Shown piece by piece: positions 1 to 52,261 of a DNA stretch of 52,261 bases; the stretch's first letter is position 1, and each line of letters opens with the position of its first letter. Source of the stretch: Bacteroidales bacterium (GTDB lineage Bacteria > Bacteroidota > Bacteroidia > Bacteroidales > Salinivirgaceae). The stretch lies in assembly GCA_012519055.1 (NCBI GenBank), contig JAAYQU010000039.1, positions 1 through 52,261 of the forward strand. The letters are read 5' to 3'. The notes beneath the pieces were generated by a model. That model did no database searches, was not told the DNA's origin, and saw nothing but the letters and a program-made list of their open reading frames with translations. Made by a program: the position numbers and the translations under genes.

Positions 1-33
1 ACTCGGATGAGCATAAACAATAAAAACGTGCAT
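1..33 (-). CDS. NAD(P)H oxidoreductase, flavodoxin fold (5' end only)
   Basis: Only the first 11 codons lie in the window, reading MHVFIVYAHPS on the minus strand; the gene continues beyond position 1. The VYAHPS pattern after a short hydrophobic strand is the usual N-terminus of flavodoxin-fold NAD(P)H:quinone oxidoreductases of the NQO1/MdaB/KefF type, where it forms the first beta strand and the start of the FMN phosphate loop. A strong purine-rich ribosome binding site, AAGGGGGAG, lies about 5 bases before the ATG, which fixes the start. The gene has its own promoter with repeated motifs upstream, so it is probably regulated separately from the peptidase genes that precede it. The family name is an inference from 11 residues. 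Confidence 0.6.
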   Translation of the reverse strand, partial: MHVFIVYAHPS

Positions 34-68
34 TCTTCTCCCCCTTAAACTTTAAACCCAAAATTGTT

Positions 69-113
69 TCAATTTCTTTCCATCCGCGCAGGACGCGCGG
101 GCCTTCGCGTCAT
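69..113 (-). other. GC-rich leader with possible 14-codon upstream ORF
   Basis: This stretch lies between the predicted promoter (134-175) and the start of the oxidoreductase at 33. It is strikingly GC-rich compared with its AT-rich surroundings. It contains a perfect 6-bp inverted repeat, CCGCGC at 84-89 and GCGCGG at 95-100, around a 5-base loop. On the minus strand it also reads as a 14-codon ORF (MTRRPARPARMERN) that starts at 113 and stops at 71-69. Whether the ORF is translated, or the hairpin alone matters, cannot be told from sequence. Confidence 0.3.
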
Positions 114-133
114 CTTTCCGATAACGGTTTATT

Positions 134-200
134 TACGAAACAAATATAAAACATTCGTATATATTTAACTTATAACGTTCGTATATTATTTTCCATTCGT
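134..200 (-). promoter_or_regulatory. Promoter with repeated operator-like motif for the oxidoreductase
   Basis: On the minus strand TATATTTG at 148-141 fits the Bacteroidota -7 element TAnnTTTG. Upstream of it, seen on the plus strand, are two near-identical 11-mers, CATTCGTATAT (152-162) and CGTTCGTATAT (176-186), spaced 24 bases apart. A shorter third copy, CATTCGT, lies at 194-200. Repeats placed across the -33 and upstream region are typical of a regulator binding site. HxlR- and MarR-type regulators often control quinone reductases, but no regulator gene is in the window, so the identity is inference. Confidence 0.5.
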
Positions 201-266
201 TTTAATACTTATAGAATATATGCCAGTAAAATCAATGACTAACACATTAAACCATTCCTTTGTTAA

Positions 267-1658
267 CTATTTCATAAACGCAACTCTTCTTTCAGCTTCC
301 ACATCTTCAATGCTTTTAGCCAACGGCTTACCGAGTATGCGATTTCCTGTTTCTGTAATTAACAGATCCTCTTCGCTACGGATACCGCCAAAGTCACGAT
401 ATTTATCGACTTTGTCGAAATTGATAAAATCGGTATTGATTTTATTCGCTCTCCAATGGTCAATCAGTTCAGGTATAAAATAGATTCCGGGTTCGATGGT
501 GATTACAAAACCGGGTTCAAGTGGTCTTCCTAATCGAAGAGATTTTAAGCCGAATTGCGTACTTTTGGGCACATTGTTATAACCTACAATCACTTCTCCC
601 AGATTCTCCATATCGTGTACATCCAATCCCATCAGGTGACCTGTTCCGCAAGGGAAGAATAGTGCGTGTGCTCCGTTTGCAACGGCATCTTGCGTGTTGC
701 CTTTCGTTAAGCCGAGAGTTTTAAGCCCGTCGAAAATAGTTTCGCAAACATGCAGATGCACATCTTTGAAGTTGACGTTGGGCTTTGCCATTTTAATAGC
801 GTTGTTGTGAGCTTCCAATGTTATTTGGTAAATTTCCTTCTGGCGTTCGGTAAATTTCTCAGATACGGGAAATGTGCTACTCATATCTCCGGCATATCCT
901 AAAGGTGTTTCGTAACCAGCATCTAACAAAAAGAGTTGACCCTCTTTTATGGTGTTACCATGATAGTGATTATGAAGGAATTGCCCGTTGATAGTGGCAA
1001 TAATTGGGAAAGATAGATTTCCGCCCGCAGCAAGTGCAGTTTCGTGAACTACGGCAGCTACTTGTGCTTCCGTCATGCCGGGACGAGCAAAATTCATGGC
1101 TCTCTTGTGCATCTCTGACGTTACGGTAACCGCCTTTTCAATTTCTATAATCTCCTCTTCCGATTTGATATTACGCTGATTAGCAATTGCTTCAATCAAC
1201 TTTTTGCTTGCTTTTGCAGAGATCTCTTCTATAGAATATCCCAAAAGGTGATTGAGTTTCAAAATATGCTCTGGGCGATAGGGTGGCAGATAGTGGATCT
1301 TCTTCTTATCAGTTTTCTTTATTTTTTCCGTTAAACGTGATAAACTATCGGTATTCTTAACGCCAACCCTATTGGCTAACTCTTGTATGCTTGGTTGGGA
1401 ACCTGTCCAAATAATCAGATCTATGGTAGCTTCATCGCCAAAAATATACTCTCTGTTTTCGTCTATATCGATTAATGCTGCAAGATTGGGCTTGCTTATT
1501 CCGAAATAGTATAGAAAACTGCTGTCCTGACGATAAAAGTAGGTATTGTCTTCATAATTGATTCCACACTCGTCGTTACCTAAAAAAAGTAGAATTCCTG
1601 ATTGAAATTGTTTTTTCAATTTCTCTCTTCTCGATATGTAAGTTTCTTTTGAGAACAT
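267..1658 (-). CDS. pepP: Xaa-Pro aminopeptidase (M24B, PepP-like)
   Basis: This metallopeptidase removes the N-terminal residue from peptides that have proline in second position. It has an N-terminal creatinase/prolidase-like domain (about 1-170) and a C-terminal pita-bread catalytic domain (about 175-440). The five metal ligands can be seen: Asp246 (LLDAGYE), Asp258 (YAGDMS), His341 (GTGHLMG), Glu389 (ITIEPG) and Glu429 (GIRSEEDLL). The length of 463 residues is normal for the family. There is no signal peptide, so it should act in the cytoplasm. It is the last gene of the run that begins with the HypD-like enzyme, 12 bases after the dipeptidyl peptidase gene, which points to joint use of proline- and hydroxyproline-containing peptides. 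Confidence 0.93.
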   Translation of the reverse strand: MFSKETYISRREKLKKQFQSGILLFLGNDECGINYEDNTYFYRQDSSFLYYFGISKPNLAALIDIDENREYIFGDEATIDLIIWTGSQPSIQELANRVGVKNTDSLSRLTEKIKKTDKKKIHYLPPYRPEHILKLNHLLGYSIEEISAKASKKLIEAIANQRNIKSEEEIIEIEKAVTVTSEMHKRAMNFARPGMTEAQVAAVVHETALAAGGNLSFPIIATINGQFLHNHYHGNTIKEGQLFLLDAGYETPLGYAGDMSSTFPVSEKFTERQKEIYQITLEAHNNAIKMAKPNVNFKDVHLHVCETIFDGLKTLGLTKGNTQDAVANGAHALFFPCGTGHLMGLDVHDMENLGEVIVGYNNVPKSTQFGLKSLRLGRPLEPGFVITIEPGIYFIPELIDHWRANKINTDFINFDKVDKYRDFGGIRSEEDLLITETGNRILGKPLAKSIEDVEAERRVAFMK

Positions 1659-1670
1659 AAGCTTTATATT

Positions 1671-3908
1671 TTATTGATTATTATTGTTGTCCCATTGTGG
1701 AGGCTCGATTTTGAGAATGTGCTTAACAAAAAAATCGCGACGCTTTCTCTCTCCGTATTTTCCGCCCATAGTGTGTCTTTCTCCCGGAAGCATCACAAAC
1801 TCGAAATCCTTATCATGTTTGACGAGCTCGTTAACCACTTGCAATGTGCTTGACGGGTCAACGTTGTTGTCCAATTCACCCAAAATAAGCATCAGTTTTC
1901 CTTGCAGAAGGTGAGCATTCTCCATATTGGAAGATTCCGAGTAATGCTCGCCGATAGGGTATCCCATCCACTGTTCGTTCCACCAAATTTTATCCATTCG
2001 GTTATCGTGACATGCACACGATGAAACACCTACTTTGTAAAATTCGGGATAAAACAGAAGTGCTCCCATAGTGCTTTGTCCGCCTGCTGACATGCCGTAA
2101 ATACCCATATTGTCGATATTCATCTCTGGATATTTCGCTGCAGCAGCCTTTATCCACGCAATTCGGTCGGGGAAGCCTGCATCTTTTAGGTTTTTCCAAC
2201 AGACATCGTGAAAGGCTTTAGAGCGGTTTGCTGTTCCCATTCCGTCTATCATCACAAAGATAAATCCCAACTCGGCAATGGCAGAAGTATATCGATGCTC
2301 AATAGCGAACCGCTTTGGTACGTGAGAATCGTGCGGTCCGGCATAGATATATTCGATAACTGGATATTTTTTCGAAGAGTCGAAATTTGAAGGACGAACA
2401 ATCATGCCCCAAATATCGGTTTTTCCGTCACGCCCTTTCGCAGAGAAAACTTCGGGTTGTTGCCATCCAACAGCCTTAACGGCAGAAATATCGGGTTGTA
2501 AATCGGGTTTGTATATGACTTTTCCTCCCTCTTCAACAGAGCGTACAACAAGGGTTGGCGGCAAATCTACCCGAGAATAGGAATCAAACATATAGGCGTA
2601 ATCGTGCGAGAAAGTTACGCTATGATGTGCGTTTTCGGGTGTAAGAGCCACTATTTTGCCGTTATCAATATTAAGAGAATAATATTTTTCGAGATAGGGA
2701 TCTTCATCTTTATCCATTCCGCATCCTATAAACAAGATTTGTCTCTTTTTTTCATCCACCTTCACCACCTCTTTAACGACCCATTCACCTTTAGTCAGCT
2801 GCTTTTTAACTTTTCCTGAAAGGACATTGTACAGATAAATATGTCGCCAACCGTCACGTTCTGAGATCCAAAGCATTTCGTTGGAATCTTCTAGCCAATG
2901 TTGATAAAGTGAATAGTAATAGATAAAGGTGTTACACTCCTCATTAACAACGGTACGCAGCTCTCCCGACAGATTTCCGGCATAAATTATATATTGTTGA
3001 TGCCCTCGTTTGTTAAAATCGAAAGTGAAGAAATCGCTCTCTTTATTCCACCTGATATTACCTAAATAGTATTGCTGTTCAATGTTGGGAATATTGAAAA
3101 GAACAATTTCGCCTGTTTCCACCATAAAAAGTGTAGGACGTCTGACGGGCAAAGCATCACCGGGTTTCGGGTATTCATACTCTTCGGTTACAGGCTGCAA
3201 TTGTGTAGTGGGCGATGATGAGATTAACAGCAACTTCCTGAATTCTACTGGACTGTATTTGCTGCATACAATTTTACGTGAATCGGGCGACCAATAGATG
3301 TTTGAGGAATAATATTCGTAAGGAGAGCCATCGTTGCTAAGCTTTTTTCTCTCACCTGTTTCAATATCTTTTACCCATAGATTTCCTTCGGAAATATAGG
3401 CTTCTTTTTTACCGTCTGGAGAGGGTACATTTACCTTTTCGTTTTCTTTGTTTATAAGTCCCCAGTAAGGTCTGGAATAATCGTTTTGCTCCTGACATTT
3501 AGTTATTTTGTAATCGGACAGAGTTATAAAGTGGTCTACATTGTCAATGGTAAAAAAGAGCGAATCCTTTTCCGGGCGTATTCGGCGTATAGGAAGATTG
3601 TTGGGGTCAACTTCTCGATTAAGAAACTCCGAAAGTGAAACGGACATGCGTTCCCGGTCGAATGCTTTTTTCTGAGTTGCTGTTATGGGGTCTATAATAT
3701 AACACTCACGTCCATCGGGTGTTTGTGTCTCATAGGCAAACAGATATGCTCTTTTGCCTGCCCGTACATTCTCAGCACCATAATAATATTTTGAAGTAAA
3801 CACTTCGGCATAGTTGTCAGCCAAACGGTACAGACTGTCAATCCCTTGCGCCGATAGAATAAAGGGAGAAAGCAAGAATGCTATTACAAAATAGTGTCTA
3901 TGTTTCAT
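1671..3908 (-). CDS. dpp4: Dipeptidyl peptidase IV, S9B family, exported
   Basis: This exported serine peptidase releases X-Pro (and often X-Ala) dipeptides from peptide N-termini. The ATG at 3908 is preferred to an upstream GTG at 3938 because it begins directly with a signal peptide (MKHRHYFVIAFLLSPFILSAQ). The 745 residues give an N-terminal eight-bladed propeller (about 30-480) and a C-terminal alpha/beta-hydrolase domain. Numbered from this ATG, the catalytic triad is Ser607 (GMSAGG), Asp680 (GELDNNV) and His712 (GERHTMGG). It lies 77 bases after the activase gene and 12 bases before pepP on the same strand. In Bacteroidota such enzymes act in the periplasm or at the surface and feed short peptides to importers. 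Confidence 0.93.
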   Translation of the reverse strand: MKHRHYFVIAFLLSPFILSAQGIDSLYRLADNYAEVFTSKYYYGAENVRAGKRAYLFAYETQTPDGRECYIIDPITATQKKAFDRERMSVSLSEFLNREVDPNNLPIRRIRPEKDSLFFTIDNVDHFITLSDYKITKCQEQNDYSRPYWGLINKENEKVNVPSPDGKKEAYISEGNLWVKDIETGERKKLSNDGSPYEYYSSNIYWSPDSRKIVCSKYSPVEFRKLLLISSSPTTQLQPVTEEYEYPKPGDALPVRRPTLFMVETGEIVLFNIPNIEQQYYLGNIRWNKESDFFTFDFNKRGHQQYIIYAGNLSGELRTVVNEECNTFIYYYSLYQHWLEDSNEMLWISERDGWRHIYLYNVLSGKVKKQLTKGEWVVKEVVKVDEKKRQILFIGCGMDKDEDPYLEKYYSLNIDNGKIVALTPENAHHSVTFSHDYAYMFDSYSRVDLPPTLVVRSVEEGGKVIYKPDLQPDISAVKAVGWQQPEVFSAKGRDGKTDIWGMIVRPSNFDSSKKYPVIEYIYAGPHDSHVPKRFAIEHRYTSAIAELGFIFVMIDGMGTANRSKAFHDVCWKNLKDAGFPDRIAWIKAAAAKYPEMNIDNMGIYGMSAGGQSTMGALLFYPEFYKVGVSSCACHDNRMDKIWWNEQWMGYPIGEHYSESSNMENAHLLQGKLMLILGELDNNVDPSSTLQVVNELVKHDKDFEFVMLPGERHTMGGKYGERKRRDFFVKHILKIEPPQWDNNNNQ

Positions 3909-3985
3909 AATTGATAAGATTATTTTAGTTAAAAACACCTAATATAAGTGATTTTGTTGGAAATGCTCCCTGTTACGAACAAGTT

Positions 3986-4888
3986 TTAACCGCCGATTAC
4001 TGCATTAAATCCGTTATCGATAAACGTATTTAGAATTTCAAACAATCTCTCTTTACTGGGCTCGGATAAGCCTTTATCATCGTAAACTCTTCCAAGTTTT
4101 TCATATTTATTCGTTGCTATGTTATGATAGGGTAGAAGTCCCACCATATCAGGCTTTCGTTTTAGAGATTTCAGAAAATCAATTGTTGCACCAATGTTTT
4201 CATCCGTAGTGTTTACACCCTCTACCAATGGAATTCGAATATGATAATCTTTGTTGCTTTCGGCAATAAATTGAAGATTTTTAAGAATAGTTACATTGTC
4301 CACTCCAACCCATTTTCGATGTTCCTCTGCATCCATAAGTTTTAAATCGTATAAAAACAGATCGGTGTGCGGTAAAATATCTTCAATTACCGATTTGCTG
4401 GCATATCCTGATGTGTCCACAGCCCTGTGAATGCCTTCTGCTCCGCATCTTAGCAACAGTCTTTTTAGTGCTTGGGGATAAGCCAACGGTTCACCACCAG
4501 AAAAGGTGACTCCACCGTCCGAAGAGTCTATAATGGAGCTCTCTTTCAGAATAATGGATATCACTTCATCTTCCGAATATTTTCGTCCGCTCATCTCCAT
4601 TGCGTTAGTGGGGCATACTGCGGCGCATTTACCACAAACAGTACACTTTGTAAAATCGGTTTGGATGCCGTCATCGGTCAATAAAAGAGCCTTTTCAGGA
4701 CAGATATCCACACATGATGAGCAGCCGATACACTTTTTTTTGTTGTATAGCTTCTCGGTTTTAAACGATTGGCTTTCAGGATTGTGACACCATAGGCACG
4801 ACAGCGGACACCCTTTGAAAAAAACGGTCACACGTATGCCTGGTCCGTCGTTGATAGAGTAACGCTTTATATCGAAAAGAAAAGCCAT
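3986..4888 (-). CDS. hypE: Glycyl radical enzyme activase (radical SAM)
   Basis: This radical-SAM protein should use S-adenosylmethionine and a [4Fe-4S] cluster to make the glycyl radical on the neighbouring HypD-like enzyme. The cluster motif CX3CX2C is at Cys27, Cys31 and Cys34 (GCPLSCLWC). Two ferredoxin-like CX2CX2CX3C motifs follow (Cys53/56/59/63 and Cys82/85/88/92). This insert is present in the activases of dehydratase-type glycyl radical enzymes and absent from the plain pyruvate formate-lyase activase. The glycine-rich SAM motif GGEP is at about 170. The gene starts 24 bases after the stop of the partner enzyme, so the two are surely co-transcribed. The symbol is assigned from the partner, not from the activase sequence itself. 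Confidence 0.93.
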   Translation of the reverse strand: MAFLFDIKRYSINDGPGIRVTVFFKGCPLSCLWCHNPESQSFKTEKLYNKKKCIGCSSCVDICPEKALLLTDDGIQTDFTKCTVCGKCAAVCPTNAMEMSGRKYSEDEVISIILKESSIIDSSDGGVTFSGGEPLAYPQALKRLLLRCGAEGIHRAVDTSGYASKSVIEDILPHTDLFLYDLKLMDAEEHRKWVGVDNVTILKNLQFIAESNKDYHIRIPLVEGVNTTDENIGATIDFLKSLKRKPDMVGLLPYHNIATNKYEKLGRVYDDKGLSEPSKERLFEILNTFIDNGFNAVIGG

Positions 4889-4912
4889 GCTTAATTTGCT
4901 TTTTACCCTCTT

Positions 4913-7369
4913 TTAAAACGATTCGTTTTCGGTGCGCTCAATAACTTCCTGTTTCAGGTTATCGTTCATATCGTTGAAGTAGTCGCTATAACCCGCCATT
5001 CTGACCAATAAATCTTTATATTCTTCGGGATTTTCTCGTGCAGCAATCAAAGTTGCTGTATCCACGATGTTAAACTGCACATGGTGCCCTCCCTGTGAGA
5101 AATAAGAGCGGATAAGTTTTCCCAATTTTGCCACATCTTCGTCTCGTTTTAGCAGACTTGGTAGAAAACGTAAATTGAGCAGTGTCCCTCCAGATTTTAC
5201 TTGGTCTAATTTTGCAAGCGAGCGTATAACTGCCGTTGGACCGTGTGTATCGCAACCGTGCGAAGGCGATGTGCCGTCGGAAATGGCTTTACATGCCAAA
5301 CGTCCGTTGGGCGATGCACCCATTACGTTGCCAAAATAGTTATGGCAAGTAGTAGATAGCATATTTAGATGATATTTACCACCCTCTTTTCCGTTGGGAC
5401 GACCATCTATCAATTTGAACAGATCTTCGTAAACTCTCACGGCAATATCATCGGCGTAATCGTCGTCGTTACCAAAGAAAGGAGTGTTGTTAAGAATTCG
5501 CTGACGCAATACCTCTTCGCCTTCAAAGTTTACGGAAACAGCATGAAGTAGGCTGTCCATATCAATAGATTTATCCTCGAAAACATGCTTTTTCAAAACT
5601 GATAACGAGTCGGTTATCGTTCCTAATCCTGTACATTGGATATAGGTAGTGTTATATCGCGGTCCTCCGTTATAATAATCTCGTCCTTTTTTGATACAGT
5701 CATCGATAATTACCGATAAAAATGTTGCCGGTGCATATTTTGCAAACATGCGGTCGATATAGTTATTTATCCTGATTTTCAAATCGATAATATACTTTAA
5801 CTGTGCGTGGAATGCATCGTAAAGCTCTTCAAACGATTTAAAATTGCGTGGGTTGCCTGTTTCAATTCCCACCTTTTTGCCTGTTACGGGATTGATTCCG
5901 TTAAACAGTGTAACTTCAAGAATTTTAGGCACATTCAGGTAGCCAGTAAGCAAGAAAGCCTCTTTTCCGAAAGCTCCCACTTCAATACATCCGCTGCAAC
6001 CACCTTCACGAGCGTCTCGGATTGATTTTCCTGAGCGCAACATCTGTTGGATATAGATATCGGGATTGAATACCGAAGGGTAACCGTGTCCCTGGCGAAT
6101 AACTTTAATCGCAGCATGCAGAAATTTGTCCGGTGTGCGGGATGAAATATGCACCGAGTTACCGGGTTGAAGAATATGCAACTCTTCAATAATTTCGAGC
6201 ATCAGATACGAAACCACGTTCACACCATCTGAGCCGTCGGGTCTTACACCACCGATATTGATATTGCAGAAGTCGTTGTAAGTGCCGCTTTCGTTTGCGG
6301 TGATACCCACTTTTGGCGGAGCAGGTTGATTATTTACCTTTATCCAGAAGCAGGAGAGAAGCTCTTTTGCATCATCGCGTGTGAGCGTTCCGTTGGCTAA
6401 ATCGTTTTTATAAAATGGTTCAAGATGTTGGTCGAAATGTCCGGGGTTGAAGGAATCCCAACCGTTCAATTCAATAATAACTCCCAGATGCATAAACCAG
6501 TACATTTGAATTGCCTCCCAAAAATTACGAGGTTTATTTGCCGGAACATGACGACAAACTTGTGCTATCTGTAACAATTCGCTTATCCGTTTCGGGTCCT
6601 TTTCGTTTTTTGCCATCTCTTCTGCTTTTTCGGCGTATCGTTCTGCTAATCTGATAATAGCGTAGCATGATACCGCCATAGCCTTCAACTGCTCCTCCTT
6701 ATCGGTGGCTTCGGGGTCGTTAAAAAAATCAAGTTTAGCTATCTCTTCATTTATTTCCCTTTTAAAATCGAGCATACCCTTTTTATAAACTTTCCCATCT
6801 AAACAGGTGTGTCCGGGGGCACGCTGTTCCATAAACTCCGTGAACAATCCGGCTTCATAGGCTGCGCTCCACTCTTCTGGTACATAATTGAAAATGCGCT
6901 CGCGTTGGGTACGACCTTGCCAGTATGGAATAACTTCGGTTCGATAAGTTTCAATATCCTCTTTGCTGATAGTGTAGCGCTGCTGCTCGCGTGTGTTGAG
7001 TACATTCAAATCCTCAACAGTATGGCAGGTAAGTTCGGGAAAAGTGGAAACAGCTTTTGGTTTTTCGCCTCGTTCGCCAACTATTAGCTCATTTTTGCCG
7101 ATATAAATAGCTTTTTTCTCGCAAATTTCCATAAAGTTCAGGGCGCGCATCATAGGGATGGAATATTTTCCATTGTTTTCCTTATAAAATCGGGTCGTTA
7201 TCAGTGCACGCTCAATGGACAGAGTTGCAGGGGTTGTAACACTCTCTTCCCTCAAATCCTGTATGCGCTGGTTCATACCCGGTTTTTTATGATTTTCTTT
7301 GTAGAAATTGCCTTCCTGATTCGATTTTCTTTCAGGTATTCTATTTTTGGATTTTATTTTTTCGAACAT
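4913..7369 (-). CDS. hypD: Glycyl radical trans-4-hydroxy-L-proline dehydratase
   Basis: This enzyme should dehydrate trans-4-hydroxy-L-proline to 1-pyrroline-5-carboxylate by radical chemistry under anoxic conditions. The radical site Gly793 lies in MAGYSDYF and the thiyl cysteine Cys461 in GCSGCIEVG. Active-site residues recalled for Clostridioides difficile HypD (His160, Asp278, Ser334, Phe340, Cys434, Glu436, Tyr450, Thr645, Gly765) match His187, Asp305, Ser361, Phe367, Cys461, Glu463, Tyr477, Thr673 and Gly793 at an offset of 27, then 28. Pyruvate formate-lyase has two adjacent catalytic cysteines, and diol or choline lyases usually read GCVEP here; neither fits. The ORF has about 31 extra basic N-terminal residues, and Met32 (position 7276, MNQRIQDLREES) may be the true start. 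It heads the run hypD, activase, dpp4, pepP. Confidence 0.88.
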   Translation of the reverse strand: MFEKIKSKNRIPERKSNQEGNFYKENHKKPGMNQRIQDLREESVTTPATLSIERALITTRFYKENNGKYSIPMMRALNFMEICEKKAIYIGKNELIVGERGEKPKAVSTFPELTCHTVEDLNVLNTREQQRYTISKEDIETYRTEVIPYWQGRTQRERIFNYVPEEWSAAYEAGLFTEFMEQRAPGHTCLDGKVYKKGMLDFKREINEEIAKLDFFNDPEATDKEEQLKAMAVSCYAIIRLAERYAEKAEEMAKNEKDPKRISELLQIAQVCRHVPANKPRNFWEAIQMYWFMHLGVIIELNGWDSFNPGHFDQHLEPFYKNDLANGTLTRDDAKELLSCFWIKVNNQPAPPKVGITANESGTYNDFCNINIGGVRPDGSDGVNVVSYLMLEIIEELHILQPGNSVHISSRTPDKFLHAAIKVIRQGHGYPSVFNPDIYIQQMLRSGKSIRDAREGGCSGCIEVGAFGKEAFLLTGYLNVPKILEVTLFNGINPVTGKKVGIETGNPRNFKSFEELYDAFHAQLKYIIDLKIRINNYIDRMFAKYAPATFLSVIIDDCIKKGRDYYNGGPRYNTTYIQCTGLGTITDSLSVLKKHVFEDKSIDMDSLLHAVSVNFEGEEVLRQRILNNTPFFGNDDDYADDIAVRVYEDLFKLIDGRPNGKEGGKYHLNMLSTTCHNYFGNVMGASPNGRLACKAISDGTSPSHGCDTHGPTAVIRSLAKLDQVKSGGTLLNLRFLPSLLKRDEDVAKLGKLIRSYFSQGGHHVQFNIVDTATLIAARENPEEYKDLLVRMAGYSDYFNDMNDNLKQEVIERTENESF

Positions 7370-7565
7370 TTCTTTCTCTCTTATTTAAATGTAACGTAAA
7401 GATAGCTAATATTTTTAGAACTGTGATTTTCTTTAAGGGGAACTCAATAGTTATATGTGTGACCTCTATTCTTATTTATAAAAGTCATTGATAAGCCCAT
7501 TCAACTTATCTTATAACAAATTAACTGTATAAAGGTTCAATCTGTAATTTGTGTTACAATCAATA

Positions 7566-8624
7566 TCATTTTAGTATGATTCTATAACATTTGTCAGCAT
7601 AAGTTATGTAGTATTTTAACATTATCTGCCCGTTGGTATTAGTTTCAAAAGTTGATAGGCTTAAGTCTATCCACGGATAATCATCCGTGCATTCTTTAAT
7701 CTCATCATTTACAATTTTCCTGTCCGGTATGTTTACAAGATGATAAAGTGTTTCAACCCGTCCCACGCCAATATCAGCCGGTGCCGACATTATGATTGCC
7801 CATCTGTTATTAGTTGATATATCGATAAGCTGTAAAACCGACTGTGGATCGTGATAAATTACCATACCTTGGTTTTGTTCGTCATCGGCTAAAAGGGTGT
7901 TTTCGGTCTGGTTTATGTAAACTTTTTTTATTGGTATCAACGGAGTTGAACTGTTCAATGTGCACTCTTCTCCGGTTAAAAACAGTTCCGAGATACAGAT
8001 ATCATCATATTTAGTCCCCGGTAATGATTCTACTATATCGATTTTTACAAAAAAACAGGAATCAAGTATCGGTTGCTCGAAATGTGACCGTGCTTGCTGG
8101 TATACTTTCTTGCTGAATTCATTAAGTTCTTTTCGCGAAAAATCTAATTCAATTGTTTGAATACCAAAAGTATCGACTAATGTTACAATTTGTTCGCGCG
8201 GGTATTTTAATCCTACATATACGTCGGCAATTTCACTAACAAATCCTCCATCGGGATGAACAGTTGCATAAACCGATAATTGTATTTTTTTTGGGCGGGC
8301 ATTTTTATAAAACAGCTCTTGGCTCTTTCCGTATCCGGAAAAAATATTAACGTACACCTTGTTGTTGTCATGGGGCATCCTTAAATAGGTGCCGGCAGGG
8401 TTGTTGTTTTTATATGAGCCACATACCCAGCAGGTTTTAATATTACCATCAAATATGTTCGATTCAGGGTAGGGCTCAACGGGCATATCTTCATAATCGT
8501 AATCGCAGACATTTAAAAAAAAATCCTCCCATTCACTTTCCGATTGTGCCCATCCGTTACTCGTTGTATAGATGGCAATTATAATAAGACAAGCAACTTT
8601 ATAATAATGATTTAATTTGATCAT
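7566..8624 (-). CDS. Secreted protein with NADase-type glycan-binding-like domain
   Basis: I recognise only part of this protein. The ATG at 8624 is chosen because it starts a good signal peptide ending in TTSNGWAQ; the longer ORF from 8714 adds 30 residues that overlap the preceding gene. After the signal peptide, the pattern NIFDGNIKTCWVCG, then NIFSGYGKSQELFYKNARP, KKIQLSV and DICISELFL resembles the discoidin-like NADase-type glycan-binding domain of Bacteroidota secreted proteins. The last 130 residues have no motif I can name. It overlaps the end of the upstream lipoprotein gene by 26 bases, so the two are probably expressed together. A substrate-binding or surface role is inferred. Confidence 0.65.
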   Translation of the reverse strand: MIKLNHYYKVACLIIIAIYTTSNGWAQSESEWEDFFLNVCDYDYEDMPVEPYPESNIFDGNIKTCWVCGSYKNNNPAGTYLRMPHDNNKVYVNIFSGYGKSQELFYKNARPKKIQLSVYATVHPDGGFVSEIADVYVGLKYPREQIVTLVDTFGIQTIELDFSRKELNEFSKKVYQQARSHFEQPILDSCFFVKIDIVESLPGTKYDDICISELFLTGEECTLNSSTPLIPIKKVYINQTENTLLADDEQNQGMVIYHDPQSVLQLIDISTNNRWAIIMSAPADIGVGRVETLYHLVNIPDRKIVNDEIKECTDDYPWIDLSLSTFETNTNGQIMLKYYITYADKCYRIILK

Positions 8625-9471
8625 AGGTCTTCTTTGATTTTTGTTCGTATATGCTCTTCCAAGGTTCTTCGAGACTATTTTTATAGTCATCCATTTCTTT
8701 GAGTATCGACTCAATCTTAGATTTTCTTTTTTTTGCTATTATTTGTTCGACTACTGCCCGTCGGGTTTTGGATGAGCTATTTATCAGGTAGATTGTCTCC
8801 TCAATATATTCCCTGTCAGATTTAGGATATATTTCATCCAGAATCAAGTCCCAATCTGCCAAAGGAATTTCTGCAAGTTGCCTATTGATCGAAGTTAGAT
8901 CGCATTTTTCTGATTTGATGAGAAGATTATTGAATGTCGTGGTATCAATAGCTGTATCGGTTTTGGTATATACATTAAAAGCACGGGGCTGCCCATATTT
9001 TTCTTTTAACGATGTTATAGCTTGTAGGCTTTTTGGGGTTCTGGCATTTTCAATTATCCAGTCCCAGTACGGAACTGGAGATATTAAGTAATAAGCCATG
9101 GTATCGGTTAGTGCTAATGTTACACTCCATTTTGCTCTCCACGGGCCTAACAAGCTTGTTAGGTCACTAAAGGTAATTAGCTTCTCAAGTAATTTGCTTT
9201 CGCAATCAAAAACATAAAGTCCAACATCCTTTAATAAATACTTGGGTTTTCCCCCATCGGGGAAAGCGGCAATACCCTCTGCGCTACGGTAGGCCATTTT
9301 TGAGGCTACAAAAGCTACTTTTGTATGATTATCGTTCCAAGCAGCACCCCAATGGACGTCGTAATCAATTGTCAAATACTCGGAATAGCACGATGTAAGC
9401 AAAAAAACCATACTTACTGTGAGTGTCTTAACAGTAAATATGGCTTTAAAATAGAAATAGAACTTTTTCAT
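8599..9471 (-). CDS. Lipoprotein of unknown function
   Basis: I do not recognise the family. The ATG at 9471 (MKKFYFYFKAIF) is preferred over the in-frame ATG at 9504 because it places a lipobox (FLLTSC) at the end of the hydrophobic segment near residue 28; the cysteine would be lipidated. The first 110 residues after it are rich in short beta-like stretches (WNDNHTKVAFVA, GLYVFDCESKLL), suggestive of a propeller or a WD40-like sensor fragment. The last 90 residues are charged and probably helical (KKRKSKIESILKEMDDYK). The gene overlaps the start of the next secreted protein gene by 26 bases, so translation may be coupled. Confidence 0.6.
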   Translation of the reverse strand: MKKFYFYFKAIFTVKTLTVSMVFLLTSCYSEYLTIDYDVHWGAAWNDNHTKVAFVASKMAYRSAEGIAAFPDGGKPKYLLKDVGLYVFDCESKLLEKLITFSDLTSLLGPWRAKWSVTLALTDTMAYYLISPVPYWDWIIENARTPKSLQAITSLKEKYGQPRAFNVYTKTDTAIDTTTFNNLLIKSEKCDLTSINRQLAEIPLADWDLILDEIYPKSDREYIEETIYLINSSSKTRRAVVEQIIAKKRKSKIESILKEMDDYKNSLEEPWKSIYEQKSKKTYDQIKSLL

Positions 9472-9551
9472 GGTGTTTTTATCGATATTTAGGATATTAA
9501 TCAATAACTAAGTCGAAAGCACCATTGTCAAGATTTTTTTAATTATATGGT

Positions 9552-10340
9552 CTATTCTGTTTTTTTCCAAATAATTTCTTTTTTCCAATTATCTTTTCCT
9601 TGATAATAATCTTTAAATAATTGGATAGTCTCTTCTTTTGTTAGCACTTTCTCAGCGGCGAATTGTTGTCCATTTTCTTTATATTCAGCAACAAAATTAC
9701 CATCAGAAAAGGCTGCTTGAATAAAATCATCCTTGTCATTCAAAATAATAAAGAAATTATCATCGTTAAGGCTGTTGATACATTCCACCACTTTCTCTTC
9801 ACTTACTTTATCAAAAGTATCACCATTTGCCAATTCGACTGAGAAATTTGACACTTTTTTTACTTCCTTTTTCGCCCCGTCATTTGATTCTTTTCCCGCT
9901 CCATCAACAGGTATGGTTTTGCTTAATTGTTCAAACTCTGCTTTTTTAAAAGTATCCAAACCACTACCTACAAAAACCCAGTTTTTTCCATTATCCAAGC
10001 TTGATAAAAGGACAGCATGAATTTGGTCTGGTCCAGCATCAGCGTAATATGCTGTAGCAAAAACTGCTTTTCTGCCCATAATATTACCAACCTCATAGCG
10101 CACCTCTTTTATAGTGCCATCCCATCCAGCAACAGCTTTTGCATCTTCCTTAACGCCTTTATCTTCGAAATAACCTTCCGAGATTGCATATTTTAGAATT
10201 CCGGAGGCGTTCTTTTTGAGCAATTCAACATCTTTGTTTTTGTACGCATTTAACACCTCTTTAGCTACATTTTCTACCTGAGAAAAGGCAGTAATAGTAG
10301 AGACAAAAATTAAAGTGGAAATAATTACTAATTTTTTCAT
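9552..10340 (-). CDS. Secreted two-domain protein of unknown function
   Basis: This is a 262-residue exported protein with a clear signal peptide (MKKLVIISTLIFVSTITAFSQ). It seems to have two globular halves joined by a charged, Gly/Lys-rich linker (about 135-155). The first half begins with a helix containing LNAYKNKD, as in small NTF2-like or DUF4878-type domains. The second (about 160-262) has the pattern ECINSLNDDNFFIILND and a basic, Trp-containing C-terminus (KDNWKKEIIWKK). No catalytic motif is visible. It has its own promoter and a 22-base palindrome in its leader. The two genes downstream lie on the same strand after an 80-base gap. Confidence 0.6.
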   Translation of the reverse strand: MKKLVIISTLIFVSTITAFSQVENVAKEVLNAYKNKDVELLKKNASGILKYAISEGYFEDKGVKEDAKAVAGWDGTIKEVRYEVGNIMGRKAVFATAYYADAGPDQIHAVLLSSLDNGKNWVFVGSGLDTFKKAEFEQLSKTIPVDGAGKESNDGAKKEVKKVSNFSVELANGDTFDKVSEEKVVECINSLNDDNFFIILNDKDDFIQAAFSDGNFVAEYKENGQQFAAEKVLTKEETIQLFKDYYQGKDNWKKEIIWKKTE

Positions 10341-10374
10341 AGCTACAATTTTTAAGTTAATTAATAGAATTTAG

Positions 10375-10396
10375 AAAATATCATGAATGATATTTT
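10375..10396. promoter_or_regulatory. 22-base perfect palindrome in the leader of the 10340 gene
   Basis: AAAATATCAT at 10375-10384 is followed by GA and its exact reverse complement ATGATATTTT at 10387-10396. It sits between the predicted transcription start (about 10436) and the ATG at 10340. It could be an operator for a dimeric regulator or an mRNA hairpin. In AT-rich DNA a 10-bp arm is uncommon by chance but not impossible. Confidence 0.45.
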
Positions 10397-10442
10397 TTAT
10401 TTGCAGTATTTAAATTTCAACTATATGTATTTAGATATCATT

Positions 10443-10475
10443 CAAATATATGAATATTTTTTAATAAAAGTCAAA
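10443..10475 (-). promoter_or_regulatory. Predicted Bacteroidota promoter for the 10340 gene
   Basis: On the minus strand TTTG at 10475-10472 and TATATTTG at 10450-10443 are separated by 21 bases, close to the -33/-7 consensus TTTG and TAnnTTTG of the primary Bacteroidota sigma factor. Transcription would begin near 10436 and give a leader of about 95 bases. Confidence 0.55.
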
Positions 10476-10623
10476 CAACTATTTTAAAAAACAAAAAAAC
10501 TATGTAAAATGCACAGTAAAAACTACCGCTATTGAAGCTACGTTCTTATATACAGTGACCGATGTTTTATTAAATGTTTTTAGTTTTGCATTTCAGTATA
10601 TCTGATCAAATTCTCGAAAATAA

Positions 10624-10707
10624 TTGTCCGTTGGACAAAATCAATCCTGAAAGGATGACAAGATTATAGATTAAAATTTAAAAGCGATATAGTAACCCTG
10701 AAAGGGT
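10624..10707. repeat. Cluster of small palindromic repeats
   Basis: Three short hairpins occur in the roughly 600-base gap before recQ: TTGTCC-GTT-GGACAA (10624-10638), ATCCT-GAA-AGGAT (10644-10656) and ACCCT-GAA-AGGGT (10695-10707). The last two share the same CCTGAAAGG core 51 bases apart, and similar flanks follow each (TGACAAGATTA and TGAAATAGCTTA). They look like decayed copies of a Bacteroidota interspersed repeat. I see no gene in the rest of 10476-10893. Confidence 0.5.
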
Positions 10708-10893
10708 GAAATAGCTTATTGAAATTGGCGGAACAATTATGTCACTCTATGGGGTTTGGGCAAACCTTTGATATTCATTGGGTTATAATAATATCATCCC
10801 TGCGAGATTATGGGTTGTATAAAATTACAATTGGTATAATATAACCAATATCTGAAACTCTTAATCCTCTTTTATCACTAAACATATTGTTAC

Positions 10894-10901
10894 TATATTT
10901 G
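10894..10901 (+). promoter_or_regulatory. Predicted -7 element for the recQ operon
   Basis: TATATTTG matches TAnnTTTG exactly, with a predicted start near 10908 and a 40-base leader before the recQ ATG at 10948. No good TTTG -33 box is visible at the usual spacing. Confidence 0.4.
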
Positions 10902-10947
10902 CAAATAGGTAACAACGCCTTTACAATCATTACTACGAAAAAAATAT

Positions 10948-12858
10948 ATGAACCAGTACGAGAGTATTTTAAAAGAATATTGGGGTTACGATAAGTTTCG
11001 ACCATTGCAATTAGAAATTATCGAATCCACTTGTTCAGGCAAAGATACTCTCGGGTTACTTCCTACAGGAGGCGGCAAGTCCATAACTTTTCAGGTTTCA
11101 GCACTTTCAAAGTCCGGGATTTGTATCGTTGTTACTCCATTAATAGCCCTTATGAAAGATCAGGTTGAAAACCTGAAAAATAAGAATATTAAAGCTTATA
11201 CGATCTATTCCGGACAGTCGAAACAAGAGATAGATATCATGCTAAATAATTGCGTTTACGGCGATATTAAGTTTCTGTATGTCTCTCCGGAAAGATTAGG
11301 TACCGAAATTTTCAAAGCTCGTGTGCCAGATATGAATGTTAATCTTATTGCTGTTGACGAAGCTCACTGTATATCTCAGTGGGGCTACGATTTTAGACCA
11401 TCATACTTAAAGATAGCCAATCTGAGACAATTACTACCCAATATTCCTGTCTTAGCACTTACGGCTACTGCCACTTCGAAAGTGGTTGACGATATTCAGG
11501 ATAAACTAATGTTTAAGCAAAAAAACGTTTTCAAGAAAAGTTTTGAGCGTAAAAACTTGGTTTACTGGGTAAAAGAGAGCGAGAACAAAGATAACGATCT
11601 GCTAAAAATCACAAAACGAAATCAGGGGACAGGCATTGTTTATGTCCGCAACAGGCGCAAAACCAAAGAGACTGCCGAGTTCCTTGTGAGAAACGGAATA
11701 TCTGCCGATTATTACCATGCAGGATTATCGCCCGAACTCCGCGACCTGAAACAGCAAGAGTGGATGGATGACAAAACAAAGGTAATTGTCTCTACTAACG
11801 CCTTTGGTATGGGTATCGACAAGTCAGATGTGCGATATGTTGTACATTTAGATTTGCCTGATTCGCTTGAAGCATATTTTCAGGAAGCGGGCAGGGGAGG
11901 TCGAGACGAGAAAAAAGCGCATGCAATTTTACTCTACAATCGTCACGATAGGGCTAAGCTTAGGCAAAATCTCACAAACTCATATCCTGAAATAGATTTT
12001 ATTAAAGATGTTTACGAAAACGTAGGAGCATTTCTCCAAATCCCCATTGGCGCAGGCAAAGGAGGCTCATATAACTTTGAGTTGGGTGAATTTATTACAA
12101 AATACAAATACAGTGCGGTAAAAGCTCTTAATGCTCTTAAAATATTAGAGATGGAGGGATATATCGCAGTTACCGAGGAGGTAAATATTCCACCAAGAGT
12201 AAAATTTATTGTAAATAGGAACGATTTATATAAATTTCAGGTTGATAAATTGCAGTTCGATGCATTTATAAAACTTCTGCTAAGAAGTTATACGGGCTTG
12301 TTTCAGGAGTATGCCGCTGTAGATGAATACGTATTGGCTTCGAAAGCTCAATGCAGTGTCGAAACGGTGCACGAATATTTGGTAACATTAGACAAAATGA
12401 AAATTATTGACTATATCCCTCGCTTAGATAAACCGCAAATAGTGATGACCGAGGAGAGACTAGATATCAAAAGCATCTATATCTCCAAAGAACACTACGA
12501 TGTTCGCAAAAATAATTATCAGGAGAAGATTGAGGCAGCTATAAGATATGCAGAATCGACTCAAATATGTCGTAGTCGTATGTTGTTAGAATATTTTGGA
12601 GATACATCAGCCAATAATTGTGGGCAGTGCGATATTTGTCTCAAAAATCGCAAAAATTCGGTATCAGTCAAGTCGTTTGGAGAGATAAAAGAGGAAATAC
12701 TCGGTTTATTTGATGTTAAGCCAATGAAGTTAGTAAATTTGGTTGATGAGTTGCATTACGAAGAGAACTATATTTTACACGTTCTACAGTGGTTGTTGGA
12801 TAATAATTCGATATATAAAAACAGTCAAGGAGAGTACGAAAAGAAGAAAACAAAATAG
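10948..12858 (+). CDS. recQ: ATP-dependent DNA helicase RecQ
   Basis: This superfamily 2 helicase unwinds DNA 3' to 5' in recombination and repair. Motif I is LLPTGGGKS with Lys44, motif II is DEAH at 137-140, followed by the RecQ-specific aromatic-rich loop HCISQWGYDFRPSY, then TATAT (motif III) and the motif VI stretch QEAGRGGRD. The zinc-binding part of the RQC region has Cys541, Cys558, Cys561 and Cys564. A winged-helix stretch appears to precede the zinc module here, and the protein ends at 636 residues, so there is no clear HRDC domain; this is the shorter Bacteroidota form. It is the first gene of a tight four-gene operon, 7 bases ahead of the next ORF. Confidence 0.9.
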   Translation: MNQYESILKEYWGYDKFRPLQLEIIESTCSGKDTLGLLPTGGGKSITFQVSALSKSGICIVVTPLIALMKDQVENLKNKNIKAYTIYSGQSKQEIDIMLNNCVYGDIKFLYVSPERLGTEIFKARVPDMNVNLIAVDEAHCISQWGYDFRPSYLKIANLRQLLPNIPVLALTATATSKVVDDIQDKLMFKQKNVFKKSFERKNLVYWVKESENKDNDLLKITKRNQGTGIVYVRNRRKTKETAEFLVRNGISADYYHAGLSPELRDLKQQEWMDDKTKVIVSTNAFGMGIDKSDVRYVVHLDLPDSLEAYFQEAGRGGRDEKKAHAILLYNRHDRAKLRQNLTNSYPEIDFIKDVYENVGAFLQIPIGAGKGGSYNFELGEFITKYKYSAVKALNALKILEMEGYIAVTEEVNIPPRVKFIVNRNDLYKFQVDKLQFDAFIKLLLRSYTGLFQEYAAVDEYVLASKAQCSVETVHEYLVTLDKMKIIDYIPRLDKPQIVMTEERLDIKSIYISKEHYDVRKNNYQEKIEAAIRYAESTQICRSRMLLEYFGDTSANNCGQCDICLKNRKNSVSVKSFGEIKEEILGLFDVKPMKLVNLVDELHYEENYILHVLQWLLDNNSIYKNSQGEYEKKKTK

Positions 12859-12865
12859 TAACTAT

Positions 12866-13405
12866 ATGGATAACAGTGAGATAAATGAAAGATTGATAAC
12901 AGAGTTCGTAACCATGTCTGCAGAATATTGCAGGGCATTGAATAGTTTAGATCAATTTACGCCACACGGGTTTGCAACATTTTCGTTGCAACTGCTACCG
13001 ATGCTATATGTCAGAGCCTTTAGCCTGCCAAGTTTTGATGATTATGACCGCGAAGCAGTCGAAAAATTTGTCACAGAGGAGGAGTGGACGCGAGTAAAAC
13101 TGCAACTCTCAAAGCTGTTTGGCAAAAACGACAAATATGCCGAGCAGTTTACCCGTTTTGGGGATGAAGCAACCGAATCGCTCTCGGAAAATTTGGCAGA
13201 CGTCTATCAAGATCTCAAAGATTTTACGCAGTTGATAGCATTCGGCATAGATGACGCAATTGTCGAAGCTGTTGGCGAGGTAAAACATAATTTTGAAGAT
13301 TATTGGGGACAGCGATTGCTAAATGCTTTGCGAGCAATGCACAATCTGTATTTTGACAACAAATTTTCGAAAGAACCTGTCTTCAAGGTGACAGAAGATT
13401 ATTAA
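12866..13405 (+). CDS. DUF5063-family protein
   Basis: This 179-residue, acidic and mostly helical protein resembles the DUF5063 family, which is found in Bacteroidota beside DNA and RNA metabolism genes and has no known activity. The start at 12866 (MDNSEINERL) is chosen because the longer reading from 12743 overlaps recQ by over 100 bases and has no family-like sequence there. Visible patterns are the N-terminal helix with EYCRALN and the C-terminal HNFEDYWGQRLLNALRAMHNL. It starts 7 bases after recQ and ends 10 bases before the exonuclease gene, so it is part of the same transcript. No catalytic residues are evident; a structural or adaptor role is a guess. Confidence 0.75.
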   Translation: MDNSEINERLITEFVTMSAEYCRALNSLDQFTPHGFATFSLQLLPMLYVRAFSLPSFDDYDREAVEKFVTEEEWTRVKLQLSKLFGKNDKYAEQFTRFGDEATESLSENLADVYQDLKDFTQLIAFGIDDAIVEAVGEVKHNFEDYWGQRLLNALRAMHNLYFDNKFSKEPVFKVTEDY

Positions 13406-13415
13406 AAACTCATAT

Positions 13416-14069
13416 TTGATGATTGATTTTGATAAAGAGATTACAAGAGACATTATAGATCAACTACCATTGAAATCGTTTGAGGGTGAGATAGTTGTCG
13501 TTTCCGACCCATCATTTTTAGATGAAGTTGTAAATGAGATTTCAAAATCGAAAGTTTTAGGTTTTGATACCGAAACGCGACCAGTGTTTAAAAAAGGCGA
13601 GAAACGAAATATCAGCCTGTTGCAACTTTACGATGGAAACAGGGCTTATCTGTTTAGAATCAACAAAATGGGATTTGCAGAACAGTTAAAAGAGATATTG
13701 CAAAATAAAGATATAATAAAAGCCGGTGCAGCTGTTCATGACGATATTAAGGGACTACGAAAGTTAAGCTCCTTTAATCCGCAAGGATTTGTTGATTTGC
13801 AAAAAGTAGCAAATCAATTTCATATCAACGGCATAAGTGTCAGGAAATTAGCGGCACGAATTTTAGAAATCAAAATCAGTAAAAGGCAACAACTTTCAAA
13901 TTGGGATAACGATATACTTGAAGCCTCGCAAATACGCTATGCAGCAACCGATGCATGGATTTGCTATCTGCTATATTTTGAACTCAAAAAAATGCAGGAA
14001 GAGTTAGGCAAAAACTCAAATATAACTACTAATAAAAACCGATTTAACACAACCTCCAATGAGCAATAA
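13416..14069 (+). CDS. 3'-5' exonuclease, RNase D-like (DEDDy)
   Basis: This small DEDD-family exonuclease should trim RNA or DNA from the 3' end using two metal ions. Motif I is GFDTETRP with Asp51 and Glu53, motif II is AAVHDDIKGL with the Asp pair at 109-110, and motif III is YAATD with Tyr175 and Asp179, which makes it the DEDDy subtype. At 217 residues it is the bare catalytic domain, without the HRDC domains of RNase D. The start is either 13416 or the next codon at 13419. Its last 11 bases overlap the following methyltransferase gene. The true substrate is unknown. Confidence 0.85.
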   Translation: MMIDFDKEITRDIIDQLPLKSFEGEIVVVSDPSFLDEVVNEISKSKVLGFDTETRPVFKKGEKRNISLLQLYDGNRAYLFRINKMGFAEQLKEILQNKDIIKAGAAVHDDIKGLRKLSSFNPQGFVDLQKVANQFHINGISVRKLAARILEIKISKRQQLSNWDNDILEASQIRYAATDAWICYLLYFELKKMQEELGKNSNITTNKNRFNTTSNEQ

Positions 14070-15249
14070 ATACCCCACAATCATCATAAAACGAGGGAAA
14101 GAGCATGCTATAAAACGCCGTCACCCATGGATTTTTACAGGAGCAATCGACAAGTACGACAAAAACCTAACTGATGGCTCTATTGTACGCATTATCGACC
14201 ACGGAGGGGAGTTTTTAGCCTTGGGTCACTTTTCTGATGGACCCTCAATAGCAGTTAGAATTTTTGCATTTGAAGAAGCTGAAATTAACTACACCTTTTG
14301 GTTAAACAAAGTTAAGGCTGCCCACAATCTACGCATGGCAATGATAAGCAGAACGCCAGAAACCAACGTATATAGGCTGATACATGGCGAGGGAGACGGC
14401 TTGCCCGGGCTTATTATCGACATCTACGGAGATTCAGCAGTAGTGCAGTTCCACAGTATCGGAATGTGGAGCGAGCGCGAGCATATTAAGAATGCTTTGA
14501 TTGAAATTTATGGTGGCAATTTAAAAACCATTTACAATAAAAGCAGTGAAACTATGCCAGCAGCCTTTAAAGACGAAGTGTCAGACGGTTTTTGGTTGGG
14601 TGCCGATGAAAATGGAATTGTGTTAGAGTACGGCAATAAATTTATTGTTGACTGGATTGAGGGTCAAAAAACAGGCTTTTTTATTGATCAACGCGAGAAT
14701 CGACAACTCCTAAAACAATACGCTGCAGGGCGTACCGTATGTAATATGTTCGGCTACACAGGAGGTTTTTCCGTTTACGCACTGGCTGGCAACGCTTTGA
14801 GTGTCGATACAATAGACAGTTCAAAAACAGCAGTAGCCAAAGCATCGCAGAACGTAGCACTGAATTTCCCAGAAGCCAATAACCACCGAGCAATTGAGGA
14901 TAACGCTTTCACTTATCTATCAAATTTCGGTTCGAAGTACAACCTCATTATTCTTGACCCGCCCGCGTTTGCAAAACATCACGGTGCTATAGACAATGCC
15001 CTGAAAGGCTATAAGCGTATTAACCAAATAGCAATGGAAAAAATAGAACCAAACGGCATTATTTTCACATTTAGCTGTTCGCAAGCTGTAAGCATGGCAG
15101 AGTTCAAGAAGTCAGTTTTTGTAGCGGCTGCCAATGCAAAGCGCAATGTGCGTATCCTGCACCAATTGTCGCAACCAACCGACCATCCAATCAGCATTTT
15201 TCACCCCGAGGGGGAATATTTAAAGGGATTGGTGTTACACGTTGAATGA
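14059..15249 (+). CDS. rlmI: Class I SAM rRNA methyltransferase, RlmI-like
   Basis: This enzyme resembles RlmI, which methylates C5 of cytosine 1962 in 23S rRNA. The N-terminal PUA domain (about 1-80) begins with the RRHPWIFTGAI pattern that marks this group. An EEHAD-like linker follows, with GEGDGLPGLIIDIYGD. The Rossmann-fold domain has the SAM-binding NMFGYTGGFSVYA motif (about 229) and the catalytic LDPPAF motif (about 299), with a cysteine in FTFSCSQ (about 337). The 396-residue length is standard. It is the last gene of the recQ operon and overlaps its predecessor by 11 bases, which suggests translational coupling. The rRNA target is inferred from the family. Confidence 0.88.
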   Translation: MSNKYPTIIIKRGKEHAIKRRHPWIFTGAIDKYDKNLTDGSIVRIIDHGGEFLALGHFSDGPSIAVRIFAFEEAEINYTFWLNKVKAAHNLRMAMISRTPETNVYRLIHGEGDGLPGLIIDIYGDSAVVQFHSIGMWSEREHIKNALIEIYGGNLKTIYNKSSETMPAAFKDEVSDGFWLGADENGIVLEYGNKFIVDWIEGQKTGFFIDQRENRQLLKQYAAGRTVCNMFGYTGGFSVYALAGNALSVDTIDSSKTAVAKASQNVALNFPEANNHRAIEDNAFTYLSNFGSKYNLIILDPPAFAKHHGAIDNALKGYKRINQIAMEKIEPNGIIFTFSCSQAVSMAEFKKSVFVAAANAKRNVRILHQLSQPTDHPISIFHPEGEYLKGLVLHVE

Positions 15250-15253
15250 ATAT

Positions 15254-15429
15254 CAATTAGCAATGTGCAATGAACAATTAATACCGATTGGACACATGCT
15301 ATAGCCCAAATTTCGCTGTAGTGTTTGTACAATTGGTATAAAACAAGAAAACCTCTTAACTCGAAACACACAATCCAAGAAATCAACTGACTGAAAGTCT
15401 GACAATTGTTCATTGTTCATTGTTAATTG
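15254..15429. repeat. 176-base element with imperfect terminal inverted repeats
   Basis: The gap between two convergent genes is filled by an element whose ends, 15254-15279 and 15404-15429, are inverted copies of each other with 23 of 26 positions identical. Each end is built of CAAT/CAATT words. The left end starts 5 bases after the rlmI stop, and the right end stops 2 bases before the purA stop codon. It encodes no protein. It could be a MITE-like relic or a bidirectional terminator for the two genes. Confidence 0.6.
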
Positions 15430-15430
15430 C

Positions 15431-16699
15431 TTAACGCATTGTGACAATCTCGTCCCGGTCTGGACCCACAGAGATGTAAGCAACAGGTACATTCACAAAA
15501 TCTTCAATAAATTTTACAAACTCTAAAAACTGTTTAGGAAAATCTTTTTTATTACGAACTTTGTTTATTGGTGAGTTCCAACCCTTTAAGGTCTTGTAAA
15601 CAGGTTCAATTTTTCTATCGGTATCGAAAGGAAACCTGTCTGTCTCTTTTCCTTCTACGATATATTTTGTACATACCTTAACCTCTGAAAAGGTGTCCAT
15701 AACGTCAGATTTTGTCAACAACAACTGAGTAACACCATTAAGCATTACAACATATTTAAGTGCTACTAAATCAAGCCATCCGCAACGGCGTGGTCGTCCT
15801 GTTGTACTGCCATATTCGCGACCAATATCGCGGAGTTTTTGCCCAGCTTCGTCAAACAGTTCAGTTGGGAAAGGTCCGGAACCAACACGTGTGCAATATC
15901 CTTTTACAATTCCGATAACTTCGCCAATTCGGTGTGGAGCAATCCCCATTCCTGTACAGGCTCCACCACAAGTTGTGTTCGAGGATGTTACAAACGGATA
16001 CGAACCAAAATCAATATCCAACATCGCACCTTGAGCTCCTTCTGCTAATATTCGCTTGTTGCTGTTTAGCAAGTTGTTTATCTCATATTCAGAGTCAATA
16101 AATTCAAATTCGAGCATTGTTGCCAATGAGTTAAAAAATATCTCCTCTCGTTCAGCTAAGTTAAGAGTCTCTTTTATAGGCGATAATACAGAATCATACA
16201 ATGCACGAGCCTCGTAATATTTATCTTTAAAATCGGGACGTTCTATATCTCCAACTCTTAGCCCCTCACGCCCTATTTTGTCGCGATATGCAGGCGCAAT
16301 ACCTTTAAGCGTAGAACCAATTTTTTTGTCACCCTTAGCATTTTCGCTTATAGCGTCTAAAAGTGGGTGGAAAGGTAAAATCAAGTGTCCCTTACGGCTG
16401 ATTTTCAAGTTGTTCACAGGATTTACTCCAATATTTCTCAATCCCTCTATCTCCTTTTTGAAGATAATAGGGTCAATTACAACACCATTACTAATGATAT
16501 TTAAACAATCCGGATGAAAAATCCCTGAAGGTATAAGATGCAGAACATGTTTGCGTTGATTAAACTCCAAAGAGTGCCCTGCGTTCGGACCCCCTTGAAA
16601 CCTTATAACTACGTCATAATTAGGAGTTAACACATCAACACCTTTTCCTTTGCCTTCGTCTCCCCATTGCAATCCAAGCAATACATCTATTTTGTTCAT
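15431..16699 (-). CDS. purA: Adenylosuccinate synthetase
   Basis: This enzyme joins IMP and aspartate with GTP to give adenylosuccinate, the first committed step to AMP. The signature GLQWGDEGKGK near residue 9 is the GTP-binding and catalytic loop containing the catalytic Asp. GPNAGHS with the catalytic His follows at about 37. The QGAMLDIDFGSYPFVTSS motif and the GRPRRCGW motif near residue 305 are also present. The length of 422 residues is normal. It is a single gene with no purine neighbours here, read toward the rlmI operon. Its stop abuts the inverted-repeat element at 15254-15429. Confidence 0.97.
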   Translation of the reverse strand: MNKIDVLLGLQWGDEGKGKGVDVLTPNYDVVIRFQGGPNAGHSLEFNQRKHVLHLIPSGIFHPDCLNIISNGVVIDPIIFKKEIEGLRNIGVNPVNNLKISRKGHLILPFHPLLDAISENAKGDKKIGSTLKGIAPAYRDKIGREGLRVGDIERPDFKDKYYEARALYDSVLSPIKETLNLAEREEIFFNSLATMLEFEFIDSEYEINNLLNSNKRILAEGAQGAMLDIDFGSYPFVTSSNTTCGGACTGMGIAPHRIGEVIGIVKGYCTRVGSGPFPTELFDEAGQKLRDIGREYGSTTGRPRRCGWLDLVALKYVVMLNGVTQLLLTKSDVMDTFSEVKVCTKYIVEGKETDRFPFDTDRKIEPVYKTLKGWNSPINKVRNKKDFPKQFLEFVKFIEDFVNVPVAYISVGPDRDEIVTMR

Positions 16700-16905
16700 T
16701 GTTCTTATCTTTTCTTATTTTAATATAATGTTTAGACTTTGTTACAACAAAACACAAAAAAACATAAACGACTGATATTTAGCTGACTAAACCACAATCG
16801 TTTATTTAAATCAAACACTCGGTTTTGTCGCTCGAAGATAGCAATAATTTTGTATACAATTAATGATTTTGGTAATCGTTTTATCAACGTTTGATTAACT
16901 ATTTG

Positions 16906-16913
16906 TACCTTTG
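16906..16913 (+). promoter_or_regulatory. Predicted -7 element for era
   Basis: TACCTTTG fits TAnnTTTG. Transcription would begin at about 16920, just before the ATG at 16935. This makes the upstream in-frame ATG at 16911 an unlikely start, because it lies within the promoter itself. Confidence 0.5.
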
Positions 16914-16934
16914 CAAGCTAGTAGTCAACGTATC

Positions 16935-17819
16935 ATGGAAAAACATAAAGCTGGTTTTGTAAATATTATAGGAAATCCCAATGTGGGCAAATCAACCTTA
17001 ATGAATAGGTTGGTTGGCGAGAAGCTATCTATTATTACTCCCAAGGCACAAACCACGCGACACCGTATTTTTGGTATTATCAATGGAGACGATTTTCAGA
17101 TTGTGATTTCCGATACACCGGGCATAATAAATCCGCACCACTCGCTACACAAAAGCATGATGCAATTTGTTGAAACAGCAATAAAAGATGCTGATATTGT
17201 GCTATATATGACTGATATTTATGATAATCCTGAAAAAAATCCCATTTACGTTGAAAAAGTTTCTAAAATAGATTTGCCCACATTGGTTATAATCAACAAA
17301 ATAGACCTAAGTAATCAACTTGAGGTTGAAAAGAAGGTTGAGGAGTGGAAACGATTAATACCCAATGCCAGCGTACTTCCTGTATCGGCACAGTACAATA
17401 TGAATGTGGATTTAGTGCTGAAATATATTTTAAATAATCTGCCCGATGGGGAAGCATACTATCCAAAAGATACGTTGACAGACAAAACAATGCGTTTTAT
17501 TGTGTCAGAGTTAATTCGCGAAAAAATATTCTTAAATTACCAGAAAGAGATTCCATATAGCGTTGAAGTAGTTGTTGATAGTTATAAAGAGTCTGAAAAA
17601 ATGGTACGTATTGAGGCAACAATATTTACCGAGCGCGAAAGTCAAAAACGGATTATTATTGGTCATAAAGGCGAGATGATAAAACGTGTAGGAATTGAGG
17701 CACGTGCTGATATTGAGGCATTTATAGAACAACACGTATTTTTGGGATTACACGTTAAAGTTGATCCCGATTGGAGAAACAATAGCCAACGTCTTGCGAG
17801 ATTTGGCTACATTAATTAA
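16935..17819 (+). CDS. era: GTPase Era
   Basis: Era binds the 3' end of 16S rRNA and helps mature the 30S subunit. The G domain shows G1 GNPNVGKST, G2 TTRHR, G3 DTPG and G4 NKID. The C-terminal KH domain has the RNA-binding IIIGHKGEMIKRVG motif near residue 245. The start at 16935 (MEKHKAG) is preferred because the ATG eight codons upstream lies inside the predicted promoter. At 294 residues it matches typical Era. The related GTPase gene der follows after 19 bases, so the two are probably one transcription unit for ribosome assembly. Confidence 0.96.
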   Translation: MEKHKAGFVNIIGNPNVGKSTLMNRLVGEKLSIITPKAQTTRHRIFGIINGDDFQIVISDTPGIINPHHSLHKSMMQFVETAIKDADIVLYMTDIYDNPEKNPIYVEKVSKIDLPTLVIINKIDLSNQLEVEKKVEEWKRLIPNASVLPVSAQYNMNVDLVLKYILNNLPDGEAYYPKDTLTDKTMRFIVSELIREKIFLNYQKEIPYSVEVVVDSYKESEKMVRIEATIFTERESQKRIIIGHKGEMIKRVGIEARADIEAFIEQHVFLGLHVKVDPDWRNNSQRLARFGYIN

Positions 17820-17838
17820 ACAATAAAGGACAAAACAG

Positions 17839-19149
17839 ATGTCAGGAATAATTGCAATAGTTGGACGACCAAATGTCGGCAAATCAACACTTTTTAATAG
17901 ATTAGTTGGCAGACGTGCTGCTATAGAAAATGAAGAGGCAGGCGTAACCCGCGACCGACATTACGGAAAATGTGAGTGGAATGGGGTAGAGTTTTCTCTT
18001 ATAGATACTGGGGGTTATGTTGTTGGAAGTGAAGATGTTTTCGAGAGTGAAATAAGAAAACAGGTTTTGGTTGCTGTGGAAGAGGCTGATGCTCTGATTT
18101 TTGTTTTAGATGTACAAACTGGTGTAACAGACTTAGATACAGCTGTAGTTGATGTTTTAAGAAGATACCCCGACAAAAAAATATTTCCTGTTGTCAACAA
18201 AGTTGATAATAACGAACTTTTGTTGCAATCATACGACGCATATACGTTAGGATTCGAGAAAATATATCAAGTTAGCTCGCTAAGTGGTTATGGTACAGGA
18301 GATTTGCTCGATGACGTTGTCGAAGCACTACCAAAAGAGGTAAAGTCAGAGGATACAGACGATCTTCCACGTATAGCTATTGTTGGTCGTCCAAATGTTG
18401 GAAAATCCTCGTTAGTCAATCTTTTATTGGAAGACGAACGCTCGATTGTCACTCCAATTGCAGGAACCACGCGCGATTCCATACACACTCGCTTTAATAA
18501 ATATGGACACGATTTTATACTTATCGATACCGCAGGACTAAGAAGAAAAGCCAAAGTGCACGACGATGTGGAATTTTATTCAGTAATGCGAACTATTAGA
18601 GTAATCGAAGATTGCGATGTTTGCGTACTTATGTTAGATGCGACCATTGGCATAGAAGCGCAAGATTTGTCGATTCTGAATGTAATATTGAAAAACCGTA
18701 AAGGATTAGTTGTGTTTGTCAATAAGTGGGATTTGGTCGAGAAAGAGAAGAACATTGACGTTGAATTTGAAAAAAGCATAAGACAGCGTACAGCGCCGTT
18801 TACAGATTACCCAATTCATTTTGTCTCTGCGCTGACAAAGCAGAGGGTTTTAAAATCGTTAGACTCTGTTGTGCAGGTATATGAAAACAGAAAACAGAAA
18901 ATCCCCACTTCAAAACTTAACGATATAATGTTGCCTGAAATAGAGGCGTTTCCACCACCGGCAACTAAGGGTAAGTATATCAGAATAAAATATATAACTC
19001 AGCTTCCTACAAAAACACCGCAAATAGCTTTTTATTGCAATCTGCCACAATACGTTAAAGAGCCATACAGACGGTTCTTAGAGAATAAAATCAGAAGTCA
19101 TTTTGATTTTTCGGGCGTGCCAATTGAGATTTATATGCGAAAGAAATAG
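17839..19149 (+). CDS. der: Ribosome-assembly GTPase Der (EngA)
   Basis: Der is an essential GTPase of 50S subunit assembly, unusual in having two consecutive G domains. Both are seen: GRPNVGKST near residue 8 and GRPNVGKSS near residue 180, each with its DT(A/G)G and N-K-x-D motif. A C-terminal KH-like domain (about 350-436) follows. The 436-residue length is normal. The gene follows era by 19 bases and precedes a membrane-anchored protein gene by 30 bases. Confidence 0.97.
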
Positions 19150-19179
19150 TAACTTTGGTAAAGTTTTAAAGTAAATAAC

Positions 19180-19698
19180 ATGAATGTAATAATTGAAATA
19201 GCTAAATGGCTGTTGCCCTCACTGATGGTCTTTCTGGCAGTGTGGATTGTTTTTAATCACGTAAAGAATAGCGACAAACGGCGTTATGCCTATGAATTGC
19301 GATTAAAAGAGAAACGAGCTATCCTGCCCGCGAGGTTGCAAGCGCACGAAAGAATGATGTTGTTTCTTGAACGAATTAGTCCAGAAGCATTGATAATGCG
19401 ACTACAACGACCAAATTTAACAGTACAGCAACTACACTCCATGCTTTTAAAAACGATACGGCAAGAGTGGGATCATAACGTTGCACAACAACTATATCTG
19501 TCTGACAAGGCGTGGACGTTAATTAAAAACTCACGCGAAAATATTGTAAAGCTAATAAACACCGAAGCCGGCAAATTAAAACCATCAGACCCTGCAATGC
19601 AATTAAGTCAAAAAATATTGGAGGAGTGTTCTGGCGAAAGACCCCTCACAGCCGATGCTATAAGACTACTTAAAGAAGAGGTTAGAAATCTGTTTTAA
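19180..19698 (+). CDS. Membrane-anchored helical protein, DUF7935-like
   Basis: This 172-residue protein has one N-terminal membrane segment (WLLPSLMVFLAVWIVFNHV, about 9-28) and then a long charged helical cytoplasmic part. It contains RLQAHERMMLFLERISPEAL, a pattern I associate with a conserved Bacteroidota family of unknown function (DUF7935). No enzymatic motif is visible. It begins 30 bases after der on the same strand, so it may be read with the era-der unit. The family name is a recollection, so the confidence is moderate; the topology is plain in the sequence. Confidence 0.7.
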   Translation: MNVIIEIAKWLLPSLMVFLAVWIVFNHVKNSDKRRYAYELRLKEKRAILPARLQAHERMMLFLERISPEALIMRLQRPNLTVQQLHSMLLKTIRQEWDHNVAQQLYLSDKAWTLIKNSRENIVKLINTEAGKLKPSDPAMQLSQKILEECSGERPLTADAIRLLKEEVRNLF

Positions 19699-19750
19699 TC
19701 AAATACTTCTAACCCTCTTTTTACTGTACGGCATATTTAATTAGTCGATA

Positions 19751-20731
19751 ATGATATATAATTCTCGTATTCTTAATCTTTTAGATATTGAAATTCCTTT
19801 AATAGTTGCACCAATGTATCTCGTTACCAACGAAGATATGGTTATTGCAGCTTGTAATTCGGGTGCAACAGGTGCGATACCAGCAATGAATTGGGCAACT
19901 CCAGAGTTAATGCAGGAGGGGATAACGAAAATAAAGTCGCAAACAAATAAGCCTTTCGGGATAAATATTATTACACACTCATCTAATCCTAAACTTAACG
20001 AGCAATTGCAAGTGTGTATTGATGAGCAGGTTAGCTTTATTATCACATCATTAGGAAATCCAGAAGCAGTTATAAAAAAATGCAAACAGCATGGTATAAG
20101 AGTTTTCTGTGATGTTGTTGATGAAAGACACGCCAAACGCCTTGAGGATGCAGGCGCAGATGCCCTGATAGCTGTAAACAAAAATGCTGGCGGACATGCC
20201 GGAGCCTTATCTCCTGAAATGTTAATTAAACGCTTGCGAAGCGAGGTTTCAATACCAATAATTTCGGCAGGAGGCGTTGCTACAACTGATCAGCTACAAC
20301 ACATATTTGATTTGGGGGCCGAAGCAGTAAGCGTGGGAACGGTATTTATCGCCACCCACGAGTGCAGTGTCTCTGATGAATACAAACAGGCTGTTATTCA
20401 ATACTCTGCAAAAGATATCGTTATGACTGATCGACTGTCGGGAACCCCGTGTGCCGTTATAAATACTCCCTACGTAAAAAAAATAGGAACCAAGCAGAAC
20501 CTCTTGGAAAGAATCCTGAACAGAAACAAAAAGTTAAAACGATACCTAAAACAGTACGCCTACTCACGAGGAATGAAAATGTTGAAAAGAGCAGCCTTTA
20601 GTGCCACCTATCAAACAGTTTGGGTTGCCGGACCTTGTATAGAACACGTTAAAGGCATTAAAAGTGTAAGCGATACCATAAAAGATATTGTTGGCAACGT
20701 GGAGTTTAGCGACCGAAAAGGTACAATATAA
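19751..20731 (+). CDS. Nitronate monooxygenase-like flavoprotein
   Basis: This is an FMN-dependent TIM-barrel enzyme of the 2-nitropropane dioxygenase / nitronate monooxygenase family. The N-terminal IPLIVAPMYLVTNEDM and GATGAIPAMNW correspond to the first barrel strands. NKNAGGHAG (about 140) and SAGGVATTDQL (about 171) with GAEAVSVGTVF (about 192) form the FMN-phosphate site. The last 80 residues are basic. Members oxidise alkyl nitronates, while close relatives include FabK enoyl-ACP reductase, and the substrate here cannot be decided from sequence. It has no linked pathway genes and is followed by repeats. Confidence 0.8.
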   Translation: MIYNSRILNLLDIEIPLIVAPMYLVTNEDMVIAACNSGATGAIPAMNWATPELMQEGITKIKSQTNKPFGINIITHSSNPKLNEQLQVCIDEQVSFIITSLGNPEAVIKKCKQHGIRVFCDVVDERHAKRLEDAGADALIAVNKNAGGHAGALSPEMLIKRLRSEVSIPIISAGGVATTDQLQHIFDLGAEAVSVGTVFIATHECSVSDEYKQAVIQYSAKDIVMTDRLSGTPCAVINTPYVKKIGTKQNLLERILNRNKKLKRYLKQYAYSRGMKMLKRAAFSATYQTVWVAGPCIEHVKGIKSVSDTIKDIVGNVEFSDRKGTI

Positions 20732-20743
20732 AAGGTAAAAGGA

Positions 20744-20756
20744 GCAAGGTACAAGG
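20744..20756 (+). repeat. Dispersed GCAAGGTACAAGG repeat, copy 1
   Basis: This 13-base word lies 13 bases after the stop of the nitronate monooxygenase-like gene, within a purine-rich run. Its exact reverse complement occurs at 49714-49726, again in the short gap next to a gene end. Such words are spread between genes in many Bacteroidota genomes. Confidence 0.5.
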
Positions 20757-20761
20757 CGGCA

Positions 20762-20893
20762 CACTGAGCCCCCGGTGGCTGAGTTTATCGAAGCCACCTC
20801 ATACCACCTATGACGGTCACTTCGATAAACTCAGTGCCCGTGTCCCAGTACACAGCCCAATTCCCCACTTTTAAACTTCGATTGCGCTCAGTG
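20762..20893. repeat. REP-like palindromic repeat cluster
   Basis: CTGAGTTTATCGAAG (20779-20793) and its exact reverse complement CTTCGATAAACTCAG (20820-20834) form a 15-bp inverted repeat with a 26-base spacer. The outer arms CACTGAG (20762-20768) and CTCAGTG (20830-20836) also pair. Inside the left arm, GGTGGCT (20774-20780) pairs with AGCCACC (20792-20798). A related third copy, CTTCGATTGCGCTCAGTG, is at 20876-20893. The structure resembles REP/MITE elements and lies in a gap of about 290 bases with no gene. Confidence 0.65.
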
Positions 20894-20995
20894 TAATGCT
20901 CTGCTCAGCAATCCATCCTTCAAAAATCTATTACCTAAAAAAATGGGTTTGGGATTAATTGAATATTAGGGGTTGTGTTATTAACGTAATCCCAT

Positions 20996-21029
20996 TAATT
21001 GTTAATTGCTAATTGCACATTGCTAATTG
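20996..21029. repeat. AATTG-word repeat overlapping the cutC stop
   Basis: This run of TTAATTG/CTAATTG words overlaps the last codons of cutC (stop at 21025-21023). It shares the exact 17-mer TTGCACATTGCTAATTG with the reverse complement of the left arm at 15254-15279, so it belongs to the same family. The flanking GGGATTA (20951-20957) and TAATCCC (20987-20993) can pair as a further hairpin. Confidence 0.5.
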
Positions 21030-21769
21030 ATTTTGGAAACCATTTTTCTTACAACCTCAAAATCACACTCAAACCAATTGTGGTCGTCGGTATCCGTAGT
21101 TGAGCTTAGTTTTACCTCTGACAGTGGTTTCATTTTGCTTTTAACCAGTCGCTTACCTGAAAAGTGTACCTCGCTGGCTTTTGTAGCACTCAGAATGTTT
21201 AAAACATTTTCTGAATTTATACCTCCGCCGGGTAGAATTATAATTTTATTGGCTGCTCGCTTTACAAATTCTGATAGTGTTTGTAGTCCTTCAAAGGCAC
21301 TGCTTTTTCCTCCCGATGTTAGAACTCTGTTTACACCGCAACTAATAAGTACGTCCAACGAAGAGAATAAGTCGCGTGATATATCAAATGCCCTATGAAA
21401 CGTAACTTGCATTGGATAAGCAGTTTCCATAACCGTTTTTACAAAATCTACATCAATGTCACCACTCTGAGTAAGTACTCCTACGACAATTCCGTTAACA
21501 TCAGAGGCTTTGCAGAATTTAATATCCTCTAAAATTACCTTTTTCTCGAATTCGGAATATAAAAAATCGCCAATACGTGGTCTAATCATCACATGTAGTT
21601 TGCAATCAACACTTTGTCGAACAAGTTTTATGCTTGCAGCAGATGGCGACAATCCACCCTCGGAGTAGCCTGAGCATAATTCTATCCTGTCAGCACCTGC
21701 CTGACATGCAATTATAGCCGATTCAGGAGTAAATACGGCAACTTCTAAAAGTGTACGTTTTTGTGACAT
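21023..21769 (-). CDS. cutC: CutC family protein (copper homeostasis annotation)
   Basis: This 248-residue TIM-barrel protein belongs to the CutC family. The N-terminus LLEVAVFTPESAIIACQAGADRIELCSGYSEGGLSPS has the conserved ELC and GGLSPS patterns (I quote it in parts: LLEVAVF, GADRIELC, GGLSPS). MIRPRIGDFLYS and TFHRAFD are the other signatures, and ILPGGGI comes near the C-terminus. CutC was named for copper tolerance in E. coli, but that role is disputed and the biochemical activity is not settled. It is 33 bases downstream of the transporter gene on the same strand and may share its transcript. Confidence 0.9.
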   Translation of the reverse strand: MSQKRTLLEVAVFTPESAIIACQAGADRIELCSGYSEGGLSPSAASIKLVRQSVDCKLHVMIRPRIGDFLYSEFEKKVILEDIKFCKASDVNGIVVGVLTQSGDIDVDFVKTVMETAYPMQVTFHRAFDISRDLFSSLDVLISCGVNRVLTSGGKSSAFEGLQTLSEFVKRAANKIIILPGGGINSENVLNILSATKASEVHFSGKRLVKSKMKPLSEVKLSSTTDTDDHNWFECDFEVVRKMVSKIN

Positions 21770-21802
21770 ACAAGGGTTTAATTTGGTTGCGTTCTTGGGT
21801 TA

Positions 21803-24010
21803 TCAATCAATACGTACTTGAGAGCTTGAGTTAACAAACAAAATATTACCCAATTTATCGTAACCCGAGAAAATCTCCTCGCCACTATGCTTAATACTTT
21901 CATGCATGAAACCTATAAGTGTCAGAGCAGCGTCGCTTGAATACTTATTAATTATCTCTTTGACAGGCACATCGCTCTCTCTTATTACAATTTCTACATT
22001 TTGGTGCGTTATTGGCAATCGACCTGTTGTTATTAGATCGTTCATTTTAGCATACACAGAATCAATATCTTCCTCTTTACACAGCTCGTATATTTTTATA
22101 TTGCTTTTTTTCCAGTCTGGGTGCCCAAGAATAATAAAACTAAGCAGTATCATTAGGTTTGCGTTATCTGCGTCGCTACTCTTTATCCAGATATGTATTC
22201 CGTTTTTATAATAAAAAGGCTTACGGCTTGCTGCTAAGATACATATATCGAAATCGCCAGCGTTAACAAGTCTTATATTTGGGATAATTTCACTTAGCTC
22301 TTTAGGATCTTCTTTGTCGTAATCAAAAATCACCATATTATTCTCCATTCCCGCAATTCCGGGTATCTGTATGGCTTGTGCCACAGCTGATGTGCCTGAC
22401 GGAGAAATTATAGTATCCAAATAGACACTATTTTCGGTTTCTATGTTTTTCAAAATTTTCTCGAGTTCAAGTTTCGATTGCTCGTACGTCTCTTTTGAAT
22501 AATAGCCATCAATATGATGTAAATATGTGCCGAAACCATATTTATATGATATCCAGTTGATTAATCTAAATGCATTATCGTATTTGAATGAATTTTTGGA
22601 GATACAAATAGCACTTGGTCGCCACTCTTTTTCCGATTTTGAAAATCGCTGACGTTGCATATAAACCTGTAAACGTCTGTTTATCTGGAAAATAGAGTTG
22701 GCAAATATTGCAGCTAAACCTTTTCTGTCTTTATGATAGTTATCTATATATAGATACAGGGCTATCATAACAGTAAATGCAATAACTGTATATATTACGC
22801 TGATTTTGAACATAATCCACACCGATGCAATAAACCCAATTAGTGAAAATATCCATTTTGATTTAAAAGAAGGACGGTATGAGGGAGACGACCCAAAATG
22901 ATTAAGGAACGATATTAGACAAATGGTACCGTAAGTTACCATAAAAAACATTGAGATTATTTGAGCTACAACGTCAACGTCACCTATAGCTACAAAAACT
23001 AAGGCTATTGCACAGGTTACTAATGAGGCGTTAGCGGGTTCGTTATCTGATTCTCTACTTAGTCCTAGCCAATTATTTATTTTTTGCATTGGAAACGATT
23101 CGTCATTTGCTAATGCTTGCAAAGTTCGTGGTGCAACCATTATTGACCCCAATGCCGATGAAAATGTACATGCTGCTAATCCCAATGGAATAGTTATGCT
23201 TCCGTAAACTGCGATTTTTGACATAATTAGCTGGTCAGCAAGTAATTCTTCAGCAGATGCAGATACTGCAAGTTTGTATGCTACAAAGAAATATATTACC
23301 ATGCCAACGAATGTTGCTGACAAAGTGCCTAAAGGTATTGATTTTCCGGGGTTGCGTAAATCACCAGAAAGACCAACACCTGCAGTCACTCCTGTAAATG
23401 CAGGGAATACAATCGCAAATACTATAAAAAATGAATCAGAGTTACGGAATTGAAAATTTGAAATAAAGTGTGACGTTTCGCCCAGATTTTCAGGTCTACC
23501 AATGAAGAAAAGTAAAAGTGATACTGCTAATATTGCGTTAATAATGTATAGTGCTTTAATACCCATATTCGCCCCTTTCTTGAATATTAAAACAGATAGT
23601 ATCAACATTACAGGAATACCTATGATCTGTCTAGGCAACCATATACCATGGTTGACAAGCAAATAATCAAACATAAACGAAAACGCTTCTGTAAAGGCGA
23701 TAATATAGAAAGCTACGCTAATGGCTTGCGATAAAAAGAGTGATATTCCGATTGTGGCTCCGATATTCAAGCCAAAAGAGCGTGAAATAATGTAATACTC
23801 TCCACCACCTTCAACACGTTTGTTTGTGGCAATTTCTGACAGCGCTAGCGATGTAGGGATTGTCACGGTGTGAGCAAGTAGAATAATAAATACTACTCCT
23901 ATAAAGCCCAGGGTGCCAACTGCGTATCCAAATCTTAAAAATAATACAGCACCCAATATTGTTGATATTGCTGTAAAAAATACCGGTGCTGTTCCAAATT
24001 TTTTTTCCAT
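21803..24010 (-). CDS. APC-superfamily transporter, SLC12-like
   Basis: This large integral membrane protein resembles prokaryotic relatives of Na-K-Cl and K-Cl cotransporters in the APC superfamily. About twelve membrane segments fill residues 10-435. The first shows the unwound-helix motif STILGAVLFLRFGYAVG typical of SLC12 members, and EGGGEYYIISR follows. The last 290 residues form a soluble cytoplasmic domain, again as in SLC12 transporters. The substrate (K+/Cl-, or an amino acid) cannot be read from the sequence. The M49-like gene upstream on the same strand is separated from it by a terminator (24036-24076), and cutC follows after 33 bases. Confidence 0.8.
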   Translation of the reverse strand: MEKKFGTAPVFFTAISTILGAVLFLRFGYAVGTLGFIGVVFIILLAHTVTIPTSLALSEIATNKRVEGGGEYYIISRSFGLNIGATIGISLFLSQAISVAFYIIAFTEAFSFMFDYLLVNHGIWLPRQIIGIPVMLILSVLIFKKGANMGIKALYIINAILAVSLLLFFIGRPENLGETSHFISNFQFRNSDSFFIVFAIVFPAFTGVTAGVGLSGDLRNPGKSIPLGTLSATFVGMVIYFFVAYKLAVSASAEELLADQLIMSKIAVYGSITIPLGLAACTFSSALGSIMVAPRTLQALANDESFPMQKINNWLGLSRESDNEPANASLVTCAIALVFVAIGDVDVVAQIISMFFMVTYGTICLISFLNHFGSSPSYRPSFKSKWIFSLIGFIASVWIMFKISVIYTVIAFTVMIALYLYIDNYHKDRKGLAAIFANSIFQINRRLQVYMQRQRFSKSEKEWRPSAICISKNSFKYDNAFRLINWISYKYGFGTYLHHIDGYYSKETYEQSKLELEKILKNIETENSVYLDTIISPSGTSAVAQAIQIPGIAGMENNMVIFDYDKEDPKELSEIIPNIRLVNAGDFDICILAASRKPFYYKNGIHIWIKSSDADNANLMILLSFIILGHPDWKKSNIKIYELCKEEDIDSVYAKMNDLITTGRLPITHQNVEIVIRESDVPVKEIINKYSSDAALTLIGFMHESIKHSGEEIFSGYDKLGNILFVNSSSQVRID

Positions 24011-24035
24011 ATTTATTAAACGTGTTAATTATTCA

Positions 24036-24076
24036 TAAAAAGGCCAACGCAAGAAAAAAATTGCGTTGACCTTTAT
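24036..24076 (-). terminator. Rho-independent terminator after the M49-like gene
   Basis: A 14-bp stem with one mismatch (24039-24052 with 24061-24074) encloses an 8-base loop. On the minus strand it is followed by a short T-run. It lies 38 bases after the stop of the gene at 24115 and before the transporter start at 24010, so the transporter is likely to have its own promoter or to depend on read-through. Confidence 0.75.
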
Positions 24077-24114
24077 CTTTTATGGAAAGTATTTTTTCAA
24101 ATTACAATAATGTC

Positions 24115-25749
24115 TTATTTTAGACCTAGAACTTCTGCTCCTTGATTGAATCTAATATCAACAGGAATACCTGCAGAGTTTATTTTATCCAAATCAGATT
24201 GTAAAGTACTAGACATTACACCTTTTTCTAAAATCCACTCTTTAGCCTCTTCATAATCACCTTCCCCTTGCATTTCAAGTATCTCTTCTACCAATTCATT
24301 CATAGCTTCGGTCATTTTTTCAAAATCAACTTTGTAGAGACCTGTTTCCGAGTCGCGTGTAAATGCTTCGGCTTCAGCAAAATAGTTGTAACGCATTAAG
24401 TTCGCAACACCGTGTGCACTTGTTGCTCCAAATCGTACTGAACGGAACAAACCAGCCATAAATGTTACATAGTTGTCCATCAAATCTTTTTCCGGGAACT
24501 CGCCCATTTCGTAAAGTTTTGCAACCATATAAAGTCCCATTATATCGGCTTTGTTCTCTTCAATTGAGCTATAAGTTTCTTTAAGAGCGTCGCGAACGGT
24601 TCCTTTTCCGTTAATAGTCTCTTTTACACCTAAGCCATGACCAACTTCGTGGAACATTACATTTTCAAAGAAAGCGTCAAATTTTACGTGTTTTCTTTGC
24701 GATTCGTCAATAACTATCTCTGAAATAGGAAGAAGTATTTTGTCGAATTTTGCTTTCATCGCGTTTTTTAGTTGCAGTTTACGGCTGCCTTTTGCTGCAT
24801 GTACACGTGTGTCATTTGGCAGGTTTATAGCGATGTTTTTACTACCTGCATTACAATCTCCCCTGTATAGAATTACGTCGTAAACATACATATTGGCGTC
24901 AGCATGAACCTCTTCTTGTTTGTATTTTTCGTCGCATGGAAGTGATGCTTGTAGCTTTGGAAGTAGCTCTCCGTACTTATCTAAACGGGCGCTCCAATCT
25001 AAATCTTTAATCAATATTTGTGCACTATGAGCTGCTTTTACACCTACTAATTGATCTTCGTAGCTTTCAATTGGTCCAACGACAAAATCTATTTTGTTGT
25101 CGCGCATATCCATCCAAGCCATATCTGATGCTAAATAGTCATCGGTTTCGAGAGCCTCGGCTCGTAGCTGAAGATATTTTTTAAATCCCTCATCTTCCGA
25201 AAGTTCAGCTGCTTCGCGAAGTAGGGATGCTGCTTTGGTTATCTCTTCACTATAGGCAACGTGATACGGTATTTGAACAAGTTTTCCGTTATCATCGCGA
25301 CGCACCAACGAGTACCAATCCATTTTATTAGGTTCTTCCCATGCTTCAAACTCCTCTTTGGTAATATCAGCGGGATAGTAGTTTGCGCCGGCTGGCTTTT
25401 CGCCAAATCCTTCAACAAAAGGCTTATTTGCGTTCATGCGATCCCATGGACCATACATTATTTTGGCAAATTCACGTGTTGCATCATCTGGTAATGATTC
25501 CAAAAATGCTGTTTTATCACCAGGAAAGGCATCTTTCCAAAACAGCTCTTCCATAATTTCGCTAACTTCAATTAGCTTGAGTAACATTGCTTTGTCGTTA
25601 GCACCTAAATGGCTAAGGTCTGTGGTTAAATCAACCAATGCAAACTGATCTACCTTTTCTTGCATAGGATTTACTTCCTTTTTTTGACTACAACCTGACA
25701 ATATCAGTAGCGACGTTGCCAAAGTTGCCATAAATAATTTTGTTGACAT
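24115..25749 (-). CDS. M49-like zinc dipeptidyl-peptidase lipoprotein
   Basis: This is an exported metallopeptidase related to dipeptidyl peptidase III, which removes dipeptides from short peptides. The ATG at 25749 (MSTKLFMATLA) leads directly into a lipobox (LLILSGC, Cys20), so the mature protein should be a lipoprotein. The zinc site is HEVGH at 367-371 with the second motif EENKAD near 397. Classical family M49 enzymes have HEXXGH and EECRAD-like motifs, so this belongs to the variant branch with the shorter HEXXH. The length of 544 residues is below that of eukaryotic enzymes. It is followed by a terminator, and an unknown gene lies 20 bases upstream on the same strand. Confidence 0.8.
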   Translation of the reverse strand: MSTKLFMATLATSLLILSGCSQKKEVNPMQEKVDQFALVDLTTDLSHLGANDKAMLLKLIEVSEIMEELFWKDAFPGDKTAFLESLPDDATREFAKIMYGPWDRMNANKPFVEGFGEKPAGANYYPADITKEEFEAWEEPNKMDWYSLVRRDDNGKLVQIPYHVAYSEEITKAASLLREAAELSEDEGFKKYLQLRAEALETDDYLASDMAWMDMRDNKIDFVVGPIESYEDQLVGVKAAHSAQILIKDLDWSARLDKYGELLPKLQASLPCDEKYKQEEVHADANMYVYDVILYRGDCNAGSKNIAINLPNDTRVHAAKGSRKLQLKNAMKAKFDKILLPISEIVIDESQRKHVKFDAFFENVMFHEVGHGLGVKETINGKGTVRDALKETYSSIEENKADIMGLYMVAKLYEMGEFPEKDLMDNYVTFMAGLFRSVRFGATSAHGVANLMRYNYFAEAEAFTRDSETGLYKVDFEKMTEAMNELVEEILEMQGEGDYEEAKEWILEKGVMSSTLQSDLDKINSAGIPVDIRFNQGAEVLGLK

Positions 25750-25768
25750 GTTTTTGATATTTAAATAG

Positions 25769-26467
25769 TTAAATTGATTCGTTTTCACTATAAAACCTGA
25801 AACCTAAACGTTTCCCAGTTTTTAAATTTGCGTACTCGTTGTTGTCTTTGATTTGAGCAACAGTTACAACAGCACTTTGTTCGTATGGTGGTACAAGCAG
25901 GTCAAAATCAAGCGAATATAGTATTGCCGATTGTACAACATTTCGCATTGTTTTTGTATTAACTTGCTGATCACCAAAGTTATTATACAGAACCCCAAGT
26001 TGACGTTTACCTTCAACTATAAAGTTCATATCTTGGTTTATAAAAATACGCCCAATCAAATATCCCGCATCTTCTAAACGATTGTATCTGAAAGAGTCAG
26101 CCAAAAAATTGTAGATATTTATAATTCCACAATAGGCTGAGTAATTATCTTCTTCCACAATTGACGTTTTCCATATAGGGTGGCTTCTATCGAAGACAAA
26201 GACATTGGTATGTTTCGAAAATACCAATAAATCGCCTGCAACCATGAGTTCTATTTGGGAATGCCCCGACTCGCGATAACTTGATGCAATTTTGGCATTT
26301 ACCCCCTTCAGTGATTTCTGAGTGTTTTGGGCAACGTATTTGCATACATTTTTCAAAATTTTGAAAGCCTCATTTGTGTTTTGGTAAACTGTCTGCTTTA
26401 CGACAGCTTTTTTGGTTAATGTCTCTAATATCAGTGTTTGAGGGTCAATGTTTTTGTTGATATTCAT
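25769..26467 (-). CDS. Conserved Bacteroidota protein of unknown function
   Basis: I cannot assign this 232-residue protein. It has no signal peptide or membrane segment, so it should be cytoplasmic. Visible patterns are KILKNVCKYVAQNTQ (helical), ELMVAGDLLVFSKHTNVFVFD (beta-rich centre), RLEDAGYLIGRIFIN and a C-terminal GKRLGFRFYSENESI. It ends 20 bases before the M49-like lipoprotein gene on the same strand, so the two are probably co-transcribed. Upstream lie 314 AT-rich bases shared with the divergent sigma factor gene. Confidence 0.7.
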   Translation of the reverse strand: MNINKNIDPQTLILETLTKKAVVKQTVYQNTNEAFKILKNVCKYVAQNTQKSLKGVNAKIASSYRESGHSQIELMVAGDLLVFSKHTNVFVFDRSHPIWKTSIVEEDNYSAYCGIINIYNFLADSFRYNRLEDAGYLIGRIFINQDMNFIVEGKRQLGVLYNNFGDQQVNTKTMRNVVQSAILYSLDFDLLVPPYEQSAVVTVAQIKDNNEYANLKTGKRLGFRFYSENESI

Positions 26468-26781
26468 GCAGTGGACTATTTATTGTTGCTTCAATCATCT
26501 AATATACGCAAAAATAACTGATTTTATTAAAGATTGAAACAAAAATATTAAGAACTTTCTCTTTACTTATTGCATTGGTTTTATTGTTGAATTATAATGT
26601 TTGTTTAATATTAATTAAGGATAATTATATCTTTATATAAAAATGTAAAAATTGATATATTTCTGTGTATAAGGTAATTGTGTAAACATGATAAAAAAAT
26701 TAACAAATCGTTAACAAATAAAATCTTATTATTGTTTAATAAATTGTTTTATTTGTAACTGAAACTTTAAACAATACGGTT
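26468..26781. other. AT-rich divergent intergenic region
   Basis: This 314-base gap separates two divergent genes and must hold promoters for both. It is very AT-rich. The only promoter-like string I see is TTTATTTG near 26749, one base off the TAnnTTTG consensus, just before the sigma factor gene. I find no RNA gene, repeat or small ORF that I can support here. Confidence 0.5.
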
Positions 26782-27285
26782 ATGACAACAACTGAATTTT
26801 CTAATCAAATTGTCGGACTGCAGGAGAGTCTTGGCAGATTCGCATACAAATTAACAGCAAACCGAGAAGAGGCTCGAGATTTGGTTCAGGAAACAATATA
26901 TAAAGCACTTAGCAATCAAGATAAGTTTGAAGACGAAACTAACTTGAAATCTTGGACGTTTACTATTTTAAAAAACACATTTATAAATAGTTACAGGAGA
27001 AATACCCGCTTTCGTGTTATTCTGGATCAAACTCAAGACCTATACTTTATTTCCAAACCTCAGGATTCAGGCTTTATCAGTCCTGATAGTAATTTTAGTG
27101 TAAAAGAGATAAGGAAAGCCATAAATCTTTTGAAAGATGATTATAGAATACCGTTTATTATGCATACTGAGGGTTATAAATACAAAGAGATAGCTGATGA
27201 AATTGGTATCCCAATCGGGTCGGTTAAAAGTCGCATTTTTATTGCACGTAAAAAACTTATGTCTTACTTAAAAGATTTTCAATAA
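26782..27285 (+). CDS. ECF RNA polymerase sigma factor
   Basis: This 167-residue protein is an extracytoplasmic-function (sigma-70 group 4) sigma factor. Region 2 spans about 15-75, with ANREEARDLVQETIYKAL and the promoter-melting SWTFTILKNTFINSYRR. Region 4 (about 108-160) has the helix-turn-helix GYKYKEIADEIGIPIGSVKSRI. There is no anti-sigma gene beside it, which is unusual for ECF factors. The known exceptions are regulated by transcription or by distant partners. It has its own terminator at 27335-27371. Its regulon is not visible here. Confidence 0.92.
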   Translation: MTTTEFSNQIVGLQESLGRFAYKLTANREEARDLVQETIYKALSNQDKFEDETNLKSWTFTILKNTFINSYRRNTRFRVILDQTQDLYFISKPQDSGFISPDSNFSVKEIRKAINLLKDDYRIPFIMHTEGYKYKEIADEIGIPIGSVKSRIFIARKKLMSYLKDFQ

Positions 27286-27334
27286 TAGTAAGAAATAATG
27301 AGAGCATTTAGTTGACTGTCAGCTTGATGCGTAT

Positions 27335-27371
27335 AAAGAAAGTGATTTATTGGTTTATCGCTTTCTTTTTT
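27335..27371 (+). terminator. Terminator after the ECF sigma gene
   Basis: AAAGAAAGTGAT (27335-27346) pairs with ATCGCTTTCTTT (27357-27368) with one G-T wobble, and a run of Ts follows to 27371. It lies 50 bases after the stop at 27285, facing the convergent proS gene. Confidence 0.7.
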
Positions 27372-27420
27372 GTGTCATATATATTGTGAAACCTCATTCA
27401 CAAAATGTCGTCAGCTTTTA

Positions 27421-28896
27421 TTAGTAAGCTCTTGCAAACAATACTCTCTCTTTTGATGGTTTGCCACTATAAATACATTTTCCATTCTCCTGCGGATTAT
27501 CGAAAGGGATACAGCGTATAGTTGCTTTCACCTCCTCTTTTATTGCAGCTTCCGTCTCGGCTGTGCCGTCCCAGTGCGCCAATACAAAACCGCCTTTGTT
27601 TTCTAATATATCTTTGAACTCGTCCCACGAATCTGTTTTATAAGTGTTGGCTTCTCTGAAATCAAGGGCTTTTTTATGCAAATTAGCTTGAATATCTTCT
27701 AATAATTTAGGGATATGTTTTTCAATATTGTCAATAGGAATAGTCTCTTTCGTAAGAGTGTCGCGGCGAGCAACCTCAATAGTATTGTTTTCAATATCAC
27801 GCGAACCAATCGCCAATCTAACGGGAACGCCTTTCATCTCATATTCGGCAAACTTCCAGCCCGGTTTTTGTGTATCGCGGTCATCGACTTTAACCGTAAT
27901 ATTGAGTTTTCTTAATTTTTCAGCAGTTGCATGAGCATGTTTACACGTTGTTTCATATTGCTCTTGATTTCTGTAGATAGGAACAATTACAACATGAGTA
28001 GGAGCAAGCTTCGGCGGTAAAACTAACCCTTTATCGTCTGAGTGAGTCATAATTAAAGCTCCCATTAAACGGGTAGAAACACCCCACGATGTAGCCCAAA
28101 CGTATTCGAGTTTACCATCTTTGTCAGCAAACTTCACGTCAAAAGCTTTTGCAAAGTTTTGTCCTAAAAAGTGAGATGTGCCTGCTTGCAGTGCTTTGCC
28201 ATCTTGCATTAATGCCTCGATACATAAAGTGTCAACAGCACCTGCAAAGCGTTCGCTTTCGGTTTTATGTCCCTGAATAACAGGCATTGCCATCCAATCA
28301 TTTGCGAAATTGGCGTAAACATTAATCATTTTCATTGTCTCTTCAATCGCCTCTTCGCTTGTAGCGTGTGCAGTATGACCCTCTTGCCACAAAAATTCTG
28401 CAGTCCTTAAAAAGAGACGTGTACGCATCTCCCAGCGCACAACATTTGCCCACTGATTGCACAGAATAGGAAGGTCGCGATATGATTGAATCCAATTTCT
28501 ATATGTGTTCCAAATTATGGTTTCCGATGTTGGTCGAATAATTAGCTCCTCTTCGAGTTTAGCTTCGGGGTCAACAATAACCCCATTTCCTTTCGGATCA
28601 TTCATTAATCTATAATGCGTTACAACCGCACACTCTTTCGCAAATCCCTCAACGTGGGCAGCCTCCTTACTCATGAATGATTTAGGAATAAACAGTGGAA
28701 AGTAGGCGTTTACGTGTCCCGTATCTTTAAACATTTTGTCTAATTGTGCCTGGATTTTTTCCCATATCGCATATCCATAAGGTTTTATTACCATGCAACC
28801 GCGCACTGCCGAATTTTCAGCCAATTCTGCCTTTAAAACCAAATCATTGTACCATTGTGAGTAGTTTTCTGACCGAGGTGTAATCTCTTTTGACAT
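27421..28896 (-). CDS. proS: Prolyl-tRNA synthetase, eukaryote/archaeal type
   Basis: This class II synthetase charges tRNA-Pro. At 491 residues and without the bacterial editing insert, it is the shorter eukaryote/archaeal-type ProRS common in Bacteroidota. Motif 2 is seen as [17 protein letters not shown] and VVRWEMRTR, and QEGHTAHAT is the characteristic stretch after it. The motif 3 region [14 protein letters not shown] is near 270, and an HGTP_anticodon domain (about 290-400) precedes a C-terminal zinc-like domain ending in RAY. The gene is on its own; the nearby sigma gene converges on it. Confidence 0.95.
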
Positions 28897-29118
28897 AATT
28901 TATTTTGAATATTAATTGTGTTTAAAAGTAATTAATCAAATCTTTTGGCAAAGAAACAAACAATTAGTGAAAAATCGAAACATCTTTGGCTTTCAAACGG
29001 TATAAAAATTGTGGATTAATATAGTTAGATTCTAATTGTATCAATATATAGAGTTGAAAACGTTAGCGTTTAACTTTTTTTTAACTATATTGCAACAAAT
29101 AAAATCAATTAATCGTTT

Positions 29119-29126
29119 TAAATTTG
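29119..29126 (+). promoter_or_regulatory. Predicted -7 element for the Tyr/Trp-rich lipoprotein
   Basis: TAAATTTG fits TAnnTTTG, with a predicted start near 29133 and a 64-base leader before the ATG at 29197. The rest of 28897-29118 is AT-rich, and I see no gene or RNA in it. Confidence 0.45.
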
Positions 29127-29196
29127 AGAACTAAAGAGTCAGGCAATTGTTAATTATAATAAGAGTAAGCAACTAAAATTGAGAAAGGGTCAGATT

Positions 29197-30498
29197 ATGA
29201 AGAACAGATATTTTATAATGGTATTTATAGCATCAGCTCTATTTGGTTGTAATCCATCTATGTATCAGGCTGGATACAGTGACGAGTTATACTTTGATGG
29301 AAGTGCAAGAGAGAGCAATGCTTATCAGCAAAAAGAGAGTCGAGACGATAGAAAAATTGTCACAACTGATATGTATACAAATCACAACGATTATAACGAT
29401 GTTACTGAAGAAGAGTACTATGACAATGAGTATTCAGGGAATACATATATTTCGTTCTCTATTGCGGCACCAGGATTTTATGCCGGCATAAACTCTCCTT
29501 TCTGGGGAGGATGGTATTATCCTTATTATGGTCCTTACGCTCGTTATCGTTGGGTTGATTGGTATTGGGACGCATATTTTTACAGTCCTTACTACGCAGT
29601 TTATTGGAATCCATATTGGTACGATCCTTGGTATGGTCCGTGGTATGCCGGTTGGTATCATCCTTGGTATGCACCGTATCATTATCATTATTGGGGATAT
29701 CACTATTGGGGTTACCATTGGGCTTATTGGTCACACAGCTCTCCAGATTATAGGCGAGAGACTATTACACACCGCAACTCTCTTGTGACAAATCGTCCAA
29801 ACAGCAGAGGAACGAGTATCCGACAAGGAGGAACACTTAAAAGAGATGCGACAAGCCAAGATATTTCGGTTGTGCAAGGTGGCAATCGTCCCGACAATAC
29901 AAGAGGCGGTATTCGTAGTACTCGTCCTGACAATAGGCTGGAAAACGATGAGAGAAACAATCAAGTTGTTGTGAGAGATGTTCGTCAAACAACATCCGAC
30001 AGAGATGGAAGTGTCGTAAATAATCGCACTGGAAACAGAAATACTGATAGGGGTAGAATTACCCACACTCGCGAGACAAGACCAGTAAAAAATGATTTTT
30101 CAGATAAACAGATTGCGCCTATTCGTTCAAACCTAGGTGTAGGAAGCAGTGTAAAACCTTCACAAGGGGCGAACAGACCTTCAAACAGTAATACGCATTT
30201 TTCTAATCCACCGGCAAGCAATAACCGTACTACTCCGACACAAAGAGACAACATTCGTCCAAGTCAAAGTAATACAAAGACAAACAGCGAACCACGTGTT
30301 ATCAGACCAAACACCAGAAACGATTATAACTATGACAAAGGAAGTAACAGTAACAGAGGAGGAAGTAATAGTCATTATACCCCATCGCGTTCAAACACTT
30401 CAACAGGGAGTGGTAGTAGATCTTCTGGAGGAAGTAATTCAAGTCGTCCGTCTGGAGGCAATTCAAGTCGTCCATCAGGAAGTAACTTTAGAAGGTAG
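29197..30498 (+). CDS. Lipoprotein with Tyr/Trp/Pro/His-rich tract
   Basis: The ATG at 29197 (MKNRYFIMVFIASALFGC) gives a clear lipoprotein signal with Cys18, better than the upstream in-frame start at 29179. After an acidic segment (about 40-85), residues about 100-180 form an extreme aromatic tract: tyrosine, tryptophan, proline and histidine, in repeated units such as WYDPWYGPWYAGWYHPWY and YHYWGYHYWG. The C-terminal 230 residues are disordered-looking, rich in Arg, Asn, Ser and Thr, ending in repeats of SSRPSGG. Similar Bacteroidota proteins are known only as hypothetical lipoproteins. The histidines could bind metal, and the tract could bind glycans or self-associate; this is a guess. 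An outer-membrane protein gene follows 67 bases after it. Confidence 0.75.
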   Translation: MKNRYFIMVFIASALFGCNPSMYQAGYSDELYFDGSARESNAYQQKESRDDRKIVTTDMYTNHNDYNDVTEEEYYDNEYSGNTYISFSIAAPGFYAGINSPFWGGWYYPYYGPYARYRWVDWYWDAYFYSPYYAVYWNPYWYDPWYGPWYAGWYHPWYAPYHYHYWGYHYWGYHWAYWSHSSPDYRRETITHRNSLVTNRPNSRGTSIRQGGTLKRDATSQDISVVQGGNRPDNTRGGIRSTRPDNRLENDERNNQVVVRDVRQTTSDRDGSVVNNRTGNRNTDRGRITHTRETRPVKNDFSDKQIAPIRSNLGVGSSVKPSQGANRPSNSNTHFSNPPASNNRTTPTQRDNIRPSQSNTKTNSEPRVIRPNTRNDYNYDKGSNSNRGGSNSHYTPSRSNTSTGSGSRSSGGSNSSRPSGGNSSRPSGSNFRR

Positions 30499-30565
30499 GA
30501 TTTGTTGAGTTAATTCAAAATTTAAAGCAAAATACATCAACCTAAATTATTAAAAATATTGAATC

Positions 30566-32014
30566 ATGATAAATAATTTTAATAAAGCTCTCTCAATCAT
30601 GGGTATAGGGCTACTTATTCTGACAAATAGTTTGTTTGCACAAAATGAAATTGATGCTTTGAGGTACTCAACAACTTATCATGGTGGCTCAGCTAGGGTT
30701 ATGAGCATGGGCGGAGCTTTTTCTGCACTTGGAAGCGATATTTCGTCTGGTAGTATAAATCCGGCAGGAATAGGCTTGTATCGCTCATCTGACGTTCAGT
30801 ATAGTGTTGGTATTGATTATACAAAAACCAAGAGCAATTACTTGAACGAAATGTCAACCGATTATAAGTATGGTTTTAAGACACAAAGTTTTGGTTTGGT
30901 TTTCAGTATGCCCAATGCTGCCAATTATGAGTCGGGAAGTGGCCAAGTAAGTACAACATTCGGGGTCTCTTACAACCGTATAAATTCTTTTAATCAAAAT
31001 GTTTTTGCAACAGGAAGGCACGATAGTCGTTCTTATTTAACGCATTTAACGGATTACTATAATCAGAATAGCAATTATTGGGATATGTTTTGGGAAACGG
31101 GCATTTTATTTGAAGATACTGTCACCGGATTTGTGACAAACGATTTTGCTCGTGACTCGGCTTACCAAATAAAGCAGTACTTTGAGCATCGTCAAAAAGG
31201 AAATATCAACGATTTCAACTTTACTATTGGTTTTAACCAGTCGAATAAATTTTATTACGGTTTTTCACTAGGTGTTTTGTCTTTAGACCACACTGAAGAT
31301 ATCGGTATTACTGAAAACGACGATAAAAATTTGACACAATTTTTAAAAGGATTTTACTATAATAACTATTTTTCTCGATCTGGTTTGGGTTTGAATTTTA
31401 AGGCTGGTATGTTATATCAAGTTACCCCAACCGTTAAACTATCTTTAGCAGCGCATACCCCGACAATTATAAGCATTGATGAAGATTGGGACGAAAAACT
31501 CAAAGCTCGTTATGACAATCCTGCTAATGATACAATTACAGCACGATATTACGAAACAACATTTTCGGTTGTAACTCCTGCCAGAATAATAGCTGGAGCC
31601 TCGATGGTCTTGGCTAACAGGGTGTTAGTAGGTGTCGATTACGAAACAGCTGCTTATCAAACAATGAGATTAGATAGTGACAGATATTCATTTATAGACG
31701 AAAATCGTTCAATAAGCGACAATTACACTTGGCGTCATGCCGTGCGCTTGGGTGCAGAGTTAAGAGTATATCAATTTTTTGTACGAGGGGGTGGATTTTA
31801 CTATTCATCGCCGATGAAGTCTGCAGGAAGCAATATGTCAACTTTAGGATTTGCAGGAGGTTTAGGTTTCCGTTCAGGAAACTTTTATGCTGATTTTGCT
31901 TACAATAACTCTTCTATGCCTTACAAATACTACATTGACGGTACAGATGATATGCGAATTGATGTTGATAAAACATCGAACAACTTCTATTTGACGTTTG
32001 GATTAAGGTTCTAG
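30566..32014 (+). CDS. OmpP1/FadL-family outer-membrane protein
   Basis: This 482-residue protein has a signal peptide ending in LTNSLFAQ and then the N-terminal pattern ALRYSTTYHGGSARVMSMGGAFSALGSD, seen in Bacteroidota members of the OmpP1/FadL/TodX transporter family (only short parts matter: RVMSMGGAF and NPAGIGLYRSSD). The rest alternates hydrophobic and polar residues as in a beta barrel and ends in FYLTFGLRF, with a terminal Phe as the assembly signal. FadL proteins move hydrophobic molecules across the outer membrane. The substrate here is unknown. It lies downstream of the Tyr/Trp-rich lipoprotein on the same strand and ends at a terminator before tRNA-Ser. Confidence 0.85.
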   Translation: MINNFNKALSIMGIGLLILTNSLFAQNEIDALRYSTTYHGGSARVMSMGGAFSALGSDISSGSINPAGIGLYRSSDVQYSVGIDYTKTKSNYLNEMSTDYKYGFKTQSFGLVFSMPNAANYESGSGQVSTTFGVSYNRINSFNQNVFATGRHDSRSYLTHLTDYYNQNSNYWDMFWETGILFEDTVTGFVTNDFARDSAYQIKQYFEHRQKGNINDFNFTIGFNQSNKFYYGFSLGVLSLDHTEDIGITENDDKNLTQFLKGFYYNNYFSRSGLGLNFKAGMLYQVTPTVKLSLAAHTPTIISIDEDWDEKLKARYDNPANDTITARYYETTFSVVTPARIIAGASMVLANRVLVGVDYETAAYQTMRLDSDRYSFIDENRSISDNYTWRHAVRLGAELRVYQFFVRGGGFYYSSPMKSAGSNMSTLGFAGGLGFRSGNFYADFAYNNSSMPYKYYIDGTDDMRIDVDKTSNNFYLTFGLRF

Positions 32015-32034
32015 ACAAGAGCTATATAAAAACA

Positions 32035-32074
32035 AAAAACCATAAGTAACTTTACTGTTATTTATGGTTTTTTT
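32035..32074. terminator. Bidirectional terminator between the OMP gene and tRNA-Ser
   Basis: AAAAACCATAA (32035-32045) pairs with TTATGGTTTTT (32062-32072). A T-run follows on the plus strand and an A-run precedes the stem, giving a T-run for minus-strand transcripts. It can end transcription of the plus-strand OMP gene and of the minus-strand tRNA. Confidence 0.75.
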
Positions 32075-32162
<88 letters not shown>

Positions 32163-32449
32163 GGCGACAAAAGTAGATTTTTTTTTTATTATGCCAAAAC
32201 TTTTCAATCAATAATTGAAAAATTCATATAAGCTACGGAGCTAATATCTTGTTATTCTTTGTATTATATTTAGAACAAATAGTCCAAAATATATAACAGA
32301 TTTATCAATTTTATAATCAGTAAAACATAAAGTACCAAAAACGATACTCAAACCATAATTTTAAATAAGTATTCATTTTTTTATTAGCGTCTAATGTATG
32401 ATTGATAGAACTATTAAATTGAAATTAAATTACTTATTATTTGGTTATT

Positions 32450-32536
32450 ATGAGAAAATGTAATATGTTTGTTTACATGAGAACCGAAAGGGCGCGTGCT
32501 TCACAAGCCTGTGTTGTCAGTAAAGCCAAAGGATAA
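32450..32536 (+). CDS. Candidate small ORF (28 codons) with own terminator
   Basis: A 28-codon ORF begins at ATG 32450 (MRKCNMFVYM) and ends ERARASQACVVSKAKG with TAA at 32534. Its stop codon falls inside the loop of the hairpin at 32522-32558, whose T-run faces the plus strand. This shows that something is transcribed in this direction. The stretch 32480-32520 is clearly more GC-rich than its surroundings. No larger plus-strand gene is nearby; the next downstream gene is convergent. It could be a small protein, a leader peptide or a non-coding small RNA. The possible promoter TTATTTG near 32436 is weak. Confidence 0.4.
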   Translation: MRKCNMFVYMRTERARASQACVVSKAKG

Positions 32537-32558
32537 TTCTTTTGGCTTTAATTTTTTT
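32522..32558 (+). terminator. Strong plus-strand terminator
   Basis: AAAGCCAAA (32522-32530) pairs perfectly with TTTGGCTTT (32541-32549) and is followed by seven Ts (32552-32558). On the minus strand no T-run follows, so it was not made for the DUF4421 gene ending at 32576. It supports a transcript coming from about 32440. Confidence 0.75.
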
Positions 32559-32575
32559 ATCACTGATTTTATATT

Positions 32576-33616
32576 TTAACGAAAAACTTTACTATTTGAT
32601 AACCTGTGTGCATCAAAACGATAACCAACAGATAGTTCTGTTTGCCCATGTCCAAAAGAAAAAGAGTAGGGAGATTTACTTATAGTGGTTTGAGTACCAG
32701 TAACTCCGGAAAAACAGGCATAAAAGTTATTTTTTTGATAAAGAAAAGAGACCCGAGATTGGAAAAAGAAAGCAGATTTAAGCCCTTTTTCAATAGGTGT
32801 GCCGTCATCATAATGTGCAGAATTGCTGTAAACTCCGTATCCCGGAATTAAACTTATATTTAAACAAAAGTACTTTTTAAAAACAAATGTATGAGCGTAT
32901 CCAACGGTTGCACCAAAACTAACCGTGCTCATATTGCTTAACTGCGAAATATTTTGAAAGTAGTTTATTGCAAAATGAGGTATGAAAGTCGTATCAGCAT
33001 TTAAAGTGTTGTAGAATACGAAAGTTCCTAAAATTAATGAGCCTACGGTCTTCTTCTGCTTTTCATTAAAATTGAATACAGCTTTATATGAAAACTTGTC
33101 GTAGTTAACAATATAATTTGCAACAATGCCGTAATTCCCAATATTTAAATCTGTTTTTGGGTAGTTGCTATCATAATCCCACAAATCAAAGTAGTCTGAC
33201 ATATTTGAAAAGTAGAAACCTTTGTACAACTGAAAATATCCGTCAATAGCCCAACGTCGTAAGTTGAAATTATATTGAAAATCAATACTTTTAGTATTTC
33301 CTAGTTGCTTGCTACTTTTTTTGCTTGATGGGAGTGAATATGCTAACCCAAGTCCAAACCATTTGTAAGATGCCTCAAGACCTATAGCCAACTTGCTATT
33401 TGGTTGGTACTCAATTAATTTACCCGAAGCAACATCGAAAGTGCTGAAACTTACAAATTTTTGAGGGAAATAGATACCTGCAATTAGTTTGTCGTCAAAG
33501 CTTACAATGTACGAGGTATCAACATCTTTGCTTTTAAATGGAAAAGAAGCTAACGATTTTGCTGGAATATCAAGCCAAATTATTGTAAATGCCAATATAA
33601 AAGTTACCCTAACCAT
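32576..33616 (-). CDS. DUF4421-family outer-membrane barrel protein
   Basis: This 346-residue protein has an N-terminal signal-like segment (MVRVTFILAFTIIWLDIPAKSLA) and resembles the DUF4421 family of Bacteroidota barrels: DTSYIVSFDDKLIAGIYFPQK is the typical opening (seen as DTSYIVSF and KLIAGIYFP). The remainder is a series of amphipathic, aromatic-ended beta strands (SKLAIGLEASYKWFGLGLAY, HFAINYFQNI, VSFLYQKNNFYACF) as in a porin-like barrel. Function is unknown. mqnD lies just upstream on the same strand, with its stop 3 bases before this start, so it may be co-transcribed with mqnB-mqnD. Confidence 0.7.
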   Translation of the reverse strand: MVRVTFILAFTIIWLDIPAKSLASFPFKSKDVDTSYIVSFDDKLIAGIYFPQKFVSFSTFDVASGKLIEYQPNSKLAIGLEASYKWFGLGLAYSLPSSKKSSKQLGNTKSIDFQYNFNLRRWAIDGYFQLYKGFYFSNMSDYFDLWDYDSNYPKTDLNIGNYGIVANYIVNYDKFSYKAVFNFNEKQKKTVGSLILGTFVFYNTLNADTTFIPHFAINYFQNISQLSNMSTVSFGATVGYAHTFVFKKYFCLNISLIPGYGVYSNSAHYDDGTPIEKGLKSAFFFQSRVSFLYQKNNFYACFSGVTGTQTTISKSPYSFSFGHGQTELSVGYRFDAHRLSNSKVFR

Positions 33617-33619
33617 ATT

Positions 33620-34447
33620 TTAATCTATAAAAATCGGTTTGTTTAATATTACGTTGTTAAATTCGGATGAGATTGACAGCAGTTCATTTATTGCACTCTC
33701 TGATTCACTATCAATTCTTATGCTTTTACTATTCACATAGAGGTCAATATGCTGATTAACAACCTCATCACTAATTTCTTGCGCGTGACGCTTTACGTAA
33801 GGCATTGACATTTCTGGATTGTTTGTAGCATATTTTACACTTTCTTGCATAATTTGCTGAATATCAGTCTTTACCTTTTCAGATAAATCTCTTCTAATTA
33901 CAATGCCTCCAAGAGGTAAAGGTAATCCTGTTTGTTTTTCCCATTCATGTCCAAGGTCGGCAATTTGTTGTAATCCACGTTGTTTATATGTAAAACGGGT
34001 TTCGTGAATAATCAAACCTGCGTCAACTTCATTTTCTAAAATTGCGCGCTCAATATCTGAAAAAAGATAAACCTTTTTTGTTCTGATATCAGGAAAAAGC
34101 CTTTTTAACAACAGGTTTGCTGTTGTGTTTTCACCAGGTATAGCTATTTTCTTATATTTCAACTCATTAAGTTCAATTTTATGTTTACTGATTATCATGG
34201 GACCATTTCCAAAGCCAATAGCTGAACCCGAACGTAAAAGCTGATAATTTTTAGAGATAAGAGGGTAATTATTAAAGCTAATTTTAGCGATATCAGCCTC
34301 ATTATTAGATGTTAATTTATTAAGCAAGTCAATGTCGGCAAGCGTAAGTTCGAAGTCGTAATTCAGAGTGTCAACACGCTTATTAACAATGGCTTCGAAC
34401 ATAAAAGTGTCGTTCGGACATGTTGAAAAGGCTAATTTAAGCTTCAT
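33620..34447 (-). CDS. mqnD: 1,4-dihydroxy-6-naphthoate synthase
   Basis: MqnD converts cyclic de-hypoxanthine futalosine to 1,4-dihydroxy-6-naphthoate in the futalosine route to menaquinone. The N-terminus FSTCPNDTFMFEAI with the CPND pattern, SFNNYPLI, GSAIGFGNGPMIIS and LIIHETRFTY (with the catalytic His near 146) are family signatures. The protein has the periplasmic-binding-like two-lobed fold and 275 residues, as expected. Its start overlaps the end of mqnB by 11 bases, so the two are translationally coupled. Confidence 0.93.
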   Translation of the reverse strand: MKLKLAFSTCPNDTFMFEAIVNKRVDTLNYDFELTLADIDLLNKLTSNNEADIAKISFNNYPLISKNYQLLRSGSAIGFGNGPMIISKHKIELNELKYKKIAIPGENTTANLLLKRLFPDIRTKKVYLFSDIERAILENEVDAGLIIHETRFTYKQRGLQQIADLGHEWEKQTGLPLPLGGIVIRRDLSEKVKTDIQQIMQESVKYATNNPEMSMPYVKRHAQEISDEVVNQHIDLYVNSKSIRIDSESESAINELLSISSEFNNVILNKPIFID

Positions 34448-35123
34448 TATCAGTTTTTGTTTTTTTTATTATTGTGGTAACAGTCTCATTTACAGCAAAC
34501 GATAAATTATTTATTGCAAGTTCAGTTTTCCACTCTCTTTTATCTCTAACTCCAACCATATTTGAAACAGCCCTCAGTTGCATTGATTTTACCCCCATAA
34601 AAAAACAAACATAAAAGACAGCTGCACCTTCCATTGATTCAATATCGGGATTAAACCTTGATTTCAGAGCTTCAATAGTTTCCTGATTTGTATGTACTGT
34701 GTCGCTGGTAATAGCTTTAACTTTTCTGTATGATTTTACTTTTGTCTGAAAAGTTGATTTTAAGCAAGATGTTTGTTCAATACTCTTATCAAAAATATTA
34801 AAACCTGCTTCAACCCAGGACATTACATCATTCCCTGTTTCAACAATTCGGTCAGAAAAGCAATCTTCAATAACTTCAACAACACTGCCTAATACAATGT
34901 CTGAGTTGTATGTTCCGCAAATCCCTACATTTAAGACTATGTCGTAGTTATTTTTTGACAGACACTTTGTAAGATTAAAAATAGTTGCCGCTATTCCTAT
35001 TCCTGTTACTAAAATATCAACATTCGCTATTGTTGAACTTAACAATGTTTTTTCTTGTTTTTGTTTTGTGTCAACCAGCAGTCGTATTTCATCAAATGTT
35101 GCTGCAACAATAAGAATTCTCAT
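34437..35123 (-). CDS. mqnB: Futalosine hydrolase
   Basis: MqnB removes hypoxanthine from futalosine, giving dehypoxanthine futalosine for menaquinone synthesis. It belongs to the nucleoside phosphorylase/hydrolase fold: ILIVAATFDEIRLL at the N-terminus, VGICGTYN near 80, and the purine-site pattern ESMEGAAVFYVCFF near 168, with Glu and Met as in MTA/SAH nucleosidase. The ATG at 35123 (MRILIVAATFDE) is chosen over the upstream start at 35171 because it begins with the first beta strand of the fold. It overlaps mqnD by 11 bases. Other mqn genes (mqnA, mqnC) are not in the window. Confidence 0.9.
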   Translation of the reverse strand: MRILIVAATFDEIRLLVDTKQKQEKTLLSSTIANVDILVTGIGIAATIFNLTKCLSKNNYDIVLNVGICGTYNSDIVLGSVVEVIEDCFSDRIVETGNDVMSWVEAGFNIFDKSIEQTSCLKSTFQTKVKSYRKVKAITSDTVHTNQETIEALKSRFNPDIESMEGAAVFYVCFFMGVKSMQLRAVSNMVGVRDKREWKTELAINNLSFAVNETVTTIIKKTKTDNEA

Positions 35124-35199
35124 TATTCTAATTTTAATCGTTTGAGTATTGATTAGGCTACTAAAATACAAAATATCAACTTTAAATCCGTAGTTTTAT

Positions 35200-35207
35200 T
35201 ATTTTTG
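35200..35207 (+). promoter_or_regulatory. Possible -7 element for folE
   Basis: TATTTTTG fits TAnnTTTG. With a start near 35214 the folE leader would be about 157 bases. I do not recognise a riboswitch in that leader. Confidence 0.35.
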
Positions 35208-35370
35208 CAGTTCCAAATGTGTAAACAAAGTTGATTATCTTTTTATGTATATGGTTAGATGTAAGAGTTTTAATTTAAATTTTAACCTATTTTTGGGAAC
35301 AGTTAAGATAACGAAACGGATTGATTTACACGGTAATTGTTAAAAAATATAATATAGCACATTAAAAGCG

Positions 35371-36006
35371 ATGGATAACAATAAAAACAGAGAGACAGAT
35401 TTAGAGAATGGCTATTTGCAAGTTGATCAGTTTAATAAAGAATCAACGAGCTCTATTAGTTCACACTACAAAGATATATTGAGACATTTAGGTGAAGATC
35501 CTGAGCGTGAAGGGTTGTTAAAAACACCAAAACGGGTTGCTAAAGCGCTTCAGTTTTTAACTCAGGGTTATTCCATGAACCCCGATGAGATACTTCGCTC
35601 TGCGATTTTTGAGGAGGAGTATCGCCAGATGGTTTTAGTAAAAGATATTGATTTGTATAGTTTGTGTGAACATCACATGCTACCTTTTTTTGGAAAAGCC
35701 CACGTTGCTTATATACCCAATGGGTATATAACAGGATTGAGCAAAATCGCGCGAGTAGTTGAAGCTTATGCACGCAGGCTACAGGTACAGGAGCGATTAA
35801 CAGTTCAAATTCGTAATTGTATTCAAGATGCATTGCATCCATTGGGAGTAGCTGTTGTTATTGAGGCTCAGCACATGTGTATGCAAATGCGAGGTGTACA
35901 GAAACAAAACTCAGCAACTACGACATCTGCCTTTACCGGGGCTTTTTTAAACTCGCCGGCAACGCGTGAAGAGTTTTTTCATCTAATAGGAAAAACATTA
36001 CGTTAA
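35371..36006 (+). CDS. folE: GTP cyclohydrolase I
   Basis: FolE converts GTP to 7,8-dihydroneopterin triphosphate, the first step of folate synthesis. The zinc-binding CEHHMLPF motif (Cys100 region) and the later Cys in [10 protein letters not shown] are both present, as is the conserved [20 protein letters not shown] substrate region (seen as [13 protein letters not shown]). The N-terminal 25 residues are a poorly conserved extension; 211 residues is normal. It is a stand-alone gene between the mqn genes and the tandem lipoproteins. Confidence 0.97.
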
Positions 36007-36028
36007 GCATGGGATAATGCAACGAATG

Positions 36029-37075
36029 TTAATCTAATTCATATATCTTGTTAATGGTATAGTTTGTAGGCGAATCAAAACCATATAGATTTCTCATCTC
36101 AGGATCCTCATAAAACCCTTTAACAGTAGTGCTTACAGAGGGTTTAAATCCTTTTCTTATTACGTAGCTTCGACATGCAAAAAGCCCGTATCCGCCGCTG
36201 ATATTTGTAATAGGTGGGACTTCGCTGCTAATTCCACTGCTACGAAACCAAATTTGTTCGGCAAAATTTTCGTCTGCTATAACATATTCAAAATCGACTT
36301 TGCCCGGGTATCTTCGCATACCACCTGTAGGTGGTGTTAAAACCTCTTTTAAAGCATTGTATATATCAGCACCTCTAACACCCATTGATTCCTCGTTCTC
36401 GTAGCCCATTCTTTGCATTGCAACTGGGAGACTTATGGTCTTTCTGTCGTACCTGTCGGCACTATACCATTCGTAGTAATGAAAATAGACTTTAAGTTTC
36501 GCTCCTCCTGAATATTTTGGCAGTTTAAATCTAGCACCCAAAAACTTATCTTTGGTGAGATTGTACAGTTGTCCAGGAGCGGGGTTGGTCTGATGAAATG
36601 CAACTAAAGGGTGGCATAAGGAGGTTACAACTTTACCATCCGGCAAAATAACTTCCAAATCGTAAGTATATATCTTATCTTTATTGTTTTCATATGGCAA
36701 TGTTTCTGTACTTGCGTAAACATGGTGTTTGTCAATAGCAAAAACAGTTTGTCCTTGTGCATTTACACTATCTTTTGTTAAAAACAGTTTATTGAAGACA
36801 ATTGTCTTAATGAGATGGTTTTGTTCATTTTTCACATATATCTTAACGCTTAAATCAGCATCGTATATTAAACTATCGGGATTTGTTGCCATCTCATATG
36901 CCGATTCATTCCCCAAAAAAACTCTGTTTACTCTAACATAATGAATAGTATCGTTTGGGTCAAGTATTGAATATACCACAGGTATATTTTCCCAAGGAGC
37001 TGAAATGTCAATTTCTGTTTCACACGAAACTAGTATTACGCAAGTGGCAATAAGTGATAAGAGTGAAAATCTCAT
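36029..37075 (-). CDS. Lipoprotein of unknown function, tandem paralogue 2
   Basis: This 348-residue lipoprotein (lipobox VILVSC, Cys18) is closely similar over its whole length to its neighbour at 37191-38219. Shared strings are WENIPVVYSILDP, DTIHYVR, KVDYEYVIADEN/KVDFEYVIADEN, AEQIW, and GGYGLFACRS near the end. The beta-rich, lipid-anchored, repeat-free layout resembles the DUF4249 group of Bacteroidota lipoproteins, but I am not sure of the family. No catalytic motif is visible. It has its own promoter (37102-37130), so the pair may be separately controlled. Confidence 0.65.
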   Translation of the reverse strand: MRFSLLSLIATCVILVSCETEIDISAPWENIPVVYSILDPNDTIHYVRVNRVFLGNESAYEMATNPDSLIYDADLSVKIYVKNEQNHLIKTIVFNKLFLTKDSVNAQGQTVFAIDKHHVYASTETLPYENNKDKIYTYDLEVILPDGKVVTSLCHPLVAFHQTNPAPGQLYNLTKDKFLGARFKLPKYSGGAKLKVYFHYYEWYSADRYDRKTISLPVAMQRMGYENEESMGVRGADIYNALKEVLTPPTGGMRRYPGKVDFEYVIADENFAEQIWFRSSGISSEVPPITNISGGYGLFACRSYVIRKGFKPSVSTTVKGFYEDPEMRNLYGFDSPTNYTINKIYELD

Positions 37076-37101
37076 TTTATTAAGGTTGATTTATTTTGCC
37101 A

Positions 37102-37130
37102 CAAATTTAGCTTTTTATTGAAAAATACAA
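37102..37130 (-). promoter_or_regulatory. Predicted promoter for the lipoprotein at 37075
   Basis: On the minus strand TTG (37130-37128) and TAAATTTG (37109-37102) are separated by 18 bases, close to the Bacteroidota -33/-7 arrangement. Transcription would start near 37095, 20 bases before the ATG. Confidence 0.5.
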
Positions 37131-37190
37131 CTATTCTGTAATAAACTTTTGTGTGCAGTATTTTTTTTACCACTTCACAAGTTGACTTTT

Positions 37191-38219
37191 CTACGGCAAA
37201 GAGTCAATACCGTATGTTGCGTAAAATATTGCCTTTTGAAAGCCCAAGTAAGCTAATTCAGGATTGGTGGCAAACAGACATTTTGTGTCATCGGTGGGTT
37301 TGTATCCCCTTAAGATAATGTGACTCCTACAGGCAAACAATCCATATCCACCAATTATATTGGTAATAGGAGGAGTTTCGTAGTTAAATCCGCCTACACG
37401 TTTCCATATTTGTTCGGCATAGTTTTCATCTGCGATAACATATTCGTAATCAACTTTTCCTACAAAACGTTTTTCACCCGATTCTGGAGGATTTAATTCA
37501 GTTTTAATACGATCGAATATTTCGTTTGAGCGAAGTCTCATTGTGGTCTCTTCTTCTCCTTTTTGACGTTCCATTTTTATAGGGAACATCATGGTTTTTC
37601 TTGTATAGTTTATTTCGTCTGTAAACTCGTAGTAATGAAAGTATATGTTGAGTTTAACGCCTGCAGAATAACGGGGGAGCTTAAAATTGGGACCAAAAGA
37701 TTGATTAAGTTTTAAGTTGTATTTTTCACCGAAGCCAGGGTTTACCTGAACAAAACCAACCAACGGATTACATGTTGAAGTCACTACTTTTCCGTCTGGC
37801 AGTTTTACATTAAGCTCATAAATTAAATTACTTTCATTTGGCAGAGTTTGTTTTGAAAAATAGACGTGATGTTTTTGAGTTGAGAACACGACATTTCCGC
37901 TACTGTTTACGCTATCTTTCTCTATATCAGTTCTGTTAAAAACTATGGTTTTTATTAAGTTGTTATACTCATCTTTAACCTTAATTTTCACATCAAGCGT
38001 ATCTTTATAAACAAGACTGTCAGGTTGCATTGCCATAACATATGCTGATTCATTTCCCGAGAAAACTCGGGTTATGCGGACATAATGAATAGTGTCTGAT
38101 GGATCTAGTATGGAATACACAACAGGTATGTTTTCCCAATCGGCTGATATATCAATATCTGTTTTGCAAGAAACAGCAATTACACAAACAAGAAGGATGT
38201 AAACCAGACTCTTTGTCAT
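37191..38219 (-). CDS. Lipoprotein of unknown function, tandem paralogue 1
   Basis: This is the partner of the gene at 36029-37075, with lipobox VIAVSC (Cys18) and the same length and motif order (WENIPVVYSILDP, KVDYEYVIADENYAEQIW, GGYGLFACRSH). The two differ mostly in the middle and at the C-terminus, the pattern expected of an old duplication. The copies carry separate promoters and lie 115 bases apart. Function unknown; a surface or periplasmic binding role is plausible because both are lipid-anchored and beta-rich. Confidence 0.65.
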   Translation of the reverse strand: MTKSLVYILLVCVIAVSCKTDIDISADWENIPVVYSILDPSDTIHYVRITRVFSGNESAYVMAMQPDSLVYKDTLDVKIKVKDEYNNLIKTIVFNRTDIEKDSVNSSGNVVFSTQKHHVYFSKQTLPNESNLIYELNVKLPDGKVVTSTCNPLVGFVQVNPGFGEKYNLKLNQSFGPNFKLPRYSAGVKLNIYFHYYEFTDEINYTRKTMMFPIKMERQKGEEETTMRLRSNEIFDRIKTELNPPESGEKRFVGKVDYEYVIADENYAEQIWKRVGGFNYETPPITNIIGGYGLFACRSHIILRGYKPTDDTKCLFATNPELAYLGFQKAIFYATYGIDSLP

Positions 38220-38244
38220 CTTAGCAATTAAAAAACGTTACAAG

Positions 38245-38276
38245 CAAATTTAACTAAATTGATGCTAATAAGCAAG
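38245..38276 (-). promoter_or_regulatory. Predicted promoter for the lipoprotein at 38219
   Basis: CTTG (38276-38273) and TAAATTTG (38252-38245) on the minus strand are spaced 20 bases apart, close to consensus. The -7 sequence is the same as that of the paralogue at 37102. The predicted start is near 38238. Confidence 0.5.
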
Positions 38277-38286
38277 GCTAATTAGT

Positions 38287-38832
38287 TTATGGTAAATTCA
38301 TCTGTTTTGCAAATTCCCATAAAACTACTCCACCAGAAACTGCAACGTTGAGAGAGTGTTTTGTTCCCCACTGTGGTATTTCTATGCAATGGTCGCAGAG
38401 TTCCATTGTTTTGTCGTCAATTCCGTTTACCTCGTTTCCAAAAATCAGTACAAACGTTTGATTTTTAGTACTAATATTATATTCATTTAGTTTTATTGAT
38501 TGTTCAGCTTGTTCAACAGCTATTATGGTAAAATTTTGGGCTTTGAGCTTTTTAACAGTATCGTATGTGTCAGATACATATTCCCATTCCACAGATTCAG
38601 TAGCACCAAGAGCAGTTTTTTGAATCTCTTTATTAGGAGGATATGAGGTTATTCCACACAAATATATTTTTTGAATACGAAAAGCATCCGCAGTTCTGAA
38701 AAAAGATCCAACATTGTGTGCACTTCTAATGTTATCTAACACAATAATCATGGGTCTTTTTTCTAACTCCCTGAATGTGTTGACACTAATGCGGTCAAGT
38801 TCATCCATGCTTAGTTTGCGAAATCTTGTCAT
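38287..38832 (-). CDS. SPOUT-family RNA methyltransferase (TrmH/SpoU-like)
   Basis: This 181-residue protein carries the SPOUT motifs: motif 1 LDNIRSAHNVGSFFRTADAF (about 31-50) with the conserved Asn and Arg, motif 2 VLIFGNEVNGID near 127, and motif 3 IPQWGTKHSLNVAVSGGVVLWEF near 150. These form the knotted SAM-binding site. Such enzymes 2'-O-methylate a ribose in tRNA or rRNA. The lack of an extra N-terminal RNA-binding domain places it with the short TrmL/TrmH-like forms; the target nucleotide is unknown. It reads divergently from sucC. Confidence 0.88.
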   Translation of the reverse strand: MTRFRKLSMDELDRISVNTFRELEKRPMIIVLDNIRSAHNVGSFFRTADAFRIQKIYLCGITSYPPNKEIQKTALGATESVEWEYVSDTYDTVKKLKAQNFTIIAVEQAEQSIKLNEYNISTKNQTFVLIFGNEVNGIDDKTMELCDHCIEIPQWGTKHSLNVAVSGGVVLWEFAKQMNLP

Positions 38833-38957
38833 GATTAAAAAGAGTTGGGTATTATCAAAAAAATCTATATTTTCGTTCGTTCAAATAACGATTTCAAAAT
38901 TAGGTCGAAAAATTGATTTTTAAAAACATCATATTATAAACTATAAAATAAAAATAT

Positions 38958-40151
38958 ATGAATATTCATGAATATCAAGCAAAACAAATTTTACGTTCGT
39001 TTGGCGTTGCAGTTCCTGTAAGCTATCCCGCGTTTAGTGTTGACGAGGCTGTTGAAGCAGCAAACAAGATTGGTAAAGAGACAGGTTGTACAGTTTGGGC
39101 AGTCAAGGCTCAAATTCATGCAGGCGGAAGAGGCAAAGGAGGAGGAGTAAAAATTGCCAAAAGTATAGATGAAGTAAAAAAATATGCTTCCGATATTTTG
39201 GGCATGCAGTTGGTTACACCACAAACCGGTCCTAAAGGCAAGCTCGTTAGAAAACTTCTTATTGAACAAGGAATATATTATCCAGGACCTGAAGAGATTA
39301 AAGAATTTTATATGAGCGTTCTGCTTGACAGACAACTAAGCCAAAACATTATAATGTACAGCCCTGATGGAGGGATGGATATAGAAGAAGTTGCAGCTAA
39401 AACACCCGAAAGAATTTTTAAAGAGGTGATTGATCCTGCTGTTGGTTTGCAACCATTTCAAGCCAAAAAAATAGCTTCAAACCTTCAGTTAACAGGCGAT
39501 GCATATAAATATATGCTAAGTTTCGTAAACTCTTTATATAATGCGTATATAGGTAGCGATGCACAACTTTTTGAAATAAATCCAGTAGCAAAAACATCTG
39601 ACGGTAAGATAATTGCCGCTGACGCAAAAGTTGTGCTTGATGACAATGCTCTGTACAGACATAAAGAGTACGCAGAGCTACGAGATACTTTCGAAGAAGA
39701 TCCAATTGAGGTAGAAGCCAGTAAATATGGACTAAACTTTATCAAGCTAGATGGAAACGTTGGCTGTATGGTCAATGGTGCGGGGCTTGCAATGGCTACA
39801 ATGGATATTATTAAACTTAGTGGGGGAAATCCTGCGAACTTTTTAGATGTTGGCGGTAGTGCTAATGCCGAAACTGTAGAAGCTGGATTTCGTATTATTT
39901 TAAAAGACCCGAATATAAAAGCTATATTGATAAATATTTTTGGAGGTATAGTACGTGGCGAGCGTGTTGCACAAGGGGTCGTTGATGCGTATAAATCAAT
40001 TGGTAAGATAGATGTTCCCGTAATAGTTAGATTACAGGGAACAAACGCAAAAGAAGGAAGAGAAATTATTGACAAAAGTGGCTTAAAAGTGTTTTCGGCA
40101 ACCACTTTACAAGAAGCTGCCGATTTAGTGCAGAGTAAGTTGGAAAATTAG
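38958..40151 (+). CDS. sucC: Succinyl-CoA synthetase, beta subunit
   Basis: SucC binds the nucleotide and succinate in the TCA-cycle succinyl-CoA synthetase. The N-terminal ATP-grasp domain starts MNIHEYQAKQILRSFGVAVP; KAQIHAGGRGKGGGVK (about 50-68) is the nucleotide-binding loop. The C-terminal CoA-ligase part contains NIFGGIVRGERVAQGV (about 326), which sits near the phosphohistidine of the alpha subunit. The 397-residue length is normal. Its usual partner sucD is not adjacent: the next feature is tRNA-Asp. The alpha subunit must lie elsewhere on the chromosome. Confidence 0.95.
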   Translation: MNIHEYQAKQILRSFGVAVPVSYPAFSVDEAVEAANKIGKETGCTVWAVKAQIHAGGRGKGGGVKIAKSIDEVKKYASDILGMQLVTPQTGPKGKLVRKLLIEQGIYYPGPEEIKEFYMSVLLDRQLSQNIIMYSPDGGMDIEEVAAKTPERIFKEVIDPAVGLQPFQAKKIASNLQLTGDAYKYMLSFVNSLYNAYIGSDAQLFEINPVAKTSDGKIIAADAKVVLDDNALYRHKEYAELRDTFEEDPIEVEASKYGLNFIKLDGNVGCMVNGAGLAMATMDIIKLSGGNPANFLDVGGSANAETVEAGFRIILKDPNIKAILINIFGGIVRGERVAQGVVDAYKSIGKIDVPVIVRLQGTNAKEGREIIDKSGLKVFSATTLQEAADLVQSKLEN

Positions 40152-40278
40152 AAATTAGAAATTATAAGGTAAAGCAATTAACAATTTAAATTACAAAAAT
40201 CCTTTTTATTATTTTTTACTATTAAAATTTTGCCGATAAATAATTAGTTGCTAAATTTGCACCGCAATTGAACAAAAT

Positions 40279-40353
40279 GGTGTGGTAGTTCAGTTTGGTT
40301 AGAATACCGGCCTGTCACGCCGGGGGTCGCGGGTTCGAGTCCCGTCCACACCG
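40279..40353 (+). tRNA. tRNA-Asp(GUC)
   Basis: A 75-base cloverleaf with acceptor stem GGTGTGG / CCACACC, D arm TAGTTCAGTTTGGTTAGA, anticodon GTC at 40314-40316 in CTGTCAC and T arm CGGGTTCGAGTCCCG. The 3' CCA is not encoded (GCA follows). A terminator lies directly downstream. Confidence 0.95.
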
Positions 40354-40356
40354 CAG

Positions 40357-40385
40357 AAAGCCTTTCGTGAGAGAGGCTTTTTTTA
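40357..40385 (+). terminator. Terminator after tRNA-Asp
   Basis: AAAGCCT (40357-40363) pairs with AGGCTTT (40374-40380), followed by Ts to 40384. It begins a few bases after the tRNA end. Confidence 0.8.
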
Positions 40386-40569
40386 TAGCTATTAGGCTTT
40401 TGAGTGAAAATCCTAAATTCACCAATTACCAAAATACAACAATTTCGCGAGGATATTAAAAAAATCTTTAAAAGCGGTAAAAGAAATCATACAATTATCA
40501 AATTATTACTATTTTTACAGTCCGTTTTGAAAATTGAGTAAAACAAATCATAAATAAATACTAAGAAAT

Positions 40570-42726
40570 ATGAAGGTATATCAATCAAAAGAGATAAGGA
40601 ACATTGCGTTGGTAGGCAGTGCTGGGTCGGGTAAAACCACACTTGCCGAAGCTATGTTATTTACCGCAGGAACAATTAATCGAAGAGGCGATATTGAGAG
40701 CAATAACACCGCTTCTGACTATCGTGAAATAGAACACGAACAAGGTAGGTCAGTATATTCTACTGTATTGTATGCTGAATATCAAAACAATAAAATAAAT
40801 ATTATTGATACTCCGGGACTTGATGATTTTAACGGTCAGGTTGTTGGAGGCTTGTCTGTTTCAGATAGCAGTCTATTGCTTATCAATTCTCAACAAGGTA
40901 TAGAAGTAGGTACAGAACTTGCTTGTAGAATTACAGATCGCGGACATAAACCGATGATTATTGTAATTAACCAGTTAGAGCACGAAAAAGCTAATTTTGA
41001 TAAATGTATCGACGATTTAAAATCAAAATTTGGAACTAAAGCCATAATCACTCAATACCCCGTAGAAACAGGTCTTGGATTCAAAGCTATTGTTGATATA
41101 CTTAAAATGAAACTTTATGAGTATAAAGGTGATAGTGGAAATGCTGAAATAAAAGATATTCCCGCTTCTGAAATGGATAAAGCAACCGGATATCACAATG
41201 CATTAGTAGAAGCAGCCGCTGAAAGTGACGAAGCCTTAATGGAGCAATTCTTTGAAACAGGAGAACTAACAGAAGAACAGATAATTGCAGGTGTTCGTAA
41301 GAGTATAGCCAGCCGTTCAATGTTCCCTATTTTGTGCGTGTCTGCTAAAAAAGATATAGGTGTGCCCAGATTAATGGAAATTATTAACACATGTGCTCCC
41401 TGTCCAACAGATGTTCCAGCTCCAAAAGATACCGAAGGAAAAGAACATGCGATTTCAAGTAGTGGTCCAGTTTCATTGTTTGTTTTTAAAACATCATTCG
41501 AGGAGCATATTGGCGAGGTATGTTATTTCAAAGTTATTACTGGTAGCGTAAAAGAGGGTACTGATTTAATAAACAGAAGATCTTCCAATAAAGAGCGGTT
41601 TACACAGCTATTTTTTGTAGCAGGTAAAAGCCGTGATAAAACAACCGAAATTTCAGCCGGAGACATAGGTGCTGTTGTTAAACTAAGAGAGTGTAAAACA
41701 GACGACACATTCTCGGAAAAAGATGCCGACTGGATATATGAGCACATAAAATTCCCTGCTCCTAAGTACCGTACAGCTGTTAAAGCTGTTAGCGAGGGCG
41801 ATGACGAAAAACTTGCTGAGGTTATAAATCGTATTTCGAGTGAAGATCCGACTATCATCATGGAGATGAGTAAAGAGTTGCGTCAAATGATTGTTCACGG
41901 ACAAGGCGAGTTCCACTTAAATACAATGAAATGGCAAGTGGAAAAACTGTTCAAAATTCCTATTGAATTTATTGCACCTAAAATTCCATACCGTGAAACA
42001 ATTACCAAAGCTGCACAGGCTGATTTTAGACATAAAAAGCAATCTGGTGGGGCAGGACAATTTGGAGAAGTGCACCTTGTTGTCGAGCCATATACCGAAG
42101 GAATGCCAGATCCTAAAGCATTTAATTTGAACGGAAAAGATATCGCTGTTTCTGTAAGAGGAATCGACGAGCATAAGTTGGCTTGGGGCGGAAAACTTGT
42201 TTTTGTAAACAGTATTGTTGGTGGTAGTATTGATGCACGTTTCTTGCCCGCTATTTTAAAAGGTATTATGGAACGTATGGAGCGTGGACCATTGACAGGT
42301 TCATATGCACGTGATATTCGCGTTATTGTTTATGACGGAAAAATGCACCCTGTTGACTCAAACGAGATTTCGTTTAAACTTGCAGGTAGTAAAGCGTTTA
42401 GTGAGGCTTTCCGCAATGCAGGTCCAAAAATTATGGAGCCAATATATCGTGTAGAGGTGTTAGTACCAGCAGAACATATGGGTGATGTTATGGGCGATTT
42501 GCAAACACGTAGAGCAATGATTGAAGGTATGAACAGTGAAGGATCTCATGAGAAAATTACTGCTCGTGTACCTCTTGCTGAAATGAATAAATACTCAACT
42601 GCTCTAAGCTCTATTTCATCCGGTAAAGCTATGTATTCGATGGAGTTCTTAGAGTATGCTCCAGTACCGAGTGATATTCAAGACAAGCTCTTGAAAGCAT
42701 ACGCAGAAGAGGAAGAAGAAGATTAA
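40570..42726 (+). CDS. EF-G paralogue (EF-G2 type) with altered GTPase motifs
   Basis: This 718-residue protein has the five-domain layout of elongation factor G. The P-loop is GSAGSGKTTLAE (about 16-27). The motif that in true EF-G reads DTPGHVDF is DTPGLDDF (80-87), so the catalytic histidine is Leu84. The NKxD guanine motif is NQLE (134-137), and the switch I Thr position is Ser61. These changes match Bacteroides EF-G2, a translocase reported to work without GTP hydrolysis and needed for gut colonisation. The stop is followed by a tandem GATTAA run (42721-42738) and a strong terminator. A separate canonical fusA is expected elsewhere in the genome. Confidence 0.85.
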   Translation: MKVYQSKEIRNIALVGSAGSGKTTLAEAMLFTAGTINRRGDIESNNTASDYREIEHEQGRSVYSTVLYAEYQNNKINIIDTPGLDDFNGQVVGGLSVSDSSLLLINSQQGIEVGTELACRITDRGHKPMIIVINQLEHEKANFDKCIDDLKSKFGTKAIITQYPVETGLGFKAIVDILKMKLYEYKGDSGNAEIKDIPASEMDKATGYHNALVEAAAESDEALMEQFFETGELTEEQIIAGVRKSIASRSMFPILCVSAKKDIGVPRLMEIINTCAPCPTDVPAPKDTEGKEHAISSSGPVSLFVFKTSFEEHIGEVCYFKVITGSVKEGTDLINRRSSNKERFTQLFFVAGKSRDKTTEISAGDIGAVVKLRECKTDDTFSEKDADWIYEHIKFPAPKYRTAVKAVSEGDDEKLAEVINRISSEDPTIIMEMSKELRQMIVHGQGEFHLNTMKWQVEKLFKIPIEFIAPKIPYRETITKAAQADFRHKKQSGGAGQFGEVHLVVEPYTEGMPDPKAFNLNGKDIAVSVRGIDEHKLAWGGKLVFVNSIVGGSIDARFLPAILKGIMERMERGPLTGSYARDIRVIVYDGKMHPVDSNEISFKLAGSKAFSEAFRNAGPKIMEPIYRVEVLVPAEHMGDVMGDLQTRRAMIEGMNSEGSHEKITARVPLAEMNKYSTALSSISSGKAMYSMEFLEYAPVPSDIQDKLLKAYAEEEEED

Positions 42727-42760
42727 GATTAAGATTAAGATATCTGAAAACATTTTACTA

Positions 42761-42792
42761 AACAGCCCAAGAAAAAGTTGGGCTGTTTTTTT
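42761..42792 (+). terminator. Terminator after the EF-G paralogue
   Basis: AACAGCCCAA (42761-42770) pairs with TTGGGCTGTT (42778-42787), followed by Ts to 42792. It is a textbook intrinsic terminator. Confidence 0.85.
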
Positions 42793-42833
42793 ATTTGCAT
42801 TAAGCAGAGTTAGACATTACGAATCAATTTTCT

Positions 42834-42841
42834 TAAATTTG
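42834..42841 (+). promoter_or_regulatory. Predicted -7 element for yicC-gmk-nadD
   Basis: TAAATTTG fits TAnnTTTG, with a start near 42848 and a 30-base leader before yicC at 42879. Confidence 0.4.
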
Positions 42842-42878
42842 CACAATAACAGACAAACAAATTTGTAATTACAATAAT

Positions 42879-43775
42879 ATGGAATTAGATGCCCAGAACT
42901 ATATACTATCAATGACTGGTTTCGGTCGCGCAACAAGCGAATATAAAGGCAAACAGTTTACAGTTGAGCTAAGATCATTAAACAGCAAGGGATTAGATTT
43001 AAATTTAAGAATGCCACCGCTTTATCGCGAAAAAGAGCCAGAAGTGAGAGCCCTATTGTCAGAAAAACTGACACGTGGAAAAATTGATTTTACGTTACTC
43101 GTAGAGATGTCATCTGCGGAGACCAAAACACATATAAACAAAGAGAATTTTATATCATATTATAATCAGCTGAAAGAAATATATTCGCAGATAGGCGAAA
43201 GTATTAATAATGAAACTATAGCATCAATAACACGCTTCCCTGATGTTCTTGAAACGAAAAGTGAGGATTTAGAAATTGACGAATGGGATATAATCAGCTC
43301 CACTATTGATAAATCAGTTGAAGAGTTTATCTCTTTCAGACAAACAGAGGGCGAATCGTTACGCAATGATTTGATAAGTAAAGCCAAAAATATCTCTGCT
43401 CTGAAAGAGAAGGTGTTACCCTTTGAAGCTCAAAGAAAAGAGATTGTTCGCGAACGACTATTAAAAGCTATATCAGAATTGGAAGAACCTTCAAAGTTTG
43501 ACCCAAACAGATTTGAGCAAGAGTTGATTTATTATATCGAAAAGTTCGATATAAATGAGGAGAAAGTGCGATTAGAGCAACATTTAGATTACTTTATAAC
43601 CACATTGAAATCGGGAGGTAATATTGGCAGAAAGCTAGGTTTTATTGCACAAGAGATTGGGCGCGAGGTAAATACATTAAGCTCCAAAGCTAACCATGTG
43701 GAGATACAGCAGTTAGCAGTACTGATGAAAGATGAGTTGGAGCAGATTAAAGAACAGGTACTAAATATATTGTAA
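42879..43775 (+). CDS. yicC: YicC-family endoribonuclease-like protein
   Basis: This 298-residue protein opens with SMTGFGRATSEYKGKQFTVELRSLNSKGLDLNLRMPP, the conserved YicC N-terminus (key parts MTGFGRA and SLNSKGLD), and ends in the conserved IGRKLGFIAQEIGREVNTLSSKA region (GRKLGFIAQEIGREVNT). YicC proteins are helical and in E. coli act as endoribonucleases affecting small-RNA turnover. The stop codon overlaps the start of gmk: yicC ends at 43775 where gmk begins. This yicC-gmk pairing is seen in many bacteria. Confidence 0.93.
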   Translation: MELDAQNYILSMTGFGRATSEYKGKQFTVELRSLNSKGLDLNLRMPPLYREKEPEVRALLSEKLTRGKIDFTLLVEMSSAETKTHINKENFISYYNQLKEIYSQIGESINNETIASITRFPDVLETKSEDLEIDEWDIISSTIDKSVEEFISFRQTEGESLRNDLISKAKNISALKEKVLPFEAQRKEIVRERLLKAISELEEPSKFDPNRFEQELIYYIEKFDINEEKVRLEQHLDYFITTLKSGGNIGRKLGFIAQEIGREVNTLSSKANHVEIQQLAVLMKDELEQIKEQVLNIL

Positions 43776-44347
43776 TGCAACAGAACGAAAAATTGATTAT
43801 AGTAAGCGCGCCGTCAGGTTCGGGGAAAACTACACTTATTAAACATTTGATGAGCCAATTACCACTGTTTGAGTTTAGTATCTCGGCAACAACACGTCCA
43901 ATGCGTGAGGGAGAGACAGATGGTAAAGATTACTATTTTTTAACTATTGAAAAATTCAAGGAACTAATTGAACAACAGCAGTTTATAGAGTGGGAGGAGG
44001 TTTACGAGGGACGTTTTTACGGTACACTAAAATCGGAAATATCACGCATTGCTAATGAGGGGAAAGTAGCAATCTTCGACGTTGACGTAAAAGGCGGAAT
44101 AAATATCAAAAAGCTTTACGGTAGCAGTGCATTATCTATATTTATCCAACCACCTTCAATTGAAGTACTTGAAGAACGATTAAGAATACGCGCAACCGAC
44201 ACCGAAGAGGATATAAAGGCACGGGTAAATAAAGCGGCAGAGGAGATGACCTATTCTTCCCAATTTGACCAAATAGTTGTAAATGACAATATTGAGGTGT
44301 CAAAAATAAAATTAGTTGATGTAGTAAAAGAATTTTTAGGAAAATAG
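43775..44347 (+). CDS. gmk: Guanylate kinase
   Basis: Gmk phosphorylates GMP to GDP. The P-loop is SAPSGSGKTTL (about 10-20). The GMP-binding TTRPMREGETDGKDYYF (about 38-55) and VYEGRFYGT follow, then IFDVDVKGG near 100 and the lid region. The 190-residue length is normal. It overlaps yicC by one base and is followed by nadD after 2 bases, so the three genes are one operon. Confidence 0.96.
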   Translation: MQQNEKLIIVSAPSGSGKTTLIKHLMSQLPLFEFSISATTRPMREGETDGKDYYFLTIEKFKELIEQQQFIEWEEVYEGRFYGTLKSEISRIANEGKVAIFDVDVKGGINIKKLYGSSALSIFIQPPSIEVLEERLRIRATDTEEDIKARVNKAAEEMTYSSQFDQIVVNDNIEVSKIKLVDVVKEFLGK

Positions 44348-44349
44348 AT

Positions 44350-44934
44350 ATGGATGGAAAACAGCAAATAGGACTATTTTTTGGAACTTTCAATCCTATT
44401 CATGTCGGACATTTGGTTATTGCCAATTATATCAAGGTTTTCGGTAATTTAAGCGAGGTTTGGTTTGTTGTAAGTCCGCAAAGTCCGTTTAAAAAAGATC
44501 AAAGAATTTCAGACGACCGCAATAGGCTTGAAATGGTGCATTTAGCTATCGACAAATCACCTGGATACCGAGTGAGTGATGTTGAATTTAATATGCCGAA
44601 ACCCTCTTATACAATTGATACAGTGGCATATTTAAAAGAGAAATATTACAAACACAACTTTTCGCTTATTATGGGTGCTGATAATTTGCAAAATCTGCAT
44701 AAATGGAAAAATAGCACTGAACTTTTACGTCTATGTCCTATTTTGGTTTATCCACGTCCCGGATTCCCAAATGAAAACCCACATATAGCTGGAGATATAA
44801 GCGTTATCGACGCTCCTTTAATGGAGATAAGTTCAAGCTTTATTAGGCAATCAATTGCAAACTATCAAGATGTTAGGTTTTTCCTACCTGATAAAGTTTG
44901 GAAGTTTATTGAAGATACGCAATTTTACAGATAG
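44350..44934 (+). CDS. nadD: Nicotinate-nucleotide adenylyltransferase
   Basis: NadD adenylates nicotinate mononucleotide in NAD synthesis. The nucleotidyltransferase signature GTFNPIHVGHLVI (about 12-24, with the HxGH motif) is present, as is SSSFIRQSI near 160 (the ISSTxIR-like motif). The 194-residue length fits the family. It is the last gene of yicC-gmk-nadD, and its stop faces the convergent cvfB-like gene with a gap of one base. Confidence 0.93.
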   Translation: MDGKQQIGLFFGTFNPIHVGHLVIANYIKVFGNLSEVWFVVSPQSPFKKDQRISDDRNRLEMVHLAIDKSPGYRVSDVEFNMPKPSYTIDTVAYLKEKYYKHNFSLIMGADNLQNLHKWKNSTELLRLCPILVYPRPGFPNENPHIAGDISVIDAPLMEISSSFIRQSIANYQDVRFFLPDKVWKFIEDTQFYR

Positions 44935-44935
44935 C

Positions 44936-45769
44936 TTATTTTAATTCTATACCCTTGTCAGTAAGCCTAATAAGTTGCTTTTTATATAGAGTTCCTATTG
45001 ATTTTTTGAAAAGTTTTTTGCTCATATTAAAGTGTCTGTCAATTTCTTCGGGCGAGCTGTTGTCGTTAAATGGTAAAAAGCCGTTTTCGGCATTTTTTAG
45101 CTTTTCTAAAATTTCTTCAACTGCATTATCGTGACCTTGATAGCCGTGAAGATTTAGAATTATATCAATTTTATTATCCTGTCTGATTTTAGATACGTAA
45201 CCAGTGGTTTGTTCGGCAATATTAAGCTTACGATGCGTATGATCCAAATGAACCAACCCAATGTAACGATTTTCAATAACTACGCTATAACCAAGCGGGG
45301 TTTTTCGATATACAATAATGTTAACTTTTTGATTTTCTTGTAAATCTATATCTGTGTTTGTCAAATAGTTATCAATTTTTTCTGAAGCAGCTAATCTTTT
45401 GGTTTTTATATCAATATAGAGTACCACGACAACTTTTTGTCCTATGCGGATTTCTCCAATCTGCTCGCGATGTGGCAATAGTAAATGTTTGTCTAATCCC
45501 CATTCCAAAAAGGCTCCAAACTTCGCAATATCAACAACTTCGAGCACAGCAACTTTACCAAACTCTATCAACGGTTTTTGTGTAGTGGCTATAATCCTAT
45601 CCTCGCTATCTTTATAAACAAACACCTCTACCTCATCGCCCACAGAAAGATTTTCAGGAACAAATTTGTTGGGCAATAATATCTCTTCTTCTTGATTGTC
45701 AGATAAATAAAATCCCTGTGGTGTAATCTTAACTGCTTGAAGCTTTTGAAAATGTCCGAGTAGTGCCAT
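44936..45769 (-). CDS. CvfB-like S1 RNA-binding protein
   Basis: This 277-residue protein resembles CvfB/YitL. It has an N-terminal S1-like domain, then a clear S1 domain around 72-135 with GKVAVLEVVDIAKFGAFLEWGLDKHLLLP, a third S1-like segment (about 145-200) and a C-terminal winged-helix (about 215-277, ENAENGFLPFNDNSSPEEIDRHF region). CvfB proteins bind RNA and, in Staphylococcus, affect virulence gene expression; the role here is unknown. It converges on nadD with almost no gap and has recG upstream on the same strand. Confidence 0.85.
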   Translation of the reverse strand: MALLGHFQKLQAVKITPQGFYLSDNQEEEILLPNKFVPENLSVGDEVEVFVYKDSEDRIIATTQKPLIEFGKVAVLEVVDIAKFGAFLEWGLDKHLLLPHREQIGEIRIGQKVVVVLYIDIKTKRLAASEKIDNYLTNTDIDLQENQKVNIIVYRKTPLGYSVVIENRYIGLVHLDHTHRKLNIAEQTTGYVSKIRQDNKIDIILNLHGYQGHDNAVEEILEKLKNAENGFLPFNDNSSPEEIDRHFNMSKKLFKKSIGTLYKKQLIRLTDKGIELK

Positions 45770-45824
45770 TGATTATAATTTTGTTGTAAAGATATGGATA
45801 AATAATTCTGTTGTAAACTTGTTG

Positions 45825-47927
45825 CTACGATATCATTCCCCAAAATGTGCTCTCTTTTAATTTATATTGCATAAATTGTTTAAGCTTTTGGTTTTGAGGT
45901 TGTTCTAAGAGTGGGTCTTCTTCAATAAGTTCGTTTGCGACCTTTCGGGCATATTCGAGGATAGCATGATCGCGACTTACACCCGCAATTTTAAGCTCAA
46001 ACGGTAGTCCGCTTTGGCGTGTTCCATCAATATCTCCGTAGCCGCGAATTTTCAAATCTTCCTCGGCAATAATAAAACCGTCGTTTGTTGATGTAATTAC
46101 ATTAATTCGCTTCCTGCTCTCTGATGATAGCTTGTATGATGTTAATAAAATGCAAAATGACTGTTCCGAACCGCGTCCAACTCTGCCTCTTAATTGGTGT
46201 AGCTGCGCTAGTCCAAAACGTTCAGCGCTTTCAATTACCATTATCGAAGCATTTGGAACATCAACCCCAACCTCTATTACTGTTGTGGCAACCATTATTG
46301 CAGCTTTTTTTGATATAAATCTCTGCATAGCTGCGTTTTTTTCATCGGCTTTCATTTTGCCGTGAACCATTACTACGTTTTCCTTTCCAAAATAAGCTAC
46401 CGTCCTTTCGTATCCCTCTTCTAAGTTCTCATAATCAAAACTTTCCGATTCTTCAATTAATGGAAAAACAATATATACTTGCCGCCCTACGTCAATCTGT
46501 TCTTTCATAAACTCGTACAGCTTTTTGCGTTTGGTGTTGTAGTAATGCACGGTTTTGATAGGTTTACGTCCCGGTGGCATTTCGTCAATTATCGAAATAT
46601 CCAAATCGCCGTAGAGGGTTAATGCCAATGTTCTTGGAATTGGTGTTGCCGTAACTACAAGTACATGAGGAATTTGTCTTCCCTTTTTCCAAAGCTTGGC
46701 TCGTTGGGCTACGCCAAAACGGTGCTGCTCATCTACTATTACCATTCCTAAGTTATCGAAAGTCACTATATCTTCGATCAAAGCGTGTGTGCCAATCAGT
46801 AAATGTGTAGTGCCGTCTGCGAGTTTTTCGTGAATAATCTTGCGGTCTTTCTTTTTAGTAGAACCTGTAAGCAAATCGACGTTAAAGCCCAATCCCGACA
46901 CAAATTTCGATATGCTTGCAAAGTGCTGTTTTGCAAGTATTTCTGTAGGTGCCATAAAACATGTTTGATAACCGTTATCGGCACACAAAAGAGCTGCCAA
47001 AAGTGCTACTAAAGTTTTGCCGGAACCTACATCGCCTTGTAGTAAACGGTTCATCTGTTCGCCACTTTTGATATTCTCAAAAATTTCGCGTACCACACGT
47101 TTTTGCGCTCCAGTAAGTTCAAACGGAAGGTTTTGTTTGTAAAATGTGTTAAAAAAGTTGCCTACAACAGGCATTCTTATTCCATCAATGTTAGCTTTAC
47201 GTAATTTGAATTGCCTTAGTAAATCCAATTGCAACAAAAAGAGCTCATCGAATTTTAGTCTGCGTTCGGCATTTATTAATATTTCGTGCGAGGAAGGGAA
47301 GTGTATGTTTTTCAGAGCATCTTGCAGTGGTATAAGATTGTGTTTCTTGCAAAAATCAGGAGTGTAAAAGTCCCTAATTTGCACAAATGTAATTTCAAGT
47401 GCCTGTTCAACAAGCGATTGGATTGTTTTAGAACTTATATTGCTTTTCTTTAACTTTTCGGGAATGCTATAAACCGGAGAAAAAGTGTAGTTGTGTTTAG
47501 TAAAATAGTTTTCAATTGGCTCAATCTCAGGATGTACAAAATTGATTTTGCGGTTAAACACATTTGGTTTCCCGAAAAAGAGATACTCAACACCAACTTT
47601 GTATGTGTTTTGTATCCAGGAATGACCTGCGAACCATACAACTTCAATGGTTGCACTTCCGTCTGAAACTTTTGCTGTTAGCAATCGTCTGTTGCCTGCA
47701 ATACTGGTTTTAAAGTCAATAAACTTGCCTTTAAACTGTACAAATGCGCCTGTTACCGGTATTTCTGATATTTTAAAAAGTACACTTCTGTCAATGTGCT
47801 TATACGGAAAATAGAACAACAAATCGCTTATGGTGTTGATCGACAAGCTCTCGCTGAAGAGCTTTGCGCGTTTCTCGCCAACACCTTTTAAAAACTTTAT
47901 CTCTGTTGTTAAGTTGTACTCTGCCAC
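45825..47927 (-). CDS. recG: ATP-dependent DNA helicase RecG
   Basis: RecG regresses stalled replication forks and processes Holliday junctions. The N-terminal wedge/OB domain spans about 1-260. Motif I is LLQGDVGSGKTLVAL near 288, motif II is VDEQH near 391, and motif III is VVTATPIPRTLAL near 420. The C-terminal motifs VIEVGVDVPNAS and QLRGRVGRG near 580 and the TRB region (GYGDIDGTRQSG) complete it. The 700-residue length is normal. Its start shares one base with the end of the phosphohexomutase gene (47927), so these two minus-strand genes are co-transcribed. Confidence 0.96.
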   Translation of the reverse strand: MAEYNLTTEIKFLKGVGEKRAKLFSESLSINTISDLLFYFPYKHIDRSVLFKISEIPVTGAFVQFKGKFIDFKTSIAGNRRLLTAKVSDGSATIEVVWFAGHSWIQNTYKVGVEYLFFGKPNVFNRKINFVHPEIEPIENYFTKHNYTFSPVYSIPEKLKKSNISSKTIQSLVEQALEITFVQIRDFYTPDFCKKHNLIPLQDALKNIHFPSSHEILINAERRLKFDELFLLQLDLLRQFKLRKANIDGIRMPVVGNFFNTFYKQNLPFELTGAQKRVVREIFENIKSGEQMNRLLQGDVGSGKTLVALLAALLCADNGYQTCFMAPTEILAKQHFASISKFVSGLGFNVDLLTGSTKKKDRKIIHEKLADGTTHLLIGTHALIEDIVTFDNLGMVIVDEQHRFGVAQRAKLWKKGRQIPHVLVVTATPIPRTLALTLYGDLDISIIDEMPPGRKPIKTVHYYNTKRKKLYEFMKEQIDVGRQVYIVFPLIEESESFDYENLEEGYERTVAYFGKENVVMVHGKMKADEKNAAMQRFISKKAAIMVATTVIEVGVDVPNASIMVIESAERFGLAQLHQLRGRVGRGSEQSFCILLTSYKLSSESRKRINVITSTNDGFIIAEEDLKIRGYGDIDGTRQSGLPFELKIAGVSRDHAILEYARKVANELIEEDPLLEQPQNQKLKQFMQYKLKESTFWGMIS

Positions 47928-49669
47928 TACAGTTTTAAATCATCAAGCATTGCAGTTATTCTATTGTCAAGCTTTTCGACAGTTTTCTCAAAATCGGCAA
48001 CATTATCAAACTTATCGCGCGCTCCGGCGTAAATTTTTATCTTAGGTTCCGTGCCGGACGGACGTATAGACAGTATCGAATCGTCTGCCAGAATAAATTG
48101 TAAAACGTTTGATTTTGGCAATTCTATAGGTTTTTCTTTTCCTGTTTCGATATCGAGTGTTTTTTGTGTCAAATAATCTTTAATACAAACCAATTTACTG
48201 CCATTAATTTCTGCAGGTGGATTTTTCCTAAATCGGGTCATTATTTGCTCAATTTCGTCTGCACCGCTTTTACCTTTTTTGGTAATGCTAATTAAGCGTT
48301 CGTAAAATAATCCAAACTCTTTGTATATTTCGATTAACATCTCGAAAACGCTCTTTCCTTTGCTTTTAGCCCAAGCAGCAGCCTCAGCAATTAACGCACA
48401 TGACATTATTGCATCTTTATCGCGGATAAACTCTCCCATCAAATAGCCGTAGCTCTCTTCTCCACCGCCAATAAATGTTTTTTCTCCTTCGTTTTTTGCA
48501 ATGATGTCAGCAATGTATTTAAAACCTGTTAGAACGTCATAAATTTCAACATTGAATTTTTCAGCCATTAATGGCAAAATTTCGGTTGTAACAATAGTTT
48601 TAACCAAATACTCCTTGCCTGTGAGCATTCCCTTTTCTTGCCAACTTGTTAATAAATAGTAAATTAGAAATGTGGCTGTCTGATTTCCGTTGAATAGTAT
48701 AAATTCTCCTTTTAGATTTTTTACCGCTATTCCAACGCGATCGGCATCAGGGTCGGTAGCTAAAATTAAGTCAGCATCAACCTCTTTCCCTTTTTTTAGG
48801 GCGAGTGCAAGAGCTGCGGGTTCTTCGGGATTTGGAGATTTAACTGTAGGAAAATTGCCGTCAACAACGTCTTGTTCAGGGACATTTATTATGTTTTCAA
48901 ATCCAAATGCTCTCAATGCCCTTGGCGCAAGTTTAACTCCCGTTCCGTGAATAGGAGTGTAAACGATTTTCATATCCTTATGTTGTTCAATAATATCAGG
49001 TCGCAACGAGAGTGATGTAAGTGCTTTGATATACGCACTATCGATCTCTTCGCCAATTATTTCAATTAATTCCTGATTGCCCTGCATGTTGATTTGATCA
49101 ACTGACTTTATTTTTAATACCTCGTCGATGATGTTTTTGTCATGTGGAGCAATAACCTGAGCGCCATCTTCCCAATACGCTTTGTATCCGTTATACTCCT
49201 TGGGATTGTGGGACGCAGTCACGACAATTCCACTTTCACATCGTAAATATCGAATTGCAAATGATAGCTCTGGCGTTGGGCGCAAAGCGTCGAATAGATA
49301 CACTTTGATACCGTTTGATGAGAATACGTTTGCAGCAGTATCAGAGAATAGCTTACCATTGTTGCGATTATCGTGGGCAATAGCAACCGAAATTTGTTTG
49401 CGATTTGAAAATGCTTTTTTTAGATAGTTGCACAGTCCTTGAGTTGACATCGCTACGGTATAAATATTCATTCTGTTTGAGCCAACTCCCATTATCCCCC
49501 TGAGACCGCCTGTTCCAAATTCCAAAACTTTGTAAAACGAGTCTATCAGTTCGTCTCCCTGTTCGGCAATCATTCTCTCTATCTCTTTTTTTGTATCTGA
49601 ATCGACATTTTTCATCGCTAGCCAACCTTTGGCTTTCTCGGTCACTTCTTTTAATAATTTCTTATTCAT
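47927..49669 (-). CDS. Phosphoglucomutase/phosphomannomutase
   Basis: This 580-residue enzyme of the alpha-D-phosphohexomutase family shifts phosphate between C1 and C6 of glucose or mannose. The phosphoserine loop is VVTASHNPKEYNGYK (Ser near 153), the metal loop is ATDPDADRVGI (about 308-318), and the sugar-specificity loop is GGEESYGY near 407. The C-terminal phosphate-binding loop SIRPSGTEPKIKIY is near 535. The length and the 580-residue form fit the PgcA/PGM2-like group. It is one gene downstream of rfbD, and recG is read straight after it. Confidence 0.93.
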   Translation of the reverse strand: MNKKLLKEVTEKAKGWLAMKNVDSDTKKEIERMIAEQGDELIDSFYKVLEFGTGGLRGIMGVGSNRMNIYTVAMSTQGLCNYLKKAFSNRKQISVAIAHDNRNNGKLFSDTAANVFSSNGIKVYLFDALRPTPELSFAIRYLRCESGIVVTASHNPKEYNGYKAYWEDGAQVIAPHDKNIIDEVLKIKSVDQINMQGNQELIEIIGEEIDSAYIKALTSLSLRPDIIEQHKDMKIVYTPIHGTGVKLAPRALRAFGFENIINVPEQDVVDGNFPTVKSPNPEEPAALALALKKGKEVDADLILATDPDADRVGIAVKNLKGEFILFNGNQTATFLIYYLLTSWQEKGMLTGKEYLVKTIVTTEILPLMAEKFNVEIYDVLTGFKYIADIIAKNEGEKTFIGGGEESYGYLMGEFIRDKDAIMSCALIAEAAAWAKSKGKSVFEMLIEIYKEFGLFYERLISITKKGKSGADEIEQIMTRFRKNPPAEINGSKLVCIKDYLTQKTLDIETGKEKPIELPKSNVLQFILADDSILSIRPSGTEPKIKIYAGARDKFDNVADFEKTVEKLDNRITAMLDDLKL

Positions 49670-49713
49670 ATATTTATATCAGTTAAAAGTTTGTAAAGTT
49701 AAAAGTACTTTTA

Positions 49714-49726
49714 CCTTGTACCTTGC
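49714..49726 (-). repeat. Dispersed GCAAGGTACAAGG repeat, copy 2
   Basis: The reverse complement here is identical to the 13-mer at 20744-20756 and again lies next to a gene end, 15 bases from the rfbD stop. It is flanked by AAAAGT/ACTTTT words. Confidence 0.5.
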
Positions 49727-49741
49727 AACTTTTTCCCTTAG

Positions 49742-50623
49742 TTATTTATTGCTCTTTTGTTTTTCGATAACAACTTTTTCCAGACTCTCTTCCCAGTGTG
49801 GTATCTCAATTCTGAGAAACTGTTTGATTTTTGTTTTATCCAACACGCTAAAGGCCGGACGTTTAGCAGGGGTTGGATATTCGTATGTGTGAATAGGTAA
49901 TACTTTACATTTCAGACCCGCATGCTTCATAATAGCCACAGCAAAATCGTACCACGATGCTACTCCTTCATTGGAAAAGTGTAGGATTTTTGGCATTACG
50001 GTTCTCTCTTTCAGCCACTTATCGGCTAATAGTAGAAGTGCGTTTGCCAAATCAGCTGCCGATGTTGGAGTTCCAACTTGGTCAAATACAACGTTTAAGG
50101 TTGATTTTTCGCTCCCTAAACGTACCATTGTATTGAAAAAATTGTTGTTCGCTGACGAATATAGCCACGCAGTGCGAACAATTGTTGCGATATCATGATT
50201 TTGCGTAACAGCAAGCTCTCCAAGCTGTTTTGTGCGTCCATATTCGCCTATGGGATTAGGTTTATCTTCTTCGGTATATGGTTTTGAGCTGTTTCCATCA
50301 AATACAAAATCGGTAGAGACGTGCAACAGGTATGCGTTATGTTCTTTTGCTGCTTTTGCAAGGTTTTCGGGACCAGTTACATTTATGGCAAATGCTTTAT
50401 CTGTTTCGGTTTCTGCCTTATCAACAGCAGTATAAGCAGCACAATTAACTACCACAATGGGTTTTGTTTTTGTGAAAAAATGTCTCACTTCCTCGGAATT
50501 GGTAATATTCAACTCTTCTACATCTGTATAGATAAAGTTGTAGTCTTTATATTTAGCAGATGTTTTTCTAAGTTCGTTACCTAATTGACCGTTTGCACCA
50601 GTAATTAGAATATTTTGAGACAT
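49742..50623 (-). CDS. rfbD: dTDP-4-dehydrorhamnose reductase
   Basis: RfbD makes dTDP-L-rhamnose from the 4-keto sugar, for lipopolysaccharide or capsule. It is a short-chain-dehydrogenase-type protein: N-terminal GANGQLGNEL (about 8-17), NCAAYTAVDKAE (about 60-71), STDFVFDG (about 105) and the catalytic YGRTKQLGE (Tyr and Lys near 128 and 132). The 293-residue length is normal. The other three rhamnose genes (rfbABC) are not next to it. It has its own predicted promoter. Confidence 0.93.
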   Translation of the reverse strand: MSQNILITGANGQLGNELRKTSAKYKDYNFIYTDVEELNITNSEEVRHFFTKTKPIVVVNCAAYTAVDKAETETDKAFAINVTGPENLAKAAKEHNAYLLHVSTDFVFDGNSSKPYTEEDKPNPIGEYGRTKQLGELAVTQNHDIATIVRTAWLYSSANNNFFNTMVRLGSEKSTLNVVFDQVGTPTSAADLANALLLLADKWLKERTVMPKILHFSNEGVASWYDFAVAIMKHAGLKCKVLPIHTYEYPTPAKRPAFSVLDKTKIKQFLRIEIPHWEESLEKVVIEKQKSNK

Positions 50624-50670
50624 AGATATTGCTTTTATTAATTAACAATGATATTTGTGTTTTAGTGTCT

Positions 50671-50678
50671 CAAAAATA
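50671..50678 (-). promoter_or_regulatory. Predicted -7 element for rfbD
   Basis: On the minus strand TATTTTTG (50678-50671) fits TAnnTTTG, with a start near 50664 and a 41-base leader before the ATG at 50623. Confidence 0.4.
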
Positions 50679-50711
50679 GCGATTTTTTAGGATAATCCTC
50701 CAAATATTGCT

Positions 50712-50719
50712 TATATTTG
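50712..50719 (+). promoter_or_regulatory. Predicted -7 element for the type IX-secreted protein
   Basis: TATATTTG fits TAnnTTTG, with a start near 50726 and a 61-base leader before the ATG at 50787. It lies back to back with the rfbD promoter. Confidence 0.45.
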
Positions 50720-50786
50720 TTGAAACTGAGGTAGAGTGATATAACGGTAAAATAAGTATTGATATTGACCAAAAACCATACAAGCC

Positions 50787-52205
50787 ATGATTAAAAAACT
50801 AACAATTCTAACAGCCACAATGTTTGCTTGCTTTGGAGTTTTTTCACAGCAAGCCATAGCACAGCAAGTTGATGCATCTCCAATTGAGCAAATTGAAAAT
50901 ATTGTAACACCATACAATTTAACGATATCCCAAGATGGCAATAATGCAATTTTCAGTTGGAACCATGGACCCATCTTCTTCGATGACATTGAAAGCTACG
51001 ACGATTTTATATTCGAGAATATTGGCGACTATATTCTTGTTGACGTTGACAGCTCTCCTACGTATGGATTTGGATATGGCATTTCATTCCCCAACGAAGG
51101 TTATACAGGTTCATATATTGTAATTAACACATTGGCGACTACTCCTCCTTTGTCGGAAGAAGATTGGGCAGCACACAGCGGAAATAAATTTTTAGGTTGT
51201 TTTGCCGCGATGTCTCATAATAATAATGACTGGTTAGTAACTCCGGAAGTTACCGTTATTCCTGGAATGGAGTTCTCTTTCTGGGCAAGAACTTCAAATT
51301 ATATTTATGGATATGAAAACTTTAGAGTAGGTATATCAACAGGCGGTACAACTCCGTCTGACTTTACAATTATTTCAGAAGGAACACATGTTAATGCTCC
51401 GCATACATGGACAAAATTCACTTACCCATTAGACGAATATGTGGGACAAAACATTAGAGCTGCTATCAACTATATATTTTATGGACACGTTTTTATGGTT
51501 GATGATATCTATATTGGCGTTCCAGAGAAAGAGAAATCAAGAGCATTTAACGGATATACGGTATATTTAGACGGTGAAGAAGTAGCTTCAGGTATTATGG
51601 AAGAAACCTACACTTTCCAAAATGTTTCGGTTGGAGAGCACACTGCTGGAGTTAAGGCGGTTTATACTTCTGGCGAGTCTGAAGTAGTGGAGATAGCTTT
51701 TGATCATGAGCCTAAATTCAATGTGAAATTTATTGCTCAGAGATATATTTATGGTTCTCCTGTTAAGGGAGTTAATATCATTGTTAGTAACGAGTCGATA
51801 ACAGAATCGAAAACAACCGATATTAATGGTATTGCTACGTTTGAATTACCGAGAGGTCATTATAATTGGGTTGCAACAAAACTGGGTTTTGAAGATTGGG
51901 AAGGTACTGTCGTAGTAACAGATCATACAGAAATAATCATTATCTATAAAAGTATAGAAAGTGAAACCAAAGTACAAGGTATTAAGTTATATCCTAATCC
52001 GGCAACTAACACGTTAACAATTACACGTGAGAACACCAATAACGCTATGGTTGAAATCTATTCAAATAATGGAGTAATTGTTAACTCATTTGAAATGAGC
52101 GAAACAGTTAAAGAAATTTCGGTTTCTGAACTAAATAGCGGAGTTTATTTTATACGCGTAATTGAAAAAGAGGCAACTAAAGTTCAAAAATTTATTAAGC
52201 AATAA
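50787..52205 (+). CDS. Type IX-secreted cleaved-adhesin-domain protein
   Basis: This 472-residue protein has a signal peptide (about 1-26, ending QQAIAQ). Residues about 60-250 form a cleaved-adhesin / choice-of-anchor J domain of the gingipain-adhesin type, with NNDWLVTPEV, FSFWARTSN and HVFMVDDIYIG. A small beta domain (about 255-310) follows with AFNGYTVYLDG. Next is a carboxypeptidase-regulatory/PEGA-like domain (about 315-390, GSPVKGVNIIVSN and TTDINGIATFELP). The C-terminal 75 residues (IKLYPNPATNTLTI to KVQKFIKQ) are a type A type IX sorting domain. It should be exported to the outer surface by the type IX system, whose genes must be elsewhere. Confidence 0.92.
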   Translation: MIKKLTILTATMFACFGVFSQQAIAQQVDASPIEQIENIVTPYNLTISQDGNNAIFSWNHGPIFFDDIESYDDFIFENIGDYILVDVDSSPTYGFGYGISFPNEGYTGSYIVINTLATTPPLSEEDWAAHSGNKFLGCFAAMSHNNNDWLVTPEVTVIPGMEFSFWARTSNYIYGYENFRVGISTGGTTPSDFTIISEGTHVNAPHTWTKFTYPLDEYVGQNIRAAINYIFYGHVFMVDDIYIGVPEKEKSRAFNGYTVYLDGEEVASGIMEETYTFQNVSVGEHTAGVKAVYTSGESEVVEIAFDHEPKFNVKFIAQRYIYGSPVKGVNIIVSNESITESKTTDINGIATFELPRGHYNWVATKLGFEDWEGTVVVTDHTEIIIIYKSIESETKVQGIKLYPNPATNTLTITRENTNNAMVEIYSNNGVIVNSFEMSETVKEISVSELNSGVYFIRVIEKEATKVQKFIKQ

Positions 52206-52261
52206 TATAGTATGTTGTCTCGTCCTGAAATAAACAAATAACATTGATCAAAAAAACACAA
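52206..52261. other. Gap at window end, possible insertion-sequence edge
   Basis: After the stop of the type IX protein the sequence includes TTGTCTCGTCCTGAAATAAA at 52214-52233. This string is reminiscent of the ends of some Bacteroidota insertion sequences, but no transposase is visible, so it is only a hint. Confidence 0.2.

Follow-up and report, generated by a model that had tools for sequence, protein, structure and literature searches.

Four genes at 267-7369 of the window, the whole 52,261-nucleotide stretch of DNA analysed, probably form an operon for the anaerobic catabolism of hydroxyproline-rich peptides. The genes were identified by ORF analysis, are all located on the minus strand and encode HypD (4913-7369, 818 aa), a radical SAM activase of a glycyl radical enzyme (3986-4888, 300 aa), an S9-family alpha/beta-hydrolase with a beta-propeller (1671-3908 and 745 aa from an ATG start or 1671-3938 and 755 aa from a GTG start) and an M24 metallopeptidase with an AMP_N domain (267-1658, 463 aa). 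The intergenic gaps are 24, 77 and 12 bases, as the preliminary description of four codirectional genes had stated, and the second gap, between the activase and S9 genes, shortens from 77 to 47 bases if the S9 protein starts at the GTG. Within the four genes the minus strand contains no predicted terminator-like site, and no sigma-70-like site was located wholly within the 196-base intergenic stretch upstream of the cluster (7370-7565, minus strand), where the consensus used was not the Bacteroidota one. We infer that the four genes are co-transcribed. Because the window begins at contig base 1, the view downstream of the M24 gene ends after 266 bases. Hydroxyproline is a modified amino acid in collagen and plant cell walls, and either is a plausible source of the peptides.

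The window HypD scored above the cut-off of the NCBI equivalog NF043068 (1188.7 bits, cut-off 1100), as did all nine of the other HypD proteins scanned (1179-1281 bits), and the ten active-site positions checked against the C. difficile HypD were all identical (equivalents of H160, D278, S334, D339, F340, C434, E436, Y450, T645 and G765). The score and the ten residues bear out the predicted identity of this protein. The CXE motif and the radical Gly765 are among the residues kept. F340 and Y450 are included as positions that we take to belong to the active site. Eight of the ten positions were drawn from excerpts of a published account (PMC7077986). The activase matched the general glycyl-radical activase model TIGR02494 (342.6 bits, cut-off 174) and carries a CxxxCxxC motif at residues 27-34 and two more Cys motifs at 53 and 82. 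It was below the cut-off of the HypD-activase equivalog NF043069 (372 bits, cut-off 425), as was the sole other linked activase scanned, that of L084 (294.9 bits). An apparent HypD-activase fusion in L072 was rejected as an artefact from a run of N.

The S9 protein contains the PF00930 (162.8 bits) and PF00326 (144 bits) domains, and its motif positions were located, with the catalytic Ser, Asp and His aligning with those of its best PDB match, 2d5l (163.6 bits). It had been described as a dipeptidyl peptidase IV, and the propeller, the Peptidase_S9 domain and the catalytic residues of that description stand, but the DPP IV label does not. In DPP IV a double-Glu motif on a blade-4 helix binds the substrate N-terminus, according to the part of PMC5807507 available to us, and the corresponding segment is deleted in the window protein relative to L090 and L091. 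These two were the only ones among nine hypD-linked S9 proteins aligned to keep the segment, which was likewise absent from L089, L183, L122 and L211. Membership of DPP IV was rejected because this segment is missing, although the activity may still be proline-directed. As far as that source goes, the bacterial DPP IV PmDAP IV (PMC5807507) is like the window protein in its propeller and hydrolase architecture and aligned catalytic triad, and unlike it in the double-Glu segment and in the serine motif, which is GMSAGG in the window and GWSFGG in L090 and L091. An AlphaFold2 model of the S9 protein (five rows) had a mean pLDDT of 41 and was given no weight.

The M24 protein matched AMP_N (PF05195, 81 bits) and PF00557 (165 bits), and its metal-ligand motifs, containing what we take to be the five metal ligands, aligned, which are points of likeness to the aminopeptidase P and prolidase of E. 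coli. It differs from these enzymes in failing to reach the NCBIfam cut-off of either PRK10879 or PRK13607 and in grouping with the M24 proteins linked to hypD in other Bacteroidales, apart from the second M24 copy in its own genome. Judged from its sequence it is a putative aminopeptidase P or prolidase. The earlier name Xaa-Pro aminopeptidase was upheld with regard to the M24 and AMP_N domains, but the choice of aminopeptidase over prolidase was not confirmed as the phmmer scores against the PDB representatives of the two were 169.5 and 166.3 bits, respectively. A signal-peptide-like N-terminus was judged by eye to be present on the S9 protein and none was seen by eye on the M24 protein, which is consistent with the proposal of one exported and one cytoplasmic peptidase.

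The fate of P5C (pyrroline-5-carboxylate) was examined in the genome to which the window belongs. Both ProC models, PF14748 and TIGR00112, were negative while matching 12 and 14, respectively, of 14 control genomes, and ProC as the next step after HypD was rejected for this genome. Control genomes matching the ProC models include a Bacteroides. ProA and proline dehydrogenase were also not found by models that match 14 and 8 of the 14 control genomes, respectively, while P5C dehydrogenase was present (786 bits, cut-off 613.6). With these three enzymes not found and P5C dehydrogenase present, hydroxyproline most likely ends as glutamate and not as proline. The preliminary description had contrasted the cluster with a hypD to proC linkage, but a mere missing linkage was not borne out since no proC was found genome-wide. 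No proline racemase or hydroxyproline epimerase was found in this genome either, by a model that matches only 3 of the 14 control genomes. A P5C dehydrogenase gene was not located beside hypD among the ORFs of 131 hypD loci at E 1e-60; a single match was observed in a control region (L252).

The lack of ProA and ProC matches would also suit an unlikely alternative in which the cluster scavenges proline for an auxotroph and HypD chiefly removes hydroxyproline as a possible toxic analogue or peptidase blocker, and, with no proline dehydrogenase found, breakdown of proline itself through that enzyme is not expected. However, P5C dehydrogenase is present though proline dehydrogenase and ProA were not found, and because HypD is the only source of P5C identified among the pathway enzymes searched for, a catabolic end is suggested. 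It is very unlikely that P5C is instead directed by a biosynthetic route to ornithine or proline, via ornithine aminotransferase, a ProC-like imine reductase or ornithine cyclodeaminase. The genome search covered ProC, ProA, proline dehydrogenase, P5C dehydrogenase and the racemase/epimerase, which leaves room for such a route, while the negative ProC models, which do match a Bacteroides among the control genomes, and the P5C dehydrogenase score above its cut-off argue against it.

In the catabolic pathway that we favour, the S9 hydrolase would be exported and would trim proline- and hydroxyproline-containing peptides in the periplasm, and the short products would enter via a transporter encoded elsewhere, there being no transporter gene within the four-gene cluster. 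The M24 enzyme would then split Xaa-Pro and Xaa-Hyp bonds in the cytoplasm and free the imino acid, and HypD, once its radical SAM partner has activated it, would dehydrate hydroxyproline to P5C for oxidation to glutamate by the P5C dehydrogenase encoded elsewhere in the genome. The cell probably draws its proline from the same peptides, because ProA, ProC and proline dehydrogenase were not found, while hydroxyproline would feed glutamate metabolism.

A neighbourhood census that drew 131 hypD loci from 393 genomes of Bacteroidales indicated that the linkage of hypD to genes of peptidase families with an established or expected action at proline is not a one-off. An M24, S9, S37 or C69 gene was located within 6 kb of hypD in 39 of the 131 loci, and in 27 loci a peptidase was part of the same uninterrupted codirectional run as hypD, nine of these runs having two or more peptidase kinds. 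Within 6 kb there were 13 loci with M24 (including L122, an M24 of another kind on a long branch, unlike the other hypD-linked M24 proteins), 9 with S9, 22 with S37, 11 with C69 and 7 with a proline racemase or hydroxyproline epimerase; the families were named after being seen and the loci are related by descent. A small control of 40 regions of 16.4 kb each from hypD-bearing contigs contained one M24 gene, two C69 genes and no S9, S37 or racemase/epimerase genes, and the enrichment of C69 was weak (P 0.04). In an unsupervised clustering of neighbours the activase, S37, EamA, M24, C69 and S9 ranked highest, and the racemase tied with an ABC ATPase and a LysO-like exporter. On the HypD tree the M24 linkage changed at least 13 times (at least 12 without L122), and linkage to peptidases occurred in both HypD identity classes, mostly not in that of the window. 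Genomes with a window-type M24 (545 bits or more) carried hypD in 45 of 56 cases compared to 86 of the 337 others (Fisher 5.8e-15), and 11 of the 56 had no hypD match. Related bacteria appear, from these gene neighbourhoods, to have assembled similar clusters repeatedly with different peptidases.

The functional pairing recurs, but the exact gene order was observed in just the window and close relatives: among the 80 closest hypD loci it was complete in the window and L005 alone and partial in L002 and L003. It is improbable, though with some evidence in its favour, that the functional unit is HypD and its activase and that the S9 and M24 proteins are general peptide scavengers encoded merely downstream, without a dedicated hydroxyproline pathway and perhaps with one nutrient-limitation promoter common to both. 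Most of the 80 closest loci have hypD and the activase without the peptidases (71 without an S9 or M24 match, some stretches being short), the 20 neighbours scanned were varied, the window itself was the only one of 24 census loci of its HypD class with a peptidase in the run, and in G005 M24 and C69 genes are paired in a genome without a hypD match. Against this, several proline-type peptidase families repeatedly adjoin hypD, well above the control regions, and the racemase/epimerase gene is also found beside it. In G005 the M24 gene also adjoins a radical SAM gene of 156 aa, which was rejected as an activase remnant on size and domains. This gene product resembles what we take to be a small anaerobic ribonucleotide reductase activase, and for this reason a loss of hypD by truncation in G005 is not claimed.

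Taken with the dedicated peptide pathway, these patterns allow a wider and more tentative reading, which we place somewhat short of an even chance, of a recurrently assembled Bacteroidales locus for hydroxyproline peptides, parallel to the polysaccharide loci of this group. HypD would be its fixed core, which interchangeable peptidases (M24, S9, S37 and C69) and the hydroxyproline epimerase would have joined on many occasions. In this view the M24 clade linked to hypD and the S9 subfamily without the double-Glu motif would be tuned to hydroxyproline-containing peptides, and the organism of the window would catabolise hydroxyproline, not proline, to glutamate.

A recurrent linkage of this kind outlines concretely how peptides of collagen or plant cell walls could supply P5C, singles out the candidate enzymes and predicts that organisms lacking ProC form glutamate rather than proline. 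None of the papers among the matches listed described a linkage of hypD to proline peptidases, and priority is uncertain. The linkage is relevant to how gut bacteria compete for amino acids derived from collagen; in the text available from PMC7815924, hypD-carrying Bacteroidaceae are proposed as competitors of C. difficile there. A collagen-utilisation cluster of Colwellia from a marine bone microbiome (PMC7883544) is similar in that peptidases, a hydroxyproline dipeptidase and hydroxyproline catabolism are encoded together. Unlike the window, that cluster is from the Gammaproteobacteria and has an M9 collagenase and an epimerase, D-hydroxyproline dehydrogenase and ketoglutarate route, and the portion of the paper available mentions no glycyl radical dehydratase. 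In C. difficile, hypD has proC as a neighbour and proline is formed by reduction of P5C (PMC7077986, PMC9044972, both in excerpt), and proC adjoining hypD is described in the latter excerpt for a subset that is largely Clostridia. The window system is like the HypD, HypD activase and ProC system of C. difficile, as outlined there, in having the same dehydratase, as judged from the equivalog score and the active-site residues, with an activase gene adjacent, and differs in that its genome, in which no proC was found, has a P5C dehydrogenase and its hypD is adjoined by peptidase genes.

Four genes lie on the minus strand between 267 and 7369, where hypD (4913-7369) is followed by its activase (3986-4888), an S9 peptidase (1671-3908) and an M24 peptidase (267-1658), and the ORFs reproduced the preliminary description of codirectional genes in this order with gaps of 24, 77 and 12 bases. 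An alternative GTG start for the S9 gene, 30 bases upstream (3938), would make the second gap 47 instead of 77 bases. No terminator-like sites were predicted on the minus strand within the cluster, and base 1 of the window is base 1 of the contig. The upstream neighbour (7566-8714, minus strand) was left out of the cluster because it is 196 bases from hypD and encodes an NADase_transloc F5/8-type domain. The next three genes upstream of hypD on the minus strand (7566-10340) include it, and the other two had no match in a Pfam search at E 0.01. A proline-tRNA ligase gene (TIGR00408, 27421-28896) lies approximately 20 kb from the cluster on the same contig.

HypD, the glycyl radical trans-4-hydroxyproline dehydratase, scored 1188.7 bits against the HypD equivalog NF043068 (cut-off 1100) and was identical to reference HypD at ten of ten checked active-site positions, two of which are F340 and Y450. 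The other eight are those treated in excerpts of PMC7077986. The activase matched the general activase model and scored 372 bits against the HypD-activase equivalog (cut-off 425). A HypD-activase fusion ORF in another hypD locus (L072, 2-3373) was rejected as an artefact of an N run.

The S9 protein had been called dipeptidyl peptidase IV. Its DPPIV_N and Peptidase_S9 domains are present and its catalytic residues aligned, but the segment holding the double-Glu motif is missing entirely in an alignment with the canonical enzymes of L090 and L091, and the label was therefore dropped. In bacterial DPP IV a short helix inserted in blade 4 carries this motif, which binds the N-terminus of the substrate and is required for exopeptidase activity (excerpts of PMC5807507). 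Among nine aligned hypD-linked S9 proteins the motif was kept in L090 and L091, the segment was missing in the window, L089, L183, L122 and L211, and L084 and L111 had a segment at the site with no Glu pair. Judged by eye, the S9 N-terminus is signal-peptide-like and the M24 protein has no such signal. The latter carries AMP_N and M24 domains and fits aminopeptidase P or prolidase, with no assignment between them; a second copy elsewhere in the genome (G000:C35) is 50% identical.

The genome (2.71 Mb, 53 contigs, estimated 100% complete) encodes one HypD. Searches did not find ProC (two models, scoring in 12/14 and 14/14 control genomes), ProA (positive in 14/14), proline dehydrogenase (8/14) or proline racemase (only 3/14), while P5C dehydrogenase (P5CDH) was found at G000:C4 with 786 bits against a cut-off of 613.6. 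With ProC, ProA and proline dehydrogenase not found and P5CDH present, the genes searched offer a single P5C source, HypD, and a single P5C sink, P5CDH. From the observed gene identities, order and linkage and these pathway genes we infer substrates, localisation, transcription and flux, and the cluster is probably an operon for anaerobic hydroxyproline-peptide catabolism. An exported S9 peptidase would trim peptides, which would enter via a transporter encoded elsewhere; cytoplasmic M24 would free proline and hydroxyproline, HypD would convert hydroxyproline to P5C and P5CDH would convert P5C to glutamate.

Close relatives were sought among the best 80 hypD loci of genome_contigs using a 60-bit threshold for S9 and M24 matches. 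The S9 gene follows the activase in the near relatives L002, L003 and L005 (S9 identity 85-88%); in L005 it is followed by M24 as in the window, in L003 no M24 lies beside it, and in L002 the contig stops inside it. M24 is upstream of hypD in L007-L010 and L062 (the L008 copy cut by a contig end), L046 has an M24 fragment only, and L007 also carries an S9 gene (54% identity) approximately 7.7 kb beyond the activase. No S9 or M24 above 60 bits was found in 71/80 loci, some covered by short DNA only, and their hypD neighbours were varied. The exact four-gene order is thus local to the window and its near relatives, a limit that the refuting neighbourhood search named in the preliminary description would have brought out. 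In the Proteiniphilum-type loci an S41/Tricorn-C1 peptidase gene directly precedes M24 and hypD (L007 7311-8339, L009 7304-8332).

A HypD match at E 1e-200 or better was present in 131 of 393 Bacteroidales genomes, and all 131 loci were analysed, the window standing for its own genome. Twenty-four loci were at least 65% identical to the window HypD and 107 below, and eight of eight scanned from the latter class passed the HypD cut-off. When the genes lying up to 6 kb from hypD were clustered without supervision, the activase came first (124/131 loci), then S37 (22), EamA (15), M24 (12), C69 (11) and S9 (9), followed at seven loci each by proline racemase, an ABC ATPase and a LysO-like exporter; names came from Pfam, except the ABC ATPase, named by eye. 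Profile searches gave M24 at 13 loci (counting L122, which has a different kind of M24), S9 at 9, S37 at 22, C69 at 11 and racemase at 7. Forty 16.4-kb control regions taken from the contigs of these loci (0.66 Mb vs 1.30 Mb of census flanks) contained M24 1, C69 2 and no S9, S37 or racemase genes; S37 was strongly enriched near hypD, M24 and S9 clearly and C69 weakly (P 0.04). One or more of the four peptidase families occurred within 6 kb on either strand at 39/131 loci and within the codirectional run of hypD, allowing gaps of at most 300 bases, at 27/131, nine of these runs holding at least two kinds. One run, the window itself, belonged to the window class and 26 to the 107-locus class. 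Contig ends truncate many of the loci and ORF calling was mechanical, which makes these counts rough. The EamA-type transporter gene, the third commonest neighbour (e.g. L086 5124-6020, L135 6047-6967), was found in none of the control regions and may carry hydroxyproline or a product.

S9, M24 and hypD share one strand in the window, L084 (activase-hypD-S9-M24-S37-C69), L090 and L091 (hypD-S9-LysO-M24, then S37 and C69, with racemase too in L090) and L089 (M24-activase-hypD-S9). L083 reads activase-hypD-M24-racemase-C69, and in L126 a long Creatinase/Prolidase-type M24 adjoins hypD. The LysO-like exporter gene lies within the hypD-peptidase runs of L090 (4753-5642, split over two ORFs) and L091 (6117-6809).

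On a HypD FastTree (INDEPENDENCE) of 135 rows (128 from the census, each 700 aa or longer, and seven first-scan loci), M24 linkage required at least 13 changes, or 12 with L122 set to absent, and the minima were S9 8, S37 12, C69 7 and racemase 5, counts in which gain and loss are not distinguishable. The window and Proteiniphilum HypD clades are sisters (support 72), and M24 linkage in both may therefore be a single old event with rearrangement. In the M24 tree the hypD-linked window-type proteins and a copy from genome G005 grouped together (18 rows), separate from the second M24 of the own genome and from a copy in a control region; as few unlinked copies were taken in, exclusive linkage of this clade to hypD is not shown. 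HypD occurred in 45/56 genomes with M24 of at least 545 bits (weakest hypD-linked M24, 546.1) vs 86/337 others (Fisher 5.8e-15, phylogeny uncorrected), and with a looser M24 set in 55/80 vs 76/313 (likewise uncorrected). The two genes were approximately 6 kb or less apart in 12 hand-picked cases of the 55 genomes with both, 0.2 being expected from random placement in 4-Mb genomes. Eleven of the 56 genomes, G005 included, had no hypD match and are a true minority. In G005, of the same family, window-type M24 and C69 genes lie together (L093, G005:C54:4000-14329, at 5883-9785), adjoined by a gene for a small radical SAM protein of 156 aa.

The matches listed included no paper that links hypD to proline peptidases in Bacteroidota, Levin 2017 and Huang 2018 being outside the search. 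Excerpts of the literature tie C. difficile HypD to ProC and proline formation (PMC9044972) and describe a growth gain from hydroxyproline in B. thetaiotaomicron and B. fragilis and a C. difficile M24 prolidase transcript higher in vivo in the wild type than in a tcdR strain (both PMC7815924). The S37 peptidase PS-10 cuts after proline according to a review table (PMC9147577, in excerpt). The nearest precedent is the Colwellia collagen cluster, which, as described in excerpts of PMC7883544, likewise joins peptidases to hydroxyproline catabolism, although by a different route.
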